From: Candidatus Gastranaerophilales bacterium
GTDB lineage: Bacteria > Cyanobacteriota > Vampirovibrionia > Gastranaerophilales > Gastranaerophilaceae
Direction of reading: 5' to 3'
Assembly: GCA_944325515.1 (NCBI GenBank)
Contig: CALVAO010000011.1
Location: forward strand, 1-64,000
Length of the DNA stretch: 64,000 bases
This document shows, piece by piece, positions 1-64,000 of the stretch. The notes under the pieces are model-generated. The model was not told where the DNA came from, searched no databases, and saw nothing but the letters and a program-made list of their open reading frames with translations. The position numbers and the translations under genes were made by a program. Position 1 is the first letter of the stretch. Every line of letters begins with the position of its first letter.

Positions 1-219
1 TGACATTTAGTCACCTTTTTCTCGGCACAGTCAAGCTGCGCTACATCCCAAAACAATTTTATAGAAAAATCGCACACTGCAACTCTGCGCTATTTTCTAA
101 AATCACTATTCAATTGTCAATCATTGCCGGCGGATATCTTTGCCGGTCAATATATTTATATTATAACGCGCCAAATTGAAAATCAAGTAACAACTTTTGT
201 AACTTCTTAAAATTTTTTT
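1..219. other. Intergenic region with repeat remnant and likely promoter
   Basis: Positions 1-25 nearly match the TGACATTTAGTCACC hairpin that also occurs in the tRNA-linked repeats at 55353-55380 and 55467-55490, so the window opens inside or at the edge of a dispersed repeat. A possible promoter for the next gene is TTGCCG at 140-145, a 16-nt spacer and TATAAC at 162-167. Two GTAAC words lie at 187-205. No coding sequence was recognised here. Confidence 0.45.
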
Positions 220-1185
220 ATGATATTATTTAATAATATGAGAGTCAGCCCGTTACAAAATTTAAAAAGTTTTTTAGATAAATTGTTCTCCATTAGAATT
301 GTGGATGAACATTATGTTATACGCTTGCTGGGAATGAAATTCTGTAAAAAATTCCCGTACGAATATGAATACAAAGACGCACAAAGCTCCGGAATTACAA
401 CCGAAAAGAGAACCCCAAGGGTTATAGTATCTCTCACAACATTTCCGGCAAGAATTAATATCGTACACAAAACCATTTCTACGATTTTAGAACAGACCGT
501 AAAGCCGGATGAAGTTGTTCTGTGGCTTGCAGAAGAGCAGTTCCCTTCAAAAGAACTCCCGCAAACTCTTACAAGGCTGCAAGAATTCGGATTGAGTATA
601 AAATGGTGCGATGATATAAAATCTTTTAAAAAACTCGTTCCCTCACTTAAGGAATATCCGGACGACATTATTATTACGGTTGATGATGATTATTATTATG
701 ACGAAAACCTTATAAAAACGCTGCTGGAAGAACACAAAAAATATCCGGATTGTATAATAAGCTCCCGTGCAATGAGAATAGTACTTCATAAAAACAGAAA
801 ACATACACTTATCAGAAGAAGCTATGTCTATGATAATACATATCTGCCAAGCTATAAAAATTTCTTTATAGGCTTCGGCGGAGTGCTTTACCCGCCTCAA
901 TGTCTTCATAAAGATGTTACCAATAAAGATATGTTTACAAAGATTATTCCAACAAATGACGATGCCTGGTTCTGGCTAAATGCTGTCAGAAATAAAACAA
1001 AAATTGTTCCCTGCAAAGACGGGTATAAACTAAAATTTTATACAATTGAAAACTCACAGGAAATAGGGCTGTATAAAATTAACTGTAACAATTCAACGCG
1101 TGGAATTACCGGTGAAGAAGCTGTTAATATGTTTATGGACAAAATGTTTCCAGAAATCAAAGACCCGATTTTTACAGACAACTAG
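220..1185 (+). CDS. Glycosyltransferase, GT-A/GT2-like
   Basis: A 321-aa protein resembling nucleotide-sugar glycosyltransferases with a GT-A fold. Around residues 68-100 it has the VSLTTFPARI opening strand and a run like EQTVKPDEVVLWL, and near residues 145-152 the acidic stretch TVDDDYYYD fits a metal-binding DxD site. NDDAWFW near residue 245 fits the acceptor or catalytic region. The first 60 residues are basic and hydrophobic without a clear signal peptide. It is followed by a hairpin at 1331-1376 and no partner gene, so its acceptor is unknown; surface polysaccharide is a guess. ATG 220 is used, but ATG 238 is possible; neither has a good ribosome binding site. Confidence 0.72.
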   Translation: MILFNNMRVSPLQNLKSFLDKLFSIRIVDEHYVIRLLGMKFCKKFPYEYEYKDAQSSGITTEKRTPRVIVSLTTFPARINIVHKTISTILEQTVKPDEVVLWLAEEQFPSKELPQTLTRLQEFGLSIKWCDDIKSFKKLVPSLKEYPDDIIITVDDDYYYDENLIKTLLEEHKKYPDCIISSRAMRIVLHKNRKHTLIRRSYVYDNTYLPSYKNFFIGFGGVLYPPQCLHKDVTNKDMFTKIIPTNDDAWFWLNAVRNKTKIVPCKDGYKLKFYTIENSQEIGLYKINCNNSTRGITGEEAVNMFMDKMFPEIKDPIFTDN

Positions 1186-1330
1186 GAGCCATTTACTACA
1201 TCAATTTTTAATCCGATTTTTGTATCTTAAAAGAAAATCGGGGGTAAATAAATGAGAGGAGTAAGTAATATTTCACCTCTATTTTTAAGCTGTTCGAAAT
1301 CTTACCGGACGTAGTAAACAGAGCATGTTG

Positions 1331-1376
1331 CTTCTTTTTTTCTTTTTTGCTGCAGTGCAGAGAAGAAAAAAAGAAG
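1331..1376. terminator. Likely bidirectional terminator
   Basis: A perfect 14-bp inverted repeat (arms 1331-1344 and 1363-1376, CTTCTTTTTTTCTT and its complement) encloses an 18-nt loop between two convergent genes. The arms are pyrimidine/purine rich rather than GC rich, so the call rests mainly on position. A second weaker stem (CCGATTTT 1213-1220 with AAAATCGG 1234-1241) lies just after the glycosyltransferase. Confidence 0.45.
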
Positions 1377-1385
1377 ATAAATTGA

Positions 1386-2576
1386 TTAATCGAGTTCTAT
1401 ATCACTAAAAACTTTGCCGGCAGGCGTCTTGTTTGTATAATTCAGCTGAATACCCGCAGGTACGGTTAATTCTATCGGAGCGGAAATATTTTCCGTTCGT
1501 ACAGAAGGCATAGTAGCATAAACACTCCCGTCTATATCGACACATTTGACGGAACAATCAAGAAGAGTTTTCCGGCGCTCCTGCGGACTCATCATCTGCC
1601 AATCAAGCGCTTCATCAATGAGTCCTGCCTGTTCTTTCAGATTTTTATCCTGCGGAAAATATCTTCTTCCTCTTCCGCTTGATTCAATCAAATGTGATTT
1701 GTCAAACTTTGTAAGATTTTCCGGCTTCAAATAAGAAATTTCCTCCAGAGAAGAACCTGTCATTTTTTTTAATTTTGCATAAATCTCTTCATAAAGTTTT
1801 TTTGCTGCCAGCGCGTTAACAGCCTCATTACCTGCAGAATCCGGAGCGTGTCTGTATATTATCTTTGCTTTCCCTGTTTCAAACAATTTCAGAAATGTTT
1901 TAAGCGTATTTGCCATACGGGAAGTATAAATTTCCCTAAAGAATCCGGCTTTTGCTAAATCATTTTTCTTAAGTGCCTCTCTTGATTTATCCATAATTCC
2001 AGCAAACGGATTAATTGAGATATCTACCGACTTAACAGCATCCGGATTTTTTTCAATCATACAGGCAAGCTCCTCCGAGGAATTCTGAGCGTATTTAGAT
2101 ACCGTATTCCAGCCGGATGTAACAAAGAGTACCGGAATACGGATTTTGTCATAAATATCCCTAATTGCTTCCGTAACCGTATGTTTTCGACTCTTTCCCT
2201 CAATTGGAATGTCGGAAGGATTAGCATCATCAATGATATTCAAATATTTATTGCCCTGCAGTACATTGATTCCCAGGCGTTCGCTCAATGCTTTAAATCC
2301 GTCCAGAAACCGTGTCAAATCCTCATATAATATTGTTTCTCTTCCCTTGAGCGGAGGTTTTGCATCCTTTAAACAATGAGAACAATTTACTCTGCACCCT
2401 CTAAAAAGGTTCAGCGTTTCAAACCGCTTTGTCAAAAAAGCAATATCTTCTGGATTCACGCCATCGAATAACGAAATTTCCTTCTGAAATCCCCCGAGCT
2501 GCTTTAAATCAATTTTTGTAAGCGGGTATGCAGAGTTCTTTATATTTGTCGGAATGTGATTTAAATATGAATTCAT
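1386..2576 (-). CDS. Radical SAM domain protein
   Basis: A 396-aa protein with the radical SAM cluster motif C61-x3-C65-x2-C68 in the context FRGCRVNCSHCLKDA, which binds a [4Fe-4S] cluster and S-adenosylmethionine. A barrel-like region follows, with LNIIDDANPSD near residue 115 and VDISINPFAG near 190. Another cysteine pair (CSVKCVD) lies near residue 345 and could bind an auxiliary cluster or substrate. The substrate is not recognisable: no precursor peptide or known partner lies beside it, and the next gene is divergent glnA. The start ATG has no ribosome binding site, but TATATA lies 6 nt upstream, so the mRNA may be leaderless. The first 55 residues are not part of the usual domain. Confidence 0.75.
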   Translation of the reverse strand: MNSYLNHIPTNIKNSAYPLTKIDLKQLGGFQKEISLFDGVNPEDIAFLTKRFETLNLFRGCRVNCSHCLKDAKPPLKGRETILYEDLTRFLDGFKALSERLGINVLQGNKYLNIIDDANPSDIPIEGKSRKHTVTEAIRDIYDKIRIPVLFVTSGWNTVSKYAQNSSEELACMIEKNPDAVKSVDISINPFAGIMDKSREALKKNDLAKAGFFREIYTSRMANTLKTFLKLFETGKAKIIYRHAPDSAGNEAVNALAAKKLYEEIYAKLKKMTGSSLEEISYLKPENLTKFDKSHLIESSGRGRRYFPQDKNLKEQAGLIDEALDWQMMSPQERRKTLLDCSVKCVDIDGSVYATMPSVRTENISAPIELTVPAGIQLNYTNKTPAGKVFSDIELD

Positions 2577-2715
2577 ATACTTTATATAAAAACCGTAAAA
2601 ATAATTTTTGCTTTATAAAATCTTTATATTGCTTCTATTGACCAATTTCAAAAAAAAATATATGATAAAGCTTTAGTGTAGATAATACAATTGTTAGAAA
2701 GAATGGAGGATTCGT

Positions 2716-4077
2716 ATGGAATTTCATCACCAGCCGCTGAATGGCGCTAACTACACGGATGCAGATATTAAAAGGCTGATTGCTGAATATAATGTTCAGT
2801 TTATCAAGCTTCAGTTCGTTGACATTAACGGACAGGTCAAAAATATGGCTGTTCCTTCGGAACACATAGACAGAGTGCTGAATAATGAGATTATGCTTGA
2901 CGGTTCTTCCATCAAAGGTTTCAGAAACATTGAAACTTCTGATATGTTCTTTTATCCGGACAAAAACACTTTCCAAATTCTTCCATGGCAGGAACGTGAC
3001 GGAAAAAATTCAGCAAGATTGATTTGTGACATTTATAATGCTGACGGTACACCGTTTGAAGGCTGCCCCAGATGTAACCTTAAAAGACTTATGGCAGAAG
3101 CACACAAACTTGGTTTTTCAATGAATGTAGGACCGGAAGCCGAGTTTTTCTTATTTGAAAAAGATGATGAAGACCATATTACAACCAGAACTCACGACAG
3201 AGCAGGCTATTATGATGTAGGACCGGATGATTTAGGCGAAGCTGTCAGAGCTGATATTGTAAGCACTCTTCAAGAGATGGATTTTGATATAGAAGCTTCT
3301 CATCACGAAGTTGCAGACGGTCAGCATGAAGTCGATTTCAAATATTCTGATATACTAACAACTGCAGATAATGTAGCGACTTTCAGAGTTGCAGTAAAAG
3401 CTGTTGCAGCACAATACGGACTTCATGCAACATTTATGCCAAAACCCGTATTCGGTATTAACGGTTCCGGCATGCACTGTAATATTTCATTGTTTAAAGA
3501 CGGCAAAAACGCATTCTATGATGAAAAGGCTGAATACCAGCTTTCAGATACAGCAAGATATTCAATCGGCGGTATCTTAAAACATATTAAGAGCATAACG
3601 GCAATCCTTAACCCGACAGTAAACAGTTATAAAAGACTTGTTCCGGGGTATGAAGCACCTGTTTATATGGCATGGTCGCTTGCTAACAGAAGTGCACTTT
3701 TAAGAGTCCCTGCAAAACGCGGCATGTCAACCCGTGTTGAACTCCGTTCTCCGGACCCGAGCTGCAACCCGTATTTGGCATTCGCAACCATACTTGCAGC
3801 ATGTCTCGACGGGGTAAGAAATAAAATTGAACCGCCTAAACCTGTTGAAGCAAATATTTATAAACTTTCCGACAGAGAAAGAAAGAAACTGAGAATTGAA
3901 TCTCTGCCGGGAAGTTTGAAAGAAGCCCTGTATCATATGGATAAATCGCTGATTGCAAAAACCGCACTCGGCTCTCACATAGTTGATGAATTTATGACAG
4001 CAAAAGAGATTGAGTGGGATTCTTTCAGAACATATGTTTCGCAGTGGGAAATAGACAGATATCTTGCACGGTATTAA
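2716..4077 (+). CDS. glnA: Glutamine synthetase, type I (short form)
   Basis: Makes glutamine from glutamate, ammonia and ATP in the cytoplasm, the main entry of ammonium into metabolism. At 453 aa it fits the GSI-alpha length and is shorter than the adenylylated GSI-beta enzymes of about 470 aa. Recognisable blocks are KLQFVDINGQVKN (beta-grasp domain), MLDGSSIKGF, the metal-binding GPEAEFFLF, the glutamate-binding NGSGMHCNIS and the RVELRSPDPSCNPYLAFA segment near the C-terminus. GGAGG lies 7 nt before ATG 2716. The gene stands alone, divergent from the radical SAM gene, and ends in a strong terminator. No adenylylation-site context was recognised, so control is probably by feedback or transcription. 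Confidence 0.97.
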   Translation: MEFHHQPLNGANYTDADIKRLIAEYNVQFIKLQFVDINGQVKNMAVPSEHIDRVLNNEIMLDGSSIKGFRNIETSDMFFYPDKNTFQILPWQERDGKNSARLICDIYNADGTPFEGCPRCNLKRLMAEAHKLGFSMNVGPEAEFFLFEKDDEDHITTRTHDRAGYYDVGPDDLGEAVRADIVSTLQEMDFDIEASHHEVADGQHEVDFKYSDILTTADNVATFRVAVKAVAAQYGLHATFMPKPVFGINGSGMHCNISLFKDGKNAFYDEKAEYQLSDTARYSIGGILKHIKSITAILNPTVNSYKRLVPGYEAPVYMAWSLANRSALLRVPAKRGMSTRVELRSPDPSCNPYLAFATILAACLDGVRNKIEPPKPVEANIYKLSDRERKKLRIESLPGSLKEALYHMDKSLIAKTALGSHIVDEFMTAKEIEWDSFRTYVSQWEIDRYLARY

Positions 4078-4090
4078 TAAAATAGAAAAT

Positions 4091-4126
4091 AAAAAATCCG
4101 GTTTTAAGTATAAAACCGGATTTTTT
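4091..4126. terminator. Rho-independent terminator (glnA; bidirectional)
   Basis: A perfect 16-bp stem (4091-4106 with 4111-4126) and AGTA loop; the core is ATCCGGTTTTA and its complement, and A6/T6 ends give a U-tract in both directions. It ends glnA and can also serve the convergent 700-aa gene. Confidence 0.92.
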
Positions 4127-4151
4127 ACTGGTTATAGTTTTTTCTGCTAAT

Positions 4152-6254
4152 TTAGGCAGATAACCATTGATAAAACAGTTTATCAAAGCAATATAATGTC
4201 AATTGCACTAATTGTTCCATTTCTATCTTATAGCCGTCTCCGTCGCGGCTGTCATTATTTTTCTTCCAGTTAACACTTCCGTCGGAAATGTATGCACTGC
4301 CTTTACCCGTACCGTAAGGACAATCTTTTATATCATTATTACAAATATCGATTGCTTCTTGTTTTGCTTTTGCAAAAATATCAGTAATAACAGCAGAATC
4401 TATTGTCGGGTATTTTTGGATTAACAGATTTAAAGCAGCATCCATTGTTGTATTATAGTTTGCGTTGGACGCCAGTTGGTTATTTTTGTAATTGAGTTTT
4501 CCATCTCCATAGTACTTATATAACTGTTCATTCAAATCTTCATCGCCATATGCCGGATTTTTGGTAAATACCTCTAAATATTCTGGATTTGAAGCCAGTT
4601 TATCTAAAATTTTATTAAGATTATTAACCACAGCTCTTATAAAGCTTTCTGTATCGTTTTTCTGTGATGAATTAAATTCATTGTATGTACTAATCCATGC
4701 TGTTCGTACAAGGCTGTCTATTATATCAGCGTTATTAGCGCCAAGGAGCTCATATAATCCTGCACTACGTAAACAGCCTTCAAATTCTATTGCAATAAAA
4801 GAATATGCGTTTTGTGCTTTTTCATTTTCAAACACTAATCTGCCGTCTCCGACAATTGCAAATTCCGTATGAATTGTTGAGCTGTCTAAATTCTCTAATA
4901 TTTGTTGTATATCTATATTTGCAATGCTGTCTGCTGCTTTCTGCGCAATAGACGGGTCATTATTTAAACATTGTTGTACTGCCAGTCTGTCACAGCATAA
5001 AGTAAAATCAGATATTGATAGTAAATACATATCTTCATTGTTTATTTGACCAATAATCTTAATATAAATGCTCTCTTCTGCTTGATTTAGGGTTTGTATT
5101 TTTGCTTTTTCGATAATTTCCGCAATTTCTGTATCTGAAAGATTATACTGACTCTTCAAATAATTTTTGGTATGCAAAGCAAAAATATCTAACTGCGCAC
5201 TTAATTCTTCCTTAGTTCCTGTGATGTTTTTCGTAAGAGAATTCTTTTGCTCCATTAGTTCTTTAAGCTGTTTTTCCTCTTCTGTTAAGAAATAATCAGC
5301 TGTATTTAATAGTTTGTTATCTGCATCCGGCTCAAGCCCGTCGTTAACAAAACTATCATAACCTCGAGTGTCAAATCTAAATATATAAGACGAGGTATTC
5401 TCTCGAGCAATATCTTTGTTAATAGTCTGGTCTATTAACAAAAGAATTAACTCAATGCTAGCTTGAAGATTAAATTCTTGAGGTCTTACAGAAGGGTCAG
5501 AATCCAAACGTATTAATCTGCTATCACTACTTACTTGAGAGTCTACAATACGTGATATAATCACATTCAATTGCTTTTCAACAATTTCTTGATTGTACGT
5601 TAATCCTGCAGCTTCTAATTGTTTTTTGACATATGCGTGCATCTGTTCTTTTAATGGCTCTAATGCAGCATATATATCATCTGTGGTTTGAACTTCCGGT
5701 GTCATATTGATACCGGAAAAATCAAACGCGCCATCTCTGGTATCAATATCCGGCGTGTTATTGTTTCCCACATCTTGTGCTGTTTCGGCATCAATGTTAT
5801 TGCCCGGTTCCGTATGCTCTCCGTTATCTATGAGATGGTATTGTTCATTATATTGCTTAAAAAATTCTTCAAATTTATTCAGTAAGGTATCAACAACATC
5901 ACGGTGTCCGGAATCTGCTTGATTGTTTTCATCATCTCCGGAAGCAGCTTCTCCGGTTGTGCCGGTAAACTCGTATTCAATTCCGTCATATTCAAAACTT
6001 ACCGTTGTTTTTCCGGTATCCACATCTGTTGATACTTTAATTGACTCAATAAGTCCTGCAGCTTTTAGTTCCTTTAATTTCGCTAATAATGCATCAAGCC
6101 CTTTGTCTGCAAACAATGTCTGCAATTCTTGATAATCGAAAGAAACTTCTGGCTCTTGCGGTTCCTCAACATCTCCACTGCGCAGTTGATTGACAAGTTT
6201 ATTTAAACAGGGTTCAATCAAATTGTGTTTTGTTAAATGTGACTCTTGAAACAT
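4152..6254 (-). CDS. Large unknown protein, paralogue of the 838-aa protein
   Basis: A 700-aa acidic protein without a recognised domain, signal peptide or membrane segment. Its last 240 or so residues align clearly with the end of the protein at 58737-61253: both have SIHTEF, a W-I-x-TYN-x-FNSSQ block, NPEYLEV/NPELLSV, DCPYGTG/DCPHGTG, an RDGDG/RDGDS segment and the closing QLVQLTLYCFDKL. The two copies have diverged far more in the N-terminal half, where this one lacks the EF-hand and carries an Asp/Glu/Asn-rich linker near residues 105-175. Its ATG overlaps the stop of the 100-aa gene (TAATG), so translation is coupled. Function is unknown. Cysteines in the conserved end (two near DCPYGTG and one in TLYCFDKL) are shared by both paralogues. 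Confidence 0.8.
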   Translation of the reverse strand: MFQESHLTKHNLIEPCLNKLVNQLRSGDVEEPQEPEVSFDYQELQTLFADKGLDALLAKLKELKAAGLIESIKVSTDVDTGKTTVSFEYDGIEYEFTGTTGEAASGDDENNQADSGHRDVVDTLLNKFEEFFKQYNEQYHLIDNGEHTEPGNNIDAETAQDVGNNNTPDIDTRDGAFDFSGINMTPEVQTTDDIYAALEPLKEQMHAYVKKQLEAAGLTYNQEIVEKQLNVIISRIVDSQVSSDSRLIRLDSDPSVRPQEFNLQASIELILLLIDQTINKDIARENTSSYIFRFDTRGYDSFVNDGLEPDADNKLLNTADYFLTEEEKQLKELMEQKNSLTKNITGTKEELSAQLDIFALHTKNYLKSQYNLSDTEIAEIIEKAKIQTLNQAEESIYIKIIGQINNEDMYLLSISDFTLCCDRLAVQQCLNNDPSIAQKAADSIANIDIQQILENLDSSTIHTEFAIVGDGRLVFENEKAQNAYSFIAIEFEGCLRSAGLYELLGANNADIIDSLVRTAWISTYNEFNSSQKNDTESFIRAVVNNLNKILDKLASNPEYLEVFTKNPAYGDEDLNEQLYKYYGDGKLNYKNNQLASNANYNTTMDAALNLLIQKYPTIDSAVITDIFAKAKQEAIDICNNDIKDCPYGTGKGSAYISDGSVNWKKNNDSRDGDGYKIEMEQLVQLTLYCFDKLFYQWLSA

Positions 6255-6556
6255 TAAATAGCTCCTTTCTTTGTTTCTTTAGTAAAGTTATAAGTTTTTA
6301 TTTTCTTTTCTTCTTTAACCGTTACATTAAAATATTTGTTACCTGTAGTCGTAGTAATGGAAATGTTTTTGGCTACATTGAAATTGGAAACTTCATTTTC
6401 AATCTGCCAGTTTTCTTTAAGCCAATTTTTTACTTCTTCAGCATTATTAAATCTCTTAAGCTTTTCTAACTGTCTAAGAGTTTTTGCTAAGTCGTTTTTG
6501 CCGCTGCTCTCTGTGGCAGAAACTGCTGAATATACAGAATATTTGTTAAAAGTCAT
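6254..6556 (-). CDS. Small unknown protein coupled to the 700-aa gene
   Basis: A 100-aa basic, soluble protein with a good ribosome binding site (AAAGGAG before ATG). Its stop codon shares a base with the next start (TAATG), so it is made together with the 700-aa protein. A helical middle part (residues 20-50) is followed by a beta-like, Thr/Lys-rich end (SITTTTGNKYFNVTVKEEKK). The N-terminus MTFNKYSVYSAVSATESSGK is polar and may be flexible. No family was recognised. Because the operon is just these two genes, it may be a chaperone, partner or regulator of the larger product; that is inference only. Confidence 0.72.
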   Translation of the reverse strand: MTFNKYSVYSAVSATESSGKNDLAKTLRQLEKLKRFNNAEEVKNWLKENWQIENEVSNFNVAKNISITTTTGNKYFNVTVKEEKKIKTYNFTKETKKGAI

Positions 6557-6579
6557 TTTTTTCTCCTTTTTTATTTTTG

Positions 6580-6595
6580 TTACATCGAATGTAAC
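6580..6595. promoter_or_regulatory. GTTACA / TGTAAC inverted repeat in the leader
   Basis: GTTACA (6579-6584) and TGTAAC (6590-6595) form a 6-bp inverted repeat around 5 nt, just upstream of the ribosome binding site of the 100-aa gene. It could be an operator or leader hairpin. The same GTAAC word occurs upstream of several other accessory genes in the window. Confidence 0.35.
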
Positions 6596-6630
6596 TTAAT
6601 ACCTATTGTGGTGCTATGCACGTAGACATA

Positions 6631-6689
6631 TTAACGGCATATTTGTTATAAACTTTAGTTTTTTTGAAAATATTGTTACAAAAATTTAC
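6631..6689 (-). promoter_or_regulatory. Upstream block shared with the 838-aa gene
   Basis: Read on the minus strand, this 59-bp block aligns with 58622-58682 upstream of the paralogous 838-aa gene. Shared pieces in order are GTAAATTTTTGT, ACAA, CTAAAGTTT and ATGCCGT, with few gaps. The likeness extends beyond coding sequence, so it is probably a shared promoter or regulator site. It lies about 75-130 nt upstream of the 100-aa start and overlaps the divergent comF promoter region only at its edge. Confidence 0.6.
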
Positions 6690-6698
6690 TAAATGTGA

Positions 6699-6726
6699 TT
6701 GGCAGTCTTTCGGATTATGATATAAT
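6699..6726 (+). promoter_or_regulatory. comF promoter, probably leaderless transcript
   Basis: TTGGCA (6699-6704), a 16-nt spacer and TATAAT (6721-6726), with TG one base before the -10 (extended -10). The ATG begins 6 nt after the -10 box, so the transcript should begin at or within a base or two of the start codon. Confidence 0.75.
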
Positions 6727-6732
6727 CACTCT

Positions 6733-7377
6733 ATGAAAAAATTCTTATCTTCACTGCTGGATTTAATTTATCGCAAAAAATGCTACTTCTGCCAATCTTC
6801 AAAATATTCTTTAAAAATGTGCCCCGACTGTTATGATGCACTTGATTTTAATGATACACATCCGGAAAGAACAATTTACGGGGTTAATATATACACATGC
6901 GGCGTATATGAAAAAAATCTTCAAAAACTTATCAGAGGGCTTAAGTACCACAAACAAAAAGAACTGGCATATTATCTGGCTAAATTTATGTATGAATACT
7001 TTGAAAAATTAAACAATACCGGAGATTTTCAAGTAGTAGCAGTTCCTTTGCATAAAAACAGAATAAAAAAACGCAAATATAATCATATGGAACTTGTGGC
7101 AGAAGAGTTCTGCAGGCTTGCAGGTCTAACCCCGAATTTCAAATTAATAAAGAGAGTTAAAGACACAAAACCACAATACAAACTAAGCAGAAAAGAAAGA
7201 TTAACCAACCTTTCAAATGCTTTTGAAGTTGATACTGCAAGCGATTTGCATAAGCCTGTATTAATTCTTGATGATATATGCACAACAGGCGCAACATTTG
7301 AAGAAATGATAAAAACATTAAATAACTGCGGTATAAAAGAAATTATGTGTATGGCATCTTCCTCGCCGGTATGCTAA
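6733..7377 (+). CDS. comF: ComF family amidophosphoribosyltransferase-like protein
   Basis: A 214-aa ComF-family protein. The N-terminal zinc-finger-like part has C-x2-C (CYFCQ) and C-x2-C (CPDCY), followed by the family's YGVNIYTCGVYEKNLQKLI region. The phosphoribosyltransferase signature VLILDDICTTGATFEE near residue 180 binds PRPP-like ligands. In naturally competent bacteria ComF helps import or process transforming DNA; many non-competent genomes also carry it. The start codon matches the usual ComF beginning, has no ribosome binding site, and lies 6 nt from a strong -10. The next gene begins 27 nt downstream in the same direction. Confidence 0.9.
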   Translation: MKKFLSSLLDLIYRKKCYFCQSSKYSLKMCPDCYDALDFNDTHPERTIYGVNIYTCGVYEKNLQKLIRGLKYHKQKELAYYLAKFMYEYFEKLNNTGDFQVVAVPLHKNRIKKRKYNHMELVAEEFCRLAGLTPNFKLIKRVKDTKPQYKLSRKERLTNLSNAFEVDTASDLHKPVLILDDICTTGATFEEMIKTLNNCGIKEIMCMASSSPVC

Positions 7378-7403
7378 AATATAAACAGAAACAGGAGAGC
7401 TAA

Positions 7404-8483
7404 GTGTTCGGAAAACAAAATAAAACAAATATGGAGCTCGAAATTGCCGAGCAGACAAAAATAATTCCATATATTCTGATGAAATATATAGACCCCCAAA
7501 CAGGTGAAATTAAAATAGACCTGCCTTCTAATATAACCAAAATTGTTCTGGTAGCAAGCGGTTCGTCTTACCATTGCGCACGTTTTGCGGTAGATTTAAT
7601 TGAAAAGATTTCCAGAATAGAATCAAGGGCTATTTATTCCAGCGAATTTCTTCTTAAAAATGTTATTCCGCATGATGAAAATACGCTTTATATTTTCATT
7701 ACGCAATCCGGCGAAACCAGCGACACGCTTAAATCTGTAGAAAAGGTCAAGTCATATCCGGCACTTCCGACATTATGCATAACAAATAATGAATCTTCTT
7801 CTATCTGGAATATGTGTGACTACAAAGCTGCATGTTACGCAGGGACTGAACATGGTATAGCAGCTACCAAATCATTCACATCACAAATGCTTTGTTTAAT
7901 CTTAATTTCTCTAAAACTTATAGAGAACGTTCATGATGACGGCATAACAAGATTTTATAAAAAATCACTCTTCAGCCTGCCTGCAGTTATAGAAAAAGCA
8001 CTGGCAAAAAGGCAGGAGATTAAAAAGTTTGCAAAAGTTCTGGCTAAATCAGACCCTGTAGTTATAACAGCAGACGGCATTTCCTATTCTTTAGCCAAAG
8101 AAGCAGCATTAAAAATAAAAGAAACATCTTACAAAAACATAAGCGCCGCTATTTTAGGCGAATTTATGCACGGACATGTTGCTGTATTGAACAATAAAAA
8201 ATCTCTGCTGGTTTATATAACCGTAAACGAAATTGCTCCGCGTTCAATAAATAATATAAATAAAATACAGACGGATTATAAGCCGCAGATGATAGTTATC
8301 GGACCCTGTTCTGCAGAAATAAGCCCTAATTACAACATTAATATAGAGTGTGAAAATGAAATCCAGCAAATGTTTGCAAATGTTGTTATTTTGCAGCAGC
8401 TTGCTCTGGAAACGGCTTTAAGGCTGCATAGAAATGTAGATAATCCAAAAGGACTTCAAAAAGTAGTTAAAGACAAGATATAG
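7404..8483 (+). CDS. Double-SIS sugar isomerase, GlmS isomerase-domain-like
   Basis: A 359-aa protein corresponding to the two SIS domains of glucosamine-6-phosphate synthase without the N-terminal glutaminase domain. The first SIS domain has VLVASGSSYHCA and FITQSGETSDTL, the phosphosugar-binding segments; AATKSFTSQ follows, and the second domain contains DGISYSLAKEAALKIKE and a GEFMHGHVA segment typical of GlmS. Family members act on amino-sugar phosphates, either isomerising or deaminating them (as in AgaS, FrlB and NagB-II types). GTG 7404 is chosen because AGGAG lies 6 nt upstream. Without a glutaminase it cannot use glutamine as GlmS does, so deamination or isomerisation is more likely. 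Confidence 0.8.
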   Translation: MFGKQNKTNMELEIAEQTKIIPYILMKYIDPQTGEIKIDLPSNITKIVLVASGSSYHCARFAVDLIEKISRIESRAIYSSEFLLKNVIPHDENTLYIFITQSGETSDTLKSVEKVKSYPALPTLCITNNESSSIWNMCDYKAACYAGTEHGIAATKSFTSQMLCLILISLKLIENVHDDGITRFYKKSLFSLPAVIEKALAKRQEIKKFAKVLAKSDPVVITADGISYSLAKEAALKIKETSYKNISAAILGEFMHGHVAVLNNKKSLLVYITVNEIAPRSINNINKIQTDYKPQMIVIGPCSAEISPNYNINIECENEIQQMFANVVILQQLALETALRLHRNVDNPKGLQKVVKDKI

Positions 8484-8492
8484 CTGTTTTTT

Positions 8493-8735
8493 TTATGCTT
8501 CTTTAATTTCTTTTTTCTGATATCTTGCAGATTTAGCATTAACCGCATAACATGCACTATAGAGTTTTTGCGACAGCATAAACATATTACGCTGAATAGC
8601 CGCTACATCGTTCATTGCCTCTAGCATTTTATTAGGGTCAATCATTGATTCCATTGCATCATGATTGTCAACTTTTTCATCCGCATACTTTTTTACAAGA
8701 AGCTTGTCAATATAATCTCTCGCACCGACTGCCAT
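8493..8735 (-). CDS. Small unknown helical protein
   Basis: An 80-aa protein, mostly predicted helix, with no recognised domain. AGGAG lies before the ATG (TTAGGAGAATTATT then ATG), supporting real translation. The Met-rich middle (MESMIDPNKMLEAMNDV) is followed by a segment with one cysteine and a basic tail. It is convergent with the SIS gene, 9 nt from its stop, and two GTAAC words lie about 75 nt upstream. No function can be assigned. Confidence 0.6.
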   Translation of the reverse strand: MAVGARDYIDKLLVKKYADEKVDNHDAMESMIDPNKMLEAMNDVAAIQRNMFMLSQKLYSACYAVNAKSARYQKKEIKEA

Positions 8736-8950
8736 AATAATTCTCCTAATAAATGTATCCCTTTATATATATAAAAACAATGGTGCTTGAAAAATTGACT
8801 TTTTTGTAACAAATGTAACAAAAAGAGGGAGCGAAAAAATGTTAATTTCCCATCAATTCAAAAAGGACTCTGTCGCCAGAGTCTGTAGATAGAAGATAAT
8901 GTCTACAAAATCAAGAGTAGGGTGCAATTCATTGCACCATTATTGGATTT

Positions 8951-9048
8951 AAAAATTACCCGCGGATATTTGTTTATGAAAAATATTGGTGCAAAAATTT
9001 GCACCCTACTCTTGTATAGATTTTATTCTTATTCTAATTGATTAATAC
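8951..9048 (+). repeat. 98-bp dispersed element, copy 1
   Basis: Matches the reverse complement of 39514-39611 over about 98 bp. The best conserved part is GATATTTGTTTATGAAAAAT, then ATTGGTGCAAAAATTTGCACC, then a shared CTAATTGATTAATA near the end. The central GGTGCAAAAATTTGCACC is a self-complementary hairpin. Confidence 0.65.
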
Positions 9049-9229
9049 TAATCATCAAAATTGCGGCAATTGGTAGGAGGCGCACACTTGCGCACCGATA
9101 CAAATGCCATGCTGAAGAGCCGTTATGTGATAAAAAGAGATAAAGTATGTGTTTATAAATAGAGGCGTATTTCAGCATGACAGTTAAATTAATGTCACAT
9201 CTTTCCGGACAGTAGTGTATAAATTCAAA

Positions 9230-9253
9230 AAGGACTCTGTATCCAGAGTCCTT
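9230..9253 (-). terminator. Terminator of the hsp20-like gene
   Basis: A perfect 10-bp stem AAGGACTCTG/CAGAGTCCTT with a 4-nt loop, followed on the minus strand by a T-run, 8 nt after the stop codon of the Hsp20-like gene. Confidence 0.85.
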
Positions 9254-9261
9254 AAAAGGTT

Positions 9262-9765
9262 TTATTCCTCAAACGGAACGGTAATAATATATTTGCTGCC
9301 TTTTCGCTCTTTAGTCATTTTTTGAGCATCTACGTTCTCGTCAAGATAAAAAGCCTGTGAAAAATTCATTATTCTTTCCCCGTGGCGTCCGCTTTTTTCA
9401 ACTTCTCCGGATACAGTAATGATATTATCATTCAATTTCACATCCACATTTTTATCATCACCGCCAAGAGGTTTTAAATCAACAATCAGCTTATATTCAT
9501 CCGATTCTTTAACAAGATTGACAAGCATTGGAGCCATTTGGGGCTCGAAAGGGTTTTCCATCATTTTTTCTTCAAATCTGTGAAATTTCTTTTCTTGATG
9601 ACGCATCATTTTTTCCATTTTTCTTATTTGATAATCCGGATTCATCATTTTATTCATAGTCATATCGACTGCAAAATAAAATGCCAGAAATGCACCCAGA
9701 AAAGTCGCCAGAATAATCCCTAAAAGTTTAAGCCACGGATGATGACATCTTTCTTCTTCTAACAT
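9262..9765 (-). CDS. Membrane-anchored Hsp20/alpha-crystallin-like protein
   Basis: A 167-aa protein with one membrane helix near residues 8-35 (LKLLGIILATFLGAFLAFYF), a Met/Lys/His-rich linker, and a C-terminal alpha-crystallin-type domain (YKLIVDLKPLGGDDKNVDVKL, then NIITVSGEVEK and a closing KYIITVPF). Ordinary Hsp20s are soluble holdases; here the holdase-like domain would sit outside the cytoplasm or be held at the membrane, depending on topology. The longer reading from 9810 is rejected because AGGAGAG lies 5 nt before the ATG at 9765. The classic I-x-I/V tail is absent. It is monocistronic, with its own terminator. Confidence 0.78.
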   Translation of the reverse strand: MLEEERCHHPWLKLLGIILATFLGAFLAFYFAVDMTMNKMMNPDYQIRKMEKMMRHQEKKFHRFEEKMMENPFEPQMAPMLVNLVKESDEYKLIVDLKPLGGDDKNVDVKLNDNIITVSGEVEKSGRHGERIMNFSQAFYLDENVDAQKMTKERKGSKYIITVPFEE

Positions 9766-10000
9766 AAAAACTCTCCTTTCTCTATTACAAATCTTTGACT
9801 CTAGAGGCATAATTCAATTTATTATTTAATTTCTGCAGCGAAACATTTAATCTGCCTTTTCTTTCTTCAATTTATTTACCTCATTATAGTTCGCAAAACA
9901 ATTATGCAACAGGGTTAATTTTTGAGAAAAAAATTATCATATCGGGCAGTTAAAATCCTATTTTTGTAGTAATATATAGAAAAGCACAGAAAGGGCATTT

Positions 10001-11326
10001 ATGAAAAAAACTCTGGTAAAATATCCGTTTTTAACAAAAGAAGTTGAGATTTATGAACAGGAAAACGGACACAAAATAGTTTTGGCGCATAAAGAAGGCG
10101 GTATGGTAAGCGTTTCTTCATGGGTAAAAACAGGTTCAATAAATGAAAATGATAACAATAACGGTATTTCCCACTTTCTTGAGCATCTAATGTTTAAAGG
10201 TACGCATAAGCATAAAGCCGGCGAATTTGACAGAATTCTGGAAGCAAAAGGGGCAATTGTTAATGCCGCAACCTGGAAGGATTATACGTTTTATTATGTA
10301 ACACTTCCCAAAGGTGAAAATAATGAAAATTTTTATACTGCAATTGATTTGCATGCGGATATGATGACAGACCCCGTAATTCCGGATTACGAAATGGGTG
10401 CGCCGTTTGATGTAAATGATAAGAATGTTACTGACAAACGTGAACGCCATGTTGTTATTGAGGAAATCCGGATGCGCAAAGACCAGCCCTGGACAAAAGT
10501 CTATAATGCAGTCAATAATGCCATGTACACTAAACATCCGTACAAAAGAGATGTTATAGGTACTCCGGAAATTATTTCACAGGTTTCACAAGAAGAAGTA
10601 ATGAACTATTACAGAACATTCTATTCGCCTAAAAATGTGACAACAATTATAGCAGGCGAATTTGATTCACAAGATATATTAGACAGAGTCATAAAAGCTT
10701 TTAACTGGGGCGAAAGACCGGAAGCGCCTACCCGTAATATTCTGCCGGATAAACCGGTCGAGCATCAAGTTTATGTTGAAAATGAAGCTCATATAAATTC
10801 TTCTTTCATGATGTTCGGTTTTCTGGGTGCTCCGGCAAAAGAACTTAAAAACACAATTGCTCTGGAAATGCTTGCTATTATTCTGGGCGAAGGTACAAGC
10901 TCAAGACTATATGTCAATCTGATTGAAAATCAGAAAGAACATATTTTCAATATGATAGATGCAGAAAGCTATTTATTCCGCGATGGCAGTAATTTCTTTG
11001 TACAGGCTAATTTCAATCCGGAATACAAAGAACAGGCAGTTGAACTTGTAAAGTCAGAAATTGAAAAACTTAAACAGGGAATAACACAGAGAGAACTAAA
11101 CAAAGCAAAAAAGAAACTAAAATCACGTTTTGCCTGTGAAGTTGAAACAGTTTCCGATATCGGCGAAGCTATCGGATACTACATAACTGTTTGTGATGAT
11201 TTAGCGCTTGCAGAAGAATATATTCCTATATGCGAAGCAATAACAGAGCAGGATTTAACAGAAGCTGCAAAAAAATATCTTGATTTAAACCACGCGGCAA
11301 TTTCTGTACTGAGTCCTAAAAAATAA
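10001..11326 (+). CDS. M16 family zinc peptidase (insulinase/processing-peptidase type)
   Basis: A 441-aa protein with the inverted zinc motif H-F-L-E-H (HFLEHLMFKGT) near residue 62, and the downstream glutamate in VVIEEIRMRKDQP near residue 155. The N-half is the catalytic M16 domain and the C-half the inactive M16C domain (HINSSFMMFGFLG, EGTSSRLYVNLIE). Bacterial members cleave short peptides or signal-peptide remnants. The family's second zinc ligand glutamate fits the position in EEIRM. The acidic MGAPFDVNDKN insert between the zinc-binding histidines and that glutamate is unusual in my reading. The ribosome binding site is weak (AAAGG). Confidence 0.92.
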   Translation: MKKTLVKYPFLTKEVEIYEQENGHKIVLAHKEGGMVSVSSWVKTGSINENDNNNGISHFLEHLMFKGTHKHKAGEFDRILEAKGAIVNAATWKDYTFYYVTLPKGENNENFYTAIDLHADMMTDPVIPDYEMGAPFDVNDKNVTDKRERHVVIEEIRMRKDQPWTKVYNAVNNAMYTKHPYKRDVIGTPEIISQVSQEEVMNYYRTFYSPKNVTTIIAGEFDSQDILDRVIKAFNWGERPEAPTRNILPDKPVEHQVYVENEAHINSSFMMFGFLGAPAKELKNTIALEMLAIILGEGTSSRLYVNLIENQKEHIFNMIDAESYLFRDGSNFFVQANFNPEYKEQAVELVKSEIEKLKQGITQRELNKAKKKLKSRFACEVETVSDIGEAIGYYITVCDDLALAEEYIPICEAITEQDLTEAAKKYLDLNHAAISVLSPKK

Positions 11327-11447
11327 TAATACAAATAAAAAGTTTAAATATTTTTTTCTACACAAAAACTCAAATTACAATTTTGCAAATCAAATGCCGG
11401 AGCATCTGATAACAAAAACGTTACACTAAAAATTAAAGAAATCATAA

Positions 11448-11476
11448 CAGACAAATAGTTTTCTCTATGGTATAAT
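11448..11476 (+). promoter_or_regulatory. Promoter of the hom operon
   Basis: CAGACA (11448-11453), a 17-nt spacer and TATAAT (11471-11476), 22 nt before the hom start and upstream of its AAGGAG site. It probably starts the long biosynthetic run that follows, although further promoters exist inside that run. Confidence 0.65.
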
Positions 11477-11498
11477 AAAGCCGTTGAAGGAGAACTTG

Positions 11499-12758
11499 AT
11501 GGACAAACTAAGAATAGGCATAATCGGACTTGGTACAGTAGGGACAGGAGTTTATAAAACACTCAGTCATATAGATAACATTGAAATAGTTAAAGTTGCT
11601 GTAAAAAATATAAATAAACCGCGTACAGTAACGGTTCCGAAAGAAAAATTAACCGATAATCCCTATGATGTTGTTAATGACTCTTCAATAGATGTTGTTG
11701 TAGAACTTATAGGCGGAATACATCCAGCACTGGATTATCTGGAAACTGCTATAAAAAATGGCAAGCATATTGTAACTGCAAACAAAGAACTTCTGGCAAA
11801 AAACGGCGAAGAGTTATTCAATCTTGCAGAACAATATAACAGAGTTGTTTTGTATGAAGCAGCAATTGCAGGCGGTATTCCTATTATAATGCCGATAAAA
11901 ACTATTCTAGCAGGAAACAAAATCACAAGAATTCATGCAATCCTAAACGGTACGACAAACTATATCTTAACAAAAATGGACACAGACGGAGCTTCATATG
12001 AAGATGTTTTAAAAGAAGCGCAGGAGCTTGGCTATGCTGAAACAGACCCGACAGGTGATGTTGAAGGCTTTGATGCTGCTTATAAAATCACAACGCTTGC
12101 AACAATAGCTTTTAAAAAACGTATTAAGCTTGATAACGTTTATCGTGAAGGAATTACAAAAGTTAGAAAAGAGGACATGGCAAAAGCTAATGAACTCGGG
12201 TATAAAATAAAACTTATAGCAAGTGCGGAAATCGATGAAAATAATAACGCAGATGTAAGGGTTCATCCGATGCTTGTATCAAAAGACAGTATGCTTGCTC
12301 ATATTGATTATGTAACGAATGCTGTTGCAATAAGCGGACATCCTATAGGGAATATTGTTCTGTCCGGACCGGGTGCCGGCGAATTTCCTACAGCAAGTTC
12401 TGTTGTCGGAGATATTCTTGCAATAGCTGCAGAGTTCGGAAAAACAGATTATATGCTTCCGATGATGAGATGCAATCATACCTCTGCTGCTAACCCTGTT
12501 AATATAGATGAAACTGTCAATAAGTATTACATATCTATTACTGCGCCGAATGCCATAGGTGTTATTGCCAAAATAGGAACGATTTGTGCAAACAAAAATA
12601 TAAGCCTTTCAAGTATAGTGCAGAAAGGCGTTTCTGATGATAATACGGCAGACATTACGGTCATTACGGAACACTGTCAAGAAAAACTTATTAAAGAGGT
12701 TGTCAACGAATTAACAAACTGCACGGTTAACAGTATAATAAGAGTGGCAGAGGGATAG
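11499..12758 (+). CDS. hom: Homoserine dehydrogenase
   Basis: Reduces aspartate semialdehyde to homoserine with NAD(P)H, the branch point to threonine and methionine. The 419-aa protein has the Rossmann motif GIIGLGTVGTG at its start, the catalytic-domain segment AGGIPIIMPIK and NGTTNYILTKM, and a C-terminal ACT domain (ISITAPNAIGVIAKIGTICA) that usually mediates threonine feedback. The start is ATG 11499, 6 nt after AAGGAG; the upstream TTG would place the ribosome binding site inside the gene. thrC follows after 86 nt. There is no fused aspartokinase. Confidence 0.96.
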   Translation: MDKLRIGIIGLGTVGTGVYKTLSHIDNIEIVKVAVKNINKPRTVTVPKEKLTDNPYDVVNDSSIDVVVELIGGIHPALDYLETAIKNGKHIVTANKELLAKNGEELFNLAEQYNRVVLYEAAIAGGIPIIMPIKTILAGNKITRIHAILNGTTNYILTKMDTDGASYEDVLKEAQELGYAETDPTGDVEGFDAAYKITTLATIAFKKRIKLDNVYREGITKVRKEDMAKANELGYKIKLIASAEIDENNNADVRVHPMLVSKDSMLAHIDYVTNAVAISGHPIGNIVLSGPGAGEFPTASSVVGDILAIAAEFGKTDYMLPMMRCNHTSAANPVNIDETVNKYYISITAPNAIGVIAKIGTICANKNISLSSIVQKGVSDDNTADITVITEHCQEKLIKEVVNELTNCTVNSIIRVAEG

Positions 12759-12844
12759 GGGTAAAGTAATAGGGGTAAATGTAAATCATAATGGTAAATG
12801 AAGAACCCGTACAAAAGAACTAAATATAGAGGATAAATAATATA

Positions 12845-13909
12845 ATGAACAGCTATTATCAAGGATTAATTAACAAATACAGAAAATACCTGCCGGTAAG
12901 TGATACTACAGAAGTAATAACACTTAATGAAGGTAATACGCCGTTAATTAAAGCGGATAATCTTGCAAAAAAAATAGGAATTGAAGCTAATATATATTTG
13001 AAATTCGAGGGCTGCAATCCAACCGGAAGCTTTAAAGACCGCGGAATGACCATGGCTGTTACAAAGGCTAAGGAAGAAGGAGCAAACGCTATTATCTGTG
13101 CTTCAACAGGAAATACTTCAGCATCTGCCGCTGCATATGGTGCAAAAGCAGGACTTAAAACGTTTGTACTTATTCCGGACGGTTATATTGCACTCGGAAA
13201 ACTATCGCAGGCAATGATGTACGGGGCTGAAATTATTGCAATTCAAGGAAATTTTGATGAAGCTCTTGATTGTGTGAGAGAAATTTCCGCAACACATCCT
13301 ATTACACTGGTTAATTCAGTTAATCCGTACAGGATTGAAGGTCAAAAGACCGGAGCATTTGAGATTTGCGATGCGTTAGGCAAAGCACCGGAATATCATT
13401 TTATCCCAGTAGGTAATGCAGGAAATATTACGGCATACTGGAAGGGTTATAAAGAATATTTTGCAGAAGGTACAATCAATAATTTACCTCAAATGATGGG
13501 GTATGAAGCAGAAGGTGCGGCGGCAATTGTACGCGGTGAAAGAATTTTAAAACCGGAAACTCTTGCAACCGCAATTCGTATCGGAAATCCTGCAAGCTGG
13601 AAACAGGCGGAGGCTGCGCGGGATGAAAGCCACGGTAAAATCGGCTGTGTAAATGATGAAAAAATCGTTGAAGCTTATAAATTGCTGGCAGCGGCTGAAG
13701 GTATTTTATGTGAACCGGCAAGTGCTGCATCTGTTGCAGGACTTATACAGGCGCATTCACAAGGTCTGGTCAAGGAAGGCTCTGATATCGTTTGTATTCT
13801 TACCGGCAACGGGCTTAAAGATCCGGATAATGCAATCAAGTATTCCAATTCTGATGTTAAAAAGACTTCTGCAGATTTAAAAGACGTGTTAAAGGTTATG
13901 GGTTTTTAA
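12845..13909 (+). CDS. thrC: Threonine synthase
   Basis: A PLP enzyme converting O-phosphohomoserine to threonine. The 354-aa length fits the short bacterial class. The PLP lysine lies in TGSFKDRGM near residue 59, the phosphate-binding loop is [16 protein letters not shown], and the C-terminal glycine-rich loop is LTGNGLKDP. It follows hom and precedes proB by 3 nt, in a run of biosynthetic genes. The 86-nt gap before it holds short GGGGTAAA repeats and an AGAGGAT ribosome binding site. The following gene starts almost directly at its stop, implying one mRNA. Confidence 0.96.
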
Positions 13910-13912
13910 TTT

Positions 13913-15058
13913 ATGCGCAGAGATGATTTTGTAGATGTTAAACGTATTGTAATAAAGCTCGGCACTAATGTCTTAAGGAACGAGGACGGCGAAGTTGCCA
14001 TTTCGCGTATTTATTCTTTTATAGAAGATATGTCAAAGCTTGTAAAACAGGGTAAAGAAGTCATTCTTGTAACCTCCGGAGCTGTAGGACTCGGGAAAAA
14101 GAAACTGAATCTTGATTCCACGGCAGAAGACGGTGTTAAGCAGGCGTGTGCGGCAGTAGGTCAGAGCAGACTGATGTCATTTTATGAAAACGGGTTCGGA
14201 ATTTATGATATTCCGATTGCGCAGATACTTCTTACAGAAGACGATTTTTCGCTTAGATACAGGTACTTGAGTTTAAGAACTACTTTGAATAAAATTCTTG
14301 AATTCGGGGTTGTACCTATTATTAATCAGAATGACACAGTATCTACAATCAAGATGAATGCAATGTTATCCGGCATGAAAGTTTGTTTTTCCGATAATGA
14401 TAAACTTTCTGCTCTTGTTGCAAGTGAACTTGATGCAGATTTGCTGGTGCTTTTATCTGATGTAGAAGGTTTATATACTGCTAATCCGAAAGAAAATCCG
14501 GATGCAAAACTGATTCCTGTTGTAGAAAATGTAACGGACGAGATTATGGCACTCGGGACAGATGCTTCTGAAGGCGGCAGAGGAGGCATGAAAACAAAGC
14601 TCGAAGCAGCAAAGCTGGTTACAAGATTTGGCGGACGCGTTATTATTGCAAACGGTAAAATTCCATATGTAATAAGCAAAATATTTGATAAAGAAGATAT
14701 CGGAACAATGTTTCTCCCGACAAAAGAAAATCTTCCGGATAAAAAACGCTGGATAGGTTATGCAACTAATATAAGAGGACAGCTGATTGTTAACGAGGGA
14801 GCAAAAAAAGCTGTTTTAGAACAGTTTTCCAGCCTTCTTCCGATTGGTATACTTAATGTAGTAAATGATTTCAAGCAGGGCGAAGTTGTTTCTATTTGTG
14901 ATGAAAATAATGTTGAATTTGCGCGCGGTATGGTAAATTATAATTCTGAAGAATGCCGGAAAATAGTTGGTGCACATTCAAATAATATTGAAACAATACT
15001 CGGCTACAAAAACTATGATGCAGTTATAACGCGAGATAATATTACAGGTTTATTATAA
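13913..15058 (+). CDS. proB: Glutamate 5-kinase with PUA domain
   Basis: Phosphorylates glutamate in the first step of proline synthesis. The 381-aa protein has the amino-acid-kinase domain (VIKLGTNVLRNEDGE, VTSGAVGLGKKKL, NQNDTVST, LLSDVEGLYT, GGRGGMKTKLEAAKLV) followed by a C-terminal PUA domain from about residue 285. It starts 3 nt after the thrC stop, so translation is probably coupled. proA is not adjacent in this window. Proline usually inhibits this enzyme through the kinase domain. Confidence 0.96.
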   Translation: MRRDDFVDVKRIVIKLGTNVLRNEDGEVAISRIYSFIEDMSKLVKQGKEVILVTSGAVGLGKKKLNLDSTAEDGVKQACAAVGQSRLMSFYENGFGIYDIPIAQILLTEDDFSLRYRYLSLRTTLNKILEFGVVPIINQNDTVSTIKMNAMLSGMKVCFSDNDKLSALVASELDADLLVLLSDVEGLYTANPKENPDAKLIPVVENVTDEIMALGTDASEGGRGGMKTKLEAAKLVTRFGGRVIIANGKIPYVISKIFDKEDIGTMFLPTKENLPDKKRWIGYATNIRGQLIVNEGAKKAVLEQFSSLLPIGILNVVNDFKQGEVVSICDENNVEFARGMVNYNSEECRKIVGAHSNNIETILGYKNYDAVITRDNITGLL

Positions 15059-15084
15059 TTTGATGTATAATTAAAAAGGGAAAT

Positions 15085-15882
15085 ATGATGCAAGAAGTAT
15101 TAGAAAAGAAATCAATAAAAAATATAGATTTTAATTGTGACCTTGCGCAGGCTTACGGGATATATAAAAACAGCAGAGAATTTGAACTTTTGGATTATGT
15201 AAGTTCAGTAAATGTTTCCTGCGGTTTTCATTCCGGAGATCCTGTAACTATAAAGGAAGCCTTATTAAAAGCAAAAGAAAAGAATGTTGCAATAGGTGCA
15301 CATATAGGATTTAATGATATTCAAGGATTCGGCTATCGTCCGGTTGAGCTTAAAGAGGATGAATTAGAAGCTCTTGTTGTTTATCAAGTCGGTGCAATAA
15401 TGTCTTTTGCAAAGGCTTACGGGTTGAGTATTGAGCATGTAAGACCGCACGGTGCAATGTACAAAATGGCAGGTGAAGATTTTATTTTTGCGTCAACTAT
15501 AGCAAAGGCAATTAAAAAATGCTCTGAATGGCTTGTATATTATCTTCCTGCAGGAGATATAGCTGCCAAAACCGGCGACTATGCAAATATTCAGATTGCA
15601 CAGGAATTATCTCTTGAAAAGACTTATAATCCGGATTTAACAGTAGACTATTCTGTTCCGGATAATACGAATAATTATGAATTAATAAAACAGTTTCAAC
15701 ATTTACTTCATACCTCACAAATCAGAAATAATTTAGGCGGTATGAATTTTGTTGAAGTTGATACTATTCATTTTTCTAATAAATATAAAAATTCTTTAGA
15801 ATTTATACAGCAGGCACGGAATTTAATAACTCCTGCACCTGTCAATTATATTAATGCAAAAACTTCCGGATGGGTTGATTAG
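15085..15882 (+). CDS. pxpA: LamB/YcsF family protein, 5-oxoprolinase subunit A-like
   Basis: A 265-aa LamB/YcsF-family protein. It has the family's opening IDFNCDLAQAYG, the VNVSCGFHSGDP segment, AIGAHIGFNDIQGFGYRP and RPHGAMYK. In other bacteria PxpA works with PxpB and PxpC to open 5-oxoproline to glutamate using ATP; neither partner is seen nearby, so the call is by family only. It sits between proB (glutamate use) and yvcK, which is a sensible place for a glutamate-salvage enzyme. A TATAAT-like word at 15066-15071 could give it its own promoter. The catalytic-domain order is intact. Confidence 0.85.
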   Translation: MMQEVLEKKSIKNIDFNCDLAQAYGIYKNSREFELLDYVSSVNVSCGFHSGDPVTIKEALLKAKEKNVAIGAHIGFNDIQGFGYRPVELKEDELEALVVYQVGAIMSFAKAYGLSIEHVRPHGAMYKMAGEDFIFASTIAKAIKKCSEWLVYYLPAGDIAAKTGDYANIQIAQELSLEKTYNPDLTVDYSVPDNTNNYELIKQFQHLLHTSQIRNNLGGMNFVEVDTIHFSNKYKNSLEFIQQARNLITPAPVNYINAKTSGWVD

Positions 15883-15884
15883 TT

Positions 15885-17195
15885 ATGGTATTTAAGTTTA
15901 AAAATAATGTAAAAGTTACAAAAGATGTCGGCTGGTTAATTCCTGGACTTGAGATAAAACGCTGGTTTTTCTTAATCTTTTTAGGCTCAATAATGATAGT
16001 GCTTGGATTTATGGTGCTGGCAAATGTCCGCCCTATATATTTTACACTGGAAATTATAAGAAAAGCGGCATTGATACTGCCTTCAAACTTTTTAGCCGCG
16101 ATATTTATTCTGGTAGGTTCTATAATATTTTTTAAGGGCTGGCAAAAAACAACTCTTTCCCTTATGGATATGGATTCTAAAAAGGGTAACAACTCTGTTC
16201 TCGAAAAACTTTATCGCAGAAGAAAACTCAATAAAGGCGCTAAGATAGTTGCAATAGGCGGTGGAACAGGACTATCAATGCTGCTTCGCGGTATAAAAAA
16301 ATATACTAATAATATTACTGCAATTGTTACAGTGGGTGATGACGGAGGAAGCTCCGGCAGATTAAGAGAAGAAATGGGCATACTTCCTCCGGGAGATATA
16401 AGAAACTGTATTGCAGCACTTGCAGATGATGAAGATTTAATAACAAAACTTTTCCAATATCGTTTTAGAAACGGCGAAGGGCTTGAAGGACACAGTTTCG
16501 GAAATTTGTTCCTAACAGCTCTGTGTTCTATTACCGGTGATATGGTAAGAGCGGTTAAAGAGTCTTCCAATGTATTAAATATTAGAGGTGTTGTTCTTCC
16601 GGCTACGTTGGATGATATGAAGCTTGCAGCTTTATTTGAAGACGGAAGAATTGTTCATGGAGAATCCAATATTCCGGAAGCTCACGGGCGTATCAAACGT
16701 CTGTTTACGGAGCCGGAACATTGTAATGCTCTTCCGGAAGCTATACAGGCAATTAAAGAGGCGGACTTGATTATTCTGGGACCCGGAAGCTTATATACAA
16801 GCGTTATTCCAAATCTTCTTGTAAGTGGTATTGTTGATGCTATTGACAAATCTCACGCAAAACGTATTTATGTATGCAATATTATGACACAGCCCGGTGA
16901 AACAGATAATTATTCTGTTGCGAGTCATGTCAATGCTCTTATTACGCATGCCAAGGGCAAAAAGATTATTGATGCAGTACTTGTAAATGACAGCCTGCCG
17001 GATAATATTTCTGAAGGTTATGCAAAAAGCGGTTCAATTCCGGTAAGATTGGATATGGAAAATATTGCTCCAATCGGTATAGAAGTTGTTTCACAAAAAT
17101 TGATACAGGAAAATCACGAAGGTCTGGTAAGACACAGTTCTAGGAGAGTGGCAAGAGCTGTATATTACTGGTACAGAAAGGCGGTAAAAAAATAA
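15885..17195 (+). CDS. yvcK: YvcK/CofD-like gluconeogenesis factor with N-terminal membrane hairpin
   Basis: A 436-aa protein. The main part (from about residue 115) is the YvcK/UPF0052 fold: KIVAIGGGTGLSMLLRG, VGDDGGSSGRLR, LPPGDIRNCIAALAD, EGHSFGNLFLTAL, LILGPGSLYTS and a late IMTQPGETDNYS. In Bacillus this protein binds UDP-sugars and adjusts peptidoglycan precursor supply and carbon metabolism. Two membrane helices (roughly 27-48 and 62-86) precede it, which cyanobacterial-type homologues have but Bacillus YvcK lacks. It starts 3 nt after pxpA and is followed 3 nt later by panB, so coupling is likely. Confidence 0.92.
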   Translation: MVFKFKNNVKVTKDVGWLIPGLEIKRWFFLIFLGSIMIVLGFMVLANVRPIYFTLEIIRKAALILPSNFLAAIFILVGSIIFFKGWQKTTLSLMDMDSKKGNNSVLEKLYRRRKLNKGAKIVAIGGGTGLSMLLRGIKKYTNNITAIVTVGDDGGSSGRLREEMGILPPGDIRNCIAALADDEDLITKLFQYRFRNGEGLEGHSFGNLFLTALCSITGDMVRAVKESSNVLNIRGVVLPATLDDMKLAALFEDGRIVHGESNIPEAHGRIKRLFTEPEHCNALPEAIQAIKEADLIILGPGSLYTSVIPNLLVSGIVDAIDKSHAKRIYVCNIMTQPGETDNYSVASHVNALITHAKGKKIIDAVLVNDSLPDNISEGYAKSGSIPVRLDMENIAPIGIEVVSQKLIQENHEGLVRHSSRRVARAVYYWYRKAVKK

Positions 17196-17197
17196 TT

Positions 17198-18031
17198 ATG
17201 AAAACAGTTAATTCATTTCAAAAATTAAAAGATAATAACGAAAAAATAGCAATGCTTACGGCATATGATTATTCTACCGCAAAAACACTGGAAGAAGCCG
17301 GCATTGATGCTATTCTTGTAGGAGATTCTCTGGCAATGGTTGCTCTGGGTTACAGAGATACTTATATTATTACTGCGGATGAGATGAAAATTTTTGTAAA
17401 AGCAGTTTCTAAAGGTGCAAGAAATACATTTATTATTGCTGACATGCCTTTTATGAGCTATAACATTAACGTAGAACAGGGAATGGAAAATGCTTCTAAA
17501 ATGATTAAAGCAGGAGCTTCTGCTATTAAGCTGGAAGGTTGCAATAAATATATTCTTACATTGACCAAAAGATGTATTGAATCCGGAATTCCGGTTCTCG
17601 GACATCTTGGTTTTACACCGCAGTTGATGAACACAATAGGCGGTCATAAAATTCAAGGCAAAACCGCAGAGATGACGGAAGAAATTCTTGCAAGCGCCAA
17701 AAAACTTGAAGAAGCAGGATGTTTTGCAATTGTGCTTGAGCTTATGCCATCAGAAAGCGCAAAATATATTACGGAAAACCTGCAGATTCCTACAATTGGT
17801 ATTGGCGCAGGAAATGAATGCTCCGGACAAATTGTGGTAACAGACGATATTTTAGGAAAATATACGGATTTTGCACCTAAATTTGTGAAAAAGTACGCAG
17901 ATTTACATAAAGTTGTTTTAGAAAGCGTTTCAAATTACAAAGAAGAGGTAAAAACTCAAGCTTTTCCGTCAAAAAATGAATCTTTTGAATTAAATCCGGA
18001 AGAGCAAATAAAGCTTCTATCAAATGATTAA
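17198..18031 (+). CDS. panB: 3-methyl-2-oxobutanoate hydroxymethyltransferase
   Basis: Transfers a hydroxymethyl group from methylene-THF to ketoisovalerate to give ketopantoate, the first pantothenate step. The 277-aa protein has AYDYSTAKTLEEAGID, VGDSLAMVALGY, ADMPFMSY, GASAIKLEG, GHLGFTPQ and PTIGIGAGNECSGQ, all typical of PanB. Its last 25 residues extend beyond the core. It lies two nucleotides after yvcK and 21 nt before panC, which catalyses the final step. Confidence 0.97.
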   Translation: MKTVNSFQKLKDNNEKIAMLTAYDYSTAKTLEEAGIDAILVGDSLAMVALGYRDTYIITADEMKIFVKAVSKGARNTFIIADMPFMSYNINVEQGMENASKMIKAGASAIKLEGCNKYILTLTKRCIESGIPVLGHLGFTPQLMNTIGGHKIQGKTAEMTEEILASAKKLEEAGCFAIVLELMPSESAKYITENLQIPTIGIGAGNECSGQIVVTDDILGKYTDFAPKFVKKYADLHKVVLESVSNYKEEVKTQAFPSKNESFELNPEEQIKLLSND

Positions 18032-18052
18032 TAGCCGGAAAAGAGGATAAAA

Positions 18053-18916
18053 ATGCTTTTACATACAATAAACGAACTAAGAAAAGAAAGACAGGATTGG
18101 AAAGGTTTAAAAGTAGGACTCGTGCCGACAATGGGTGCTTTGCATGAGGGACATTTAAGTTTGATTAAAAAAGCTAAAGAAACCTGTGATAAAGTTGTTG
18201 TATCTGTATTTGTTAATCCGATTCAGTTTGGTCCTGCAGAGGATTTTGATAAATACCCGCGTACACTGGATAAAGATTATGAACTCTGTACAAAAGAAGG
18301 GGTTGATATAGTTTTTGCGCCATCACCTGCTGAAATGTACGGAGAGGGGCAAAAGCTTTCTAATGATACTTTAACCTATGTTTGTCCTCCGTTTTTTTAT
18401 GTAAATAAGTTATGCGGAAAAACAAGAACCGGACATTTTGACGGAGTTTGTACGGTTGTTTTGAAACTGTTTAATATAGTTCAGCCGGATTATGCCTTTT
18501 TCGGGCAGAAAGATGCACAGCAGGCTGTTATTATTAAAAAAATGGTAAAAGATTTGAACGTTCCAATTCAGATTGTGCAGTGTCCTATTGTGCGTGAAGA
18601 ATCCGGTCTTGCATTAAGCAGCCGAAATAAGTATCTTACAGAAGACGGAAAAAAAGAAGCTCTTGTCTTGAATAGAATTCTGAATAATATCAAATCCTGT
18701 TATAAAAAAGGGATTACGGATATTGACGCGCTGAAAGAAACTGCGTATAGTTTTTTAAATAGTAAACATGATTTGGAATATCTTGAAATTTTAAATAAAA
18801 ATACTCTTGAAGAACAGGAAAAGGCTGATGACGATTCAATCGTTTTAATAGCCTGCAGAGTTGAAAATGTCAGATTAATTGATAATATGTATCTCGGGGG
18901 AGAAATAAATGCATGA
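18053..18916 (+). CDS. panC: Pantothenate synthetase
   Basis: Joins pantoate and beta-alanine using ATP. The 287-aa protein carries the HIGH-type nucleotide motif GALHEGHLSL, VSVFVNPIQFGPAEDFDKYPR, GHFDGVCTVVLKLFN, FGQKDAQQ and the KMSKS-equivalent SSRNKYL. AGAGGATAAA precedes ATG 18053. The end overlaps the next gene by 8 nt. panD is not seen here; ketopantoate reductase is also not adjacent. Confidence 0.97.
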   Translation: MLLHTINELRKERQDWKGLKVGLVPTMGALHEGHLSLIKKAKETCDKVVVSVFVNPIQFGPAEDFDKYPRTLDKDYELCTKEGVDIVFAPSPAEMYGEGQKLSNDTLTYVCPPFFYVNKLCGKTRTGHFDGVCTVVLKLFNIVQPDYAFFGQKDAQQAVIIKKMVKDLNVPIQIVQCPIVREESGLALSSRNKYLTEDGKKEALVLNRILNNIKSCYKKGITDIDALKETAYSFLNSKHDLEYLEILNKNTLEEQEKADDDSIVLIACRVENVRLIDNMYLGGEINA

Positions 18917-19760
18917 AATTATAATGAGTTTCTTTAAATTTCTAAAAAGTTTTTTCCAGTTTATGAAAATTGTTTTTGTATTCTGTATAATAATGCTTTT
19001 ATTTTACTGGGTGCAGAATTTAACAGGCGGAGATTGGAAATGGCTCAGTTTTATAACTCCGTTTCTTAATGGTTTGCTTGTAGTCGCAAATAAAATCTAT
19101 TCTGTTTCATTTAATATTTTCGGCGCGGAGTTTGAATTTAAATATGTCAGCGCATTGATTATTTTAACTGTATGTTTTTATTTAATGAATTTGCTTATTG
19201 TGATAACCAATTTGATAGAAGATGCTTACAATACTTCTTATCTTGTATGTAAAAAAACGGAAGAAGCTATTTTAAACAGAACTTTGAAAGCAAATGTGGA
19301 ACGGGAAGAAAAAAGAATTAATAAATATGCTGTAGCAATTAATACAAAGCTGAAGCCAAAATTTTCGCATAGAGAGCTGAATATTAATATTCAAGAACAG
19401 AATAAGCTGATGAACAAATTTATAATAGAAAAAACAGGGATTCAGCCGGCGGTTTTTGAAAACGGATATCTGTATAAGTTTAACCGGTTTGATGAAATTG
19501 ATAATGTTCTGGAAGTGCTTTTCAAAGTTCTCAACTCAAATGCTCCGCTGGATTATGCAATATGTATTCAAGCCGGCGATGATTTGGAACAGCTGAAAAA
19601 ATTAATCAGTCTTCAGCACTACGGAATGATTAGTATGGCAGCTGATACGGCTTACAGGTATAAGTTTAATGAAACACACAGATACGGAACTACTCAAGTC
19701 GGTTTATTTCAGTACGGCGACAGGACATTAGAAGTTCATGAGTTTAAAGAAATTCTGTAG
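18909..19760 (+). CDS. Membrane protein of unknown function
   Basis: A 283-aa protein with two clear membrane helices (about residues 18-37 and 78-103), a short hydrophobic stretch between them, and a long cytoplasmic or extracytoplasmic C-half with a basic coiled segment and a mixed alpha/beta tail. Its start overlaps the panC end by 8 nt, so it is translated with the pantothenate genes, yet nothing ties it to that pathway. An alternative start is ATG 18924. No domain was recognised. The C-terminal part contains the segment AVAINTKLKPKFSHRELN and ends DRTLEVHEFKEIL. Confidence 0.65.
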   Translation: MHEIIMSFFKFLKSFFQFMKIVFVFCIIMLLFYWVQNLTGGDWKWLSFITPFLNGLLVVANKIYSVSFNIFGAEFEFKYVSALIILTVCFYLMNLLIVITNLIEDAYNTSYLVCKKTEEAILNRTLKANVEREEKRINKYAVAINTKLKPKFSHRELNINIQEQNKLMNKFIIEKTGIQPAVFENGYLYKFNRFDEIDNVLEVLFKVLNSNAPLDYAICIQAGDDLEQLKKLISLQHYGMISMAADTAYRYKFNETHRYGTTQVGLFQYGDRTLEVHEFKEIL

Positions 19761-19766
19761 TATAAT
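19761..19766 (+). promoter_or_regulatory. -10 box upstream of dapA
   Basis: TATAAT lies directly after the stop codon of the membrane protein gene and 30 nt before dapA, whose AAGGAG site is at 19781-19786. The -35 is weak, so this may be a secondary promoter within the operon. Confidence 0.45.
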
Positions 19767-19795
19767 AGGATGTGAGGATAAAGGAGTAAAATTAT

Positions 19796-20674
19796 ATGAG
19801 ATATGATGCGGGCGAAGTTATAACAGCAATGGTTACGCCATTTAATGCTAAACGTGAAGTAGATTATGAAAAAGTTGAAACACTTGCTTATCAACTCGTA
19901 AACACCGGCTCTGATGCAATTTTAGTAACAGGTACAACAGGAGAATCTCCAACTCTTACGCATGAAGAAGAGATAGAAATTCTTTGCAGTGCAAAAAGAG
20001 CTGTAAACCATAAAGGTAAAGTTATAATGGGTACAGGTTCAAATTCAACAGAAACTGCTGTTATGATGGCTAAAAAAGCAGAAAAAGAAGGTGCTGATGC
20101 TATACTTTCAGTTGTTCCTTATTATAATAAGCCGTCACAGAGCGGAATGATAGAACACTTTTCTGCTGTTGCTGAAGCTGTGGAGCTTCCGATTATTTTA
20201 TATAATATTCCGTCAAGAACAGGAGTGAATATGACTGTTGATACGGTTAAAACTCTTGCAAGAAAATATCAAAATATTGTAGCTCTAAAACAAAGTTTTG
20301 GTGATATGGATACAATTACAGAATTAAAAATGAGCTGTCCAACGGATTTTGCAATATATTCAGGAGATGACAGCTTAACGCTTCCGATGCTTTCTTTAGG
20401 TGCACACGGAGTTATTTCTGTAGCTTCGCATTTATTTGGTAAAGAAATTAAGTCAATGATACGTAATTTTAAAACAGGTGATGTAATGACAGCGAGAAAT
20501 ATGCACCAGAAACTTTATCCGATATTTAAGAAAATGTTTATGGCGCCGAATCCGGTTCCGGTGAAAGCTGCGCTTGCATATAAAGAAATTATCGAAGATT
20601 ATGTAAGACGTCCGCTTGTAGAGTTAACAAAAGCTGAAAAAACAGAATTAATTTTTACACTTGATTCTATATAA
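19796..20674 (+). CDS. dapA: 4-hydroxy-tetrahydrodipicolinate synthase
   Basis: Condenses pyruvate with aspartate semialdehyde in the lysine and diaminopimelate branch. The 292-aa protein has the family blocks TAMVTPFN, VTGTTGESPTL, GTGSNSTETA, VVPYYNKPSQSGM, LYNIPSRTGVNM (active tyrosine), the Schiff-base lysine in VALKQSFGD, and GAHGVISVASHL. A strong AAGGAG precedes ATG 19796. It uses the same substrate branch as Hom, so this operon serves both arms of the aspartate family. Confidence 0.97.
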   Translation: MRYDAGEVITAMVTPFNAKREVDYEKVETLAYQLVNTGSDAILVTGTTGESPTLTHEEEIEILCSAKRAVNHKGKVIMGTGSNSTETAVMMAKKAEKEGADAILSVVPYYNKPSQSGMIEHFSAVAEAVELPIILYNIPSRTGVNMTVDTVKTLARKYQNIVALKQSFGDMDTITELKMSCPTDFAIYSGDDSLTLPMLSLGAHGVISVASHLFGKEIKSMIRNFKTGDVMTARNMHQKLYPIFKKMFMAPNPVPVKAALAYKEIIEDYVRRPLVELTKAEKTELIFTLDSI

Positions 20675-20745
20675 TACAGGCGGGCAGGATTATTTTATAT
20701 CAGATTTGGGATATAATTTGAAATTATAGTATAAGGAGTACATAA

Positions 20746-22053
20746 ATGAAAAATAAACTGATACTGTTTTGGGCGATTGTGCTTATTGTCATCGCATCAA
20801 TAGTGACAATTTGCGTAAAACCTACAAAACTCGGTTTGGATTTGGTAGGCGGCTCAAGACTTGTACTTGAAGCTCAAACTACAAACACTATTGCACAGAT
20901 TACGCCGGATATGATGTCCAGTTTGCAATTTGCAATAGAAAACAGGGTTAATAAACTCGGTGTTTCAGAAACCGTTGTTCAAAGATCCGGTGACAGACGT
21001 CTGGTTATTGAAATTCCGGATGTATCTGACTTAAATCAAGCAAAAGCGTATTTAGGCGAAACAGCAGAATTAGATTTTAGAAAACCTGTTATGAAAGATG
21101 GTTTGCAAGAATGGGAAGCAACAGGCTTAACAGGTAAAGATTTATCAAGGGCAAATTTGAGTACTAATTCACAGAACGGTCAATGGGTTGTAGATTTGGA
21201 ATTTAACGGAGAAGGTACAAAGAAATTTGCTGATTTAACAAAACAACTGGTTGGTCAGCCGATGGCAATATTCTTTAACGGGGAATTACAGTCAGCTCCT
21301 GTTATAAGAGAAGCAATTACCGGCGGTCGTGCACAAATTTCCGGCGGTGACAGCGGCTTTGTTTATGAAGAAGCTAAGAAAATGGTTGATTTATTGAATG
21401 CAGGTGCGCTTCCTGTTCCGGCAAAGATTATTGAAGAGAATACTGTAGGACCAACTTTAGGTGCAGACAGTATTGCAAAATCAAAAGTAGCAGGTGCGAT
21501 AGGTTTAGGATTTGTAATGCTGTTTATGGCAGTATATTACAGAGCACCTGGGTTGATAGCAGATATCGCGCTGGTTATTTACGGCTTGATGTTATTTGCC
21601 TTATTTAAAGCAATTCCGATTACACTAACGCTTGCCGGTATTGCAGGTTTTATCTTGAGTATCGGTATGGCAGTAGATGCTAACATTCTTATTTTTGAAC
21701 GTACAAAAGAAGAATTAAGAGCAGGAAGAACACTGTTTACGGCAATAAATTCCGGATTTGACAGAGCCTTTACAAGTATTTTTGATTCAAACATGACTAC
21801 AATTATTACCTGCATAATTCTATATTTTTGCGGAACAAGTATTGTTAAAGGTTTTGCTTTAACACTTGCAGTAGGTGTTATTGTTTCAATGTTTAGTGCA
21901 ATTACCATTACTAAGAACTTTATGCACTTGATTTTTGGAACAGGTAAACTGCAGCATCCGGCACTGTTTGGTTTGAGGGCAAATGAAATAAATGAAAGCT
22001 ATCAAGCTAGTGAAACTAAACGTGAAAAAGCTAAATTCGGGATACTTGATTAA
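20746..22053 (+). CDS. secD: Protein translocase subunit SecD
   Basis: A membrane-protein partner of SecYEG that, with SecF, uses the proton motive force to pull exported proteins. The 435-aa chain has an N-terminal helix, the GLDLVGGSRLVLEA motif, the periplasmic P1 region (VIEIPDVSDLNQAK and GGRAQISGG), and a C-terminal six-helix domain containing GMAVDANILIFERTKEEL. It is shorter than E. coli SecD (about 615 aa), as in many non-proteobacteria. secF follows after 52 nt. AAGGAG precedes the start, and a TATAAT-like word at 20711-20716 could start this pair. Confidence 0.95.
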   Translation: MKNKLILFWAIVLIVIASIVTICVKPTKLGLDLVGGSRLVLEAQTTNTIAQITPDMMSSLQFAIENRVNKLGVSETVVQRSGDRRLVIEIPDVSDLNQAKAYLGETAELDFRKPVMKDGLQEWEATGLTGKDLSRANLSTNSQNGQWVVDLEFNGEGTKKFADLTKQLVGQPMAIFFNGELQSAPVIREAITGGRAQISGGDSGFVYEEAKKMVDLLNAGALPVPAKIIEENTVGPTLGADSIAKSKVAGAIGLGFVMLFMAVYYRAPGLIADIALVIYGLMLFALFKAIPITLTLAGIAGFILSIGMAVDANILIFERTKEELRAGRTLFTAINSGFDRAFTSIFDSNMTTIITCIILYFCGTSIVKGFALTLAVGVIVSMFSAITITKNFMHLIFGTGKLQHPALFGLRANEINESYQASETKREKAKFGILD

Positions 22054-22105
22054 TCCTGCTTAATTAAAGCTTTAAAAGTAAAATTAGAAAATAAGGAATT
22101 TAGAG

Positions 22106-23059
22106 ATGAAATTAAATATAGTAAAATATAGATTTTTATTTTTAGCAATATCCGCAATATTATTGCTTCCCGGTATTGTGGCAATGATATATTCAACAAT
22201 AACATATCCGACACATACACCGATGAAGGTTGGTATTGATTATACCGGCGGTACTACCCTTCAGTATGGAGTTAAAGAAACTATTTCCAATGATAAATTA
22301 TCTGATGTCAGAAAAACGCTTGAAAACGGCGGTATTGAAAATCCATATTTGCAGATTATCAATATAAATGCACAGGATGGTAAAGATTTAAAAGCTATTC
22401 TTTCTATAAGAACAAAATTTATAGCAGAAGGTTCATCGGATCAAGATAAGATTACAAATATTATGAATAAAGAGTTTTCTTCTCCGGAGCTGGTTCAAGT
22501 AGCATCAGTCGGTCCTACACTTGGTATGGAGTTGTTTAAAAATTCTCTGATAGCTTTATCACTAGCATTATTGGGAATTGTTGCATATTTGACATTCCGT
22601 TTTCAATTCGATTATGCTCTTGCAGCTATTCTGGGGCTGGTGCATGACGCTTTGTTTGTTTGCGGAGTATTTTCTATTCTTGGTTTACTCTATGACGTAC
22701 AGATTGATGCATTGTTTGTGTCTGCTTTATTAACAGTTATCGGGTTTTCTGTCCACGATACGATTGTTGTATTTGACAGAGTTAGAGAAAACCTTAAATA
22801 TTATTCTAAGAAGATGACATTCAGCGAAATAATGAATGCAAGTATCAATCAAACTCTTGCAAGAAGTATTAATACATCATTAACAACATTAATTACGTTA
22901 TTTGCACTGTATTTATTCGGCGGAGTAACAACAAAAGATTTCGTGCTTGCAATGATAATAGGTATTGCAGTAGGAACTTATTCAAGCATATTCTTCTGTG
23001 CAACTCTTGTTGATATATGGGAAGATAAGAAGGTATCTGCAAAAGCTGCAGCTGTTTAG
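22106..23059 (+). CDS. secF: Protein translocase subunit SecF
   Basis: Forms a complex with SecD. The 317-aa protein has an N-terminal helix, GIDYTGGTTLQYGV, a short periplasmic P4-like domain, and the C-terminal six-helix domain with ALFVSALLTVIGFSVHDTIVVFDRVRENL. It is a separate gene from secD rather than a fusion. AAGGAATT lies upstream of ATG 22106. It is the last recognisable member of the biosynthetic-export run; a possible terminator-like hairpin is the GGTGCTTTTC/GAAAAGCACC-type repeat at 23080-23112. Confidence 0.95.
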   Translation: MKLNIVKYRFLFLAISAILLLPGIVAMIYSTITYPTHTPMKVGIDYTGGTTLQYGVKETISNDKLSDVRKTLENGGIENPYLQIININAQDGKDLKAILSIRTKFIAEGSSDQDKITNIMNKEFSSPELVQVASVGPTLGMELFKNSLIALSLALLGIVAYLTFRFQFDYALAAILGLVHDALFVCGVFSILGLLYDVQIDALFVSALLTVIGFSVHDTIVVFDRVRENLKYYSKKMTFSEIMNASINQTLARSINTSLTTLITLFALYLFGGVTTKDFVLAMIIGIAVGTYSSIFFCATLVDIWEDKKVSAKAAAV

Positions 23060-23079
23060 ATTTAAGTTGGCTTAACAAT

Positions 23080-23112
23080 GTCTGGTGCTTTTCTTTTTCA
23101 AAGGAAAGCACC
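23080..23112 (+). terminator. Hairpin after secF
   Basis: GGTGCTTTTC and GGAAAGCACC pair (9-10 bp) around a short loop and are followed by a T-rich stretch, just after the secF stop. It fits the end of the hom-to-secF run. Confidence 0.6.
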
Positions 23113-23174
23113 TGTTTTTGTAACACTTTCTTAATAAACTGGCAAAAATAAAAATTTTGAGATATTTTAATATT

Positions 23175-24569
23175 GTGAAAATAACACCTGTAACTTATAA
23201 TCCTTTTATCATAAAAAAAGGGCAGATTAACAAAAGCAGCACATATCAAGCTTCAAGTCTGCCTGTTGCAGCGGCTCCTCCTACAGGTTTTCTGTCTTTC
23301 GGGCGTTCTGCAAAAAATGCGAAAGCTTTACGCGAATTAATGAGTTACAAAATTCCGGATATGTATTCCGGAAGTGAAATATTGAATCCTAAAGATCTGG
23401 AAAATTTAATTTCAAGCAATGTTTTCTCCGGTCCGATTAATAAAGTTGTTGAAGCATTAGAACCGTATAAGCAGTGTCTTCACAAGGTAGAAAGGGAAGT
23501 TTTTGAAAAAATAGAAAAAGCAAGCGTTATACACCCGGAAAAAACATTAGCACAGGTAATGGAAGAAATGGCACCGTGGCATCAAAGACGATTGAGAGAT
23601 ATTCAAGCTCCGATTTTTGCCGATTTGAATACACTGGCTTTGCAGATGCCTGATGAACAGCAAGTTATGTACAAAGAATTAATTGAAATTACAAATAAAA
23701 GATTAAATAATGAGCCTTTAAGCCAGCCGTTTAGTGCAAAAGAGTTTAATTACAAATTAAAGCGTATAGCTGACGAAATAAACGATGGTAATAATTCAGA
23801 AGAAATTTCTGTAATAAATAATATAATATCTGTTGCAAAGAAAATGCCGGAGAAAACTGAAGTTGATATTCTTGCAGCAAAAAATTTAACCTCAAAAATA
23901 CAGAGAAATAAAAAGATAAAGCTTCAGCGGAGTTTGACGCGCAAAAGAAGTGAACTACTGAAGCAGATAGAAACTCTGCATATGAATTCCGTATTAAATG
24001 ATAATTATGAATTAAACCGTTTGATGCTGCAGACACGCGCACGAATTTATAATATTCCTATTAAAACCTCTTTTAACAGAAAGTCTTTTATTTATGAGTT
24101 AAAGAAAATAACCGATACTCTGGAAGATCAAAAGCTTGCGCGCCAGATGGTAAATACTGCAACAAAACTTCCGACATCTCATTATGACGTTTCCGCTTTT
24201 ATAGCAAAATCTGCGGACTATTCTTCTTCAAAAATTGGTTATAATCTTATCGCGCCCTCAGAAGGCAGTATTGAACATTTAATTCCGTATATAAAAAGAG
24301 GGAAGGATTTAATTTCAAATTACGGATTGACGACCAAGTTTTATAATTCGGAACGTGGAGATAAACCGATGGCGCAATATCTGCGCTTACATCCGGAAGT
24401 GTATGCAAATTGCCAGAAACAGGTGGATAGACTGATTGAACTTTATAATGACGGTACTTTTGGTAAAATCGGACTCAGCAAATGGTTTATAATAAATTTT
24501 GTCCAGAAGATGTACAAGCTTTCTCCTCCGGAAAAACGCATGGTGCTTGATATAGGAAAATTAATGTAA
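23175..24569 (+). CDS. Unknown protein with C-terminal HNH-like segment
   Basis: A 464-aa protein if GTG 23175 is used, giving the N-terminus MKITPVTYNPF, a form that recurs in other unknown genes here; the upstream TTG 23157 would add 6 residues. The middle is long, charged and helical. Near its end is IEHLIPYIKRGKDLISNYG, then NSERGDKPM and a YLRLHPE segment, which follow the order of an HNH endonuclease (E-H-x-x-P, G-x-D, N, N-x-x-R-G). The zinc-knuckle cysteines of many HNH proteins are missing. The N-terminus is Ala/Pro-rich with no signal peptide. It could be a DNA-acting toxin-like protein or a degenerate fold. Confidence 0.62.
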   Translation: MKITPVTYNPFIIKKGQINKSSTYQASSLPVAAAPPTGFLSFGRSAKNAKALRELMSYKIPDMYSGSEILNPKDLENLISSNVFSGPINKVVEALEPYKQCLHKVEREVFEKIEKASVIHPEKTLAQVMEEMAPWHQRRLRDIQAPIFADLNTLALQMPDEQQVMYKELIEITNKRLNNEPLSQPFSAKEFNYKLKRIADEINDGNNSEEISVINNIISVAKKMPEKTEVDILAAKNLTSKIQRNKKIKLQRSLTRKRSELLKQIETLHMNSVLNDNYELNRLMLQTRARIYNIPIKTSFNRKSFIYELKKITDTLEDQKLARQMVNTATKLPTSHYDVSAFIAKSADYSSSKIGYNLIAPSEGSIEHLIPYIKRGKDLISNYGLTTKFYNSERGDKPMAQYLRLHPEVYANCQKQVDRLIELYNDGTFGKIGLSKWFIINFVQKMYKLSPPEKRMVLDIGKLM

Positions 24570-24679
24570 TTGCGGTATCAGCTTCTGCATTCTTACTTGT
24601 TAGACTCAAGCCATTAACAGTACAACCCCCTCCCTAAATCAAAGATTTCGATGAAGGGGATTTTCACAATCAGTTAACT

Positions 24680-25189
24680 CTAACCTATTACAGGAGCAAC
24701 AAATGTTCTTGCTGCCAAATCTTTGTCCAGCATTAACAGAGCTTTTTTATCATCGCCTATTAATCTTAAAGTTGCCAGTACTCCGCCCACAGTTGCTTCT
24801 TCTTCCACCTGTTCTTTTATATACCAGTCAAGAAGATGCATTGCAGCTCTGTCTTTAACTTCTTCCGCTACATCCATAACATGATTAATTCTCGATGTTA
24901 CATATTCTTCATGTCTTAAAACATGTTCAAAAACTTCAAGAGGAGTATTACCTTCAACTACAGGCTTTTCTATTGCTCTCAAATCAATCTTTCCTCCGCG
25001 GTCGTTCAAGTAATTAACCATTCCCATAGCATGAGCGTGTTCTTCTTGAACCTGTACGTCAAACCAGTTTACAAAACCTTGAAGATTAAGTTCTTGAAAA
25101 TATACTTTCATTGCCAGATATAAATATTCTGAATAAAATTCCTTATTTATCTGGTCATTAAATGCTTCCTGTAATTTTTCATTTATCAT
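24680..25189 (-). CDS. ftnA: Ferritin
   Basis: A 169-aa bacterial ferritin of the non-heme type: a four-helix bundle that oxidises Fe(II) and stores it as mineral. The start MINEKLQEAFNDQINKEFYSEYLYLAM carries the first ferroxidase glutamate; VQVQEEHAHAMGMVNYL holds the central E and H ligands, and EQVEEEATVGGVL later ligands. The gene is preceded by a good AGGAGGGAAGTAAT site and is monocistronic, divergent from the phosphoesterase gene. It fits oxygen or iron-stress protection in an anaerobe. Confidence 0.96.
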   Translation of the reverse strand: MINEKLQEAFNDQINKEFYSEYLYLAMKVYFQELNLQGFVNWFDVQVQEEHAHAMGMVNYLNDRGGKIDLRAIEKPVVEGNTPLEVFEHVLRHEEYVTSRINHVMDVAEEVKDRAAMHLLDWYIKEQVEEEATVGGVLATLRLIGDDKKALLMLDKDLAARTFVAPVIG

Positions 25190-25245
25190 ATTACTTCCCT
25201 CCTAATATTACAATGTTAGCACAAAACTATGATAAGATATTTATT

Positions 25246-26016
25246 ATGAACAAATTTTTAATATTTTTTATTATACTGCTAACTATTCTTTTTATCTGGG
25301 GATTTTTTGTAGAACCAAATCTTATTGTTATAAAAAAAATAAAAGTTAAAAACCTTGGTATTAATAAAATAGTATTTGTAAGCGATTTCCATATTTCAAA
25401 ATTTGAAAGATACAGACTCAAGAAAATAGTTAAGCTTATTAATAAACAAAATCCGGATTTAGTCTTATCCGGAGGAGATTTTATTAAAGGTCATAATGGA
25501 AAACAGACACTTTCTATTGAAAAACAGGCGGAAGAATTAAAGAAAATAAAAGCACCGTTTATAACAGTACTTGGAAATCATGACGGCTGGTATGATAAAT
25601 ACAGAGTAAAAAAAGTTCTTGAAAATAACGGCATCACTGTTTTATTAAATTCAAATACAAAATTCAAAAACCTGTACATATCAGGTGTGGACGATTTTCA
25701 GACAGGAATTCCGGATATTGATACGGCTTTAAAAAATACATCATCACCAAGAATTCTTTTAACACACAATCCGGATATTTATTATGATATTGAAGATAAT
25801 ATTGATTTAATTCTGGCGGGACATGTTCACGGAGGACAGGTAAAAATTCCGTTTATTGGAGCTTTGATTGTTCCTTCTGTATATGGTCCTAAATTTGCGG
25901 AAGGTTTTATTAATGACGGAAAAAATACTATGTTCATAACAAAAGGATTAGGTACAAGCATTCTGCCTGTAAGATTTTTATCCGTTCCGGAAATTGTTGT
26001 TATTGAAAATGAATAA
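25246..26016 (+). CDS. Membrane-anchored metallophosphoesterase (YkuE/YaeI-like)
   Basis: A 256-aa protein with one N-terminal helix (FLIFFIILLTILFIWGFF) and a calcineurin-like phosphoesterase domain. Metal motifs are D-x-H (VFVSDFH), GGDF, GNHDG, THNPD and GHVHGGQ. Relatives (YkuE, YaeI) hydrolyse lipid or nucleotide phosphates at the membrane; the substrate is not predictable here. ATG 25246 is chosen over 25162 because it starts the signal-anchor; no ribosome binding site is present, suggesting a short or absent leader. Its last 7 codons are repeated at 26756-26784. Confidence 0.88.
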   Translation: MNKFLIFFIILLTILFIWGFFVEPNLIVIKKIKVKNLGINKIVFVSDFHISKFERYRLKKIVKLINKQNPDLVLSGGDFIKGHNGKQTLSIEKQAEELKKIKAPFITVLGNHDGWYDKYRVKKVLENNGITVLLNSNTKFKNLYISGVDDFQTGIPDIDTALKNTSSPRILLTHNPDIYYDIEDNIDLILAGHVHGGQVKIPFIGALIVPSVYGPKFAEGFINDGKNTMFITKGLGTSILPVRFLSVPEIVVIENE

Positions 26017-26755
26017 TTTTGGGAATTAAAATAAACTTGCGGTATATAATTAATACTACAAAAAATGAATATCATAAAAGTTTAACTCGCATACTCCTTC
26101 CCTGGATGGGTAGCGTATTTGCGGACGGACGGGGGTAAAGGGGTAAAGGGGCAAATATATAAGTCCGGATAGCGAACAGACGAAGCCGGCAAGACCGGTT
26201 ATGCTTAACGACGGACCACCAAGAACGTGGAACGTTACAAATGTTTTGCGCATACTCCTTCCCTGGATGGGGAAGGCTGGGATGGGGTGATAAGAACGAC
26301 AGCGCAATTGTTCTTGTAATAAATCTAGCCAACACATGCTGAAATAAAATTAATCTTTCTATAACATAAAATAATCCCAAGATATTACGAAGAAGTTATA
26401 GCCAAGCTATGCTTGACCTACTTTTTTATATTAAAATATTTTTTAATTAAACTAATTTAAACCGCCAAGTCTCACCCCATCCCAGCCTTCCCCATCCAGG
26501 GAAGGAGCGCGCACAAATCCTTACTATATTACTAGATAAATAGTCGGGTTAATGTACTGATTACAAATCTTGATTTTTATCGGACAGTTATGCCACAAGG
26601 AGAGGGTAAATTGAATGCCAGGTGTGACGCTCCCCTCGCCCCTTGTGGGAGAGGGAAGAATTTCAAGTTGAGCTATGGCGAAACTTTGAAATTCGGGTGA
26701 GGGGTCAAAATAGAAATAAACAAAATTTTTACCGGACAGTTATACAAGTTATGCA

Positions 26756-26784
26756 GAAATTGTTGTTATTGAAAATAAATAATT
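26756..26784 (+). repeat. Duplicate of the phosphoesterase 3' end
   Basis: Twenty-eight of 29 bases match 25990-26018, covering the last 7 codons, stop and following bases of the preceding gene. It reads EIVVIENK-stop here against EIVVIENE-stop there. The 740 bp in between would then be an insertion that duplicated its target. Confidence 0.8.
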
Positions 26785-26811
26785 AAAAATAAAATTAAAA
26801 AATAAAACTGA

Positions 26812-27020
26812 ATGTAGAAAACTCTGATAAAAATGTAGAAAAGTATGTAGAAAAGTTGACTTGTTATTGACATGTTTCTACATACTTTTTTGAAATTTTC
26901 TGCTGTTTTTATATTTTATGTTCATAAATGTCAATAACTTGTAAGTTATTGACATGTTTTCTACATTTTTTTCTACATACAAATTCCTTGTCTTTAAAGG
27001 GTTTCGCATAGTTTTCTACA
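26812..27020. other. Cluster of seven TTTTCTACA-type 9-mers with a perfect palindrome
   Basis: TGTAGAAAA at 26813, 26834 and 26846 (inverted orientation), GTTTCTACA at 26874, and TTTTCTACA at 26957, 26969 and 27012 (direct). The word differs by one base from the DnaA-box form TTTTCCACA of cyanobacteria. Between them lies a perfect 13-bp inverted repeat (26928-26940 and 26943-26955, ATGTCAATAACTT and complement, 2-nt spacer). The cluster is followed by a nearly pure A/T tract. An origin, a plasmid-like replication module or a repressor site are possible; no replication gene is nearby. Confidence 0.5.
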
Positions 27021-27246
27021 AATAATTAGAGCAGATGATGAAGAAGATGATTATATATAAATAAATAATATTAATAATAATAAAAATAATAAAAAAAAAC
27101 TTTTAGAAAAAAAAATTATTTCAAAAAAAAAAAATTATTTCAAAAAAAAAAAATTCGATGTTATTTATAAAAAAATTACTATAATAAAAATAATCAATAA
27201 TTATATTATTATAATTTTATTATCATCATCATCATCTTCTTCTTCT

Positions 27247-27444
27247 TTATCCCCTTCTTACAACAGTCGCTATTAATTCTCCGTAACTGTTAAAACATCC
27301 GTTAGTTTCTTTTATTTCATAACTAACTTCACTGTCTTCAGACTTTTCTTTTTTTGCAAAAGCTTCTGCACTCTCTAAATCCTTAAACTCACCTGCCATA
27401 TCCGGTTCAAAATATGAAGGCTTGTCAATATAAACTTGATACAT
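27247..27444 (-). CDS. Small unknown protein
   Basis: A 65-aa protein with a very good ribosome binding site (AGGAGGGATATT then ATG), directly upstream of the A/T-rich tract on its 3' side and 20 nt downstream of the PilB-like gene, so probably in the same mRNA. It has an acidic and lysine-rich middle (DLESAEAFAKKEKSEDSE) and one cysteine. No family recognised; a small regulator or partner of the ATPase is possible. Confidence 0.6.
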   Translation of the reverse strand: MYQVYIDKPSYFEPDMAGEFKDLESAEAFAKKEKSEDSEVSYEIKETNGCFNSYGELIATVVRRG

Positions 27445-27464
27445 AATATCCCTCCTGTAATTTA

Positions 27465-28850
27465 TTATGCTAAATACTTTTGTAATGTTGCTTTGTCAAA
27501 AACTTCTATACTGTCTTTTGAATGAATAAATATCAAACAAGTTATCAGAGATTTAAATGACTGAAAATCTTCAAATGCTAATTTTTGCCGTAAATCAGTC
27601 ATATTATTTGCCATAAATTCTGTCAAAACTGTTTTGTCATTATAAAAAAGCTCTGATAAGAATTCAAATGCATCCCTTGTTTTAACTCCCTCAAGATAAA
27701 TCATATCCGGAGATTGAAATTCTACGTACCTTAGAGCTTTGTCCATGTTAAACCCGATATTTTCATTCAATTCGCACTGGTTAACTCCCTTAAGCTCATA
27801 TTTTGCAATTGATTCAATTGTCATTATATTTTTATTTGTGTTTGCAGATTCCATTAATAATGAATAAATAACATGCGTCTTGCCGCTTAATGGTGAACCG
27901 CAGACAAGAATTATTCCGGGATTATCCAGTGCATGTTCTATTATACTTTTCTGTTTTTCATCGGTAATTATTTTATCTAGACTTAAAGGCGGTTTATAAA
28001 TCTTAAGAGAAATTCTCTCACCCATAATTGTAGGAAATGATGATACAGATGCGATAAGCATTGTATTTTCTACCTTAAAACATAATTTACCGAGCTGCGG
28101 AATTTCACATACAGATGCGTCAAGGTTAGAAAGTGTTTTTAATTTGGAAACAAAAGCCGTATTTAATATTGCAGGGATTGTTCCTTTATCAAAAACTTCG
28201 CCGTTCTTTTTGAATATTACTTTTAAACCTTCTTCTACCTGTTCAAAATTAAGTTCATGAATATCTTCTATAATTGCCTGTTTTAAAATGGCTCTTATTA
28301 CATGCTGAATATGTTCTTCTCCTGCTTCTTCCTTATGAAGTTCTTCTGTCCAGTCAAACTCTTCATCTTCTTCTGATGTCAGAGTTATGCTGTCAACTGT
28401 ATCAGCGACTTTATAATATTCATCAATTTTTTTTACAATACTTGCCTCTGAAGCTATAACCGGCTCTATTGAACACTCTGCAGTTTCAATAATTTTATCT
28501 ATCGCAAACAAATCCAGAGGGTCTGCCATAGCAACTGTCAAAACATCTTCTATTTTAAACAGCGGAATAATTCTGTATCTTCTTGCATCCGCAAAAGATA
28601 CAAATTTAAAACATTTTTCATCCGGCTCATAATCCTCAAGATTAACATAAGGAATATGCAGTTTGCTTTCCAAAAACTTTAAAAGTGTGTCTTCACCTAA
28701 AATTCCCGAATTTATTAACGCCTGCCCGATATTTATACTCTGAACATTTGCAAGCTCTTCTGCCTTTTCCAATGTTTCATAAGACACAATCCCATCTCTT
28801 ACCAGTTCATATTTAAGTTTTTCTAAGGTTTTATTTGTTATTGTTTCCAT
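27465..28850 (-). CDS. Divergent PilB/GspE-type ATPase
   Basis: A 461-aa protein of the type II secretion / type IV pilus ATPase family. The N-terminal 150 residues match the GspE N-terminal (MshEN) region (ILGEDTLLKFLESKLHIPYVNLEDYEPD, then IPLFKIEDVLTVAMADPLDLFAIDKI). The C-half has a Walker A GSPLSGKT near residue 317. The Walker B region SPDMIYLEGVKT replaces the usual DPDxxxVGEIRD, so the catalytic acid is altered, and no tetracysteine zinc motif is seen. It may be an assembly or regulatory pilus ATPase rather than the main extension motor. Downstream lies a 65-aa gene; upstream, the repeat region and two-component genes. Confidence 0.72.
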   Translation of the reverse strand: METITNKTLEKLKYELVRDGIVSYETLEKAEELANVQSINIGQALINSGILGEDTLLKFLESKLHIPYVNLEDYEPDEKCFKFVSFADARRYRIIPLFKIEDVLTVAMADPLDLFAIDKIIETAECSIEPVIASEASIVKKIDEYYKVADTVDSITLTSEEDEEFDWTEELHKEEAGEEHIQHVIRAILKQAIIEDIHELNFEQVEEGLKVIFKKNGEVFDKGTIPAILNTAFVSKLKTLSNLDASVCEIPQLGKLCFKVENTMLIASVSSFPTIMGERISLKIYKPPLSLDKIITDEKQKSIIEHALDNPGIILVCGSPLSGKTHVIYSLLMESANTNKNIMTIESIAKYELKGVNQCELNENIGFNMDKALRYVEFQSPDMIYLEGVKTRDAFEFLSELFYNDKTVLTEFMANNMTDLRQKLAFEDFQSFKSLITCLIFIHSKDSIEVFDKATLQKYLA

Positions 28851-28869
28851 ATGGTTGTTCCTTTTTGGT

Positions 28870-29027
28870 GTGACTAGGTGACTAAGTGACTGAGTGATTA
28901 AGTGGTTAAGTGATTAAGATAATTTGTATATCTTGTCTATTATTAATTATTATTATTATTATTATTATTTATATGTTTATCAACATATAAATTCTTAGTC
29001 ACTCAGTCACTTAATCACTCAGTCACT
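28870..29027. repeat. Inverted arrays of GTGACTAAG-like units
   Basis: GTGACTAGGTGACTAAGTGA and more units on the plus strand (28870-28918) face a complementary array (28994-29027), with an ATTATTATT tract between. A third copy lies at 52826-52849 after the FkbH-like gene. The arrays could fold into a long hairpin between the response regulator end and the PilB-like start. The units are imperfect, about 9-10 nt long. Confidence 0.65.
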
Positions 29028-29029
29028 TC

Positions 29030-29398
29030 CTAATTTTCCCCCAAATACTCCTTCACTTTCTTCACAATATCATCAAGTTCAAATGGCTTTGTAATATATT
29101 CATTTGCGCCGGTTTCTTCGCCTATCATTTTATCCTCAAGCTGAGAGCGCGCTGTTACCATTAAAATTGGTATATCTTTGTATTTGTTATCGTATTTCAA
29201 GAGCCGGCTTATTTTATATCCGTTAATCTTAGGCATCATAACATCAAGAATGATTAAATCCGGCATAATCTCTTTTGCAAGCCTCAAGCCGTCTTCTCCG
29301 TTAAATGCCGTATAACACACGAAACCCGATACCTCAAGAACGAATTTCAGACTTTCAACAATATCCTGTTCGTCATCTACTATAAGAATCTTTTTCAT
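29030..29398 (-). CDS. CheY-like single-domain response regulator
   Basis: A 122-aa receiver domain without output domain. It has the acidic pair ILIVDDEQD, the phosphoacceptor aspartate in LIILDVMMPKINGY, the threonine switch in MVTARS and the lysine in YITKPFELDD. AAGGAG lies 6 nt before ATG 29398; the extended reading from 29413 is a TTG over the ribosome binding site. Its start overlaps the end of the histidine kinase by 26 nt, so the two are co-translated. It may relay a signal to the PilB-like ATPase downstream. Confidence 0.93.
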   Translation of the reverse strand: MKKILIVDDEQDIVESLKFVLEVSGFVCYTAFNGEDGLRLAKEIMPDLIILDVMMPKINGYKISRLLKYDNKYKDIPILMVTARSQLEDKMIGEETGANEYITKPFELDDIVKKVKEYLGEN

Positions 29399-31385
29399 GC
29401 GTATCTCCTTCAATATCGTATGAATACATTATATCACATTCTCCATACAAAGTTTTGTTCTGCTCTACTACGGAATCAATCTTCTTTTTCAGGAATTCCG
29501 CTGAAGGTTTATCTCCGTCTATTAGAATAAGCGAAAGCGTTGTCATTCCGCCGTCCTTTTCTATGAGAGAATTTGTCATATATGTTTTGTTTAACAAATT
29601 ATTTTCTCTGAGCAGATTTTCAATAACTTCATTTGTGGATTTAATTTTTATTACAGCAATTGTAGAGCCGTTAGAACGCGCTTTTTGTACAAGCTGTTTC
29701 TTTATCATTAAGAAGTTACTTCTGTCATTTGCAACCGGTATAACAAAGTAAAATTTAGAACCCTTATTAATTTCACTGTCGCACCAGATTGCACCGTTAT
29801 GAGATTCCATAAGCTGTCTTGCAATCGGAAGCCCTAAACCGGAGCCGCCGACTTTTCTTGAAAGCGAATTCTCTATCTGCGCAAACTTATCAAAAACGTG
29901 ATTTAAATCCTTGCGCTCAATACCTATGCCGTGATCCTCCACACATACCTGCAGATAATTTCCCTGCAGTTTTTTGATGTCGTCTTCAAAACAATGGTCG
30001 TACTGCAATTCTCTTGCATTTACAACTTTGGAAGAAATTTCAATCTCTCCGGCATCCGGAGTAAACTTGATGGCGTTTGATACAAGGTTTGTCAAAACCT
30101 GCTCAAGACGGTTGGAGTCAGCATAAATCTCAACATCTTCGTCGGATGGAGTATATTTTATTGTCAAATTCTTCTCTTTTGCAACTTCCGACAAATTGTT
30201 TTTTACATATTCTATTACCGGTTCAATATGTATAAGCTCAAATTTGAAATCCATTTTTCCGGCTTCTATTTTTGAAATATCAAGAAGGTCATTAATAATG
30301 CCGGAAAGCCTTATGGCATTTCTCTTACCCATTGATACGAATTTTTCAATGTTTTCTGTCATTTCTCCTGCTTTTCCGCTTAAAATAATATCCATTGCAT
30401 TTTTAATAGCAGTAAGAGGGGTTCTTAATTCGTGCGAAACAATTGAAATAAATTCTGATTTTAAACGCTCAAGTTTTTCTAACTTTCTGTTTGTTGCTTT
30501 TAATTCCTGCGTGAAAGATGCGCTCTGAAGCGGTATCGTAACCTGCTGTACAAGAGTCTGGAAACATGTTGCATCTTCTGTTGTAAATGGTTTTTCACGG
30601 TAAATTTCAGTAAATCCGAAAAATTCATCATTTAATGTTATCGGAGCAAACATATTGTCAAATCTCAAAACAGAAAAATCATATTCCTGTATATTATGCT
30701 TAATCTCTTTTTCTATTTTTAAATTCCCTATTTTTATATCAATCGGAGGGTCGGAAAGAAGAGATTTGTAGCTTAATATTGCACGGAGTTTCAATGCTTC
30801 CAGAAGTCTGTCTGAAACTTTGTAAAGCGAATTGATAATTAAAACCGGCTCACGCTCTGAACGAAACAAAAGTGTACATGACAATTCAAAGTTCAAAGAT
30901 TTTTCAATCCCTTCTATCATAATTTTGATAAGCTTGTCTTTATCCAGCGTGCCTGCAAGCTGTGAACTTGTGTTATAAAGAACATTTAATTGATAAAGAC
31001 TTCTTGCAAGCTCTTGATTTGATTTTGCCATTTTCATCAGAGAATGCCTTGTCTTTAAACTGGAATCAACAGTTGCTGACAAAAGCTTTTTATCAATAGG
31101 TGCTTTGATGAATAAGTTAGCATTGTGCGTGACGTCTTTGTTATGCTCTTTATTGCCGAGAATAAGCAGTATAACAACAGGAAACTGTTTGATTTTTCTG
31201 CATAAATGTTTCAAATCAAGAGTTTCTATATCTCCGTCAATGATAACAATATCCGGTTCCTCAACTTTTAGAATATCGAAAATCAAAGTTTGTTCACAAG
31301 ATACTATAATCTCATCTGATGGAAAAACTTCTTTTATAATGTTTTCTTTTTCACTATCCCCGCTAATTAGCAAAAACTTTGTCAT
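29373..31385 (-). CDS. Sensor histidine kinase with receiver-like N-terminus and GAF-like domain
   Basis: A 670-aa soluble kinase. Residues 1-120 look like a degenerate receiver (VIIDGD and FIKAPI at the Asp and Lys places); next comes a coiled and GAF-like domain (TSSQLAGTLDKDKLIKIMIEGI); then HisKA (FISIVSHELRTPL, phospho-His) and HATPase_c (NAIKFTPDAG, VEDHGIGIERKDL, GSGLGLPIARQL). A C-terminal extension of about 100 residues ends beyond the ATPase. No membrane helix is seen, so it senses an internal signal. ATG 31385 is used; TATTAT lies 6 nt before it and there is no ribosome binding site, so its mRNA may be leaderless. Confidence 0.92.
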   Translation of the reverse strand: MTKFLLISGDSEKENIIKEVFPSDEIIVSCEQTLIFDILKVEEPDIVIIDGDIETLDLKHLCRKIKQFPVVILLILGNKEHNKDVTHNANLFIKAPIDKKLLSATVDSSLKTRHSLMKMAKSNQELARSLYQLNVLYNTSSQLAGTLDKDKLIKIMIEGIEKSLNFELSCTLLFRSEREPVLIINSLYKVSDRLLEALKLRAILSYKSLLSDPPIDIKIGNLKIEKEIKHNIQEYDFSVLRFDNMFAPITLNDEFFGFTEIYREKPFTTEDATCFQTLVQQVTIPLQSASFTQELKATNRKLEKLERLKSEFISIVSHELRTPLTAIKNAMDIILSGKAGEMTENIEKFVSMGKRNAIRLSGIINDLLDISKIEAGKMDFKFELIHIEPVIEYVKNNLSEVAKEKNLTIKYTPSDEDVEIYADSNRLEQVLTNLVSNAIKFTPDAGEIEISSKVVNARELQYDHCFEDDIKKLQGNYLQVCVEDHGIGIERKDLNHVFDKFAQIENSLSRKVGGSGLGLPIARQLMESHNGAIWCDSEINKGSKFYFVIPVANDRSNFLMIKKQLVQKARSNGSTIAVIKIKSTNEVIENLLRENNLLNKTYMTNSLIEKDGGMTTLSLILIDGDKPSAEFLKKKIDSVVEQNKTLYGECDIMYSYDIEGDTHEKDSYSR

Positions 31386-31391
31386 ACTATT

Positions 31392-31397
31392 ATAATA
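31392..31397 (-). promoter_or_regulatory. -10 box of the histidine kinase gene
   Basis: TATTAT on the minus strand, 6 nt before ATG 31385, with a TTGCAT word about 18 nt further upstream. The spacing predicts transcription starting near the start codon. Confidence 0.5.
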
Positions 31398-31446
31398 GCA
31401 AAAAGACAAGATAAAATGCAATTTATGGATTTAGTAAATCTGAATT

Positions 31447-31680
31447 TTAGATATTATTAACGAGTAGTTCGCATCCTATTTTTGTTGACTCATTGTCAAT
31501 TTTTTCTATAATTTTGTATTGGTTTTCTTTGATTATTTTCATGGCTGTCATCAGTGCAGTACCGTAATAACTGTTTTCACTGATATGTTCACAGTAACCA
31601 CATACGATTTCCATTAAATCGTGGTTCTGGATAACCATTTCTTCAATTTCACCAATGAAACTAATAACTTTTTGTTGCAT
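31447..31680 (-). CDS. Small unknown protein
   Basis: A 77-aa acidic helical protein with AAGGAG before its ATG. Contains three cysteines, including a C-x2-C pair (VCGYCEH) around residue 27 and one near the C-terminus. Transcribed upstream of the histidine kinase in the same direction, 62 nt before it. Function unknown; the cysteine pair could bind a metal. Confidence 0.6.
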   Translation of the reverse strand: MQQKVISFIGEIEEMVIQNHDLMEIVCGYCEHISENSYYGTALMTAMKIIKENQYKIIEKIDNESTKIGCELLVNNI

Positions 31681-31803
31681 ATTCTCAACTCCTTCTATTG
31701 GAAAATGTATTAAAATTATATCAAATAATAAAATAATTGCAAGTACATTTTTAAAATATATTTTTGTTTTCTTATATTTTAGTATAAAATTTAGTTAGAA
31801 ATT

Positions 31804-32472
31804 ATGATTTACTTAGACGCAGGAACAACTTATTCTAAATTAATCAGTGATAAAAACTGTTTTAGCAATGATTATTTATCAAGTTTTAAAAACGGTTTTT
31901 ACTATTATATAATACCATCAAATATAATAAAGTCGTTAAATATTAAAGCGGATTTTTCATGCGGTCATATGGCAGATGCCAGTGAGAATGAAATTATTGC
32001 TCTGGCACAGGGTGCAAAAAAATATGGTATTGACGATGATGCTGTTATACTGGACTTGGGAAGCAGGGATGCAAAGTGGATAAAATTTAAGAACGGAAAA
32101 TTTCATGATATGGATTGGAATACCTCCTGTGCGAGTTCTACAGGTGCTACAGTAGAGATGCTTTTAAAATTTTATGATATCAATCCGGAGGATTTGAAGT
32201 TTAATGAAGAAAAGTTCTCCGTAACCTGCGGAATTTTTGGTATGGAAAAAATAATGGATTCTATATCATCCGGTGCAGAACCCGCGGAAGCTGTTTCTAA
32301 ATTTGTTCACGGAATTGCATTCAATGCCTGGAATTTTTGTAAAAAACCGGAAAAAATATATCTTTCCGGCGGATTTTGCGAAAACAGATGTTTGATTGAC
32401 TCTCTTGCTAAATACTGCGATGTAGTTTCTCTGGGCAGGTTTGTACTCTGTACGGGGTTGATGTCGGGTTAA
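31804..32472 (+). CDS. Short BadF/BadG/BcrA-like ASKHA ATPase
   Basis: A 222-aa protein of the acetate/sugar-kinase-Hsp70-actin superfamily, resembling activator ATPases of 2-hydroxyacyl-CoA dehydratases. The phosphate-1 motif is YLDAGTTYSKL, the phosphate-2-like segment VILDLGSRDAKWI, and NTSCASSTGATVEMLL and LSGGFCENRCLID match the family. True activators carry a bridging [4Fe-4S] cluster on a C-x-n-C pair; here only scattered cysteines remain, so it may be another activator type. Shorter than the usual 255-270 aa. It is followed by the GH57 gene and seems to share its direction only by chance. Confidence 0.72.
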   Translation: MIYLDAGTTYSKLISDKNCFSNDYLSSFKNGFYYYIIPSNIIKSLNIKADFSCGHMADASENEIIALAQGAKKYGIDDDAVILDLGSRDAKWIKFKNGKFHDMDWNTSCASSTGATVEMLLKFYDINPEDLKFNEEKFSVTCGIFGMEKIMDSISSGAEPAEAVSKFVHGIAFNAWNFCKKPEKIYLSGGFCENRCLIDSLAKYCDVVSLGRFVLCTGLMSG

Positions 32473-32486
32473 ATTTTTTGTATACT
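32458..32486 (+). promoter_or_regulatory. Promoter of the GH57 gene
   Basis: TTGATG (32458-32463), a 17-nt spacer and TATACT (32481-32486) lie within and just beyond the end of the preceding gene. The ATG is 10 nt after the -10 and has no ribosome binding site, so the leader would be at most a few bases. Confidence 0.55.
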
Positions 32487-32496
32487 TAAATTAAGT

Positions 32497-34737
32497 ATGA
32501 ATAACAAGGTTAAGAAACTTTCTCTTGCCGTTTACTGGCATATGCATCAACCGGTCTATGAGCTGGAAGGCACTTATTTAATGCCCTGGGTAAGACTGCA
32601 TGCGGTTAAAGATTATCTGGATATGGCGCTTATTCTGGAAAAATTTCCTGAGCTCAAGCTTAATTTTAATATTGTTCCGGCGCTTCTCGATGCAATTTTA
32701 GATTATGCGGACGGCGGATATCATGATATTCATTCAGAACTTTCTGTTTCTGATACTGAAAGTTTAAGTGATGAGGAAAAAGCTTTTATTTTGAATAATT
32801 TTTTCAGTTCAAAATACGAAACAATGATTTATAAAAGCGAAACTTATAAAAATCTTTATCAAAAACGTTTTTCGCGTGATGTAGTAAAAATTGATGAATT
32901 TTCATCTCAAGAGCTTTCAGATTTAATGGCGCTGTTTAATCTTGTCTGGATTGACCCCGTTCATTATGAAAGGTATCCGGAGCTTAAGATTTTATGGGAA
33001 AAACAGTGCGGTTATACTCTGGAAGACAGGATTAAAATTCTTGATATTCACAGACAAATAATTAAAGAAATTATACCGGCGTATAAAAAATATATTATGC
33101 AGGGGCGCATAGAACTTACAACAAGTCCGTATTATCATTCAATACTTCCTATACTTATAGATTTGAAAGCTTCGACTAAATCAGTAATTACGACAGAAGG
33201 GCTTCCTCAATCGCTTGGAATGCTGGACGATGCAAAATTGCAGATTAAAAATGCACTTGACAGAATAGAAGATGTTTTTTCTGTCCGCCCGAAAGGAATG
33301 TGGCCGCCGGAGTTGTGTCTTGGTCCTAAAACACTTAATCTGCTTGCTAAAGAAGGGATTAAATGGACTATATCTGATGAAGGCGTTCTGGCAGACTCTA
33401 TCAACTTTGATTTTATCAGAGATTTTAAGGGTAATTTAAATGACCCGTATCATCTGTTGAAGGTTTATAATTATCAGACGAAAGATAATAAAGAAATTGA
33501 CGTTATATTTCGTGACAGATCCATACCTAATTTGATAAATTTTGAATACGCCGGAATAAATTCAAAACTGGCGGTAAATGATTTATACGAAAAAATTAAG
33601 ATTATTCAGAATAAACTTCTTGTATCTCCCGATGAAAACCATCTTTTGACGATTGCTCTGGATGCGGAAAACTGCTGGGAAAATTATCAGAATGACGGAA
33701 TGGATTTTTTGGAAGGCATATATTCAATGATTACGGAGGATGAGTCTTTAGAAACCGTTTTGATTAGTGATTATATAGACTCTGATAAGCATAAAAAAAG
33801 TCTTAAAAAAATATATTCCGGCTCATGGATAGACAAGACTTTTCAGTACTGGATAGGTGAGCCGGAAAAAAACAAAGCATGGGCTTTTTTAAAAAAGACA
33901 AAAGATGATTTTGAGAATTATGTAAAGGAACACAAAAACAATCCTAATATAAAATCTGCAAGACGCGAGCTTTTGATAGCAGAAGGAAGCGACTGGTTCT
34001 GGTGGTACGGGGAGCCTAATCATTCCGGACAGGATTTTATTTTTGATTATATGTTCAGAGAGCGTTTAAAAAATGTTTATTTGATGCTGGGTATTGATTA
34101 TCCTAACTATCTTGATAATACTTTGATAACAACAATAGAGCTTCCTTTTAAACATCCAAAACGGAATATTTCACCGCGTATGGACGGTTCTCTTAAAAGC
34201 TCTGATGACTGGTATAATTCCGGTTCAATAAGTATGTTAGACGGACCTGTATATCGCGAAAATAAAAATATTGATAAGATTAATTTCGGCTGTGACAGCG
34301 AAAATATTTACTTCCGTCTGCATGTTAATAAAGGCTCCGGCGAAATCAGCTTTGTGGATAGGATTAATCAGTTTTATATATATACACGCAATGCTACTAA
34401 TGTTTCTGAGCGTGCGTATATAAGATTAATAAGCAAGACGGACAATCCTTACCCGATTCTTCTTGAGAAATTTGAGCATGAGCTTACTTTAACTCTTGTT
34501 AAAGATACTCTTTATCCTATCCGTATGGCAACGGTTCTTCACCCTAATATGTGGACTCTTGATAATCCGGAAGGCATTAAGATAGTGTATGATGATGTTA
34601 TAGATGTCTGTATTCCGTTTGAAAAACTCGGCATTAAACCTCAAGAAACAGTGGAGTTTTTTATGGCAAATACTGACTCCGGAGTTAAGAACACATATAT
34701 TCCGCAGGAAATTATGTTGTCATTAAACAGAGAATAA
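32497..34737 (+). CDS. Glycoside hydrolase family 57 protein
   Basis: A 746-aa GH57 enzyme acting on alpha-glucans such as starch or glycogen, or as a branching enzyme. The first 420 residues are the GH57 domain: LAVYWHMHQPVYELEG, LNFNIVPALLDAI, LTTSPYYHSILPIL, the nucleophile region GMWPPELCLGP, and ALDAENCWENYQ near the acid residue. The C-terminal half is a beta-rich region (FGCDSENIYFRLHVNKG) likely for sugar binding. Length and order fit large GH57 alpha-amylase or glucanotransferase-like members rather than short ones. Glycogen metabolism is supported by glgA further on. No signal peptide, so it is cytoplasmic. Confidence 0.92.
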   Translation: MNNKVKKLSLAVYWHMHQPVYELEGTYLMPWVRLHAVKDYLDMALILEKFPELKLNFNIVPALLDAILDYADGGYHDIHSELSVSDTESLSDEEKAFILNNFFSSKYETMIYKSETYKNLYQKRFSRDVVKIDEFSSQELSDLMALFNLVWIDPVHYERYPELKILWEKQCGYTLEDRIKILDIHRQIIKEIIPAYKKYIMQGRIELTTSPYYHSILPILIDLKASTKSVITTEGLPQSLGMLDDAKLQIKNALDRIEDVFSVRPKGMWPPELCLGPKTLNLLAKEGIKWTISDEGVLADSINFDFIRDFKGNLNDPYHLLKVYNYQTKDNKEIDVIFRDRSIPNLINFEYAGINSKLAVNDLYEKIKIIQNKLLVSPDENHLLTIALDAENCWENYQNDGMDFLEGIYSMITEDESLETVLISDYIDSDKHKKSLKKIYSGSWIDKTFQYWIGEPEKNKAWAFLKKTKDDFENYVKEHKNNPNIKSARRELLIAEGSDWFWWYGEPNHSGQDFIFDYMFRERLKNVYLMLGIDYPNYLDNTLITTIELPFKHPKRNISPRMDGSLKSSDDWYNSGSISMLDGPVYRENKNIDKINFGCDSENIYFRLHVNKGSGEISFVDRINQFYIYTRNATNVSERAYIRLISKTDNPYPILLEKFEHELTLTLVKDTLYPIRMATVLHPNMWTLDNPEGIKIVYDDVIDVCIPFEKLGIKPQETVEFFMANTDSGVKNTYIPQEIMLSLNRE

Positions 34738-34838
34738 TCAACTTATTTATTTCGCAATCAAGGATAAATAAAGAGGACGATAATTTTAAACCTGTAGTTT
34801 ATTTTCTGAATAATACGTGTTATCATGTATATAGAGCT

Positions 34839-35645
34839 ATGAAATCAGTAAAAGAAGTATCAGTTGAATCAAAAATATTGAAACGTTTGCAGAACCGCCC
34901 TAACTGCTTAAAACTTGTGCATTATTTATTTGATGATGAAGAGCTGCAGGAAATGCAGGATTATGCGAACAATGTGTCTATCAAGCGTTTAGGCTATAAT
35001 GACCACGGTCCTGTACATATGAGGCAGGTTTGTGCAAATGCAATAAAAATGCTGAATATCTTGCATGAATGCGGAATAAAAACGTCTTTAGAAGCTGAAG
35101 AAATAGGAACTTTTGAAGATAGTATGTGTGCGGTTATTCTTGCAGGATTAATGCATGATTTAGGCATGATGATAGGAAGACAGGGACATGAAGAAATGTC
35201 TGTTATTCTTGCTAAACCTTTGATTGAAAGAGCCTTGATGCATGTTTTTCCGGATGATTTGCACAGAAGAGTTATAATTCGTTCTATTGTTATAGAATCA
35301 ATTATCGGGCATATGTCATCGAGAAGAATCCATTCAACAGAAGCCGGAATTATTCTTATTGCTGACGGGTGTGATATGACCAAAGGTCGTGCAAGAATTC
35401 CGCTTTCTATTAATACAACTCCGCGCGTGGGCGATATTCACAAGTATTCAGCTAATGCTATTAACCGGATAAGAATACAGCACGGAGAAAAGAAACCAAT
35501 AAAAATTTCCGTAGAAATGAGTGCTGATGTCGGCTTTTTCCAGATAGAAGAGGTTTTATTTGCAAAAATTGATGCAAGTCCTGCAAAAAAATATGTTGAA
35601 CTTTATGCAGGTGTTGAAGGGCAAGAACCTAAGTGTTACCTCTAG
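34839..35645 (+). CDS. HD-domain phosphohydrolase
   Basis: A 268-aa protein with the HD-superfamily signature: HGPVHMRQVCANA (first His), LAGLMHDLGMMIGRQGHEE (HD dyad), ESIIGHMSSRR and IADGCDMTKGRARIP, the last including the C-terminal metal Asp. HD hydrolases cleave phosphate mono- or diesters, including nucleotides and (p)ppGpp; the exact substrate is not visible. The RelA/SpoT GTP-pyrophosphokinase domain is absent. Its last 17 nt overlap the convergent MFS gene. It is isolated, with no ribosome binding site at ATG 34839, perhaps leaderless. Confidence 0.85.
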   Translation: MKSVKEVSVESKILKRLQNRPNCLKLVHYLFDDEELQEMQDYANNVSIKRLGYNDHGPVHMRQVCANAIKMLNILHECGIKTSLEAEEIGTFEDSMCAVILAGLMHDLGMMIGRQGHEEMSVILAKPLIERALMHVFPDDLHRRVIIRSIVIESIIGHMSSRRIHSTEAGIILIADGCDMTKGRARIPLSINTTPRVGDIHKYSANAINRIRIQHGEKKPIKISVEMSADVGFFQIEEVLFAKIDASPAKKYVELYAGVEGQEPKCYL

Positions 35646-36798
35646 TTTTGTATCTAAAATAAAAGTAAAACAGCGCAAGAAAGCCGAAGAATGTAAAGAA
35701 TGAACCTGTTAGTGCAGTGTATTCATATCCCATGTTATGTGCAATAGGAATTCCTCCTGCATAAGCACCGATTGCGTTTCCAAGATTGAATGAAATTTGT
35801 GAGCAGCAGGCGCCAAGCATTTCTCCGCCTTTTGCATTTTTTATTAAAAGTATTTGCTGCGGAGCAGAAACTCCGAAAAGACAGGCAGTACATACACACA
35901 TAAGCAGTACAGATACCAAAGGATTTGAACCGTCTAAGAATATTAGAATGAGTGATACGAACGCAGTTAGTTGTATAAATCCCGCAGTTAAAGAGGGTGA
36001 AAACTTATCAGACAGCTTTCCGCCCCATATGTTTCCTATATACATTCCGAATCCGGCAAGTACCATAAGCAGAGAAATATATTTTGGAGCAATGCCGGAT
36101 AGAGTTACAAGAAGGGGATTTATATAACTGTACCAGCAGAATATACCGCCGTTTCCCATTATAACTGCAATGATTAACAGCCATGGCGCAAGTGATTTGA
36201 ATATTTTAAACTGCCCTCTAAAACCTGTGTCGGGTAATGGTTTCAGTGAAGGGATTAATTTTTTAACCGAATATAAAATAAAAAGTCCAAATAGTCCTAT
36301 TAGTAAAAAAATTATTCTCCAGGAGAAATTATGACTTAAAAAAGTTCCGAAAGGTATTCCTGCAAGGTTGGCAATAGTCATGCCCGAAACCATTGTAGCA
36401 ACAGCCTGTGTTTTTTTATCTTTATCAGCAAGTTTTTCAGCAACGATTGCTCCGACTCCAAAAAATGCGCCGTGCGGAAGTCCTGCTATAAACCTCAATG
36501 AACACAAAACATAGTAGTTCCACGCAAAAGCAGATAAAAAATTTGAAATCGTAAAGATAGAAACCAGAGCTATTAAAATTGTTTTCAGTGGTTTAGTCCT
36601 GCCTAGAATAACAAGTAATATTGAACCAAATACAACTCCAAGTGCATAAAATGAAATAAAATTTCCTGCAGTTGAAATAGATACTTTCATTGATTCAGCA
36701 GTGTCCGGCAGAATTCCCATCATTACATATTCTGTCATTCCAAGTCCAAATGTACCGAAGGCTAACGGTAACAGGCATTTACTTTTTCTTATTGCCAT
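35629..36798 (-). CDS. MFS transporter, AraJ-like
   Basis: A 389-aa, 12-helix major facilitator family transporter of the sugar-efflux / AraJ-type group. The first helix ends FGLGMTEYVMMGILP, loop 2-3 has GRTKPLKTI and the fourth-fifth region VSGMTIANLAGIPFGTFL. Such proteins export sugars or drugs; the substrate is unknown. The start at 36798 (AGGGAAAG upstream) is preferred over 36873, which would add a charged non-membrane tail. It overlaps the end of the SulP gene by 20 nt, so these two are co-transcribed. Its end overlaps the HD gene by 17 nt. Confidence 0.9.
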   Translation of the reverse strand: MAIRKSKCLLPLAFGTFGLGMTEYVMMGILPDTAESMKVSISTAGNFISFYALGVVFGSILLVILGRTKPLKTILIALVSIFTISNFLSAFAWNYYVLCSLRFIAGLPHGAFFGVGAIVAEKLADKDKKTQAVATMVSGMTIANLAGIPFGTFLSHNFSWRIIFLLIGLFGLFILYSVKKLIPSLKPLPDTGFRGQFKIFKSLAPWLLIIAVIMGNGGIFCWYSYINPLLVTLSGIAPKYISLLMVLAGFGMYIGNIWGGKLSDKFSPSLTAGFIQLTAFVSLILIFLDGSNPLVSVLLMCVCTACLFGVSAPQQILLIKNAKGGEMLGACCSQISFNLGNAIGAYAGGIPIAHNMGYEYTALTGSFFTFFGFLALFYFYFRYKTRGNT

Positions 36799-38434
36799 TA
36801 ATCTTTCCCTGCCAGAAGTGGCGCTTTTCAACTTTCTTTTTAAGCTTATCTTTTGCAAATTCAATTGCTTCAAGTTCGGTATAGAAAACTTTATCTTCGC
36901 TTATCTGCGCGATTATACCGTGGTCATTTAATTGTTTATATATTTCTTTGTTGTTTATAACCAGAATTATTTTTATTTTTTGTGCCTTAAGTCTTATAAT
37001 AATATCTTCTAAAGCAAATATAGCAGAAATATCCAATAAGGCATCTGACGAATAGTCAAGAATTAATATCTTAGTTCCCCACAAATCCTCAAATTGTGAA
37101 ACAAGCTGGGTTGCGGAACCGAAAAAGAATTGTCCGTCAATATGCACAACGCGGATTTTGTGTTTGTAATCTTTATCAAGCAGTTTTTCAAGCTGTTCTA
37201 TATCTTTGTCATAAACTGTTTTTTGTACAAGTTTTGCGCTGTCAGCGGTTCTTTTTGCATATAAAAGAGCTGCGCATGTTATACCTGCGCCTACTGCTAC
37301 AATTAAATTATAAAATACTGTTAAAACAAATACTATCAGTAAAACATATAAATCATCTTTAGGTGCATATTTAATAACTTTAAGCAGTTTAACATCAATA
37401 ATATCATACCCGATTTTTATTAAGATTCCTGCAAGAACTGCAAGCGGAATTTGTGCAACAAAACCGGACAGCCAGAAAAGTAGTACAATAAGAATTATAG
37501 GATTTATAACTGCGGTTAATCTTGTTGTTGAGCCTGTATTAATAGCCGCAACTGTTCTCATTGTAGCGGCAGAACCCGGAAGAGAACCGGTTAAAGCACA
37601 GACCATGTTTCCTATGCCCTGTCCTAACAGCATATTTTTAGATGGTGTTCTGGTTTTCAAAAGTGAATCCGCTACAAGCACCGTAAGCAGGCTTTCTGCA
37701 GAAAGAACGATTGCAAGCATTACAGCATAACTAAAATAAGTTATAACTTCGTGCAGGTGTGCTTTAGGCAGTGTAATTGCCGGTAAATTGACAGATATTT
37801 CAGAAATCCTGTCTACATTTAACCCCATTTTTATTGAAATAAGTGTGCATATAACAAGTGCAATTGCTTGAGAAGGAATGATTTTATTGAATTTTTTAGG
37901 GATTGCAAAAACTATTGCAAGTGTAAGTACACCGATAAAAAGCGCATCAAAATTAATATTATCGAGATTTTGGAATAACGCGGTAATACTGTTTATGGTA
38001 TTAGACATTACAGGGCATCCGATAAGCGGATTTATCTGCATTATTATAATAATTGTTCCGACACCGTTCATAAAACCGGAGATTACAGGATAAGGAACAT
38101 ATTTAACTATGGTAGGAAGCGATGTAAGAGCAAGTGCAATCTGCAAAATTCCTGCCATAAAGATTACGAGGATAACAGAAGATATGTCAGCATTCAGTGC
38201 ATGCATGACAGATGCCACAACAATTGTTACCGGTCCTGTAATTCCGGAAACAAGCGGAACTTTAGCCCCGATAATACCTGCAATGAAGCAGAGAATTATA
38301 GCACCCCATACGCCTGCTCCTGCACCGAAACCGGTAGCTACTCCGAAAGCTAAAGCCTGCGGTAGTGCTACAATTGCGGAATTTAAACTTCCTAATATAT
38401 CCCCTAAAAATATTTTTAATTTTGTTTTTATCAT
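36779..38434 (-). CDS. SulP family anion transporter with STAS domain
   Basis: A 551-aa SLC26/SulP protein: about 10-12 helices (SLNSAIVALPQALAFGVATG, SGFMNGVGTIIIIMQI, LLGQGIGNMVCALTGSLPGSAAT) and a C-terminal STAS domain (VVHIDGQFFFGSATQ... ILDYSSDALLDISA). Members move sulfate, bicarbonate or other anions. The STAS domain and full helix count argue for a functional transporter. It is followed by the MFS gene and is preceded by a repeat-rich gap. No ribosome binding site stands out before its ATG. Confidence 0.93.
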   Translation of the reverse strand: MIKTKLKIFLGDILGSLNSAIVALPQALAFGVATGFGAGAGVWGAIILCFIAGIIGAKVPLVSGITGPVTIVVASVMHALNADISSVILVIFMAGILQIALALTSLPTIVKYVPYPVISGFMNGVGTIIIIMQINPLIGCPVMSNTINSITALFQNLDNINFDALFIGVLTLAIVFAIPKKFNKIIPSQAIALVICTLISIKMGLNVDRISEISVNLPAITLPKAHLHEVITYFSYAVMLAIVLSAESLLTVLVADSLLKTRTPSKNMLLGQGIGNMVCALTGSLPGSAATMRTVAAINTGSTTRLTAVINPIILIVLLFWLSGFVAQIPLAVLAGILIKIGYDIIDVKLLKVIKYAPKDDLYVLLIVFVLTVFYNLIVAVGAGITCAALLYAKRTADSAKLVQKTVYDKDIEQLEKLLDKDYKHKIRVVHIDGQFFFGSATQLVSQFEDLWGTKILILDYSSDALLDISAIFALEDIIIRLKAQKIKIILVINNKEIYKQLNDHGIIAQISEDKVFYTELEAIEFAKDKLKKKVEKRHFWQGKINGNKKK

Positions 38435-38744
38435 AAACCAATACTAACATAAAAAATTATAACTTAAAAAGCTATGATTTGTATTACACCTGTATTAGGT
38501 CGTATTCATGTAATTTATTTACATTCTCCGGTGATTTTAAGTTTGTAATGATAGTACAATATTAACTGCGTCTACTCCTTCACTGTATGTGAAGCGGATT
38601 TGCAGACGGACGGGGGCAAAGGGGTAAAGGGGTAAATATATAAGTCGGGTAGTCGTAGGGTAGACTTCAGTCTACCTTATTATTTGGTAGTCTGGTAGGG
38701 TGCGGTCACTACCGCACCCTTACTCTACTTATTAGAACATTTAT
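38435..38744. repeat. Intergenic gap with 84-bp element and hairpins
   Basis: No gene in these 310 nt. It holds copy 2 of the 84-bp element (38569-38652), a GGTAGACTTCAGTCTACC hairpin near 38656-38673, and a GGGTGCGGTCACTACCGCACCC hairpin near 38699-38720, the latter of the same class as those at 8922-9096 and 39551-39573. Confidence 0.6.
38569..38652 (+). repeat. 84-bp dispersed element, copy 2
   Basis: Aligns without gaps with 26088-26171. The most conserved part is GACGGACGGGGG followed by AAAGGGGTAAAGGGG and AAATATATAAGTC. The 5' third differs more. It lies between genes in both cases. Confidence 0.7.
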
Positions 38745-39347
38745 CTATATTTTTTCAAAATCTGCCACACCGTGTTTGCATATCGGGCAGATAAAATCCG
38801 GCGGTAAATTTTCGCCTTCATAAATATAACCGCAAATCTTACATCTCCAGCCTTTTTTAGAAGTCGGCTGCGGGCGGGGTTTAATATTTTTCTGGTAATA
38901 GGAATATGTAACAGTCGGCTCATCAGATAAGATTTCAGCAGCAACAAGCTGGGCAATAAACAGGGTATGTGTTCCTAAATCGATTTCTTGTTTTACATAA
39001 GCCGATATATAGGAATTTGTGTTTTGCGTAATATACAAAACTCCGTTAGGACTCCTTTTTGTGTCATAAAAAGAAGCAAATTTATCCGTATCGCGTCCGG
39101 AATGGAATCCGAAATGTTCAAAAATTTCAAATTTAGCGCTTTCTGATAGAATTGAAACATTAAATTTTTTAGTTCTTTGAATCATTTCATTTGTGTAATT
39201 CTTTTTATTTACGGCAATCGCAATCTGCAGCGGGTCGGATGTAACCTGCATAACTGTATTAATAATGCATCCGTTATCCTTTTCTCCCTCATTTGCAGTT
39301 AAAACATAAAGCCCGTAGCCGATATTAAACAAAACATTATTATTCAT
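38745..39347 (-). CDS. hrb: High-molecular-weight rubredoxin: flavin reductase-rubredoxin fusion
   Basis: A 200-aa fusion. Residues 1-155 are a flavin-reductase-like FMN-binding domain (FNIGYGLYVLTANEGEKDNGC, NTVMQVTSDPLQIAIAVNKKNY, FHSGRDTDKFA). Residues 165-200 are rubredoxin (WRCKICGYIYEG and FICPICKHGVADF: two C-x2-C pairs binding Fe). In Moorella the Hrb protein passes electrons from NADH to a flavodiiron protein that reduces NO or O2. No flavodiiron gene lies beside it here. The start follows a GGGAGTTTTAT ribosome binding site. Confidence 0.9.
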   Translation of the reverse strand: MNNNVLFNIGYGLYVLTANEGEKDNGCIINTVMQVTSDPLQIAIAVNKKNYTNEMIQRTKKFNVSILSESAKFEIFEHFGFHSGRDTDKFASFYDTKRSPNGVLYITQNTNSYISAYVKQEIDLGTHTLFIAQLVAAEILSDEPTVTYSYYQKNIKPRPQPTSKKGWRCKICGYIYEGENLPPDFICPICKHGVADFEKI

Positions 39348-39635
39348 ATAAAACTCCCTTATTACACTATGCTATTACAGATATAATAATAGTGCAATAA
39401 AGTAAATTAATACATATTTTCTGCTTCTTCCTTAAAATACGAAACGCCAGTTGAGTATTAGAAATTCTTGGTGAGGGGGCAGACCCGTTAGGGGAATATT
39501 GAAGATAAGTATAATATTAATCAATTAGCATACGAATAAAACCGATGCATGGGTAGGGTGCAAATTTTTGCACCAATATTTTTCATAAACAAATATCTGC
39601 TGGCAATTTTTATATCAAATCCTTGCTTATATATT
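39348..39635. repeat. Intergenic gap with inverted 98-bp element
   Basis: Contains the inverted copy of the 8951-9048 element at 39514-39611, including a GGTGCAAATTTTTGCACC hairpin. The remaining 165 nt show nothing recognisable. Confidence 0.6.
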
Positions 39636-40466
39636 TTATACCTGCTCGACTTCAAGATTTTTGTCAACTTTATCTTTTAGAACAGATTCTACAAAAGATT
39701 TTAGAGTCATGGTTGCATTTTTACATCCGCTGCACATGCCGGTTAATTTAACTTTTACCTTATTTCCATCAACATCAACAAGCTCAACGTCACCGCCGTC
39801 TTTTTGCAGCTGCGGTGAAATCTGCTGGTCAATAACTTTACTGATTTTTAAGATTTTTTGCGTTGGCGTAAGCTCTGCTGTCTGTCCGGCTTTCTTGTAA
39901 TATGTTTCCAGCATATCCTTGATTACGCCCCTGCATCTTCCGCAAGCACCGCCTGCTTTTGTATAATTTGTAACCTCATCCACTGTTTTAAGTCCGTTTA
40001 CCTTAATAGCTTCCCATATCTGGTTTTCTGTTACATTGAAACAGGTGCATATAATCTTTTCTCCGCTCGGGTTCAGCCCCTCTTCCATTGCAATCACATC
40101 TTCTCCGTAATACTTTTTAATAGCATCCTCTAAAGCTTCGTGCCCCATAACAGAACAGTGCATCTTCTCCTGCGGAAGTCCGTCAAGCTCATCTGCGATA
40201 TCTTTATTAGTAATCTTAGCTGCTTCATCAATGGTTTTTCCGATAATCATTTCAGTCAGAATACTTGATGAAGCTACCGCAGAGCCGCACCCGAAAGTTT
40301 GGAATTTCGCATCTTTAATAACTTTACCGTCAAGTTTTATATATAATTTTAAAGAATCTCCGCAGGCTAAAGAACCGGCTTCTCCAATCAAATCCGCATC
40401 ATCAATTTTCCCTACATTCCTTGGATTTCTGTAATGATCCAGGACCTTCTCCGAATATTCCCACAT
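39636..40466 (-). CDS. nifU: NifU-type Fe-S cluster scaffold
   Basis: A 276-aa full-length NifU with three parts: an IscU-like scaffold (ACGDSLKLYIK, FGCGSAVASSS, MHCSVMGHEAL with cluster ligands Cys), a central [2Fe-2S] BFD-like domain (CTCFNVTE and GGACGRCRGV), and a C-terminal NifU/Nfu domain (LTGMCSGCKNATMTLK). It builds Fe-S clusters for transfer to target enzymes and serves as a housekeeping scaffold in nitrogen-fixing and anaerobic bacteria. No nifS, iscS or nif gene is near, so general Fe-S supply rather than nitrogen fixation is likely. Monocistronic, with AGAGGAAAT before the start. Confidence 0.95.
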   Translation of the reverse strand: MWEYSEKVLDHYRNPRNVGKIDDADLIGEAGSLACGDSLKLYIKLDGKVIKDAKFQTFGCGSAVASSSILTEMIIGKTIDEAAKITNKDIADELDGLPQEKMHCSVMGHEALEDAIKKYYGEDVIAMEEGLNPSGEKIICTCFNVTENQIWEAIKVNGLKTVDEVTNYTKAGGACGRCRGVIKDMLETYYKKAGQTAELTPTQKILKISKVIDQQISPQLQKDGGDVELVDVDGNKVKVKLTGMCSGCKNATMTLKSFVESVLKDKVDKNLEVEQV

Positions 40467-40567
40467 AATAATTTCCTCTTTTTGAAGTTGAATTTTTACA
40501 ATATAATTCTACTACAAAAAGAGGAAATAAAAATGTCTGAATTCAGTACTTTAAAACTTGACGTAAA

Positions 40568-40852
40568 CTAAATATCTTTTCTTTTTTTGGCAGACAATAA
40601 TATAACGTCCTGGTCAAATTTTGACAGAGTATTGAATTGCTTTTCTGCTTCTTTTAATTCTTCCGGCATTTTTTTTGCATTTTTATCCAGTAAAAATTCC
40701 GCAAATTTATCAAGTGCTGAAAGTTTTTCACCCTGCTTTGTTTCTGCCTGTCTTTTATTGACCCTCTTTATTAATTCTTTAGAAATTTCATTCTTTTTTA
40801 CCCATTTTGATTTCATAGAGGGGTTTGTACTACTAATCGGTGCTATTTTCAT
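40568..40852 (-). CDS. Small unknown basic protein with MKIAPIS start
   Basis: A 94-aa lysine-rich helical protein. AAAGGAAG precedes its ATG. The N-terminus MKIAPISSTNP fits a short N-terminal form recurring in unknown genes of this window (MKITPV at 23175, MNIISPS at 45502). No domain recognised. It is the last in a run of three small genes (41398 to 40568) transcribed together with gaps of 8 and 19 nt. Confidence 0.6.
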   Translation of the reverse strand: MKIAPISSTNPSMKSKWVKKNEISKELIKRVNKRQAETKQGEKLSALDKFAEFLLDKNAKKMPEELKEAEKQFNTLSKFDQDVILLSAKKRKDI

Positions 40853-40871
40853 TTCGGCTTCCTTTCTTTAA

Positions 40872-41075
40872 CTATCTATTTTTTATACTGTCACGAGCTT
40901 TTTTATAAGCCGTATTTAATTTTTTCTTATCTTTGATTAAATCAAGAATTTCTTCATTTTCAGACAACTGCATCATTTTGCTGTAAAAAGTATCTTTTGC
41001 CATTTTATTATTGACTTTATTTCTTGCAATCCCCATAGCATTTGCTCTTAGAATTGTTTCGATAGAAATTTTCAT
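40872..41075 (-). CDS. Small unknown basic protein
   Basis: A 67-aa basic helical protein, starting MKISIETILRANAMG. AGAGGAG lies just before ATG. It is 8 nt downstream of the 104-aa gene and 19 nt upstream of the 94-aa gene, so all three belong to one transcript. No cysteines or membrane segments. Function unknown. Confidence 0.6.
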   Translation of the reverse strand: MKISIETILRANAMGIARNKVNNKMAKDTFYSKMMQLSENEEILDLIKDKKKLNTAYKKARDSIKNR

Positions 41076-41083
41076 AATCTCCT

Positions 41084-41398
41084 CTAATTCTGTAATTTCT
41101 TTTCTTCTTGTTTTAAGAATTCGCAGTCAGCTTCCAGTCTTTTATCTTCCATAGCATTAATCAATTCTTCAATATCTTTTATCTGCCCGAGTTCAAATCC
41201 TGCTTCCGCATATAAAACACAATCGTTACAGAGTCTGTAATTCCCGTACTGAACAGAACCTGCAAGGGATTTAGTATCTCCGCAGGCATCGCAGGTGAAA
41301 AATTCATTTTCACAATCCGGATTCTCTTCAATATCATCCAGACGCATCTGCTCTACTACTAATTGCATTTCTTTTATTACATCTTCTTTTGATTTCAT
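41084..41398 (-). CDS. Small zinc-ribbon-like unknown protein
   Basis: A 104-aa acidic protein with two C-x2-C pairs (FTCDACGDTK near residue 34 and LCNDCVLYA near residue 57), which fits a treble-clef or zinc-ribbon fold between two helices. AAGGAAGG precedes its ATG. It opens a three-gene train of small proteins, just downstream of pdxJ in the same direction (40-nt gap). A role in RNA or protein binding is possible, but nothing proves it. Confidence 0.65.
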   Translation of the reverse strand: MKSKEDVIKEMQLVVEQMRLDDIEENPDCENEFFTCDACGDTKSLAGSVQYGNYRLCNDCVLYAEAGFELGQIKDIEELINAMEDKRLEADCEFLKQEEKKLQN

Positions 41399-41438
41399 TT
41401 TATTAACCTTCCTTATCGCATGGAATGTCGTGCAGCAG

Positions 41439-42152
41439 CTAACCTTCTACAAGAGCTTTCATTTCTTTTACAGCTTTCTCAAGCCCGACAAAAACCGCTC
41501 TTGAAATTATTGAATGCCCTATATTTAATTCCACAAGATTAGGAATTTCATGCATTCTGCTGACATTCTGATAATTTAATCCATGCCCTGCGTTAACTTT
41601 TAACCCGAAGTTTTGTGCAAATATAGCCGCACCTTTCAACTCTTCAAAAGTCTTTTCTTCTTCCAGAGTTCCAAAAGCTTCAGAATATCTTCCTGTATGA
41701 AGTTCTATAAAAGGAGCCCCCGTTTTTGACACAGCAGATATTTGCTGTATATCCGGATCAATAAAGAAACTTACTTCAATCTTTTTTTCAAGTAAAGGTC
41801 TGGTAAATTCAATTGCCCATTTCAATTGTCCTGCTACATCCAATCCGCCTTCAGTTGTGACTTCCTGCCTTTTTTCCGGAACAATACAAACTGCATGCGG
41901 ACGTATCCGGAGCGCAATCTCCTGCATTTCCTTAGTCATAGCCATTTCTAAATTAAGTCTTACACGCGGAAGCATTCTTATTGCTTCTACATCCTTATCT
42001 TTAATATGCCTTCTGTCTTCTCTCAAATGAGTAGTTATAGAAGCGACTCCGCATTCCTTGCAAATCCTTGCTGCAGTCAAAACATCCGGCTCTACACCGC
42101 CTCTTGCATTTCTTAACGTAGCAACATGATCTATATTTACACCAAGTAACAT
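41439..42152 (-). CDS. pdxJ: Pyridoxine 5'-phosphate synthase
   Basis: Condenses 3-amino-2-oxopropyl phosphate with deoxyxylulose phosphate in DXP-dependent vitamin B6 synthesis. The 237-aa protein has the family's opening LGVNIDHVATLRNARGG, the EDRRHI segment, CIVPEKRQEVTTEGGLD, ELHTGRYSEAF, and NAGHGLNYQN. AAGGAGC precedes ATG. It starts 28 nt after the MurT-like gene; pdxA is not seen here. Confidence 0.97.
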   Translation of the reverse strand: MLLGVNIDHVATLRNARGGVEPDVLTAARICKECGVASITTHLREDRRHIKDKDVEAIRMLPRVRLNLEMAMTKEMQEIALRIRPHAVCIVPEKRQEVTTEGGLDVAGQLKWAIEFTRPLLEKKIEVSFFIDPDIQQISAVSKTGAPFIELHTGRYSEAFGTLEEEKTFEELKGAAIFAQNFGLKVNAGHGLNYQNVSRMHEIPNLVELNIGHSIISRAVFVGLEKAVKEMKALVEG

Positions 42153-42179
42153 TACTATCAGCTCCTTTTTAAAGATTTT

Positions 42180-43493
42180 CTATCTGTCCGAATATTTTAA
42201 ACATTTTATTTTATTAAGCTTTAACAATGCTGTATATGTCGGCAGTATTGTAATACTATTATCCGACGAGCAGCCGATATATTCAACAGCTTTTTTTATA
42301 TTGTTTATTATTTTTATATTTTTTATTCCCGCATACTTAAGTCTTAATGCCATGTCATTTGCCCTAATCCCCGACACAACAATTTCTTTTTGAACATCTT
42401 TCAGCAGTTCAAACTCCGCATCCCAGAGCCAGGAAACGTCCCTTCCGTCAGCATAGTTGTCATTGATTATAATCAGCAGGTTTGAATCTTTATTGACTGT
42501 TTTTAGAACTTCATTAGCCCCTATAGGATTTTTAATCAATTGTATTAATACTTTTTTTCCGTCCAAATATTTCACTTCGCTTCTGCCAAACATAACTTTA
42601 AAAGATTTTAGGCAGTCTTCAACATTTTGGACTCCCAGTTCAAGACAGAGTGATATTGCAGCCAGAGCATTATATGCATTGAATAATCCTACAAGCGGAA
42701 TTTCATAGTTTACTCCATTAATCTTTAGTACAGAACAATCCTTGTATAGAGTAACATCTGCAGCATATTTCGGATTAGGGCGTTTATATCCGCAGGAACA
42801 ATAATAATGTCCCTGCTGTGCATAAAATTTATCTTCATATATTAGAGGGCGTCCGCATGTACAGTTAAAGCTTTCTTCTGTTTCAGATTTTGTCTTCAAG
42901 CTTTCATCAGCATAATATACATTTTCCATTCCGTAAAATATTTTATTGCTGCCTTCAAATGATGCAACCAGAGGGTCATCTGCATTTAACAATAAATTAA
43001 GATTCGTTTTTTTATTTATACCATCTTGTATAAGTTTTTTTGTTGTTGCGAGCTCCCCGTATCTGTCAAGCTGGTCACGGAACAGATTGGTTACAATAAG
43101 ATAATCTGCATCAAACCTGTCATAAATTTTTGAAAGATATGCTTCATCCGACTCGATAACTGAATAATCTGTTGTTATAAACGGTTTAACGGAAAGCGCC
43201 AGAGCATTCACCACACCGGTAAGCATGTTTGCACCCATGGCATTATTGATTACTGTGGCTCCGGAACTTTTAAGAATATGAGATACCAGTCCGGACGTTG
43301 TTGTTTTTCCGTTAGTTCCTGTTACATTAATCTTGGTTTTGATATATTTGTTACACATGCTCAAAAAACGAGGGCAGATTTTCAGTACCAGCCTGCCGAT
43401 GATGGACGTTCCGGAAGATATTCCCGTCGTTTTCAAGAACAAATATACTAACCTTGCAAGCAATAGTGAAACATAAAAACTAATCTTTTCCAC
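42180..43493 (-). CDS. murT: MurT-like lipid II isoglutaminyl synthase subunit
   Basis: A 437-aa Mur-ligase-like protein of the MurT group. ATP-binding NVTGTNGKTTTSGLV, NAMGANMLTGV and the VNLFRDQLDRYGE-type region are present, and a cysteine cluster (C-x-C in FNCTCGRP, then YYCSCGYKRP) fits the MurT zinc ribbon; the C-terminus has the domain with NDNYADGRDVSWLWD. MurT with GatD amidates D-glutamate in peptidoglycan. No gatD is seen in this window, so the partner must be elsewhere or the function differs. GTG 43493 is chosen because GGGAGG lies upstream; the longer reading lacks one. Two hydrophobic residues blocks near the start are typical. Confidence 0.9.
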   Translation of the reverse strand: MEKISFYVSLLLARLVYLFLKTTGISSGTSIIGRLVLKICPRFLSMCNKYIKTKINVTGTNGKTTTSGLVSHILKSSGATVINNAMGANMLTGVVNALALSVKPFITTDYSVIESDEAYLSKIYDRFDADYLIVTNLFRDQLDRYGELATTKKLIQDGINKKTNLNLLLNADDPLVASFEGSNKIFYGMENVYYADESLKTKSETEESFNCTCGRPLIYEDKFYAQQGHYYCSCGYKRPNPKYAADVTLYKDCSVLKINGVNYEIPLVGLFNAYNALAAISLCLELGVQNVEDCLKSFKVMFGRSEVKYLDGKKVLIQLIKNPIGANEVLKTVNKDSNLLIIINDNYADGRDVSWLWDAEFELLKDVQKEIVVSGIRANDMALRLKYAGIKNIKIINNIKKAVEYIGCSSDNSITILPTYTALLKLNKIKCLKYSDR

Positions 43494-43660
43494 AACAAAT
43501 AATCCTCCCTTATAATCATATAATAAAACCTGTAATTCTAGTGCAGCATATTGTAAAGTTTTGTAAAAAGCATTGCTGTAAATTGAATAAAACCCGATAC
43601 ACATTCATATCATTTTGCTTTTCATGGTAAAATTTTTGTATTATCTAAGGAGGGCTTATT

Positions 43661-44263
43661 ATGTTAGACTTAATTAAATCAAGAAAAAGCGTGAGAAAAT
43701 ATTCAGACAAACATATTCCGGACGAAGATTTAAGAAAAATTCTTGAGGCAGGCAGACTTGCACCGTCATGGATGAATGTCCAGTGCTGGAAATTTATTTT
43801 GATTAAGTCACAGGAAACAAAAAACTTGCTATCCGAGCTTTCTGCCGGTCAAGTTCATGTTAAAAATGCGGATGCATTAATTGTATGTGTTGCAGACCTC
43901 AATGGATGGGAGGAAGCAAAGATTACCCATATATCTAAACCTGCTTTAAATCCTGCTCTTCAAGGAGATAACGGTCTTTTGATAAGAACAATGGAACAAA
44001 TTATTTATCCGATTTCATACATGATGCTGGAAGCAGAATCTTTGAATGTCAAATCATGTATTATCGGAGCTCTGGGAAATGAAATCACAGGAATTCTGCC
44101 GGAAGTTTATGCAAGAGTAAAAAATATACTCGGGCTTAATTCCAAACAGATTTTATCAACCATCATTACATTAGGATACGAAGCAGAACCGGCTCCTGTT
44201 GAGAAAAAACGCAAAGATTTTGACGACGTTGTATTTCTGGAAAAAATCGGATCTAAATTTTAA
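43661..44263 (+). CDS. Nitroreductase family protein
   Basis: A 200-aa FMN-binding nitroreductase-like flavoprotein: KSRKSVRKYSDKHIPDEDL at the start (phosphate-binding R/S), GRLAPSWMNVQCWKF, an ADALIVCVAD segment, and a C-terminal LGYEAEPAP. Such enzymes reduce nitro groups, quinones or other acceptors with NAD(P)H. AAGGAGGG precedes ATG 43661. It is divergent from the MurT gene and overlaps the next (convergent) gene by 4 nt at their stops. Confidence 0.92.
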   Translation: MLDLIKSRKSVRKYSDKHIPDEDLRKILEAGRLAPSWMNVQCWKFILIKSQETKNLLSELSAGQVHVKNADALIVCVADLNGWEEAKITHISKPALNPALQGDNGLLIRTMEQIIYPISYMMLEAESLNVKSCIIGALGNEITGILPEVYARVKNILGLNSKQILSTIITLGYEAEPAPVEKKRKDFDDVVFLEKIGSKF

Positions 44264-44466
44264 TCAAGTTCCGGCTCGCCATTCATAAGCTTTAAGATTT
44301 CTATAACTTTCGGCATCTGGCAGTCAAAAGAATAATGTGCTTTTTTAATAGAGCATTCTTTGCAGTTGCCGTTAAGTTTGTAGCATTCTATTGCCTGTTC
44401 TGTCCAATTCTTTGTTATGGAACCGGAAATCTCTGTTTTCGGCGGTTCAATTACATGATTCAGCAT
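44260..44466 (-). CDS. Small Cys-rich unknown protein
   Basis: A 68-aa protein with W-TEQAIECYK, C-x2-C (NCKECSI) and a later Cys (FDCQMPKV) before a C-terminal helix ending in LKLMNGEPELD. The pattern C-x(6)-C-x2-C-x(11)-C could bind a metal. From memory, similar short domains occur in related gut bacteria; this is not verified. Its stop overlaps that of the nitroreductase. A GGGGGAG site precedes the ATG. Confidence 0.6.
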   Translation of the reverse strand: MLNHVIEPPKTEISGSITKNWTEQAIECYKLNGNCKECSIKKAHYSFDCQMPKVIEILKLMNGEPELD

Positions 44467-44515
44467 TTACACTCTCCCCCTAATAGCAGAATATAACTCG
44501 AACTTAAATTATGCA

Positions 44516-45502
44516 TCATCTGTTTATATGATTTTGACAAAACAGACTGTTTAAATAATTATTCACTTTTTCTATTCGTTTTTCCGGCGGACAACTGTAT
44601 TCAATCTCTTCAATTGTATTCAAAACCGTGGAAGCTTCGTTATTTATTCTGCATTTTTTTAATGCTGTCTGCCAGCATGCATAATCTTCCTTGGAATCTG
44701 CATGCAGAAGTCCGGCTTTTTCAGAAGCCAGAACGACTTTTTTAAATATCTTTCTTACATACGGAATTTTTTCATCCGGTGCATTAGGAGCTTCGCTGCG
44801 TCTGTTTAATCTGTTTATAAATACATTTAAAAGTTTTGCCGTTGTATTGGCATATGATTTGTCTGCATGTGTGTCAATTTCGTCTACAAGATACAATCTG
44901 CCGTTTCTCAAGATGACATTATTGGGATTTAAATAATCAAAAACACAATATCTGCGCGGACCTAATTTTATATCATTAAGTCGCGCCATATCCTGTGCAA
45001 ATTCGTCATAACCTGCCTGCGGAACAGTAGCAAATGTTTTTAGATATTTATCTAAATAATATTTTTTCATGCTATTATTACTCAAGATTTTTGAATAATG
45101 CTCGGGAACTCCTGCGGGTATATGTCTGCCTGCGTTGCGTAATATTTGGAATTTATCAAGCTCTAGAACCGGTTCGCCAAAATAATTTCGCAAAGTCGAA
45201 AATAAACGTTTACCTATAGTAAGGGCTGCATTCCAGTCATTTTGTTCCTTTTTCCATCCAATAGGAACTCTTGCGGCATACTTGCGTGTAATTTTATATA
45301 CAGCATTATGACTGCCTTCTTCAATGAATTTATCGGGGCGGGTTATGTCTGCTTTTTTCAAAAGGCTTATAAATTCATCTTCGTTGATAATTGCCTTAGA
45401 CGGGCTGTTTAAAATTCTATCAAGTTTTGTCTGAATCTGCCTTGAATGTCCGCTAAAGGCGGGGCTGTTTGTATAATTATATGACGGGGATATTATATTC
45501 AT
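44516..45502 (-). CDS. Kinase-like unknown protein
   Basis: A 328-aa protein with features of the protein-kinase/APH fold: IEEGSHNAVYKITRKYAARVP (nucleotide loop and beta-3 Lys) near residue 60, FDYLNPNNVILRNGRL (loop like HRDLNxxN) and YLVDEIDTHADK (in place of D-F-G) near residue 200. The start MNIISPSYNYTNSPAFSG belongs to the recurring N-terminal form. The HRD Asp is not clear (FDYLNPNN), so activity is doubtful. It follows a putative metal exporter. ATG 45502 is chosen over 45559 because the longer form runs back into that gene. Confidence 0.62.
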   Translation of the reverse strand: MNIISPSYNYTNSPAFSGHSRQIQTKLDRILNSPSKAIINEDEFISLLKKADITRPDKFIEEGSHNAVYKITRKYAARVPIGWKKEQNDWNAALTIGKRLFSTLRNYFGEPVLELDKFQILRNAGRHIPAGVPEHYSKILSNNSMKKYYLDKYLKTFATVPQAGYDEFAQDMARLNDIKLGPRRYCVFDYLNPNNVILRNGRLYLVDEIDTHADKSYANTTAKLLNVFINRLNRRSEAPNAPDEKIPYVRKIFKKVVLASEKAGLLHADSKEDYACWQTALKKCRINNEASTVLNTIEEIEYSCPPEKRIEKVNNYLNSLFCQNHINR

Positions 45503-45536
45503 GTTTTTTATAAAACGTGTAAAAAATAATTTTGTC

Positions 45537-46475
45537 CTATGACAAAAAATTAATTGCAAGACCGGACAGCATACTTATTACAAGCAGTATTGCTATAATT
45601 TTTAGCGTATCTTTAAAATCATTATTTTTTAGAAGTACAAGCAGCCCCAAACCGGCATTGGAAAGCAGACAGCTCATAGCAGCACCAAAAGAAACGGTTC
45701 CTTTTATAAGCATCATGGTAATTCCTATTGAAATGGCACAATTAGGTATTAAGCCGATAAAAGAGGCAATTACCGGCTGGATATATTTTCCGCCTTGAAT
45801 AAAATCGGTAATTCTTACACTTGTAAGGCAGTAATTGATAATTAAAGTTATTATAAGAACAAAGACAAAAACATTTGCAGTGTGCATAAGCGGATGGATT
45901 AGAAGTTCACGTTTATTTCCGTGTGCAATATCATGCTTGCAGCATCCTTCTTCTGAAATAATACATTCCTTGTCCGATTTATTTGTCTGCTGCGGAATTA
46001 TAAAATCAACCAGATAACCGGCACAAATACCTATTAACAGCTTTATTCCGACTATAGGTACAATCAAGTATGCTTTATTAGGTGTTGCAAGAAGCAGCGG
46101 AATAGTTTCATCAGAAGTTGCAAGATATACTGCAATAAGACACCCTCTGGTTATGATGCGTTTAGCATACAAACTGCTTGCAATAACAGAAAAGCCGCAT
46201 TGTGGAATAATGGCTGCAAGTGCGCCTATTGCAGCACTTCCTTTTCCGGTTTCTTTTAACAGCGAATTAATCCTGTCTGCATAATAAAACTCTATTAATT
46301 CAATGATAACAAATACTATAAACAAAAACGGAATTAAATTAACGCTGTCAACAAACGCGTCAATAATCCAGTCGCTTATCGAAAATTTGTCTGCAAAAGC
46401 ATAAACCGGAGCAAAGATAAAATCACTCACCCCTTCATATAACCCATTGATTTTTTCCAGAATAGATATTAACAT
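45537..46475 (-). CDS. Putative metal/arsenical exporter (ArsP_2-like 10TM)
   Basis: A 312-aa membrane protein with about eight to ten helices. Two similar halves each carry a P-x-C motif in a membrane stretch: AIIPQCGFSVIASSLYAKR and GLIPNCAISIGITMML. This internal duplication and motif fit the putative heavy-metal/manganese exporter family (Pfam ArsP_2), some members of which are listed as arsenic or manganese transporters. The middle loop has a Cys/His cluster (EEGCCKHDIAHGNK), possibly for metal. The start ATG 46475 is preferred to TTG 46493. It is divergent from the ferredoxin-nitroreductase gene. Confidence 0.82.
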   Translation of the reverse strand: MLISILEKINGLYEGVSDFIFAPVYAFADKFSISDWIIDAFVDSVNLIPFLFIVFVIIELIEFYYADRINSLLKETGKGSAAIGALAAIIPQCGFSVIASSLYAKRIITRGCLIAVYLATSDETIPLLLATPNKAYLIVPIVGIKLLIGICAGYLVDFIIPQQTNKSDKECIISEEGCCKHDIAHGNKRELLIHPLMHTANVFVFVLIITLIINYCLTSVRITDFIQGGKYIQPVIASFIGLIPNCAISIGITMMLIKGTVSFGAAMSCLLSNAGLGLLVLLKNNDFKDTLKIIAILLVISMLSGLAINFLS

Positions 46476-46542
46476 AATGTCATTAAACCTCAAAATTTAG
46501 GATTAGTCAATGTTAGAGCAGCCAAACAATAAAGGAGTGAAT

Positions 46543-47409
46543 ATGAAAACAATAGAGATTAACAAAGAGAAGTGCATCAGATGCGGGCTTTGCATAAGTG
46601 ATTGTCTTTCCGGCTGTATAGGTTTTAATAATGAAAATATACCGGAAATGAAAGATGAAACACGCTGCATTTCATGCCAGCACTGTATGGCAATCTGTCC
46701 GACAGGCGCTCTGTCTTTCGGCGGAAAAAATCCCGATAACTCCGATGCGGTTAATTATGATAACATTTTGAGTTTAATTAAATCAAGAAGAAGTGTAAGA
46801 CAATACAAAGAAGAAGAAATTCCGGAAGAAACTTTTAATAGTTTAAAATCAATGCTTCCATATATTCCGACAGGCTGTAACTCTCATGCACTGCATTTTT
46901 CTATTGTTGAGAAAAAATCCGCAATGGATATTATTAGAAAACGCGTCAACGACTTAATAGTAAAAACACTTTCTTATAAAGCAATTTCACCATTAGTAAA
47001 TAAATTCTCCAAATACAAGGACTCTTTTTTAAATGGTGAAGATGTTATCTTTAGAGGTGCGCCTCATATGGTGGTTGTATCTTCTCCGATTAGTGCTCCA
47101 TGTGCAATGGAAGATCCAATCATTGCTTTGAGTTATTTTGAACTTTATGCGCAGCATCTGGGATTGGGAACCTGCTGGTGCGGTTTTGCGGAAGTTTGTT
47201 TAAAATTCTTTCCGGAAGTCTGCGAGATGCTTGAAATTCCGTCCGGTTATAAGCCTGTTTACGTAATGCTCTTAGGAATTCCTGCAGTAAAATATCAGAG
47301 GACAGTTCAGCCGGAACCTTATAAGATTACTGAAATTAAAGAAATTCACGAAAAAGATTCATGCTTTTTCTGCAAAGCAAAAAGGATTATTACTAATTTC
47401 TTGAGATAA
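46543..47409 (+). CDS. Ferredoxin-nitroreductase fusion protein
   Basis: A 288-aa protein whose first 60 residues hold two [4Fe-4S] motifs (C-x2-C-x2-C-x3-C as CIRCGLCISDC and CISCQHCMAICP), joined to an FMN nitroreductase domain from about residue 82 (SRRSVRQYKEEEIP, IPTGCNSHALHFSI). A Cys-rich end (FFCKAKR) is odd. Such fusions pass electrons from ferredoxin or NADH to nitro compounds or flavins. AAGGAG precedes ATG 46543, and the upstream in-frame reading begins without one. It stands alone and ends in a strong bidirectional terminator. Confidence 0.93.
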   Translation: MKTIEINKEKCIRCGLCISDCLSGCIGFNNENIPEMKDETRCISCQHCMAICPTGALSFGGKNPDNSDAVNYDNILSLIKSRRSVRQYKEEEIPEETFNSLKSMLPYIPTGCNSHALHFSIVEKKSAMDIIRKRVNDLIVKTLSYKAISPLVNKFSKYKDSFLNGEDVIFRGAPHMVVVSSPISAPCAMEDPIIALSYFELYAQHLGLGTCWCGFAEVCLKFFPEVCEMLEIPSGYKPVYVMLLGIPAVKYQRTVQPEPYKITEIKEIHEKDSCFFCKAKRIITNFLR

Positions 47410-47410
47410 G

Positions 47411-47458
47411 AATAATAAAAAAAAGGCGTTTCTTTAGAAACGCCTTTTTTTTATTATT
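47411..47458. terminator. Bidirectional rho-independent terminator
   Basis: A perfect 23-bp stem (47411-47433 with 47436-47458), core AAAGGCGTTTCT and its complement with a 2-nt loop, and A/T runs on both outer ends. It separates the ferredoxin-nitroreductase from the convergent TolC-like gene. Confidence 0.94.
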
Positions 47459-47469
47459 AAATTTTATCA

Positions 47470-48897
47470 TTAAATATTTTGTGCAGCTATTGCTTTATAA
47501 AAGCTTATATAATCTATCATACAGTCAAATTCACTTGAATATACCATCTTGTTTACCGATAGCAGGTTCTCTTCCATCTGGTTCAAATCGAGCTTCGCGA
47601 TTGTACCCTGTGCAAATTTGCATTTTGAAAGCTCAAAATCCTGCTTTTCTAACTCCTGTATTTTCTTTTGTTTTGCCAGCTTTTCCTTATCCATATTTAC
47701 AGAAACAAGAGAGTCGTTAACCTCTTGCATAGAAGTCAGATTAACTTTTTCATAATTCTTTAGACTTTTTTCATAAGCAATTTTTTTAGATTTTAAATTT
47801 GCTCTGAGTTTTCCGCCCATAAACAGAGGCTGAATAATTCCGCCGCCAAATCCCCACAACATATTGGAGGTTGTAAATAAGCTGCCGAAATTTGTAGAAT
47901 TAAACAATAATAAACCGCCAAGATTCAAAGAAGGAAGCATTTCTTTTCTTGCTACTCTTACATCAATTCCCGCTTTTTCAAGCATCTTTTCAGCCTTGAT
48001 ATAATCAGGGCGTTTCATTATTACATCTGAATTTACATACTCCGGAATAGTGCCTGAAAAAGCAAGCTTTCTATAATCCGTTCTTTTATATTCTTCAATA
48101 TTATTCGGGCTGTCACCGGTTAATACTGCAAGTTGATGCAGAAGCTTTGTTCTGTCTTTCCTTAAATCAGTTAAATCAGCCACACCGGTTACATACGCTT
48201 GATTTGCTTTTACTAAATCAGAAGTTGAAACTACACCTTCAGCGTTTGCAACAGACATAATCTCAAAAATCTCTTTTCTTAAATCAACTATATCTTCCTG
48301 CAAATCAATCATTGCATCTAATTTAACTATATTTATATATACACAGCCAACAGATGAGGCAATTGAAATATATGCGGACTGTTCATCAAGAATAGAGGAT
48401 TCGTACAATTTTCTGATTGCAGTTGTTTTATTATGATTTTTCCCGAATAAATCAAGTTCGTAACTTGCTATTATAGGAAGTAAAAAACTTCCTGCTTCAT
48501 GGTCCATCATACCGCCGTACCCTGGCAAAAAACCCGCCTGTAATTGAGGCAGCTCACCGGCTCTTTGCATTACAACATTCTGATAATATTCATCAATAGT
48601 TAGAGTTGCCATCTTTAAATCTTTATTATTCTCTATAGCTTTAACTATATATTCGTTTAAATATTCATCATTAAACTGTTCCCACCAGGGTAAATTAACA
48701 TATTCATATTTATTTTTTGTCGGTTTAATCTTGTTATCTGCTTTTTTAGCCTTCTTTTCTTTCTTCTGTTTTTTGTCAACTGTCTGTTCCGCTCCTGCAG
48801 ATAAAACGGTTTTATCCGTATTTTCTATTGCAATTACAGGAATAACATTACCTGTCCCTAATGATAACAATATGGCTAACGTCAAAAACTTTTTCAT
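47470..48897 (-). CDS. TolC-like outer membrane efflux channel
   Basis: A 475-aa outer-membrane factor. MKKFLTLAILLSLGTGNVIPVIA is a signal peptide; next comes a Lys-rich segment, then NLPWWEQFNDEYLNEYIVKAIENNKDL, typical of NodT/TolC proteins, and two halves of coiled-coil helices (residues 100-280 and 300-475) that form the trimer tunnel. The protein lets substrates cross the outer membrane, so the bacterium is diderm. ATG 48897 is chosen because it starts the signal peptide. It is divergent from the MarR and EmrA genes and shares their operator region. No inner-membrane pump lies between. Confidence 0.9.
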   Translation of the reverse strand: MKKFLTLAILLSLGTGNVIPVIAIENTDKTVLSAGAEQTVDKKQKKEKKAKKADNKIKPTKNKYEYVNLPWWEQFNDEYLNEYIVKAIENNKDLKMATLTIDEYYQNVVMQRAGELPQLQAGFLPGYGGMMDHEAGSFLLPIIASYELDLFGKNHNKTTAIRKLYESSILDEQSAYISIASSVGCVYINIVKLDAMIDLQEDIVDLRKEIFEIMSVANAEGVVSTSDLVKANQAYVTGVADLTDLRKDRTKLLHQLAVLTGDSPNNIEEYKRTDYRKLAFSGTIPEYVNSDVIMKRPDYIKAEKMLEKAGIDVRVARKEMLPSLNLGGLLLFNSTNFGSLFTTSNMLWGFGGGIIQPLFMGGKLRANLKSKKIAYEKSLKNYEKVNLTSMQEVNDSLVSVNMDKEKLAKQKKIQELEKQDFELSKCKFAQGTIAKLDLNQMEENLLSVNKMVYSSEFDCMIDYISFYKAIAAQNI

Positions 48898-48951
48898 TTC
48901 TTTTTTCTCCCAAGGTACTTGATTTTTTATGACAACAATGATAACATAATT

Positions 48952-48969
48952 ATGTTGCATTTGCAACAT
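48952..48969. promoter_or_regulatory. Palindromic operator, probably MarR site
   Basis: A perfect 8-bp inverted repeat ATGTTGCA-TT-TGCAACAT lies between the divergent tolC-like and marR genes. Longer flanks are partly symmetric (ACAACA ... TGTTGT). MarR proteins bind such palindromes and control adjacent efflux genes. Confidence 0.75.
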
Positions 48970-49009
48970 GTTGTAAAAAAAACATACTTTAAACAGGGGA
49001 TTGACAAAA

Positions 49010-49465
49010 TTGCAAAATCATTTTACTGATACAATTTTTTACCAGATAGAATTGACAGCAAAGTATTGCAAGCTTCTCGGACAACAGGTTTTTGAGAAAC
49101 TAAATGTCGGAATCTCTCCGGAAGAGTTTTCGGTTCTCGATACACTTTCCTGTAACCCTTATTTATGTCAAAGGGATTTAGCAAAGCTCATATTGAAAGA
49201 CAGAGCAAATACCGGAAAACTTTTAGACAGTTTAGAGAAAAAAGGGTTTATTACAAGAAACCTGTCAATTAAAAACAACCGTCCTGTCAAAAAAGTTGAA
49301 ATTACTGAAAAAGGGAAACAAAAGCTTGATGAGGCAACAGAAAGGATAAGACCGCATTTCCTTATTGTTCAAGACAAAATTAATAACAGTAATATTTCTC
49401 AAATAGGAAACTTGTTAAAAGATTTAAGAAGCGTTTTAGATGAAACATTAGAAATTCAAATATAA
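49010..49465 (+). CDS. MarR family transcriptional regulator
   Basis: A 151-aa winged-helix regulator. The helix-turn-helix part is CQRDLAKLILKDRANTGKLLDSLEKKGFI, and the wing is KNNRPVKKVEITEKGK. MarR proteins typically repress efflux genes and release DNA on binding phenolic or drug ligands. It starts an operon with the EmrA-like gene and is divergent to the TolC-like gene, with a palindromic site between. The start is uncertain: TTG 49010 lies about 9 nt after AGGGGA, while TTG 49001 touches it. Confidence 0.9.
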   Translation: MQNHFTDTIFYQIELTAKYCKLLGQQVFEKLNVGISPEEFSVLDTLSCNPYLCQRDLAKLILKDRANTGKLLDSLEKKGFITRNLSIKNNRPVKKVEITEKGKQKLDEATERIRPHFLIVQDKINNSNISQIGNLLKDLRSVLDETLEIQI

Positions 49466-49482
49466 ATAGAAAAGGTGAAGAA

Positions 49483-50505
49483 ATGAGTGAAGAGAATAAA
49501 ATTGAAGAAGAAAACACAAGAAAATTACCGGTAAAAAAACGTTATATTTTTTCTTTTTTAGCCTTAATCGGCGTGATTATTGCCGGTTATCTCATTTATG
49601 AGTATCTTGGCTGCCAGTCTACGGATGACGCTTATGTAGAAACAACTACTGTTTCCGTTTCGCCTAAGGTTTCCGGTCAGATAGTTAAGGTTCTGGTGGA
49701 AGATAACCAGCCGGTTAAAGCAGGACAGGTTGTAGCGGTTATTGATAAGATTGATTATCAAGTTAAACTTGACCAGGCTACTGCAGCTTATGAGCGTGCT
49801 TTGTTAAATCAAGAAAATGCACATGCTGACTTGAATGCAGCTAATTCTGAAATCGCACTTGCAAAGAAAGATGTTGAAAGGTATGAAAACCTTTATGCAG
49901 CAGGTGCAGTATCAAAACAAACTCTGGATAAAGCAAGAACAAATCTTGAGAGCAAACAGGCAAAACAAACTTCTGCAGAACAGTCTATTTTTTCAAAAGA
50001 CCCTTCAAGAAATGCAAAAGTTGCCGATGCTGACTTAAATGTTTTAAAAGCTCAAAAACGCGCTGCAGAACTGGCGCTTGAATATACAGATATTCTTGCA
50101 CCTATTGACGGTACCGTATCTAATAAAAAAGTTGAAGTCGGTATGATGGTACAGCCGGGTTCGCCTTTGTTTGTAATAGTTCCGCATGACGTATGGGTTG
50201 TTGCAAACTATAAAGAAACACAGCTTACTAAAATGAAAGAGGGCATGGATGTTGATATCAAAATAGATACATATCCGGATAAAGTCTTTAAAGGAAAAAT
50301 TGACAGCATTCAGAGAAGTTCCGGTGCAAAGGCAAGCCTTTTCCCGCCTGAGAATGCAGTTGGTTCTTTTGTAAAAATTGTACAAAGAATACCTGTAAAA
50401 ATAGTATTTACAGAAAAAATTGACCCTGAAGAATACTCGATTATTCCCGGTATGTCTGTTGTACCAAAGGTCAAGATTAGAGAATATTACAGAAATAACG
50501 AATAA
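49483..50505 (+). CDS. HlyD/EmrA-type membrane fusion protein
   Basis: A 340-aa periplasmic adaptor. An N-terminal helix (KKRYIFSFLALIGVIIAGYLIYEYLG) anchors it; then lipoyl-like strands (TTTVSVSPKVSGQIVKVLVEDNQPV), a coiled hairpin (TLDKARTNLESKQA), and the closing barrel GMMVQPGSPLFVIVPHDVWVVANYKE. It bridges an inner-membrane pump and the TolC-like channel. AAGGTGA precedes ATG 49483. No EmrB-type pump follows, so the pump gene must lie elsewhere. The promoter and operator sit upstream of marR. Confidence 0.92.
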   Translation: MSEENKIEEENTRKLPVKKRYIFSFLALIGVIIAGYLIYEYLGCQSTDDAYVETTTVSVSPKVSGQIVKVLVEDNQPVKAGQVVAVIDKIDYQVKLDQATAAYERALLNQENAHADLNAANSEIALAKKDVERYENLYAAGAVSKQTLDKARTNLESKQAKQTSAEQSIFSKDPSRNAKVADADLNVLKAQKRAAELALEYTDILAPIDGTVSNKKVEVGMMVQPGSPLFVIVPHDVWVVANYKETQLTKMKEGMDVDIKIDTYPDKVFKGKIDSIQRSSGAKASLFPPENAVGSFVKIVQRIPVKIVFTEKIDPEEYSIIPGMSVVPKVKIREYYRNNE

Positions 50506-50571
50506 TAACTTTTCATTCAGTATTACGACTCTGTGGTTCGCGGGGATTTCCTCACGAACCTTTATTTTTTG

Positions 50572-50577
50572 TATAAT
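50572..50577 (+). promoter_or_regulatory. -10 box of pabBC
   Basis: TATAAT lies 6 nt before the chosen ATG 50584. There is no ribosome binding site, so transcription would start on or next to the start codon. No good -35 is seen. Confidence 0.55.
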
Positions 50578-50583
50578 AGTTTT

Positions 50584-52125
50584 ATGCAGATTTATTCGGA
50601 TAAAAAATTTGAGAATCCTATAGAAATTATTGACGTAAGCGGGGAGCTAAAAGAAGGTTTTGACAGACTTGAAAGACTCCGCAAAAAATATTATCTTTTA
50701 GGCTATATTACATATGATTTCAAATATATGTATTTTGAAGCTTTTGACAGGTGGGAAAAATATATTCCCAATCCTCCAAAACAGCTTGGTACGGTGGTTA
50801 AACCCAAAATTTCCAAAGAACAGTATATTGATGCTGTCAGCAAAATCAAAGATTATATAAAAGAGGGAATTACGTATGAAGTTAATTATACGTATCCTTC
50901 TGATGTGTTAACGAGTCTGGACGGCATTGATTTATACGAGGCGCTTCTTGAGAGGCAGACAACGCCTTATAACACATTTTTCCAGAACAAATATACCACC
51001 CTTCTTTCTTTTTCGCCGGAATTGTTTTTCAAATTAAACGGCAGAAAGATTTTGACAAAGCCGATGAAAGGAACTGTGAAACGTCAAAATGACGGCAAAG
51101 ATAAAGAAAGACGCGATTTTTTGTATCATGATACAAAAAATCGCGCTGAAAATATCATGATTGTTGATTTGTTGAGGAACGATGCAGGTAGAATAGCAAA
51201 GGCGGGAGGCGTAAAAGTTGATAAACTTTTTGATATAGAAGAGCATCCGACAGTATACCAGATGACCTCGGAGATATCAGCGGAATTGCGGGAAGATGTC
51301 AGTTTGTATGATATATTTAAATCAATTTTTCCGTGCGGTTCAATAACAGGGGCGCCGAAGGTCTCAACTATGCGGGTAATTGATGAGCTTGAGCCTTTTG
51401 AACGTAACATTTACTGCGGCGCCATCGGGTTTTTATCTCCGGATTGCTGTGAATTCAGTGTTCCGATAAGAATATTATACGGGAATAATTACCGCTACAC
51501 TTATCATGCAGGCGGTGCTGTTGTATGGGATTCCGTACCGGAGGATGAATGGGAAGAAACTATTGTTAAAACAAAATTTCTTGAAGCGGATTTTAGTTTG
51601 ATTGAAACTGCTGTTGACGACTGGAAAAGGCATATTGCCAGGGTGAAGAAATCTGCTGATACACTCGGATTTAAATGGAGTAATGAAATAGAAAAGATAG
51701 AAAAGTTTGACAGACTGCTTCTTCATAAGGATGGAAGCTTTGAACTCCAAAAGAAGAATTTTGCTCCGATAAAAAATAATCTTATACGAGCAGTAAGAAG
51801 GGTTAATTCAAACAACCCGTTTTTGTATCACAAAACAACTATTAGGGAAAATCCGCCGGCAGGATTGTTTGATGAAATCGGGATAAATGAAAGGGGCGAA
51901 ATTACCGAGGGAACTTTTACTAATATTGCAGTAGAAATCAAAGGAGAGCTGTTTACACCGCCTGTAAAATGCGGGTTATTAAACGGGACTTACAGACAAA
52001 AATTAATTGAAGAAGGGAAAATTAAGGAGAAAATTATTTATCTTAAAGATTTGGAAAATGCGGACAGGATTTTTTGTTTTAATTCAGTAAGAAAAATGGT
52101 TGAGGTAAAATTATGCTCATCATAG
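50584..52125 (+). CDS. pabB-pabC: Fused aminodeoxychorismate synthase I and aminodeoxychorismate lyase
   Basis: A 513-aa fusion for p-aminobenzoate synthesis. Residues 1-330 are PabB: KMKGTVKR-type region (TKPMKGTVKR), ENIMIVDLLRNDAGRIA, GSITGAPKVSTMRVIDELE and YCGAIGF, which make aminodeoxychorismate from chorismate. Residues about 365-513 are the class IV aminotransferase-like PabC lyase (LLHKDGSFEL, ENPPAGLFDEIGINERGEITEGTFTN), with PLP lysine presumably in the region RLLLHKDG. The start 50584 is chosen since the earlier reading has no support. It overlaps pabA by 13 nt, so glutaminase and synthase are coupled. Confidence 0.92.
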   Translation: MQIYSDKKFENPIEIIDVSGELKEGFDRLERLRKKYYLLGYITYDFKYMYFEAFDRWEKYIPNPPKQLGTVVKPKISKEQYIDAVSKIKDYIKEGITYEVNYTYPSDVLTSLDGIDLYEALLERQTTPYNTFFQNKYTTLLSFSPELFFKLNGRKILTKPMKGTVKRQNDGKDKERRDFLYHDTKNRAENIMIVDLLRNDAGRIAKAGGVKVDKLFDIEEHPTVYQMTSEISAELREDVSLYDIFKSIFPCGSITGAPKVSTMRVIDELEPFERNIYCGAIGFLSPDCCEFSVPIRILYGNNYRYTYHAGGAVVWDSVPEDEWEETIVKTKFLEADFSLIETAVDDWKRHIARVKKSADTLGFKWSNEIEKIEKFDRLLLHKDGSFELQKKNFAPIKNNLIRAVRRVNSNNPFLYHKTTIRENPPAGLFDEIGINERGEITEGTFTNIAVEIKGELFTPPVKCGLLNGTYRQKLIEEGKIKEKIIYLKDLENADRIFCFNSVRKMVEVKLCSS

Positions 52126-52722
52126 ATAATTACGATTCATTTACCTATAATATTGTCCAGTACATAAAAATGCTTGGTGTTGAGCCAAAAGTTATTATGA
52201 ATGATGAGCTTAGCCTTTCGGAAATTAAACAGCTTGATTTTTTGAAGATAATTTTATCGCCCGGCTGGGGAAATCCGGACAATTCCGGTGTTACAATGGA
52301 TGTGATTGATTATTATAAAGACAAGCTTCCTATATTTGGCGTGTGTCTTGGCATGCAGTACATTGCAAAATATTTCGGCGCTGATATAATCAAGGCGCCA
52401 GAACCTTTTCACGGCAAAAACTCGGAAATATTTTTTCAATCCGGATTTTCAATTATTTAGAGGGCTGAAACAAGGATTTAGCGCGACAAGATACCATTCT
52501 CTTATAATCAGCTGCGGGAAAAATAACAATGATATTAGTATAGAAGGCTGGACAAAAGACGCTCTTCCAATGGCAATAAAAATAAAGAACCGTCCGATTT
52601 ACGGCGTCCAATTCCATCCCGAAGCTATTTTGACAGAAAACGGAATAGAAATTTTTAGGAATTTTATTAATTTGCGTGAAGGGGAAAGGGGGATTAGGCA
52701 ACTCGTGAGCCGTGACTCGTGA
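52113..52722 (+). pseudogene. pabA: Glutamine amidotransferase subunit PabA, frameshifted
   Basis: A class I glutaminase for aminodeoxychorismate synthase. The first frame (52113-52460) has NYDSFTYNIVQYIKML, ILSPGWGNPDNSG and the catalytic Cys in GVCLGMQ, then reads out at IFFQSGFSII-stop. The +1 frame from about 52441 continues LFRGLKQGFSATRYHSL and reaches the catalytic His and Glu in GVQFHPEA, ending at TGA 52720. Removing one base in the T6 run at 52431-52436, or one G at 52443-52444, restores one protein of about 202 aa. Either a sequencing or assembly error, a slippage site, or a recent null mutation. Confidence 0.88.
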
Positions 52723-52825
52723 CTCGTGATTTGTGGTTATAGAATTTCTTTAATTGAGCCTCGTTTACTTATATCATTTTCAATTCGTCGCTTCACCCCT
52801 CACTCCTCACCCTTCACCAATTTAA

Positions 52826-52849
52826 ATCACTCAGTCACTTAGTCACTTC
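52826..52849. repeat. GTGACTAAG-type array at the FkbH-like gene end
   Basis: ATCACTCAGTCACTTAGTCAC at 52826-52846 repeats the units of 28870-29027 and overlaps the stop codon of the FkbH-like gene (TGA 52843-52845). Just upstream on the plus side, CGTGACTCGTGACTCGTGAT (52710-52729) is a related short tandem. Confidence 0.6.
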
Positions 52850-54576
52850 AAACTCAAATACTCGTTCCCCAATTTCTTGTTGGCAATCTCAGTAATCTTG
52901 CGGGCTAAATCAGCGTAAACTCTGCGTGAAAAATGGTTTATGCACTCTGCGTAATCCTCATCGCTTTTTATGAAATCGCTGAGTTCAATAAAATCAACTT
53001 CGTTTTTGAAATTTTTTCTCACAGCATCATTCAATATCTTGTGTCTTTCTGCCATATTTTCATAGCCTGCAAGAACTTTGTCTGTCGGGATTTCGCTTCC
53101 CAGAATAAGAACTAAATCAGCGTTTGTATTCTCTTTTATATATCTCAAATTCTTAATAACTGTATCTACAGGCGGATTGCCCGCAAAAACATAATTATTT
53201 TTAAATTCTTTGAGCATAATGACATTTTGTTCTTTTGCCCATTGAGGAATCGGTTTTAGGATTGTTTCCCAATTGTTTTCATTGGTTATATCACAGTCTG
53301 CATATCCAAACAACGCATAGCTTTCATCATATTTATTGATGTAAAGCCCGCTGTGGGTTGTTGTCAAAAGGCTTAAAAATATCAGATTATATTTTTTATC
53401 AAAAAATCGGGTTTTAAACTCATCCGGATTAGGGAAAGGAAAGCGCTTTGAGAGTTCTTCAAGCTTTTCTTTGGAAAACTTATGCGTCTGCTCAATAAAC
53501 GCAGTATGCGTATGGGCTAAGATATAGACAAGCGACTTGTTCCAGTACGGGAATTCGGTATCTATATTACAGCCGGCATTTATATAACTCAGCGAAGAAT
53601 ATAAATCGCACGGACCTTTAAAAAGAATGTTAACGTCATTTTTAACAGTCCTTACCGGTACGTTAACCTGCAAATCATCAACAACACTAATCCAATCCGG
53701 CTCGCTGTCAAGAGAAGATGCGACTGTGCCTTTTAGTTCAATCTGCGGTTTACCTAAGAAAGAATAAACAAACTGTTCTATTCCCATATTCATAATCCTG
53801 CAGGAAAAAAGAAAATGTATGAGCCTGTTTTCTTTTTTATCAAGGGAATAAAACCCGCAAATCCCGTAGTTTCCGTAATTATCTTCTGCAATAATATAAG
53901 CGGATTCTGTATTTTTAATAGTTTCTTCTAAATTTTCATCCCGAAATTTGGTAAAATTTAACTGGTTTGTCCGGCGTATTAATTCTTTTATCCTGTCGAT
54001 ATTTTCAAAGCAGTCATTTTTGAAACAAATTTTTATGCTGCTTTGCCTTAAAAAATCTTCGTTAGAGCTTTCTGCCGCAGCAAAATGTTTTGCCTCAAGA
54101 ATTTTATACTGTTTTAATCTTGTGTGCTCAAAATCATAATCATTAACAAGATAAAGTTCTTTCATCATTTTAGGGAGTGCCGTTGGATGTGCTGTCATAA
54201 TATCAGGAGCATAAAACTTTACTTCGTTTATATTAGAAATATTATCGTCAATGAAAATAACATTTTCAGCTCTGAGGTTTAAGTCTTTAATAAGATTTTG
54301 TACCCTTTCTCCCTTCGGAGTCCAGTCGATTGACGGAAGCACAAACAAATCCCAGAATCTTTTAAAACCACTGGATAAAAATTTGTTTTTGACATTATAA
54401 TAGTCATTCTTTGAGCAAATGGAGTTAATAATCCCTTTAGTAGTCAACTCCTCAATAAAATTAAGGATTTGAGGTTTAAAAACAGCTCCGCCCTCGCTTA
54501 GAACACCATCCCAGAGTGTTTCATCCAAATCCCAGATGATTAATTTAGCTTTTGTTATATCGTAATCTTTTTGCAT
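52843..54576 (-). CDS. FkbH-like HAD protein with SGNH-like C-terminus
   Basis: A 577-aa protein. Residues 1-150 are a HAD-superfamily IIIC domain (IIWDLDETLWDGVLSEG with the DxD nucleophile, SICSKND, IFIDDN). Next is a GNAT-like part (LNFTKFRDENL, YGNYGICGFYSL, LIHFLFSCRIMNMGIEQ), together as in FkbH-like proteins that load glyceryl units on carrier proteins. The C-terminal 240 residues look like an SGNH-type esterase fold (FAGNPPVD and DEDYAECINHFSRRVY). No carrier protein or polyketide gene is near. It starts directly after a secreted protein gene, and they are co-transcribed. Confidence 0.85.
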   Translation of the reverse strand: MQKDYDITKAKLIIWDLDETLWDGVLSEGGAVFKPQILNFIEELTTKGIINSICSKNDYYNVKNKFLSSGFKRFWDLFVLPSIDWTPKGERVQNLIKDLNLRAENVIFIDDNISNINEVKFYAPDIMTAHPTALPKMMKELYLVNDYDFEHTRLKQYKILEAKHFAAAESSNEDFLRQSSIKICFKNDCFENIDRIKELIRRTNQLNFTKFRDENLEETIKNTESAYIIAEDNYGNYGICGFYSLDKKENRLIHFLFSCRIMNMGIEQFVYSFLGKPQIELKGTVASSLDSEPDWISVVDDLQVNVPVRTVKNDVNILFKGPCDLYSSLSYINAGCNIDTEFPYWNKSLVYILAHTHTAFIEQTHKFSKEKLEELSKRFPFPNPDEFKTRFFDKKYNLIFLSLLTTTHSGLYINKYDESYALFGYADCDITNENNWETILKPIPQWAKEQNVIMLKEFKNNYVFAGNPPVDTVIKNLRYIKENTNADLVLILGSEIPTDKVLAGYENMAERHKILNDAVRKNFKNEVDFIELSDFIKSDEDYAECINHFSRRVYADLARKITEIANKKLGNEYLSLK

Positions 54577-55011
54577 TTATTCTACTGATTGTTGATTGCT
54601 TGTCATACTGCATACTGAACTATCCTGCAAATATTTATTCCAGGCTTTTACTACAGGATTATTCTGTACAGCGGAAATACTGGATGTATCGACCTCAGCA
54701 TTAGAATATTTTTGTACAACAGCATAAGCCTGCATTACAGAAACAAGTTCATTTATCTGCGGTTGTGTAAGTTTGCAGGTAATACAGGAATCAATTCCGG
54801 CAAACTGTACTTTTTCCTGGTAAACACACCTGTCACCTTCCCAACCCAGAATTTTCTTAGTAGAAGTAACGTTCATGCCTTCTGTATTAACCGTACCGCT
54901 TTCCGAATAAGAAGAGCAGTTTTTTAATGCATTTGTAAACCTTGCATCATCAGCAAGAACAATAAGGGTTGTAAGAACAAGAGTTATAGCAAATATGCAG
55001 TATTTTTTCAT
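54577..55011 (-). CDS. Secreted or periplasmic Cys-rich unknown protein
   Basis: A 144-aa protein with a signal peptide (MKKYCIFAITLVLTTLIVLADD; cleavage near residue 20). The mature part has five cysteines, including a C-x2-C pair (SCITCKLTQ), which suggests disulfide bonds or metal binding. It ends in TAA directly followed by the FkbH-like ATG, so the two share a transcript. It is followed upstream by the tRNA-Leu gene in the same strand direction. No family recognised; domain positions resemble small secreted proteins of unknown role. Confidence 0.7.
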   Translation of the reverse strand: MKKYCIFAITLVLTTLIVLADDARFTNALKNCSSYSESGTVNTEGMNVTSTKKILGWEGDRCVYQEKVQFAGIDSCITCKLTQPQINELVSVMQAYAVVQKYSNAEVDTSSISAVQNNPVVKAWNKYLQDSSVCSMTSNQQSVE

Positions 55012-55160
55012 TTATTCAATCCTTAATATATTAGAGTTTAAAAACTTTGCTGTAAAATAAGCGCTAATCATAGCTGTGTCAAAGTTATTATACTAATCTA
55101 TACATTGAATAACAATAGTCCAAAAAAACGAAAAATATTATTCATAGATTTAATCTAATA

Positions 55161-55191
55161 AAAAAAGACCTGCATTTCTGCAAGTCTTTTT
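55161..55191 (-). terminator. Terminator after tRNA-Leu
   Basis: Minus-strand stem AAAAAGAC-T-TGCA with loop GAAA and TGCA-G-GTCTTTTT (one mismatch), followed by T-rich sequence, 5 nt from the tRNA 3' end. Confidence 0.75.
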
Positions 55192-55195
55192 AAAT

Positions 55196-55282
55196 TGCCC
55201 TTGGCCAGACTTGAACTGGCACCGAGGTTGAGCCCCGATTGGATTTTAAGTCCAACGCGTCTACCGATTCCGCCACAAGGGC
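55196..55282 (-). tRNA. tRNA-Leu (anticodon TAA)
   Basis: An 87-nt class II tRNA on the minus strand. The acceptor stem GCCCTTG pairs with CAAGGGC, discriminator A is at 55196, and the CCA is not encoded. The D arm has GCGGAATCGGTAGACGC, the anticodon loop is CTTAAAA with anticodon TAA (55246-55248), the long variable arm is CGGGGCTCAACCTCG, and the T arm is GCCAGTTCAAGTCTGGC. It reads UUA/UUG codons. Just upstream (higher coordinates) lie tandem repeats that copy its first 11 nt. Confidence 0.97.
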
Positions 55283-55509
55283 ATGCGGATATAAAATTTT
55301 CAGTTCTCTGCTCGGAATCGGTAGACAGCGTCTACCTCCCCTCTCACAAAACGTGACGTTTAGTCACCTTTTGCTCGGCAGAGTGCCACAAGGGCATGCG
55401 GATATAAAATTTTCAGTTCTCTGCGCGGAATCGGTAGACAGCGTCTACCTCCCCTCTCACAAAACGTGACATTTAGTCACCTTTTGTTCGGCAGAGTGCC
55501 ACAAGGGCA
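55272..55509. repeat. 113-bp tandem repeat joined to tRNA-Leu
   Basis: Two full 113-bp units (55272-55384 and 55385-55497) differ at few positions, and a third begins at 55498 but lasts 12 nt. Each unit starts with GCCACAAGGGCA, which is the first 11 nt of the tRNA on the other strand plus one base. Each also holds CGGAATCGGTAGAC (55313 and 55426), the tRNA D-arm in inverted orientation, a GGTAGAC...GTCTACC hairpin and the GTGACnTTTAGTCAC hairpin. The array therefore contains broken and turned tRNA pieces. Confidence 0.85.
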
Positions 55510-55570
55510 TACAAGTATTAAACTTTCAACAAAGTTAATAATAATATAAACATTCTTTTAAGTCAAACTA

Positions 55571-55600
55571 AAAAGAAGCTGATTTCTATAATCAGCTTCT
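55571..55600 (-). terminator. Terminator of the YtxH cluster
   Basis: An 11-bp perfect stem AGAAGCTGATT/AATCAGCTTCT with TCTAT loop; on the minus strand it is followed by a T-run. It ends the four-gene YtxH-type cluster. Confidence 0.88.
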
Positions 55601-55626
55601 CTTTACTCATTCTTGATATTCAAAAA

Positions 55627-55896
55627 CTATGCTTCCTGTCCTTCTTTTTGCTTATTTAATAAATCTTGAAGCTTATTCATAATTTCTTCGCTTTTTTCTT
55701 GTGCATCTGAAATTAAGTTATCAGCTTTTCTTTGAATATCTTTTACTGTTTCATCGGTTTTCTTAGCCATATCGGATGCCATATCACCAAGCATTTCTCT
55801 TGTTTCCGCGCCGGATTTTGGTGCTAATAAAATACCTGCTACTGCGCCGATTGCGGCTCCGATTGCAAAACCTGCTAAAAATCTTGTTACTGACAT
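55627..55896 (-). CDS. YtxH-domain envelope protein
   Basis: An 89-aa protein with an N-terminal glycine-rich hydrophobic stretch (FLAGFAIGAAIGAVAGILLAPKSGAETRE), the mark of YtxH (DUF883-like) proteins, followed by a charged coiled-coil segment. YtxH proteins are associated with general stress and membrane contact; biochemical function is unknown. AAGGAGAAAT precedes ATG. It is the last of four related genes in one direction (57138 to 55627). Confidence 0.85.
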   Translation of the reverse strand: MSVTRFLAGFAIGAAIGAVAGILLAPKSGAETREMLGDMASDMAKKTDETVKDIQRKADNLISDAQEKSEEIMNKLQDLLNKQKEGQEA

Positions 55897-55957
55897 ATTA
55901 TTTCTCCTTCTTTTGTAGTTTAACTTTTTTGATTATTTTTTGTATTGGCAAGTAGAG

Positions 55958-56326
55958 TTACTTCTTTTTGCTGAATATTTTAAATGCTGAGCAAAGACCG
56001 CTGAAAAAGCCCTTTGTTACTGTGCCCGTTATGCTTGATAATTTACTTATTATATTTAAGGGTGAATTTTTGATTGCCTCTTTTATTTTATTGACACCTT
56101 CATCAGCCTTAATAATAATACCGCTCACAATCTCTACTGACTTGTTTATATTCTTTAATGTAGGAGTAAGTTCGTTTTTAACTATTACCGCCGTATCATT
56201 AACATTTTTTGTTAGTTTTGATAGGTCAAATAATACCTTTACAAGCATAATACCTACAAGTATTACAATCACACCGGTAGCATATGCTAAAAAAGTTAAA
56301 CTCTGATATAGTTGTGCTGTTTCCAT
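55958..56326 (-). CDS. DUF948-like membrane protein
   Basis: A 122-aa protein with one N-terminal membrane helix (FLAYATGVIVILVGIMLVKVLFDL) and a long helical tail with hydrophobic heptads (LTKNVNDTAVIVKNELTPTLKNIN). This matches the DUF948 type often next to YtxH genes. Lies between the two YtxH genes, with no other cofactor. Its ribosome binding site is weak. Confidence 0.75.
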   Translation of the reverse strand: METAQLYQSLTFLAYATGVIVILVGIMLVKVLFDLSKLTKNVNDTAVIVKNELTPTLKNINKSVEIVSGIIIKADEGVNKIKEAIKNSPLNIISKLSSITGTVTKGFFSGLCSAFKIFSKKK

Positions 56327-56414
56327 AAAATTTCTTTCTTTGGCTTGTATTCATTGTACGTACTGATTAACGGCAGCAAAAAATGGTGATACTACATCCG
56401 CTGAAACCGTCTGG

Positions 56415-56729
56415 TTAATTAAAATCATAATCAGAAACATCTTCAAGTTCTTTGGCTTTCCGCATTTTTTTAGACTTGAGCATGTTGCCGAATTTCTTGT
56501 ATTGACGTTCCAGTTTGTATTTTAACAAATCTATTGACTCAAGAGCCTGTTTTTTTGCTTCATTTACTGCAGGAGAATGTTTTTCTGCAAGATCGCATAC
56601 TGTTTCTTTAATCTTTTCTCTCATTTCAGAGCCCGGACGCGGAGCATACAAAACTCCCGCAACAATTCCGCCAATAACACCTGCAAGAAGTCCTAAACCG
56701 AAGCCGATTGAAGATTTATCTTTGCTCAT
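56415..56729 (-). CDS. YtxH-domain envelope protein
   Basis: A 104-aa protein with the same opening as the 89-aa YtxH gene (FGLGLLAGVIGGIVAGVLYAPRPGSEMREK) followed by a basic coiled segment and an acidic end (ELEDVSDYDFN). A paralogue inside the same cluster. AAGAGGTAATATTT precedes the ATG. Confidence 0.85.
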   Translation of the reverse strand: MSKDKSSIGFGLGLLAGVIGGIVAGVLYAPRPGSEMREKIKETVCDLAEKHSPAVNEAKKQALESIDLLKYKLERQYKKFGNMLKSKKMRKAKELEDVSDYDFN

Positions 56730-56766
56730 AAATATTACCTCTTTTCTTATGTTCTATGCTCAATTA

Positions 56767-57138
56767 TTATATCACGTTTTGGATTAAGGCGAAACCCTTT
56801 TGTGCTGTTTTAAAGAACTTTGATTTTTTAAATTTCTTTGCCAGCTTTATATTTATACTCCAAAATAAAATTCCCGAAATTAGACTCTCGGCGTTTTTTA
56901 GGAGTATATTTTTCCCGCTGTCTTTTAACCGGTCAATATACAAACCGGTTAATTCAAATATTTGTTCCGACACTTTACGCATTAATTCTGCGATAGCAGC
57001 AAATTTTGCCTTATTATTTTCAATATACTCATTTGCCTTTATAATACGCTTATCAAATCTGATTAAGTTAGTTATAACAGCAAAAGTTATTATCAATTCT
57101 GCAATAAAAACTATAGAGATTAATGCTTTAAAAACCAT
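56767..57138 (-). CDS. Membrane protein of the YtxH cluster
   Basis: A 123-aa protein with one N-terminal membrane helix (FKALISIVFIAELIITFAVITNLI) and a basic helical tail with a second short hydrophobic part (AESLISGILFWSINIKLAKKF). It begins the four-gene cluster on the minus strand. A competing 145-aa reading on the plus strand overlaps it but lacks a ribosome binding site and looks like a shadow. Confidence 0.62.
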   Translation of the reverse strand: MVFKALISIVFIAELIITFAVITNLIRFDKRIIKANEYIENNKAKFAAIAELMRKVSEQIFELTGLYIDRLKDSGKNILLKNAESLISGILFWSINIKLAKKFKKSKFFKTAQKGFALIQNVI

Positions 57139-57305
57139 ATTTTCCGCTCATACTTATTATTATATGTTTCTATTTTATAATATTAAAAAATAAATAAAAT
57201 ACACTTACAGGATTATTTTATAATGATTAGAAGACAGAAGAGAAGTTGTGCGCGTCGATGGTTTTTTAGTATATAATTAACAGAAGGAGATAAAGAAAGA
57301 AGATT

Positions 57306-57950
57306 ATGCCGAGATACATAGCAATAACAGATATTCACGGTGAACTAAAAAAACTTGAGAGTGTTCTTGCTCAAATAGATATCAAATCTGATGATATTTT
57401 TGTCTTTATGGGGGATTATATTGACCGTGGTCCGGATTCAAAGGGCGTTGTAGACAGAATAATTAAACAATCCGAAACCAATAAATGCATTTATTTAATA
57501 GGCTCGCACGAATACGCACTCCTGCACTCTCCCTCTGATGATTACTACAGATACCTTTTTGATAACTATGGCGGACCGGCAACTATTAGAAGCTACGGAA
57601 GCTTTAACAATATTTTCAGAATTCACGGAGACTTTTTTAAGAGTCTTAAATTTTATTACCTTACGGATAAATACCTCTTTGTACATGCTGGAATTAATCC
57701 GGATTATTCTCTTGAAGAACAAAACGAAGTAGATCTGGTTTATATTAGAAGTAAATTTATATACTCCAAACATAAGCTTCCGCAAAAAATAATTTTCGGA
57801 CATACAGAATTTGAGAAGCCATACATAGACGAAGGCAAAATCGGGATTGATTTGGGCTGCGGCAAGTATAAAAATGCCTGTCTTTGCGGATTAATTCTGG
57901 ATGAAGACGGAAGCGAAGAATTTATTTATAGTGATAGATTTATAGACTAA
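57306..57950 (+). CDS. PPP-type serine/threonine phosphatase
   Basis: A 214-aa metallophosphoesterase of the PPP type, as in bacterial PrpA/ApaH-like enzymes. Metal motifs: TDIHGEL, MGDYIDRGPDS, GSHEYALL (normally GNHE), VHAGINP and FGHTEFEKP. The N to S change removes a usual metal or phosphate ligand; activity may still be kept. Substrate may be a phosphoprotein or Ap4A. An AGAAGGAGA stands about 15 nt before ATG 57306, a long spacing. It is divergent from the YtxH cluster. Confidence 0.88.
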   Translation: MPRYIAITDIHGELKKLESVLAQIDIKSDDIFVFMGDYIDRGPDSKGVVDRIIKQSETNKCIYLIGSHEYALLHSPSDDYYRYLFDNYGGPATIRSYGSFNNIFRIHGDFFKSLKFYYLTDKYLFVHAGINPDYSLEEQNEVDLVYIRSKFIYSKHKLPQKIIFGHTEFEKPYIDEGKIGIDLGCGKYKNACLCGLILDEDGSEEFIYSDRFID

Positions 57951-57954
57951 AATA

Positions 57955-58350
57955 CTATTTTTTAAAAAATTTAAGAATTTTTGAAAAAAATTCTTTACCG
58001 GATTTTGTATTGAAGTCAATATCAGAATACCCCAGTTTTCCATATAATTTTCCTATGGACTTTTCGGCGGATTCGTAAATACTTTTAGAAACCAGCTCTT
58101 TAGATGTACCTTTGTCCAATATCACACAATCTATGCCGTGGTAAAAAAATCCATTAACCTTTTTATTAGCAATTGTTGTATATAAATCATGACCGGGTAA
58201 GTACTTACTGTCTTTGGAAAGGTAAGTTTTTAAGCTGTCAACTTTTGAAGCATCGGCAAGTTTATTCAACTCTTTTTCGTTATTTAGTCTTCCTTTAAGA
58301 CGTTCATTACCTTCCCAGCCTTTAAAAGATATATTATTAACTGATGACAT
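57955..58350 (-). CDS. Unknown protein with NNISFKG N-terminus
   Basis: A 131-aa basic protein, MSSVNNISFKGWEGN at its start, then a helical part, and a tail ending in SKILKFFKK. No signal peptide. AGGAG lies 9 nt before ATG 58350, which is chosen over GTG 58356. Contains a single cysteine. It is convergent with the phosphatase gene (4-nt gap) and lies 61 nt from the first MITE-like copy. Function unknown. Confidence 0.65.
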   Translation of the reverse strand: MSSVNNISFKGWEGNERLKGRLNNEKELNKLADASKVDSLKTYLSKDSKYLPGHDLYTTIANKKVNGFFYHGIDCVILDKGTSKELVSKSIYESAEKSIGKLYGKLGYSDIDFNTKSGKEFFSKILKFFKK

Positions 58351-58410
58351 ATGCACAATCTCCTAACTTATGTTACCTGTAGTAGTTGTAGTGCTTGACC
58401 TACAAAAAAG

Positions 58411-58556
58411 TTGTAGGTTGGGTGAAACCCAACAAATATTGATTACAAAAATAATTTTTTTTTTAATTCATTATAAATATTTTATTATAAAAATACACAA
58501 CCAAATTTGTTGGGTTTCACCCAACCTACTTTTTTTAAAACTTGTTCAGCATGACA
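58411..58556 (+). repeat. MITE-like 150-bp element, copy 1
   Basis: Starts TTGTAGGTTGGGTGAAACCC and ends with TGGGTTTCACCCAACCTAC followed by TTTTTTTAAAACTTGTTCAG. The two ends are inverted repeats of each other, and each end also folds into a TTGGGT...ACCCAA hairpin. The A/T-rich middle carries no coding potential. Copy 2 is at 61367-61516, same orientation, and the pair brackets the 838-aa gene. Confidence 0.85.
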
Positions 58557-58621
58557 GTAAAACAATTTACAAATTACAAATCTCTCTTTTTTAAGCCTAT
58601 TATGTTAGGATTTTTTAAAAT

Positions 58622-58682
58622 TTTGTAAATTTTTGTTACAAAAATATCTAAAACTCTAAAGTTTTCTCAAAAAATGCCGTAA
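58622..58682 (+). promoter_or_regulatory. Upstream block shared with the 100-aa/700-aa operon
   Basis: Aligns with the minus strand of 6631-6689: GTAAATTTTTGT, ACAA, CTAAAGTTT and ATGCCGT are shared in the same order. It lies 55-115 nt before ATG 58737. A following TATAATTTG (58696-58704) may be the -10 region. Confidence 0.6.
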
Positions 58683-58736
58683 AAATTTATTACTAATATA
58701 ATTTGTATAAATAAAAAGGAAAAGGAGATTGTATCG

Positions 58737-61253
58737 ATGTCAAATGAGATTTCAAGAATTTACCAATTTTTATCACAAACCCCTAATTGGGTAGAAGAAG
58801 CTGATACAAATGGAGATGGTGTTCTATTTAAAAGCGAACTAAGGAGCTATTTAGACGAAAATTTGGAATGGAACGGCGAAAACTCCGATAAAATGGATTT
58901 GATTAACTCTTTTTGGAAAACCATTGATACAAATATTCAAGGTGATTTTATCCTTGAAAATGGCAAAAGTGCAAAAAACCAAAGTGCACTTGATAAAAAT
59001 GAAATAGCAAATGTTACAAAAAGAATTGAAGCATATGAAATTTTTAATGAGTTTACCACTGCTTCAATAGAAGTTCCTTCTGTAATTTCAGCCTCAGCAA
59101 ACGAGTATGTATCAGATGTAAAGGATGATTTGACAGTGCTTCTTGAACAATACCTTTCAAGCGGACAATCTCTTGATAATCTTGATGCATATCTTACAGA
59201 ACAATTACCAGGTGTAATGAACAAGAATACTGCTGAATATGCGGCAGCTGAATATCTTGATTCTATGAAAGATTTGACAACACAATATGATTACAAATTC
59301 GGGGATGATAAAGATTTACAAAAAATTCTTGATAACTATGTTTCACAACTAAATGGTGATGTTACACCGGAAGAAATCCAATCAACTGTTCAACAATTAA
59401 TTGATGCATACTTTGCAACAGCAGGTTTAAAAGAATCCAACGGTATTAATCTTGCGGACTACGGCTATGCGCCGGAAGAAGATGCTCCGCTTAATGATTT
59501 GCAAAAATGCGCAGCAGGGGCAAAATTAGTAGAATATATTAACCAGTCTTCTGATACAACATTCAGCGCTGTATTCGGTGATATCTCATTCTCCTCAGAC
59601 GAAGTTAAAGCCGGTTTCAAAGAAGCTTTAGAATCCGTCCTTGGCAATATAAAAAGCTCATTTATTGATAATTTAACATACAGCGACTTCCAGAATCTTG
59701 ATGCGAAACTCAAAGAATTTGATTTAACACAATATGTTACAGATGATATGAAAACAACAGTTTACAAAGAATACTATTCATCTATTGGAGAAGAATACAT
59801 TAATAAACTTGCTGATAGATTCGCAGAAGGTGTTCAAGGTGCTAAACACAGATTCTTTGGCAATTCAAATCGTACAGGTAATCAAGACTTGAGTACATTC
59901 GGTTTCAGCCTTACCAATGACGAGCTTGGAAGTTATAGCCTTGATAAAAACACAATAAGACAATTAATGAAAGAGTTAGAAACAAATTTGAACAGCTTTA
60001 TTGAAAGTTTCATCGCATCCGGTGCTGATCCGAGTGAATTTGAAACAAAAATGCAGAAATTTATTGAAACCTTCTTGATGGGTGTTGATGACAAGACAAT
60101 AACAGAAGCTATTGAGACAGTAACTGCAGAAACCTATATTGTAGGCAAAGAACTTGACGGATATAAAGAAACATGTGTTTCAGTGGTTGAAAGCCTAATA
60201 AATACTTATCCAAATCTTAAACTCGGCACTAAAACTTTAACAACAGCAAATTATAAAGAAGCTATTGAAGCATATGAAGACGGCAATGACTTAATGGACG
60301 ATATGGAAGCAATGCTTAAGAGCATCAATACCGAAGGCAAACTGATAAGCTATGTTGAAGCTGCAGAAGAAGCCAAGGTTGCAGAATTTAATGCACTAAC
60401 TAAAGACGCTACTGCAACAATGGCAACTATAATTGGCGATGTAAAAAGCAATTCACTTTCAGCTATAGTTGGTAATAATGCTAGTATACATACAGAATTC
60501 GGTATTGACGGAAGTGGTAATATAGTATTTGAGCAAGCAAACACTACAAACGTCTATAACACCCTTGTATCCAAAGTAAAAGCTGAATTAAATAAAACAG
60601 AAGAAGGAAAGACGGTTCTTGCAACTTTAGGTATGGATGTACAAAGACTTTGCCAGGCAGCCTGGATAATGACATACAATTCATTTAATTCTTCACAATC
60701 AAATTCAGCAACATCATTTGTATCCAAAGTACTTGAAAACTTAGAAACTATCTTGAATAAGATAGCTGCAAATCCTGAATTGTTGTCAGTATATACCGCA
60801 CATACCTCTTATGCAGATACAAGCCTAACTGACGGATTAAGTCACTATAATAAAAATACGACTTTCGGCGGAGATGAAAAAATCAGCTACAAAGGCGCCG
60901 TAACAACAGACGGAGAAGGCAAAGTTCATATAGCTAATACAAACGATGACCCTAACTATCAACTCACTATGGATGAATTGTTAAATAGATTAATCAAGAA
61001 ATTCCCGCAAATAGATTCAAGTACTATTACAAATGTATTCAGAGAGGCTCAGAAGAAAGCTCTGGAAATCTGTAACGCTGATGTGAACGACTGTCCACAC
61101 GGTACAGGCAACAATGGAGCTAGAGTTGAAGATTCTACATTCAACTGGGGCGGCAAAAATAACCGTGATGGTGATAGTCACACGATACATATGGATCAGC
61201 TGGTACAACTTACATTATACTGTTTCGACAAACTGTTATATCAAGCAATATAA
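58737..61253 (+). CDS. Large EF-hand protein, paralogue of the 700-aa protein
   Basis: An 838-aa acidic protein. The N-terminus carries a canonical EF-hand loop, D23-T-N25-G-D27-G-V-L-F-K-S-E34 (calcium binding), and a degenerate partner near residue 65. The middle is long and helical with little recognisable sequence. The last 240 residues align with the protein at 4152-6254 (SIHTEF, TYNSFNSSQ, DCPHGTG, RDGDS, QLVQLTLYCFDKL). No signal peptide or membrane helix. AAAAGGAG precedes ATG; a strong terminator follows. It stands alone between two copies of a 150-bp element. Function unknown. Confidence 0.82.
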   Translation: MSNEISRIYQFLSQTPNWVEEADTNGDGVLFKSELRSYLDENLEWNGENSDKMDLINSFWKTIDTNIQGDFILENGKSAKNQSALDKNEIANVTKRIEAYEIFNEFTTASIEVPSVISASANEYVSDVKDDLTVLLEQYLSSGQSLDNLDAYLTEQLPGVMNKNTAEYAAAEYLDSMKDLTTQYDYKFGDDKDLQKILDNYVSQLNGDVTPEEIQSTVQQLIDAYFATAGLKESNGINLADYGYAPEEDAPLNDLQKCAAGAKLVEYINQSSDTTFSAVFGDISFSSDEVKAGFKEALESVLGNIKSSFIDNLTYSDFQNLDAKLKEFDLTQYVTDDMKTTVYKEYYSSIGEEYINKLADRFAEGVQGAKHRFFGNSNRTGNQDLSTFGFSLTNDELGSYSLDKNTIRQLMKELETNLNSFIESFIASGADPSEFETKMQKFIETFLMGVDDKTITEAIETVTAETYIVGKELDGYKETCVSVVESLINTYPNLKLGTKTLTTANYKEAIEAYEDGNDLMDDMEAMLKSINTEGKLISYVEAAEEAKVAEFNALTKDATATMATIIGDVKSNSLSAIVGNNASIHTEFGIDGSGNIVFEQANTTNVYNTLVSKVKAELNKTEEGKTVLATLGMDVQRLCQAAWIMTYNSFNSSQSNSATSFVSKVLENLETILNKIAANPELLSVYTAHTSYADTSLTDGLSHYNKNTTFGGDEKISYKGAVTTDGEGKVHIANTNDDPNYQLTMDELLNRLIKKFPQIDSSTITNVFREAQKKALEICNADVNDCPHGTGNNGARVEDSTFNWGGKNNRDGDSHTIHMDQLVQLTLYCFDKLLYQAI

Positions 61254-61277
61254 TTGGTTACAAGAATTACACTGCTG

Positions 61278-61309
61278 GGCGGGAGATAAAATCTCCCGCC
61301 TTCTTTTTA
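61278..61309 (+). terminator. Terminator of the 838-aa gene
   Basis: A perfect 10-bp GC-rich stem GGCGGGAGAT/ATCTCCCGCC with AAA loop and a TTCTTTTT tail, 24 nt after the stop codon. Confidence 0.95.
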
Positions 61310-61366
61310 TGCAGCCAGCTTACATTATCCATTCTTTTTAAGCTTCAAAATGTCTGGTGATAAAAG

Positions 61367-61516
61367 TTGTAGGTTGGGTGAAACCCAACAAATATTGATT
61401 ACAAAAAATAATTTTTTTTTAATTCATTATAAATATTTTATTATAAAAATACACAATCAATATTTATTTGTTGGGTTTCACCCAACCTACTTTTTTTAAA
61501 ACTTGTTCAGCATGAC
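61367..61516 (+). repeat. MITE-like 150-bp element, copy 2
   Basis: Matches copy 1 (58411-58556) along its length, with one more A in the middle and a slightly longer AT segment near the right end. It continues into TTCAGCATGACAGTTAAAT and CCGGACAGT, words shared with 9171-9213. Together the copies flank the 838-aa gene as direct repeats. Confidence 0.85.
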
Positions 61517-61596
61517 AGTTAAATCAATGTCATATTTTACCGGACAGTTGTGCCGCCATATGGGTAGAGAAAAGACAATTTCGTATCTAAAAAACA

Positions 61597-62382
61597 TTAT
61601 GTATTGTAGTGTATTTCATTTAATTTCTGATAAATCGCCGAATTTAACAAATAAATGAAATCTATATTGAGATTTATATCGGATAAGTCTGCAGAAAATC
61701 CGGTATTATAAACCATTCTGTCTTTAATAATCAATTTAGATGTTAAAAATCCGATAAATTGGATATTTTCAGAAATTAGCATTTCTTTTAGTTTTTCTGA
61801 ATATTCAATAATTAATTTATCATTTGTGAAACTTAATAGATTTTTCCCGTCAAAAAGAGAAATGAGATTGAAATTTTCACCGTCTATATATTCTTCTAAA
61901 TAAATAGAATCTGCAATAACTTCCGATTGTTTTGCAATTTCTTTTCTAATATTAATGATTTCTTCCATAGAATTTCCAATTTTACAAATTTCTCCGCTTT
62001 TTAATACAACTGGAAATTTTGAAGGGTAAAGGAGTTTTTGAGGAGTTAAAATATTATATTTATTCAGTAACTCTCTGGCAAAATTGTTTGATAAAACCAG
62101 ATTGTTTGCATACGATGTAAGCGCAAGACAGTTAACCAGATTTGTGCGCAAAACATCCGTAATCCCTTGAAGAACCCATTTTTCGCTTTCGACAATAACA
62201 ATATCAATTTTTAAAGCTTTACATTTTTGAGCCAATTCTTTGAATGTATTAAATTTGACTTCAACCGCTCCATCTATTCTGGCGGTTGAATAAAGTTTGT
62301 TCAAATATTTAGATTTTTTTATAAGTTCTATGGTTTTGGCTTGCCCGTTTTCTGAAGCAATTAATACGTTAAGTTTTGGCAT
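61597..62382 (-). CDS. PurD-like ATP-grasp pseudoenzyme
   Basis: A 261-aa protein resembling a shortened phosphoribosylamine-glycine ligase (PurD). The N-terminal half follows the PurD fold (NVLIASENGQAKTIELIKKS, then DIVIVESEKWVLQGITDVLR and LSNNFARELLNKYNI). The ATP-grasp start FPVVLKSGEICKIGNS lacks the usual glycine/lysine-rich loop, and the later acid metal motif (EFNxRFGDPE) has become VYNTGFSADLSD; the C-terminal PurD domain is missing. Enzyme activity is improbable. ATG 62382 overlaps the glgA stop (TGATG), so it is coupled to glycogen synthase. Confidence 0.7.
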   Translation of the reverse strand: MPKLNVLIASENGQAKTIELIKKSKYLNKLYSTARIDGAVEVKFNTFKELAQKCKALKIDIVIVESEKWVLQGITDVLRTNLVNCLALTSYANNLVLSNNFARELLNKYNILTPQKLLYPSKFPVVLKSGEICKIGNSMEEIINIRKEIAKQSEVIADSIYLEEYIDGENFNLISLFDGKNLLSFTNDKLIIEYSEKLKEMLISENIQFIGFLTSKLIIKDRMVYNTGFSADLSDINLNIDFIYLLNSAIYQKLNEIHYNT

Positions 62383-63821
62383 CAAATTAGTGACCTGTAT
62401 ATTTCCATATATTTCTTAGCGCTTTCCCTCCAGCTAAAATCAGCCTGCATAGCACTTTTTCGCATCGCATTTAATGTATATTTATCTTTATAAACATACA
62501 TTGCTGTTAAGATAGCGTCTTTCATCGCCCATCCGTCATATCCCCAGAATTTAAAACCAGTCGAGTTATCAAGAGGATATCCGGTTACGGTGTCTTCCAG
62601 ACCGCCTGTTGCCCTAACTATCGGGAGCGAACCATAGTGCATTGCAATCAGCTGCGAAAGTCCGCATGGTTCAAATTTTGAAGGCATTAAGAAAAAGTCG
62701 CTTCCTGCATAAATAAGATTTGCTAAATCTCCTCTATAGCCTACATAAGTTCTGATATTAGGTGTGTTGTTTGAAAGCCAGATAAATAAATTTTCATATG
62801 ATTTATCACCCGAACCCAGAAAAATAAAATCTGCTTCTAAATTTCTTAAATCATTCTCAACCTGTCTTATTAAATCAAGCCCTTTTTGGTTCACAAGTCT
62901 TGATATCAAAGCAATCAACGGTCTTTGAGGGTCATATTTAAGTCCGAAGTATTCCAGAATTTTTTTCTTATTTGCTTCTTTGTTTTCAACAGAATTAACA
63001 TCATAATTTCTAACCAGTGTCTTATCTGTTTTGGGGTTAAATACGTCATAATCTATTCCGTTAACTATTCCGACGAGTTTATTCGTATGACCGCGTAGAG
63101 TGTAGTCCATACCTTCGCCGTACTCTCCTGTCAGAATTTCTCTAGCATAAGTCGGAGATACTGCGATAATTTTGTCAGAATAGTTAATGGCGCCTTTCAT
63201 CCAGTTAACGCGTCCGTAGTGTTCGCAGCCCCATTCATTAAATACAATGTCTTTGCGCATATTGGCAAAATCGAGAATATCCTCAAACCAGACCCCTTGA
63301 TATGCAAGGTTATGAATTTCAAACACATTTTTAGTTTTTGACCAGAATTCGTCAAATTTATAATTTGCTTTTATATACAAAGGAATCATTGCAGTATGCC
63401 AATCATTAGAGTGAATAATATCCGCTCTGAAGTTTAATTGTTTGGCATATTCTAATGTTGCAAGCGAGAATGCTATGTATCTTTCGTGTTCATATCTCGG
63501 GTCAAGCCATTTCGGGTAAACCTCTTGAAAACAAGAAAAATACCAGTCGTTTTGAACAAAAAACACATTTATGTTTGTGCCGGGAAGTTTTGTCATATGG
63601 AGCTTAAATTTCTGCGGACTTGAACCGAAAGTTATCCACATTTCAGAATTTTCAAGTTCTTTTAAGCCCCATCTGTTGTAATCAATACAACCGTGAAGCG
63701 GAGTAAAAATAGCAATTTCTGCATCCTTTTCAAGTGCTTTTGGCAGGCTGCCTACAACATCAGATAACCCTCCTGCTTTTGAAAACGGAGAAACCTCTGC
63801 TGATGCAAATAATATTTTCAT
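62382..63821 (-). CDS. glgA: Glycogen synthase (ADP-glucose type)
   Basis: Transfers glucose from ADP-glucose to glycogen ends. The 479-aa GT5 enzyme has the KAGGLSDVVGSLP loop near residue 15, SNDWHTAMIPL, LAYQGVW, GIVNGIDYDVFNP, ISRLVNQKGLDLI and SKFEPCGLSQLIAMHYG near the C-terminus. GAGGAG precedes the ATG. It is followed, with coupled translation, by the PurD-like gene. glgC and glgB are not adjacent here; the GH57 protein may handle branching or degradation. Confidence 0.97.
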   Translation of the reverse strand: MKILFASAEVSPFSKAGGLSDVVGSLPKALEKDAEIAIFTPLHGCIDYNRWGLKELENSEMWITFGSSPQKFKLHMTKLPGTNINVFFVQNDWYFSCFQEVYPKWLDPRYEHERYIAFSLATLEYAKQLNFRADIIHSNDWHTAMIPLYIKANYKFDEFWSKTKNVFEIHNLAYQGVWFEDILDFANMRKDIVFNEWGCEHYGRVNWMKGAINYSDKIIAVSPTYAREILTGEYGEGMDYTLRGHTNKLVGIVNGIDYDVFNPKTDKTLVRNYDVNSVENKEANKKKILEYFGLKYDPQRPLIALISRLVNQKGLDLIRQVENDLRNLEADFIFLGSGDKSYENLFIWLSNNTPNIRTYVGYRGDLANLIYAGSDFFLMPSKFEPCGLSQLIAMHYGSLPIVRATGGLEDTVTGYPLDNSTGFKFWGYDGWAMKDAILTAMYVYKDKYTLNAMRKSAMQADFSWRESAKKYMEIYRSLI

Positions 63822-64000
63822 ATTTTACTCCTCTTATTTAAATTCTTCATGAATTATAAAACGCATCAAAAGCAAAATCAATGAAATATTACAAAAATTA
63901 ATGTTATGAGAGATTGAATGAATAGCAGACGGGTTCATTTATTTGTATAAAATTTTGGCTGGTTAAATTCTTTTTAAAATAATTGATGTATTAATTCCGC
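63822..64000. other. Upstream region of glgA
   Basis: An A/T-rich stretch that should hold the glgA promoter. No gene and no repeat was recognised before the window edge. Confidence 0.4.

What the first reader, a model, noticed from the sequence alone, without database searches (positions are those of the whole stretch)
4152..6556. Two large unknown paralogues 52 kb apart, one in a coupled two-gene operon
The 700-aa protein (4152-6254) and the 838-aa protein (58737-61253) share about 240 C-terminal residues including SIHTEF, FNSSQ, DCP(Y/H)GTG, RDGD and QLVQLTLYCFDKL. Only one has an EF-hand, and only one has a small coupled upstream gene. A conserved C-terminus with variable N-terminal parts fits a family with exchangeable heads. 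No known domain was recognised, so this is the strongest candidate here for an undescribed family.
Basis: partly seen in the sequence, partly recalled or inferred. Interest (0 to 1): 0.75.

Follow-up and report, generated by a model that had tools for sequence, protein, structure and literature searches.

The report
Modular protein family with partner gene
Two large proteins in this gut bacterium belong to an undescribed family built from interchangeable parts, and many relatives of one of them are made together with a small partner protein, which points to an escort-and-cargo system whose job is still unknown.

Summary
A (4152-6254, minus) and B (58737-61253, plus) share a ~258-residue C-terminal domain ("C1", 42% identity, E=3e-54). 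No Pfam, NCBIfam, PHROG or PDB family matches it. AlphaFold2 models C1 confidently (pLDDT 90, pTM 0.91), and neither Foldseek library gave a match. C1 was found only in one family of Gastranaerophilales (19 of 286 order genomes, 4 of 50 genera). It sits behind at least three unrelated head types: EF-hand, coiled coil, and a small-gene-coupled head. It is sometimes tandem, and it has a diverged sister domain (C2). DNA mosaics show modules being exchanged.

The small gene upstream of A is not incidental. Of 36 assessable small-gene relatives, 35 adjoin a large signal-peptide-less protein on the same strand (33 upstream of it, 2 downstream); 65/195 control gene pairs are that close and co-directional. 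The partner tracks the head, not C1, and its divergence mirrors that of the head mini-domain (Mantel r=0.61).

Best reading: a lineage-specific, shuffled family of soluble proteins, part of it with a dedicated head-binding partner, probably exported by a signal-peptide-independent route. The modular family and partner gene are shown; binding, export and biochemical activity are inferred.

The parts
4152..6254 (-). Protein A, 700 aa: small-gene-coupled head, middle part, C1 domain; pI 4.4, no signal peptide or membrane helix by hydropathy
4155..4883 (-). C1 domain of A (aa 458-700)
5940..6152 (-). Head mini-domain of A (about aa 35-105; SHOCT-like helical stretch followed by a predicted beta hairpin, by sequence inspection), found near the N-terminus of most large proteins that have the small partner gene
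6254..6556 (-). Small partner gene, 100 aa, overlaps A by one base; member of a family of about 38 such genes seen here
58737..61253 (+). Protein B, 838 aa: EF-hand head, helical middle, C1 domain; no small partner gene
58803..58838 (+). Canonical EF-hand loop DTNGDGVLFKSE (aa 23-34) in B
   Evidence: sequence
58737..59816 (+). EF-hand head shared with another paralogue of the same genome (G000 contig C13, 851 aa, L022), which ends in C2 instead of C1
60462..61250 (+). C1 domain of B (aa 576-838); AlphaFold2 pLDDT 89.9, pTM 0.91 when folded alone

Best explanation
SHOWN: A and B belong to a lineage-specific family of large, acidic, soluble, signal-peptide-less proteins that evolves by swapping modules. 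Heads (EF-hand; coiled coil; mini-domain head coupled to a small gene) are combined with terminal domains (C1; the diverged sister C2; calpain-like protease; others). The mini-domain head is co-encoded with a ~100-residue partner that co-diversifies with it. INFERRED: the partner binds the head as a dedicated escort or chaperone; the pair is delivered out of the cell by a signal-peptide-independent route, for which the flagellar type III export gate, present in every genome of the genus tested, is the one candidate seen here; C1/C2 then act outside as the conserved binding or effector end, with head and body choice setting calcium responsiveness, spacing or target. Which molecule C1 acts on is not known.
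For: Module sharing: C1 behind EF-hand, coiled-coil and small-gene heads, also tandem; C2 behind EF-hand and small-gene heads, homologous to C1 by hhalign (98.1%, E=1e-13). Exchange at DNA level: L037/L038 96-100% identical over ~1.2 kb at unrelated loci but 47-80% upstream; neighbouring paralogues in L031 75-88% over the head, then unrelated; a 99-100% patch inside the tandem C1 copies of L035. Partner gene: 33 of 36 assessable small genes lie directly 5' of a large same-strand gene, 2 directly 3', 1 orphan; control 65/195 adjacent pairs. The small gene also precedes a head-only paralogue without C1 in the same genome, so it tracks the head. Mantel r=0.61, p=0.0001 for small versus head distances; small subtype II goes with C2/calpain bodies, Fisher p=0.003. 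No signal peptide, and no clear membrane helix: the highest 19-residue window is 1.63 (L146), all others below 1.45. Two full-length FlhA genes in nearly every genome, FHIPEP in 58/58, plus FlhB with NPTH, FliP, FliQ, FliR in this genome. Patchy distribution and fast recombination are usual for surface or secreted proteins (general knowledge).
Against: No direct evidence of export. The flagellar gate is universal in the genus and flagellin is present too (58/58), so the gate shows no specific association with this family. B-type and coiled-coil-headed members have no partner gene, so the partner cannot be needed for all members. The partner matches no known chaperone or WXG100 family. Co-diversification also follows from simple co-inheritance of two adjacent genes. 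Homology between the small protein and the head mini-domain was not established (hhalign probability 4%).
Confidence: 0.42

Rival explanations
1. Cytosolic calcium-responsive scaffolds or regulators: the proteins stay inside, the EF-hand or partner protein switches the head, and C1/C2 binds an internal target.
For: No signal peptide in any member; EF-hand heads; long coiled coils; EF-hand-headed genes of L030, L031, L034 and L082 lie close to clpX and clpP.
Against: Patchy presence among close relatives (19/286 genomes) and mosaic gene exchange are unusual for housekeeping scaffolds; calpain-like protease bodies occur in the family; neighbouring genes are not conserved for A-type members.
Confidence: 0.28
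2. Polymorphic toxin with immunity: the large protein is a contact- or secretion-delivered toxin and the small gene is its immunity protein or antitoxin.
For: Modular, recombining, multi-copy, very large proteins; protease bodies in some; the gene pair is tight.
Against: The small gene tracks the head, not the terminal domain: it is present with a head-only protein (L021) and absent from B, which carries the same C1. It normally lies 5', next to the head. The terminal domain is the conserved part. No PADLOC match to A, B or the small protein beyond chance level.
Confidence: 0.12
3. C1 is itself the export signal (a C-terminal targeting domain, as in reverse-arranged type VII substrates) and the heads are the working parts.
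For: C1 is the most conserved part and always closes the protein; C-terminal helical targeting domains with small partners are known (PMC10730906).
Against: Tandem C1 copies, some of them degenerate, occur inside proteins (L033, L040), and the small partner tracks the head instead.
Confidence: 0.13
4. The similarity is due to composition or chance.
For: None.
Against: E=3e-54, 22 invariant columns in 17 diverse copies, confident fold.
Confidence: 0.01

Closest known systems
Type VIIb secretion LXG toxin / Lap partner cassettes (and reverse-arranged TslA with TlaA1/TlaA2, PMC10730906)
   Same: Small partner genes beside a large modular protein; a head that pairs with the partner and variable bodies; [quoted passage not shown]
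   Different: No LXG or WXG100 match; the small protein appears to have a beta-rich C-terminal half; the host has an outer membrane and type VII is a system of Gram-positive bacteria and mycobacteria; no EssC search was made
Type III (flagellar or virulence) substrate-chaperone pairs
   Same: Signal-peptide-less cargo with a ~100-residue partner encoded next to it; complete export-gate genes in this genome
   Different: The small protein matches no chaperone family; family members are not near export genes; the gate is explained by flagella
Polymorphic toxin systems
   Same: Modular exchange, large size, protease bodies in some members
   Different: The terminal domain is the conserved part and the small gene follows the head; no conserved 3' immunity gene
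Bacterial calpains (peptidase family C2; PMC4631099)
   Same: Some family members (L138, L140, L076, L174) carry the GDCW motif of calpain-like domains
   Different: A and B do not

Membership tests
Type VIIb LXG/Lap cassette | WXG100 or LXG domain in the small protein or the head | tested here: not met
   No such Pfam match for A, B, the small protein of the window or five relatives
Type VIIb LXG/Lap cassette | EssC-type ATPase in the genome | not tested
Type III substrate-chaperone pair | Export gate encoded in the genome | tested here: met
   FHIPEP in 58/58 genomes; FlhA, FlhB, FliP, FliQ, FliR in G000
Type III substrate-chaperone pair | Partner is a type III chaperone by sequence or fold | tested here: inconclusive
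   No sequence match; no fold model of the small protein could be afforded
Type III substrate-chaperone pair | Partner-dependent secretion through the gate | not testable with these tools
   Needs an experiment
Polymorphic toxin | Conserved N-terminal delivery part with variable C-terminal toxin domains | tested here: inconclusive
   Heads do carry several terminal domains, but the commonest terminal domain C1 is itself conserved across heads
Polymorphic toxin | Immunity gene 3' of the toxin gene | tested here: not met
   Genes 3' of A and B are on the opposite strand: glnA-like and an unrelated 262-aa ORF
Calpain peptidase C2 | Catalytic Cys region in A or B | tested here: not met
   No Peptidase_C2 match and no GDCW motif in A or B; Peptidase_C2 is over its cut-off in the relative L140
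EF-hand proteins | Canonical 12-residue loop and EF-hand fold in the B head | tested here: met
   DTNGDGVLFKSE, conserved in EF-headed relatives; weak structural support; Pfam score below cut-off

The most novel reading that the evidence does not exclude
The small genes and mini-domain heads form an undescribed signal-peptide-independent delivery system of gut Gastranaerophilales, with C1/C2 as a new fold acting on host or bacterial targets.
Probability: 0.2. Interest if true: 0.78.

Novelty: new variant of a known kind. Interest (0 to 1): 0.52.

Why it matters
Gastranaerophilales are widespread uncultured gut bacteria whose interaction proteins are almost unknown. A recombining family with a confident, unmatched C-terminal fold and a dedicated partner gene gives a concrete handle: the partner-head contact can be tested by co-expression, and one localisation experiment would tell whether these bacteria export large proteins without signal peptides.

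Tried and rejected
Single-protein peptide search of genome contigs with A found nothing; the alignment search was needed. Viral contigs: none. Foldseek against PDB and BFVD gave no match to C1 at E<=0.001, and the VIA second look gave no Z>=2; this does not prove a new fold. The full-length model of B (pTM 0.49) gave only low-Z helical matches; the type III tip protein SipD at Z 6.0 over 80 residues is tied with vinculin and catenin and was not used as evidence. Weak Pfam matches (DUF445, Peptidase_M2 to A, Myosin_tail) are below cut-offs and coiled-coil-like. Homology of the small protein with the head mini-domain: not established. A Big_2 domain in the L031 781-aa paralogue is below cut-off. 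Correlating the type III gate with the family is impossible because the gate is universal. An N-terminal FxG motif suspected as a leader was only 2.6-fold enriched (12/435 against 25/2401). Literature searches combining Gastranaerophilales with secretion, calpain or EF-hand gave nothing on this family.

Full report
Observation. A (700 aa) and its 100-aa upstream gene are on the minus strand and overlap by one base; B (838 aa) is on the plus strand. They share 258 aligned C-terminal residues at 42% identity, E=3e-54. Neither protein nor the shared domain matches a known family over a curated cut-off.

The domain. Seventeen copies of the shared domain (C1) align with 22 invariant columns, including GxD-like and DxPxGxx positions. 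AlphaFold2 gives pLDDT 89.9 and pTM 0.91 for C1 of B: three short strands followed by helices, with long conserved loops. Foldseek against PDB and BFVD gave no match at E<=0.001, and the VIA second look gave none at Z>=2. This is a candidate new fold, not a proven one, because predicted cellular proteins could not be searched. In the tandem proteins L033 and L040 the first copy has lost the HTEF and DCPYGTG residues while the last copy keeps them, so these residues are probably functional rather than structural (inference).

Distribution. With the C1 profile, 19 of 286 order genomes and 4 of 50 genera match; a draw over the whole phylum found only members of the same family. The 11 public loci are gut metagenome genomes, ten of them titled Gastranaerophilales or Melainabacteria. 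A wider profile that includes the diverged sister domain C2 reaches 26 of 286 genomes. C1 and C2 are homologous by profile comparison (98.1%, E=1e-13).

Heads. C1 follows an EF-hand head (B, L030, L031, L032, L034), a coiled-coil head (L035, L037, L038, L039) or a head with a small upstream gene (A, L033, L040). In L040 the small-gene head and the C1 part are split into two ORFs. In the window's own genome the EF-hand head also occurs with C2 (contig C13, 851 aa) and the A-type head occurs alone (contig C2, 364 aa). So both ends are exchangeable.

Exchange is visible in DNA. L037 and L038, two genomes of one genus, are 96-100% identical over about 1.2 kb covering C1 and the end of the coiled coil, 47-80% identical over the N-terminal part, and have unrelated flanks. 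Two neighbouring genes of L031 share the head at 75-88% DNA identity and then differ completely. The tandem C1 copies of L035 share a 99-100% identical patch inside 66-86% identical sequence, a sign of gene conversion. The identity between orthologous genes of the two L037/L038 genomes was not measured, so the direction and age of that exchange are open.

The small gene. The window's small protein has a relative upstream of the head-only paralogue on contig C2. A profile finds it across the genus and once outside it. Of 39 hits inspected, one duplicates L040 and two lie at contig ends. Of the other 36, 33 are followed directly on the same strand by a large ORF (gaps -14 to 94 bases, mostly 10-40), two are directly preceded by one (L169, L170), and one is alone (L182). 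Two of the 33 downstream ORFs (L144, L181) are cut by contig ends. The control is 65 of 195 adjacent pairs. Most partner proteins carry a ~60-residue mini-domain near the N-terminus. Small-protein distances correlate with mini-domain distances (Mantel r=0.61, p=0.0001, 26 pairs), and small subtype II goes with C2 or calpain bodies (Fisher p=0.003). The subtype call by a simple motif misplaced two members (L180, L184), and shared descent alone could give part of the correlation.

Mechanism. The partner follows the head and not C1, which argues for an escort, chaperone or subunit acting on the head and against immunity to C1. None of the 39 large proteins has a convincing signal peptide or membrane helix; one window in L146 (1.63) is at the borderline. 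Whether they leave the cell is the open question. The genus carries complete flagellar export-gate genes, and nearly every genome has two full-length FlhA genes, but flagellin is universal too, so the gate is available rather than implicated. An eLife study reports that gut Melainabacteria lack a type I system (PMC3787301). Export is therefore an inference from module shuffling, patchy presence, EF-hand and protease modules and the partner gene, and I give it less than even odds.

Comparison. The layout resembles type VIIb LXG/Lap and type III chaperone-effector cassettes. Membership was not met for type VIIb (no WXG100 or LXG match) and is undecided for type III. The calpain-bearing relatives (L138, L140, L076, L174) match peptidase family C2 by motif, and L140 by Pfam cut-off; A and B do not.

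Noticed in passing
G000 contigs C22:4343-6334 and C10:9518-11494 (L164, L165) and the genus: Nearly every genome of the genus has two full-length FlhA genes, one with FlhB-FliR-FliQ-FliP and one with a FliH-like gene, and most have a third ORF of about 495 aa that matches only the C-terminal half of FlhA.
   Followed up: partly
L021:7933-10627 (G000 contig C2): A Gabija-like GajA/GajB defence pair (PADLOC E=1e-188 and 8e-107) lies directly after the head-only paralogue and its small gene.
   Followed up: partly
L030, L031, L034, L082: EF-hand-headed family genes repeatedly lie close to clpX and clpP, in convergent orientation with clpX in L030, L031 and L034, as if this were a preferred site.
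   Followed up: no
L035:4762-6528: Tandem C1 copies share a 99-100% identical DNA patch inside more diverged sequence, suggesting gene conversion.
   Followed up: partly
window 8493-8735: An 80-aa protein (MAVGARDYIDKLLVKKY...) has close relatives elsewhere in the genome (L164:12541-12783) and in another genus (L037:1942-2184); unknown conserved small family.
   Followed up: no
window 57955-58356; L021:502-3803: Several proteins have an N-terminal stretch ending in F-K-G or similar (NNISFKG, TQFKG, NPNFKG); enrichment in N-termini was modest (12/435 against 25/2401 blocks).
   Followed up: partly
L076:5147-11512: A 2121-aa protein with the partner gene combines several head-like mini-domains, a calpain-like GDCW region with later His and Asn motifs, and C2.
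   Followed up: partly
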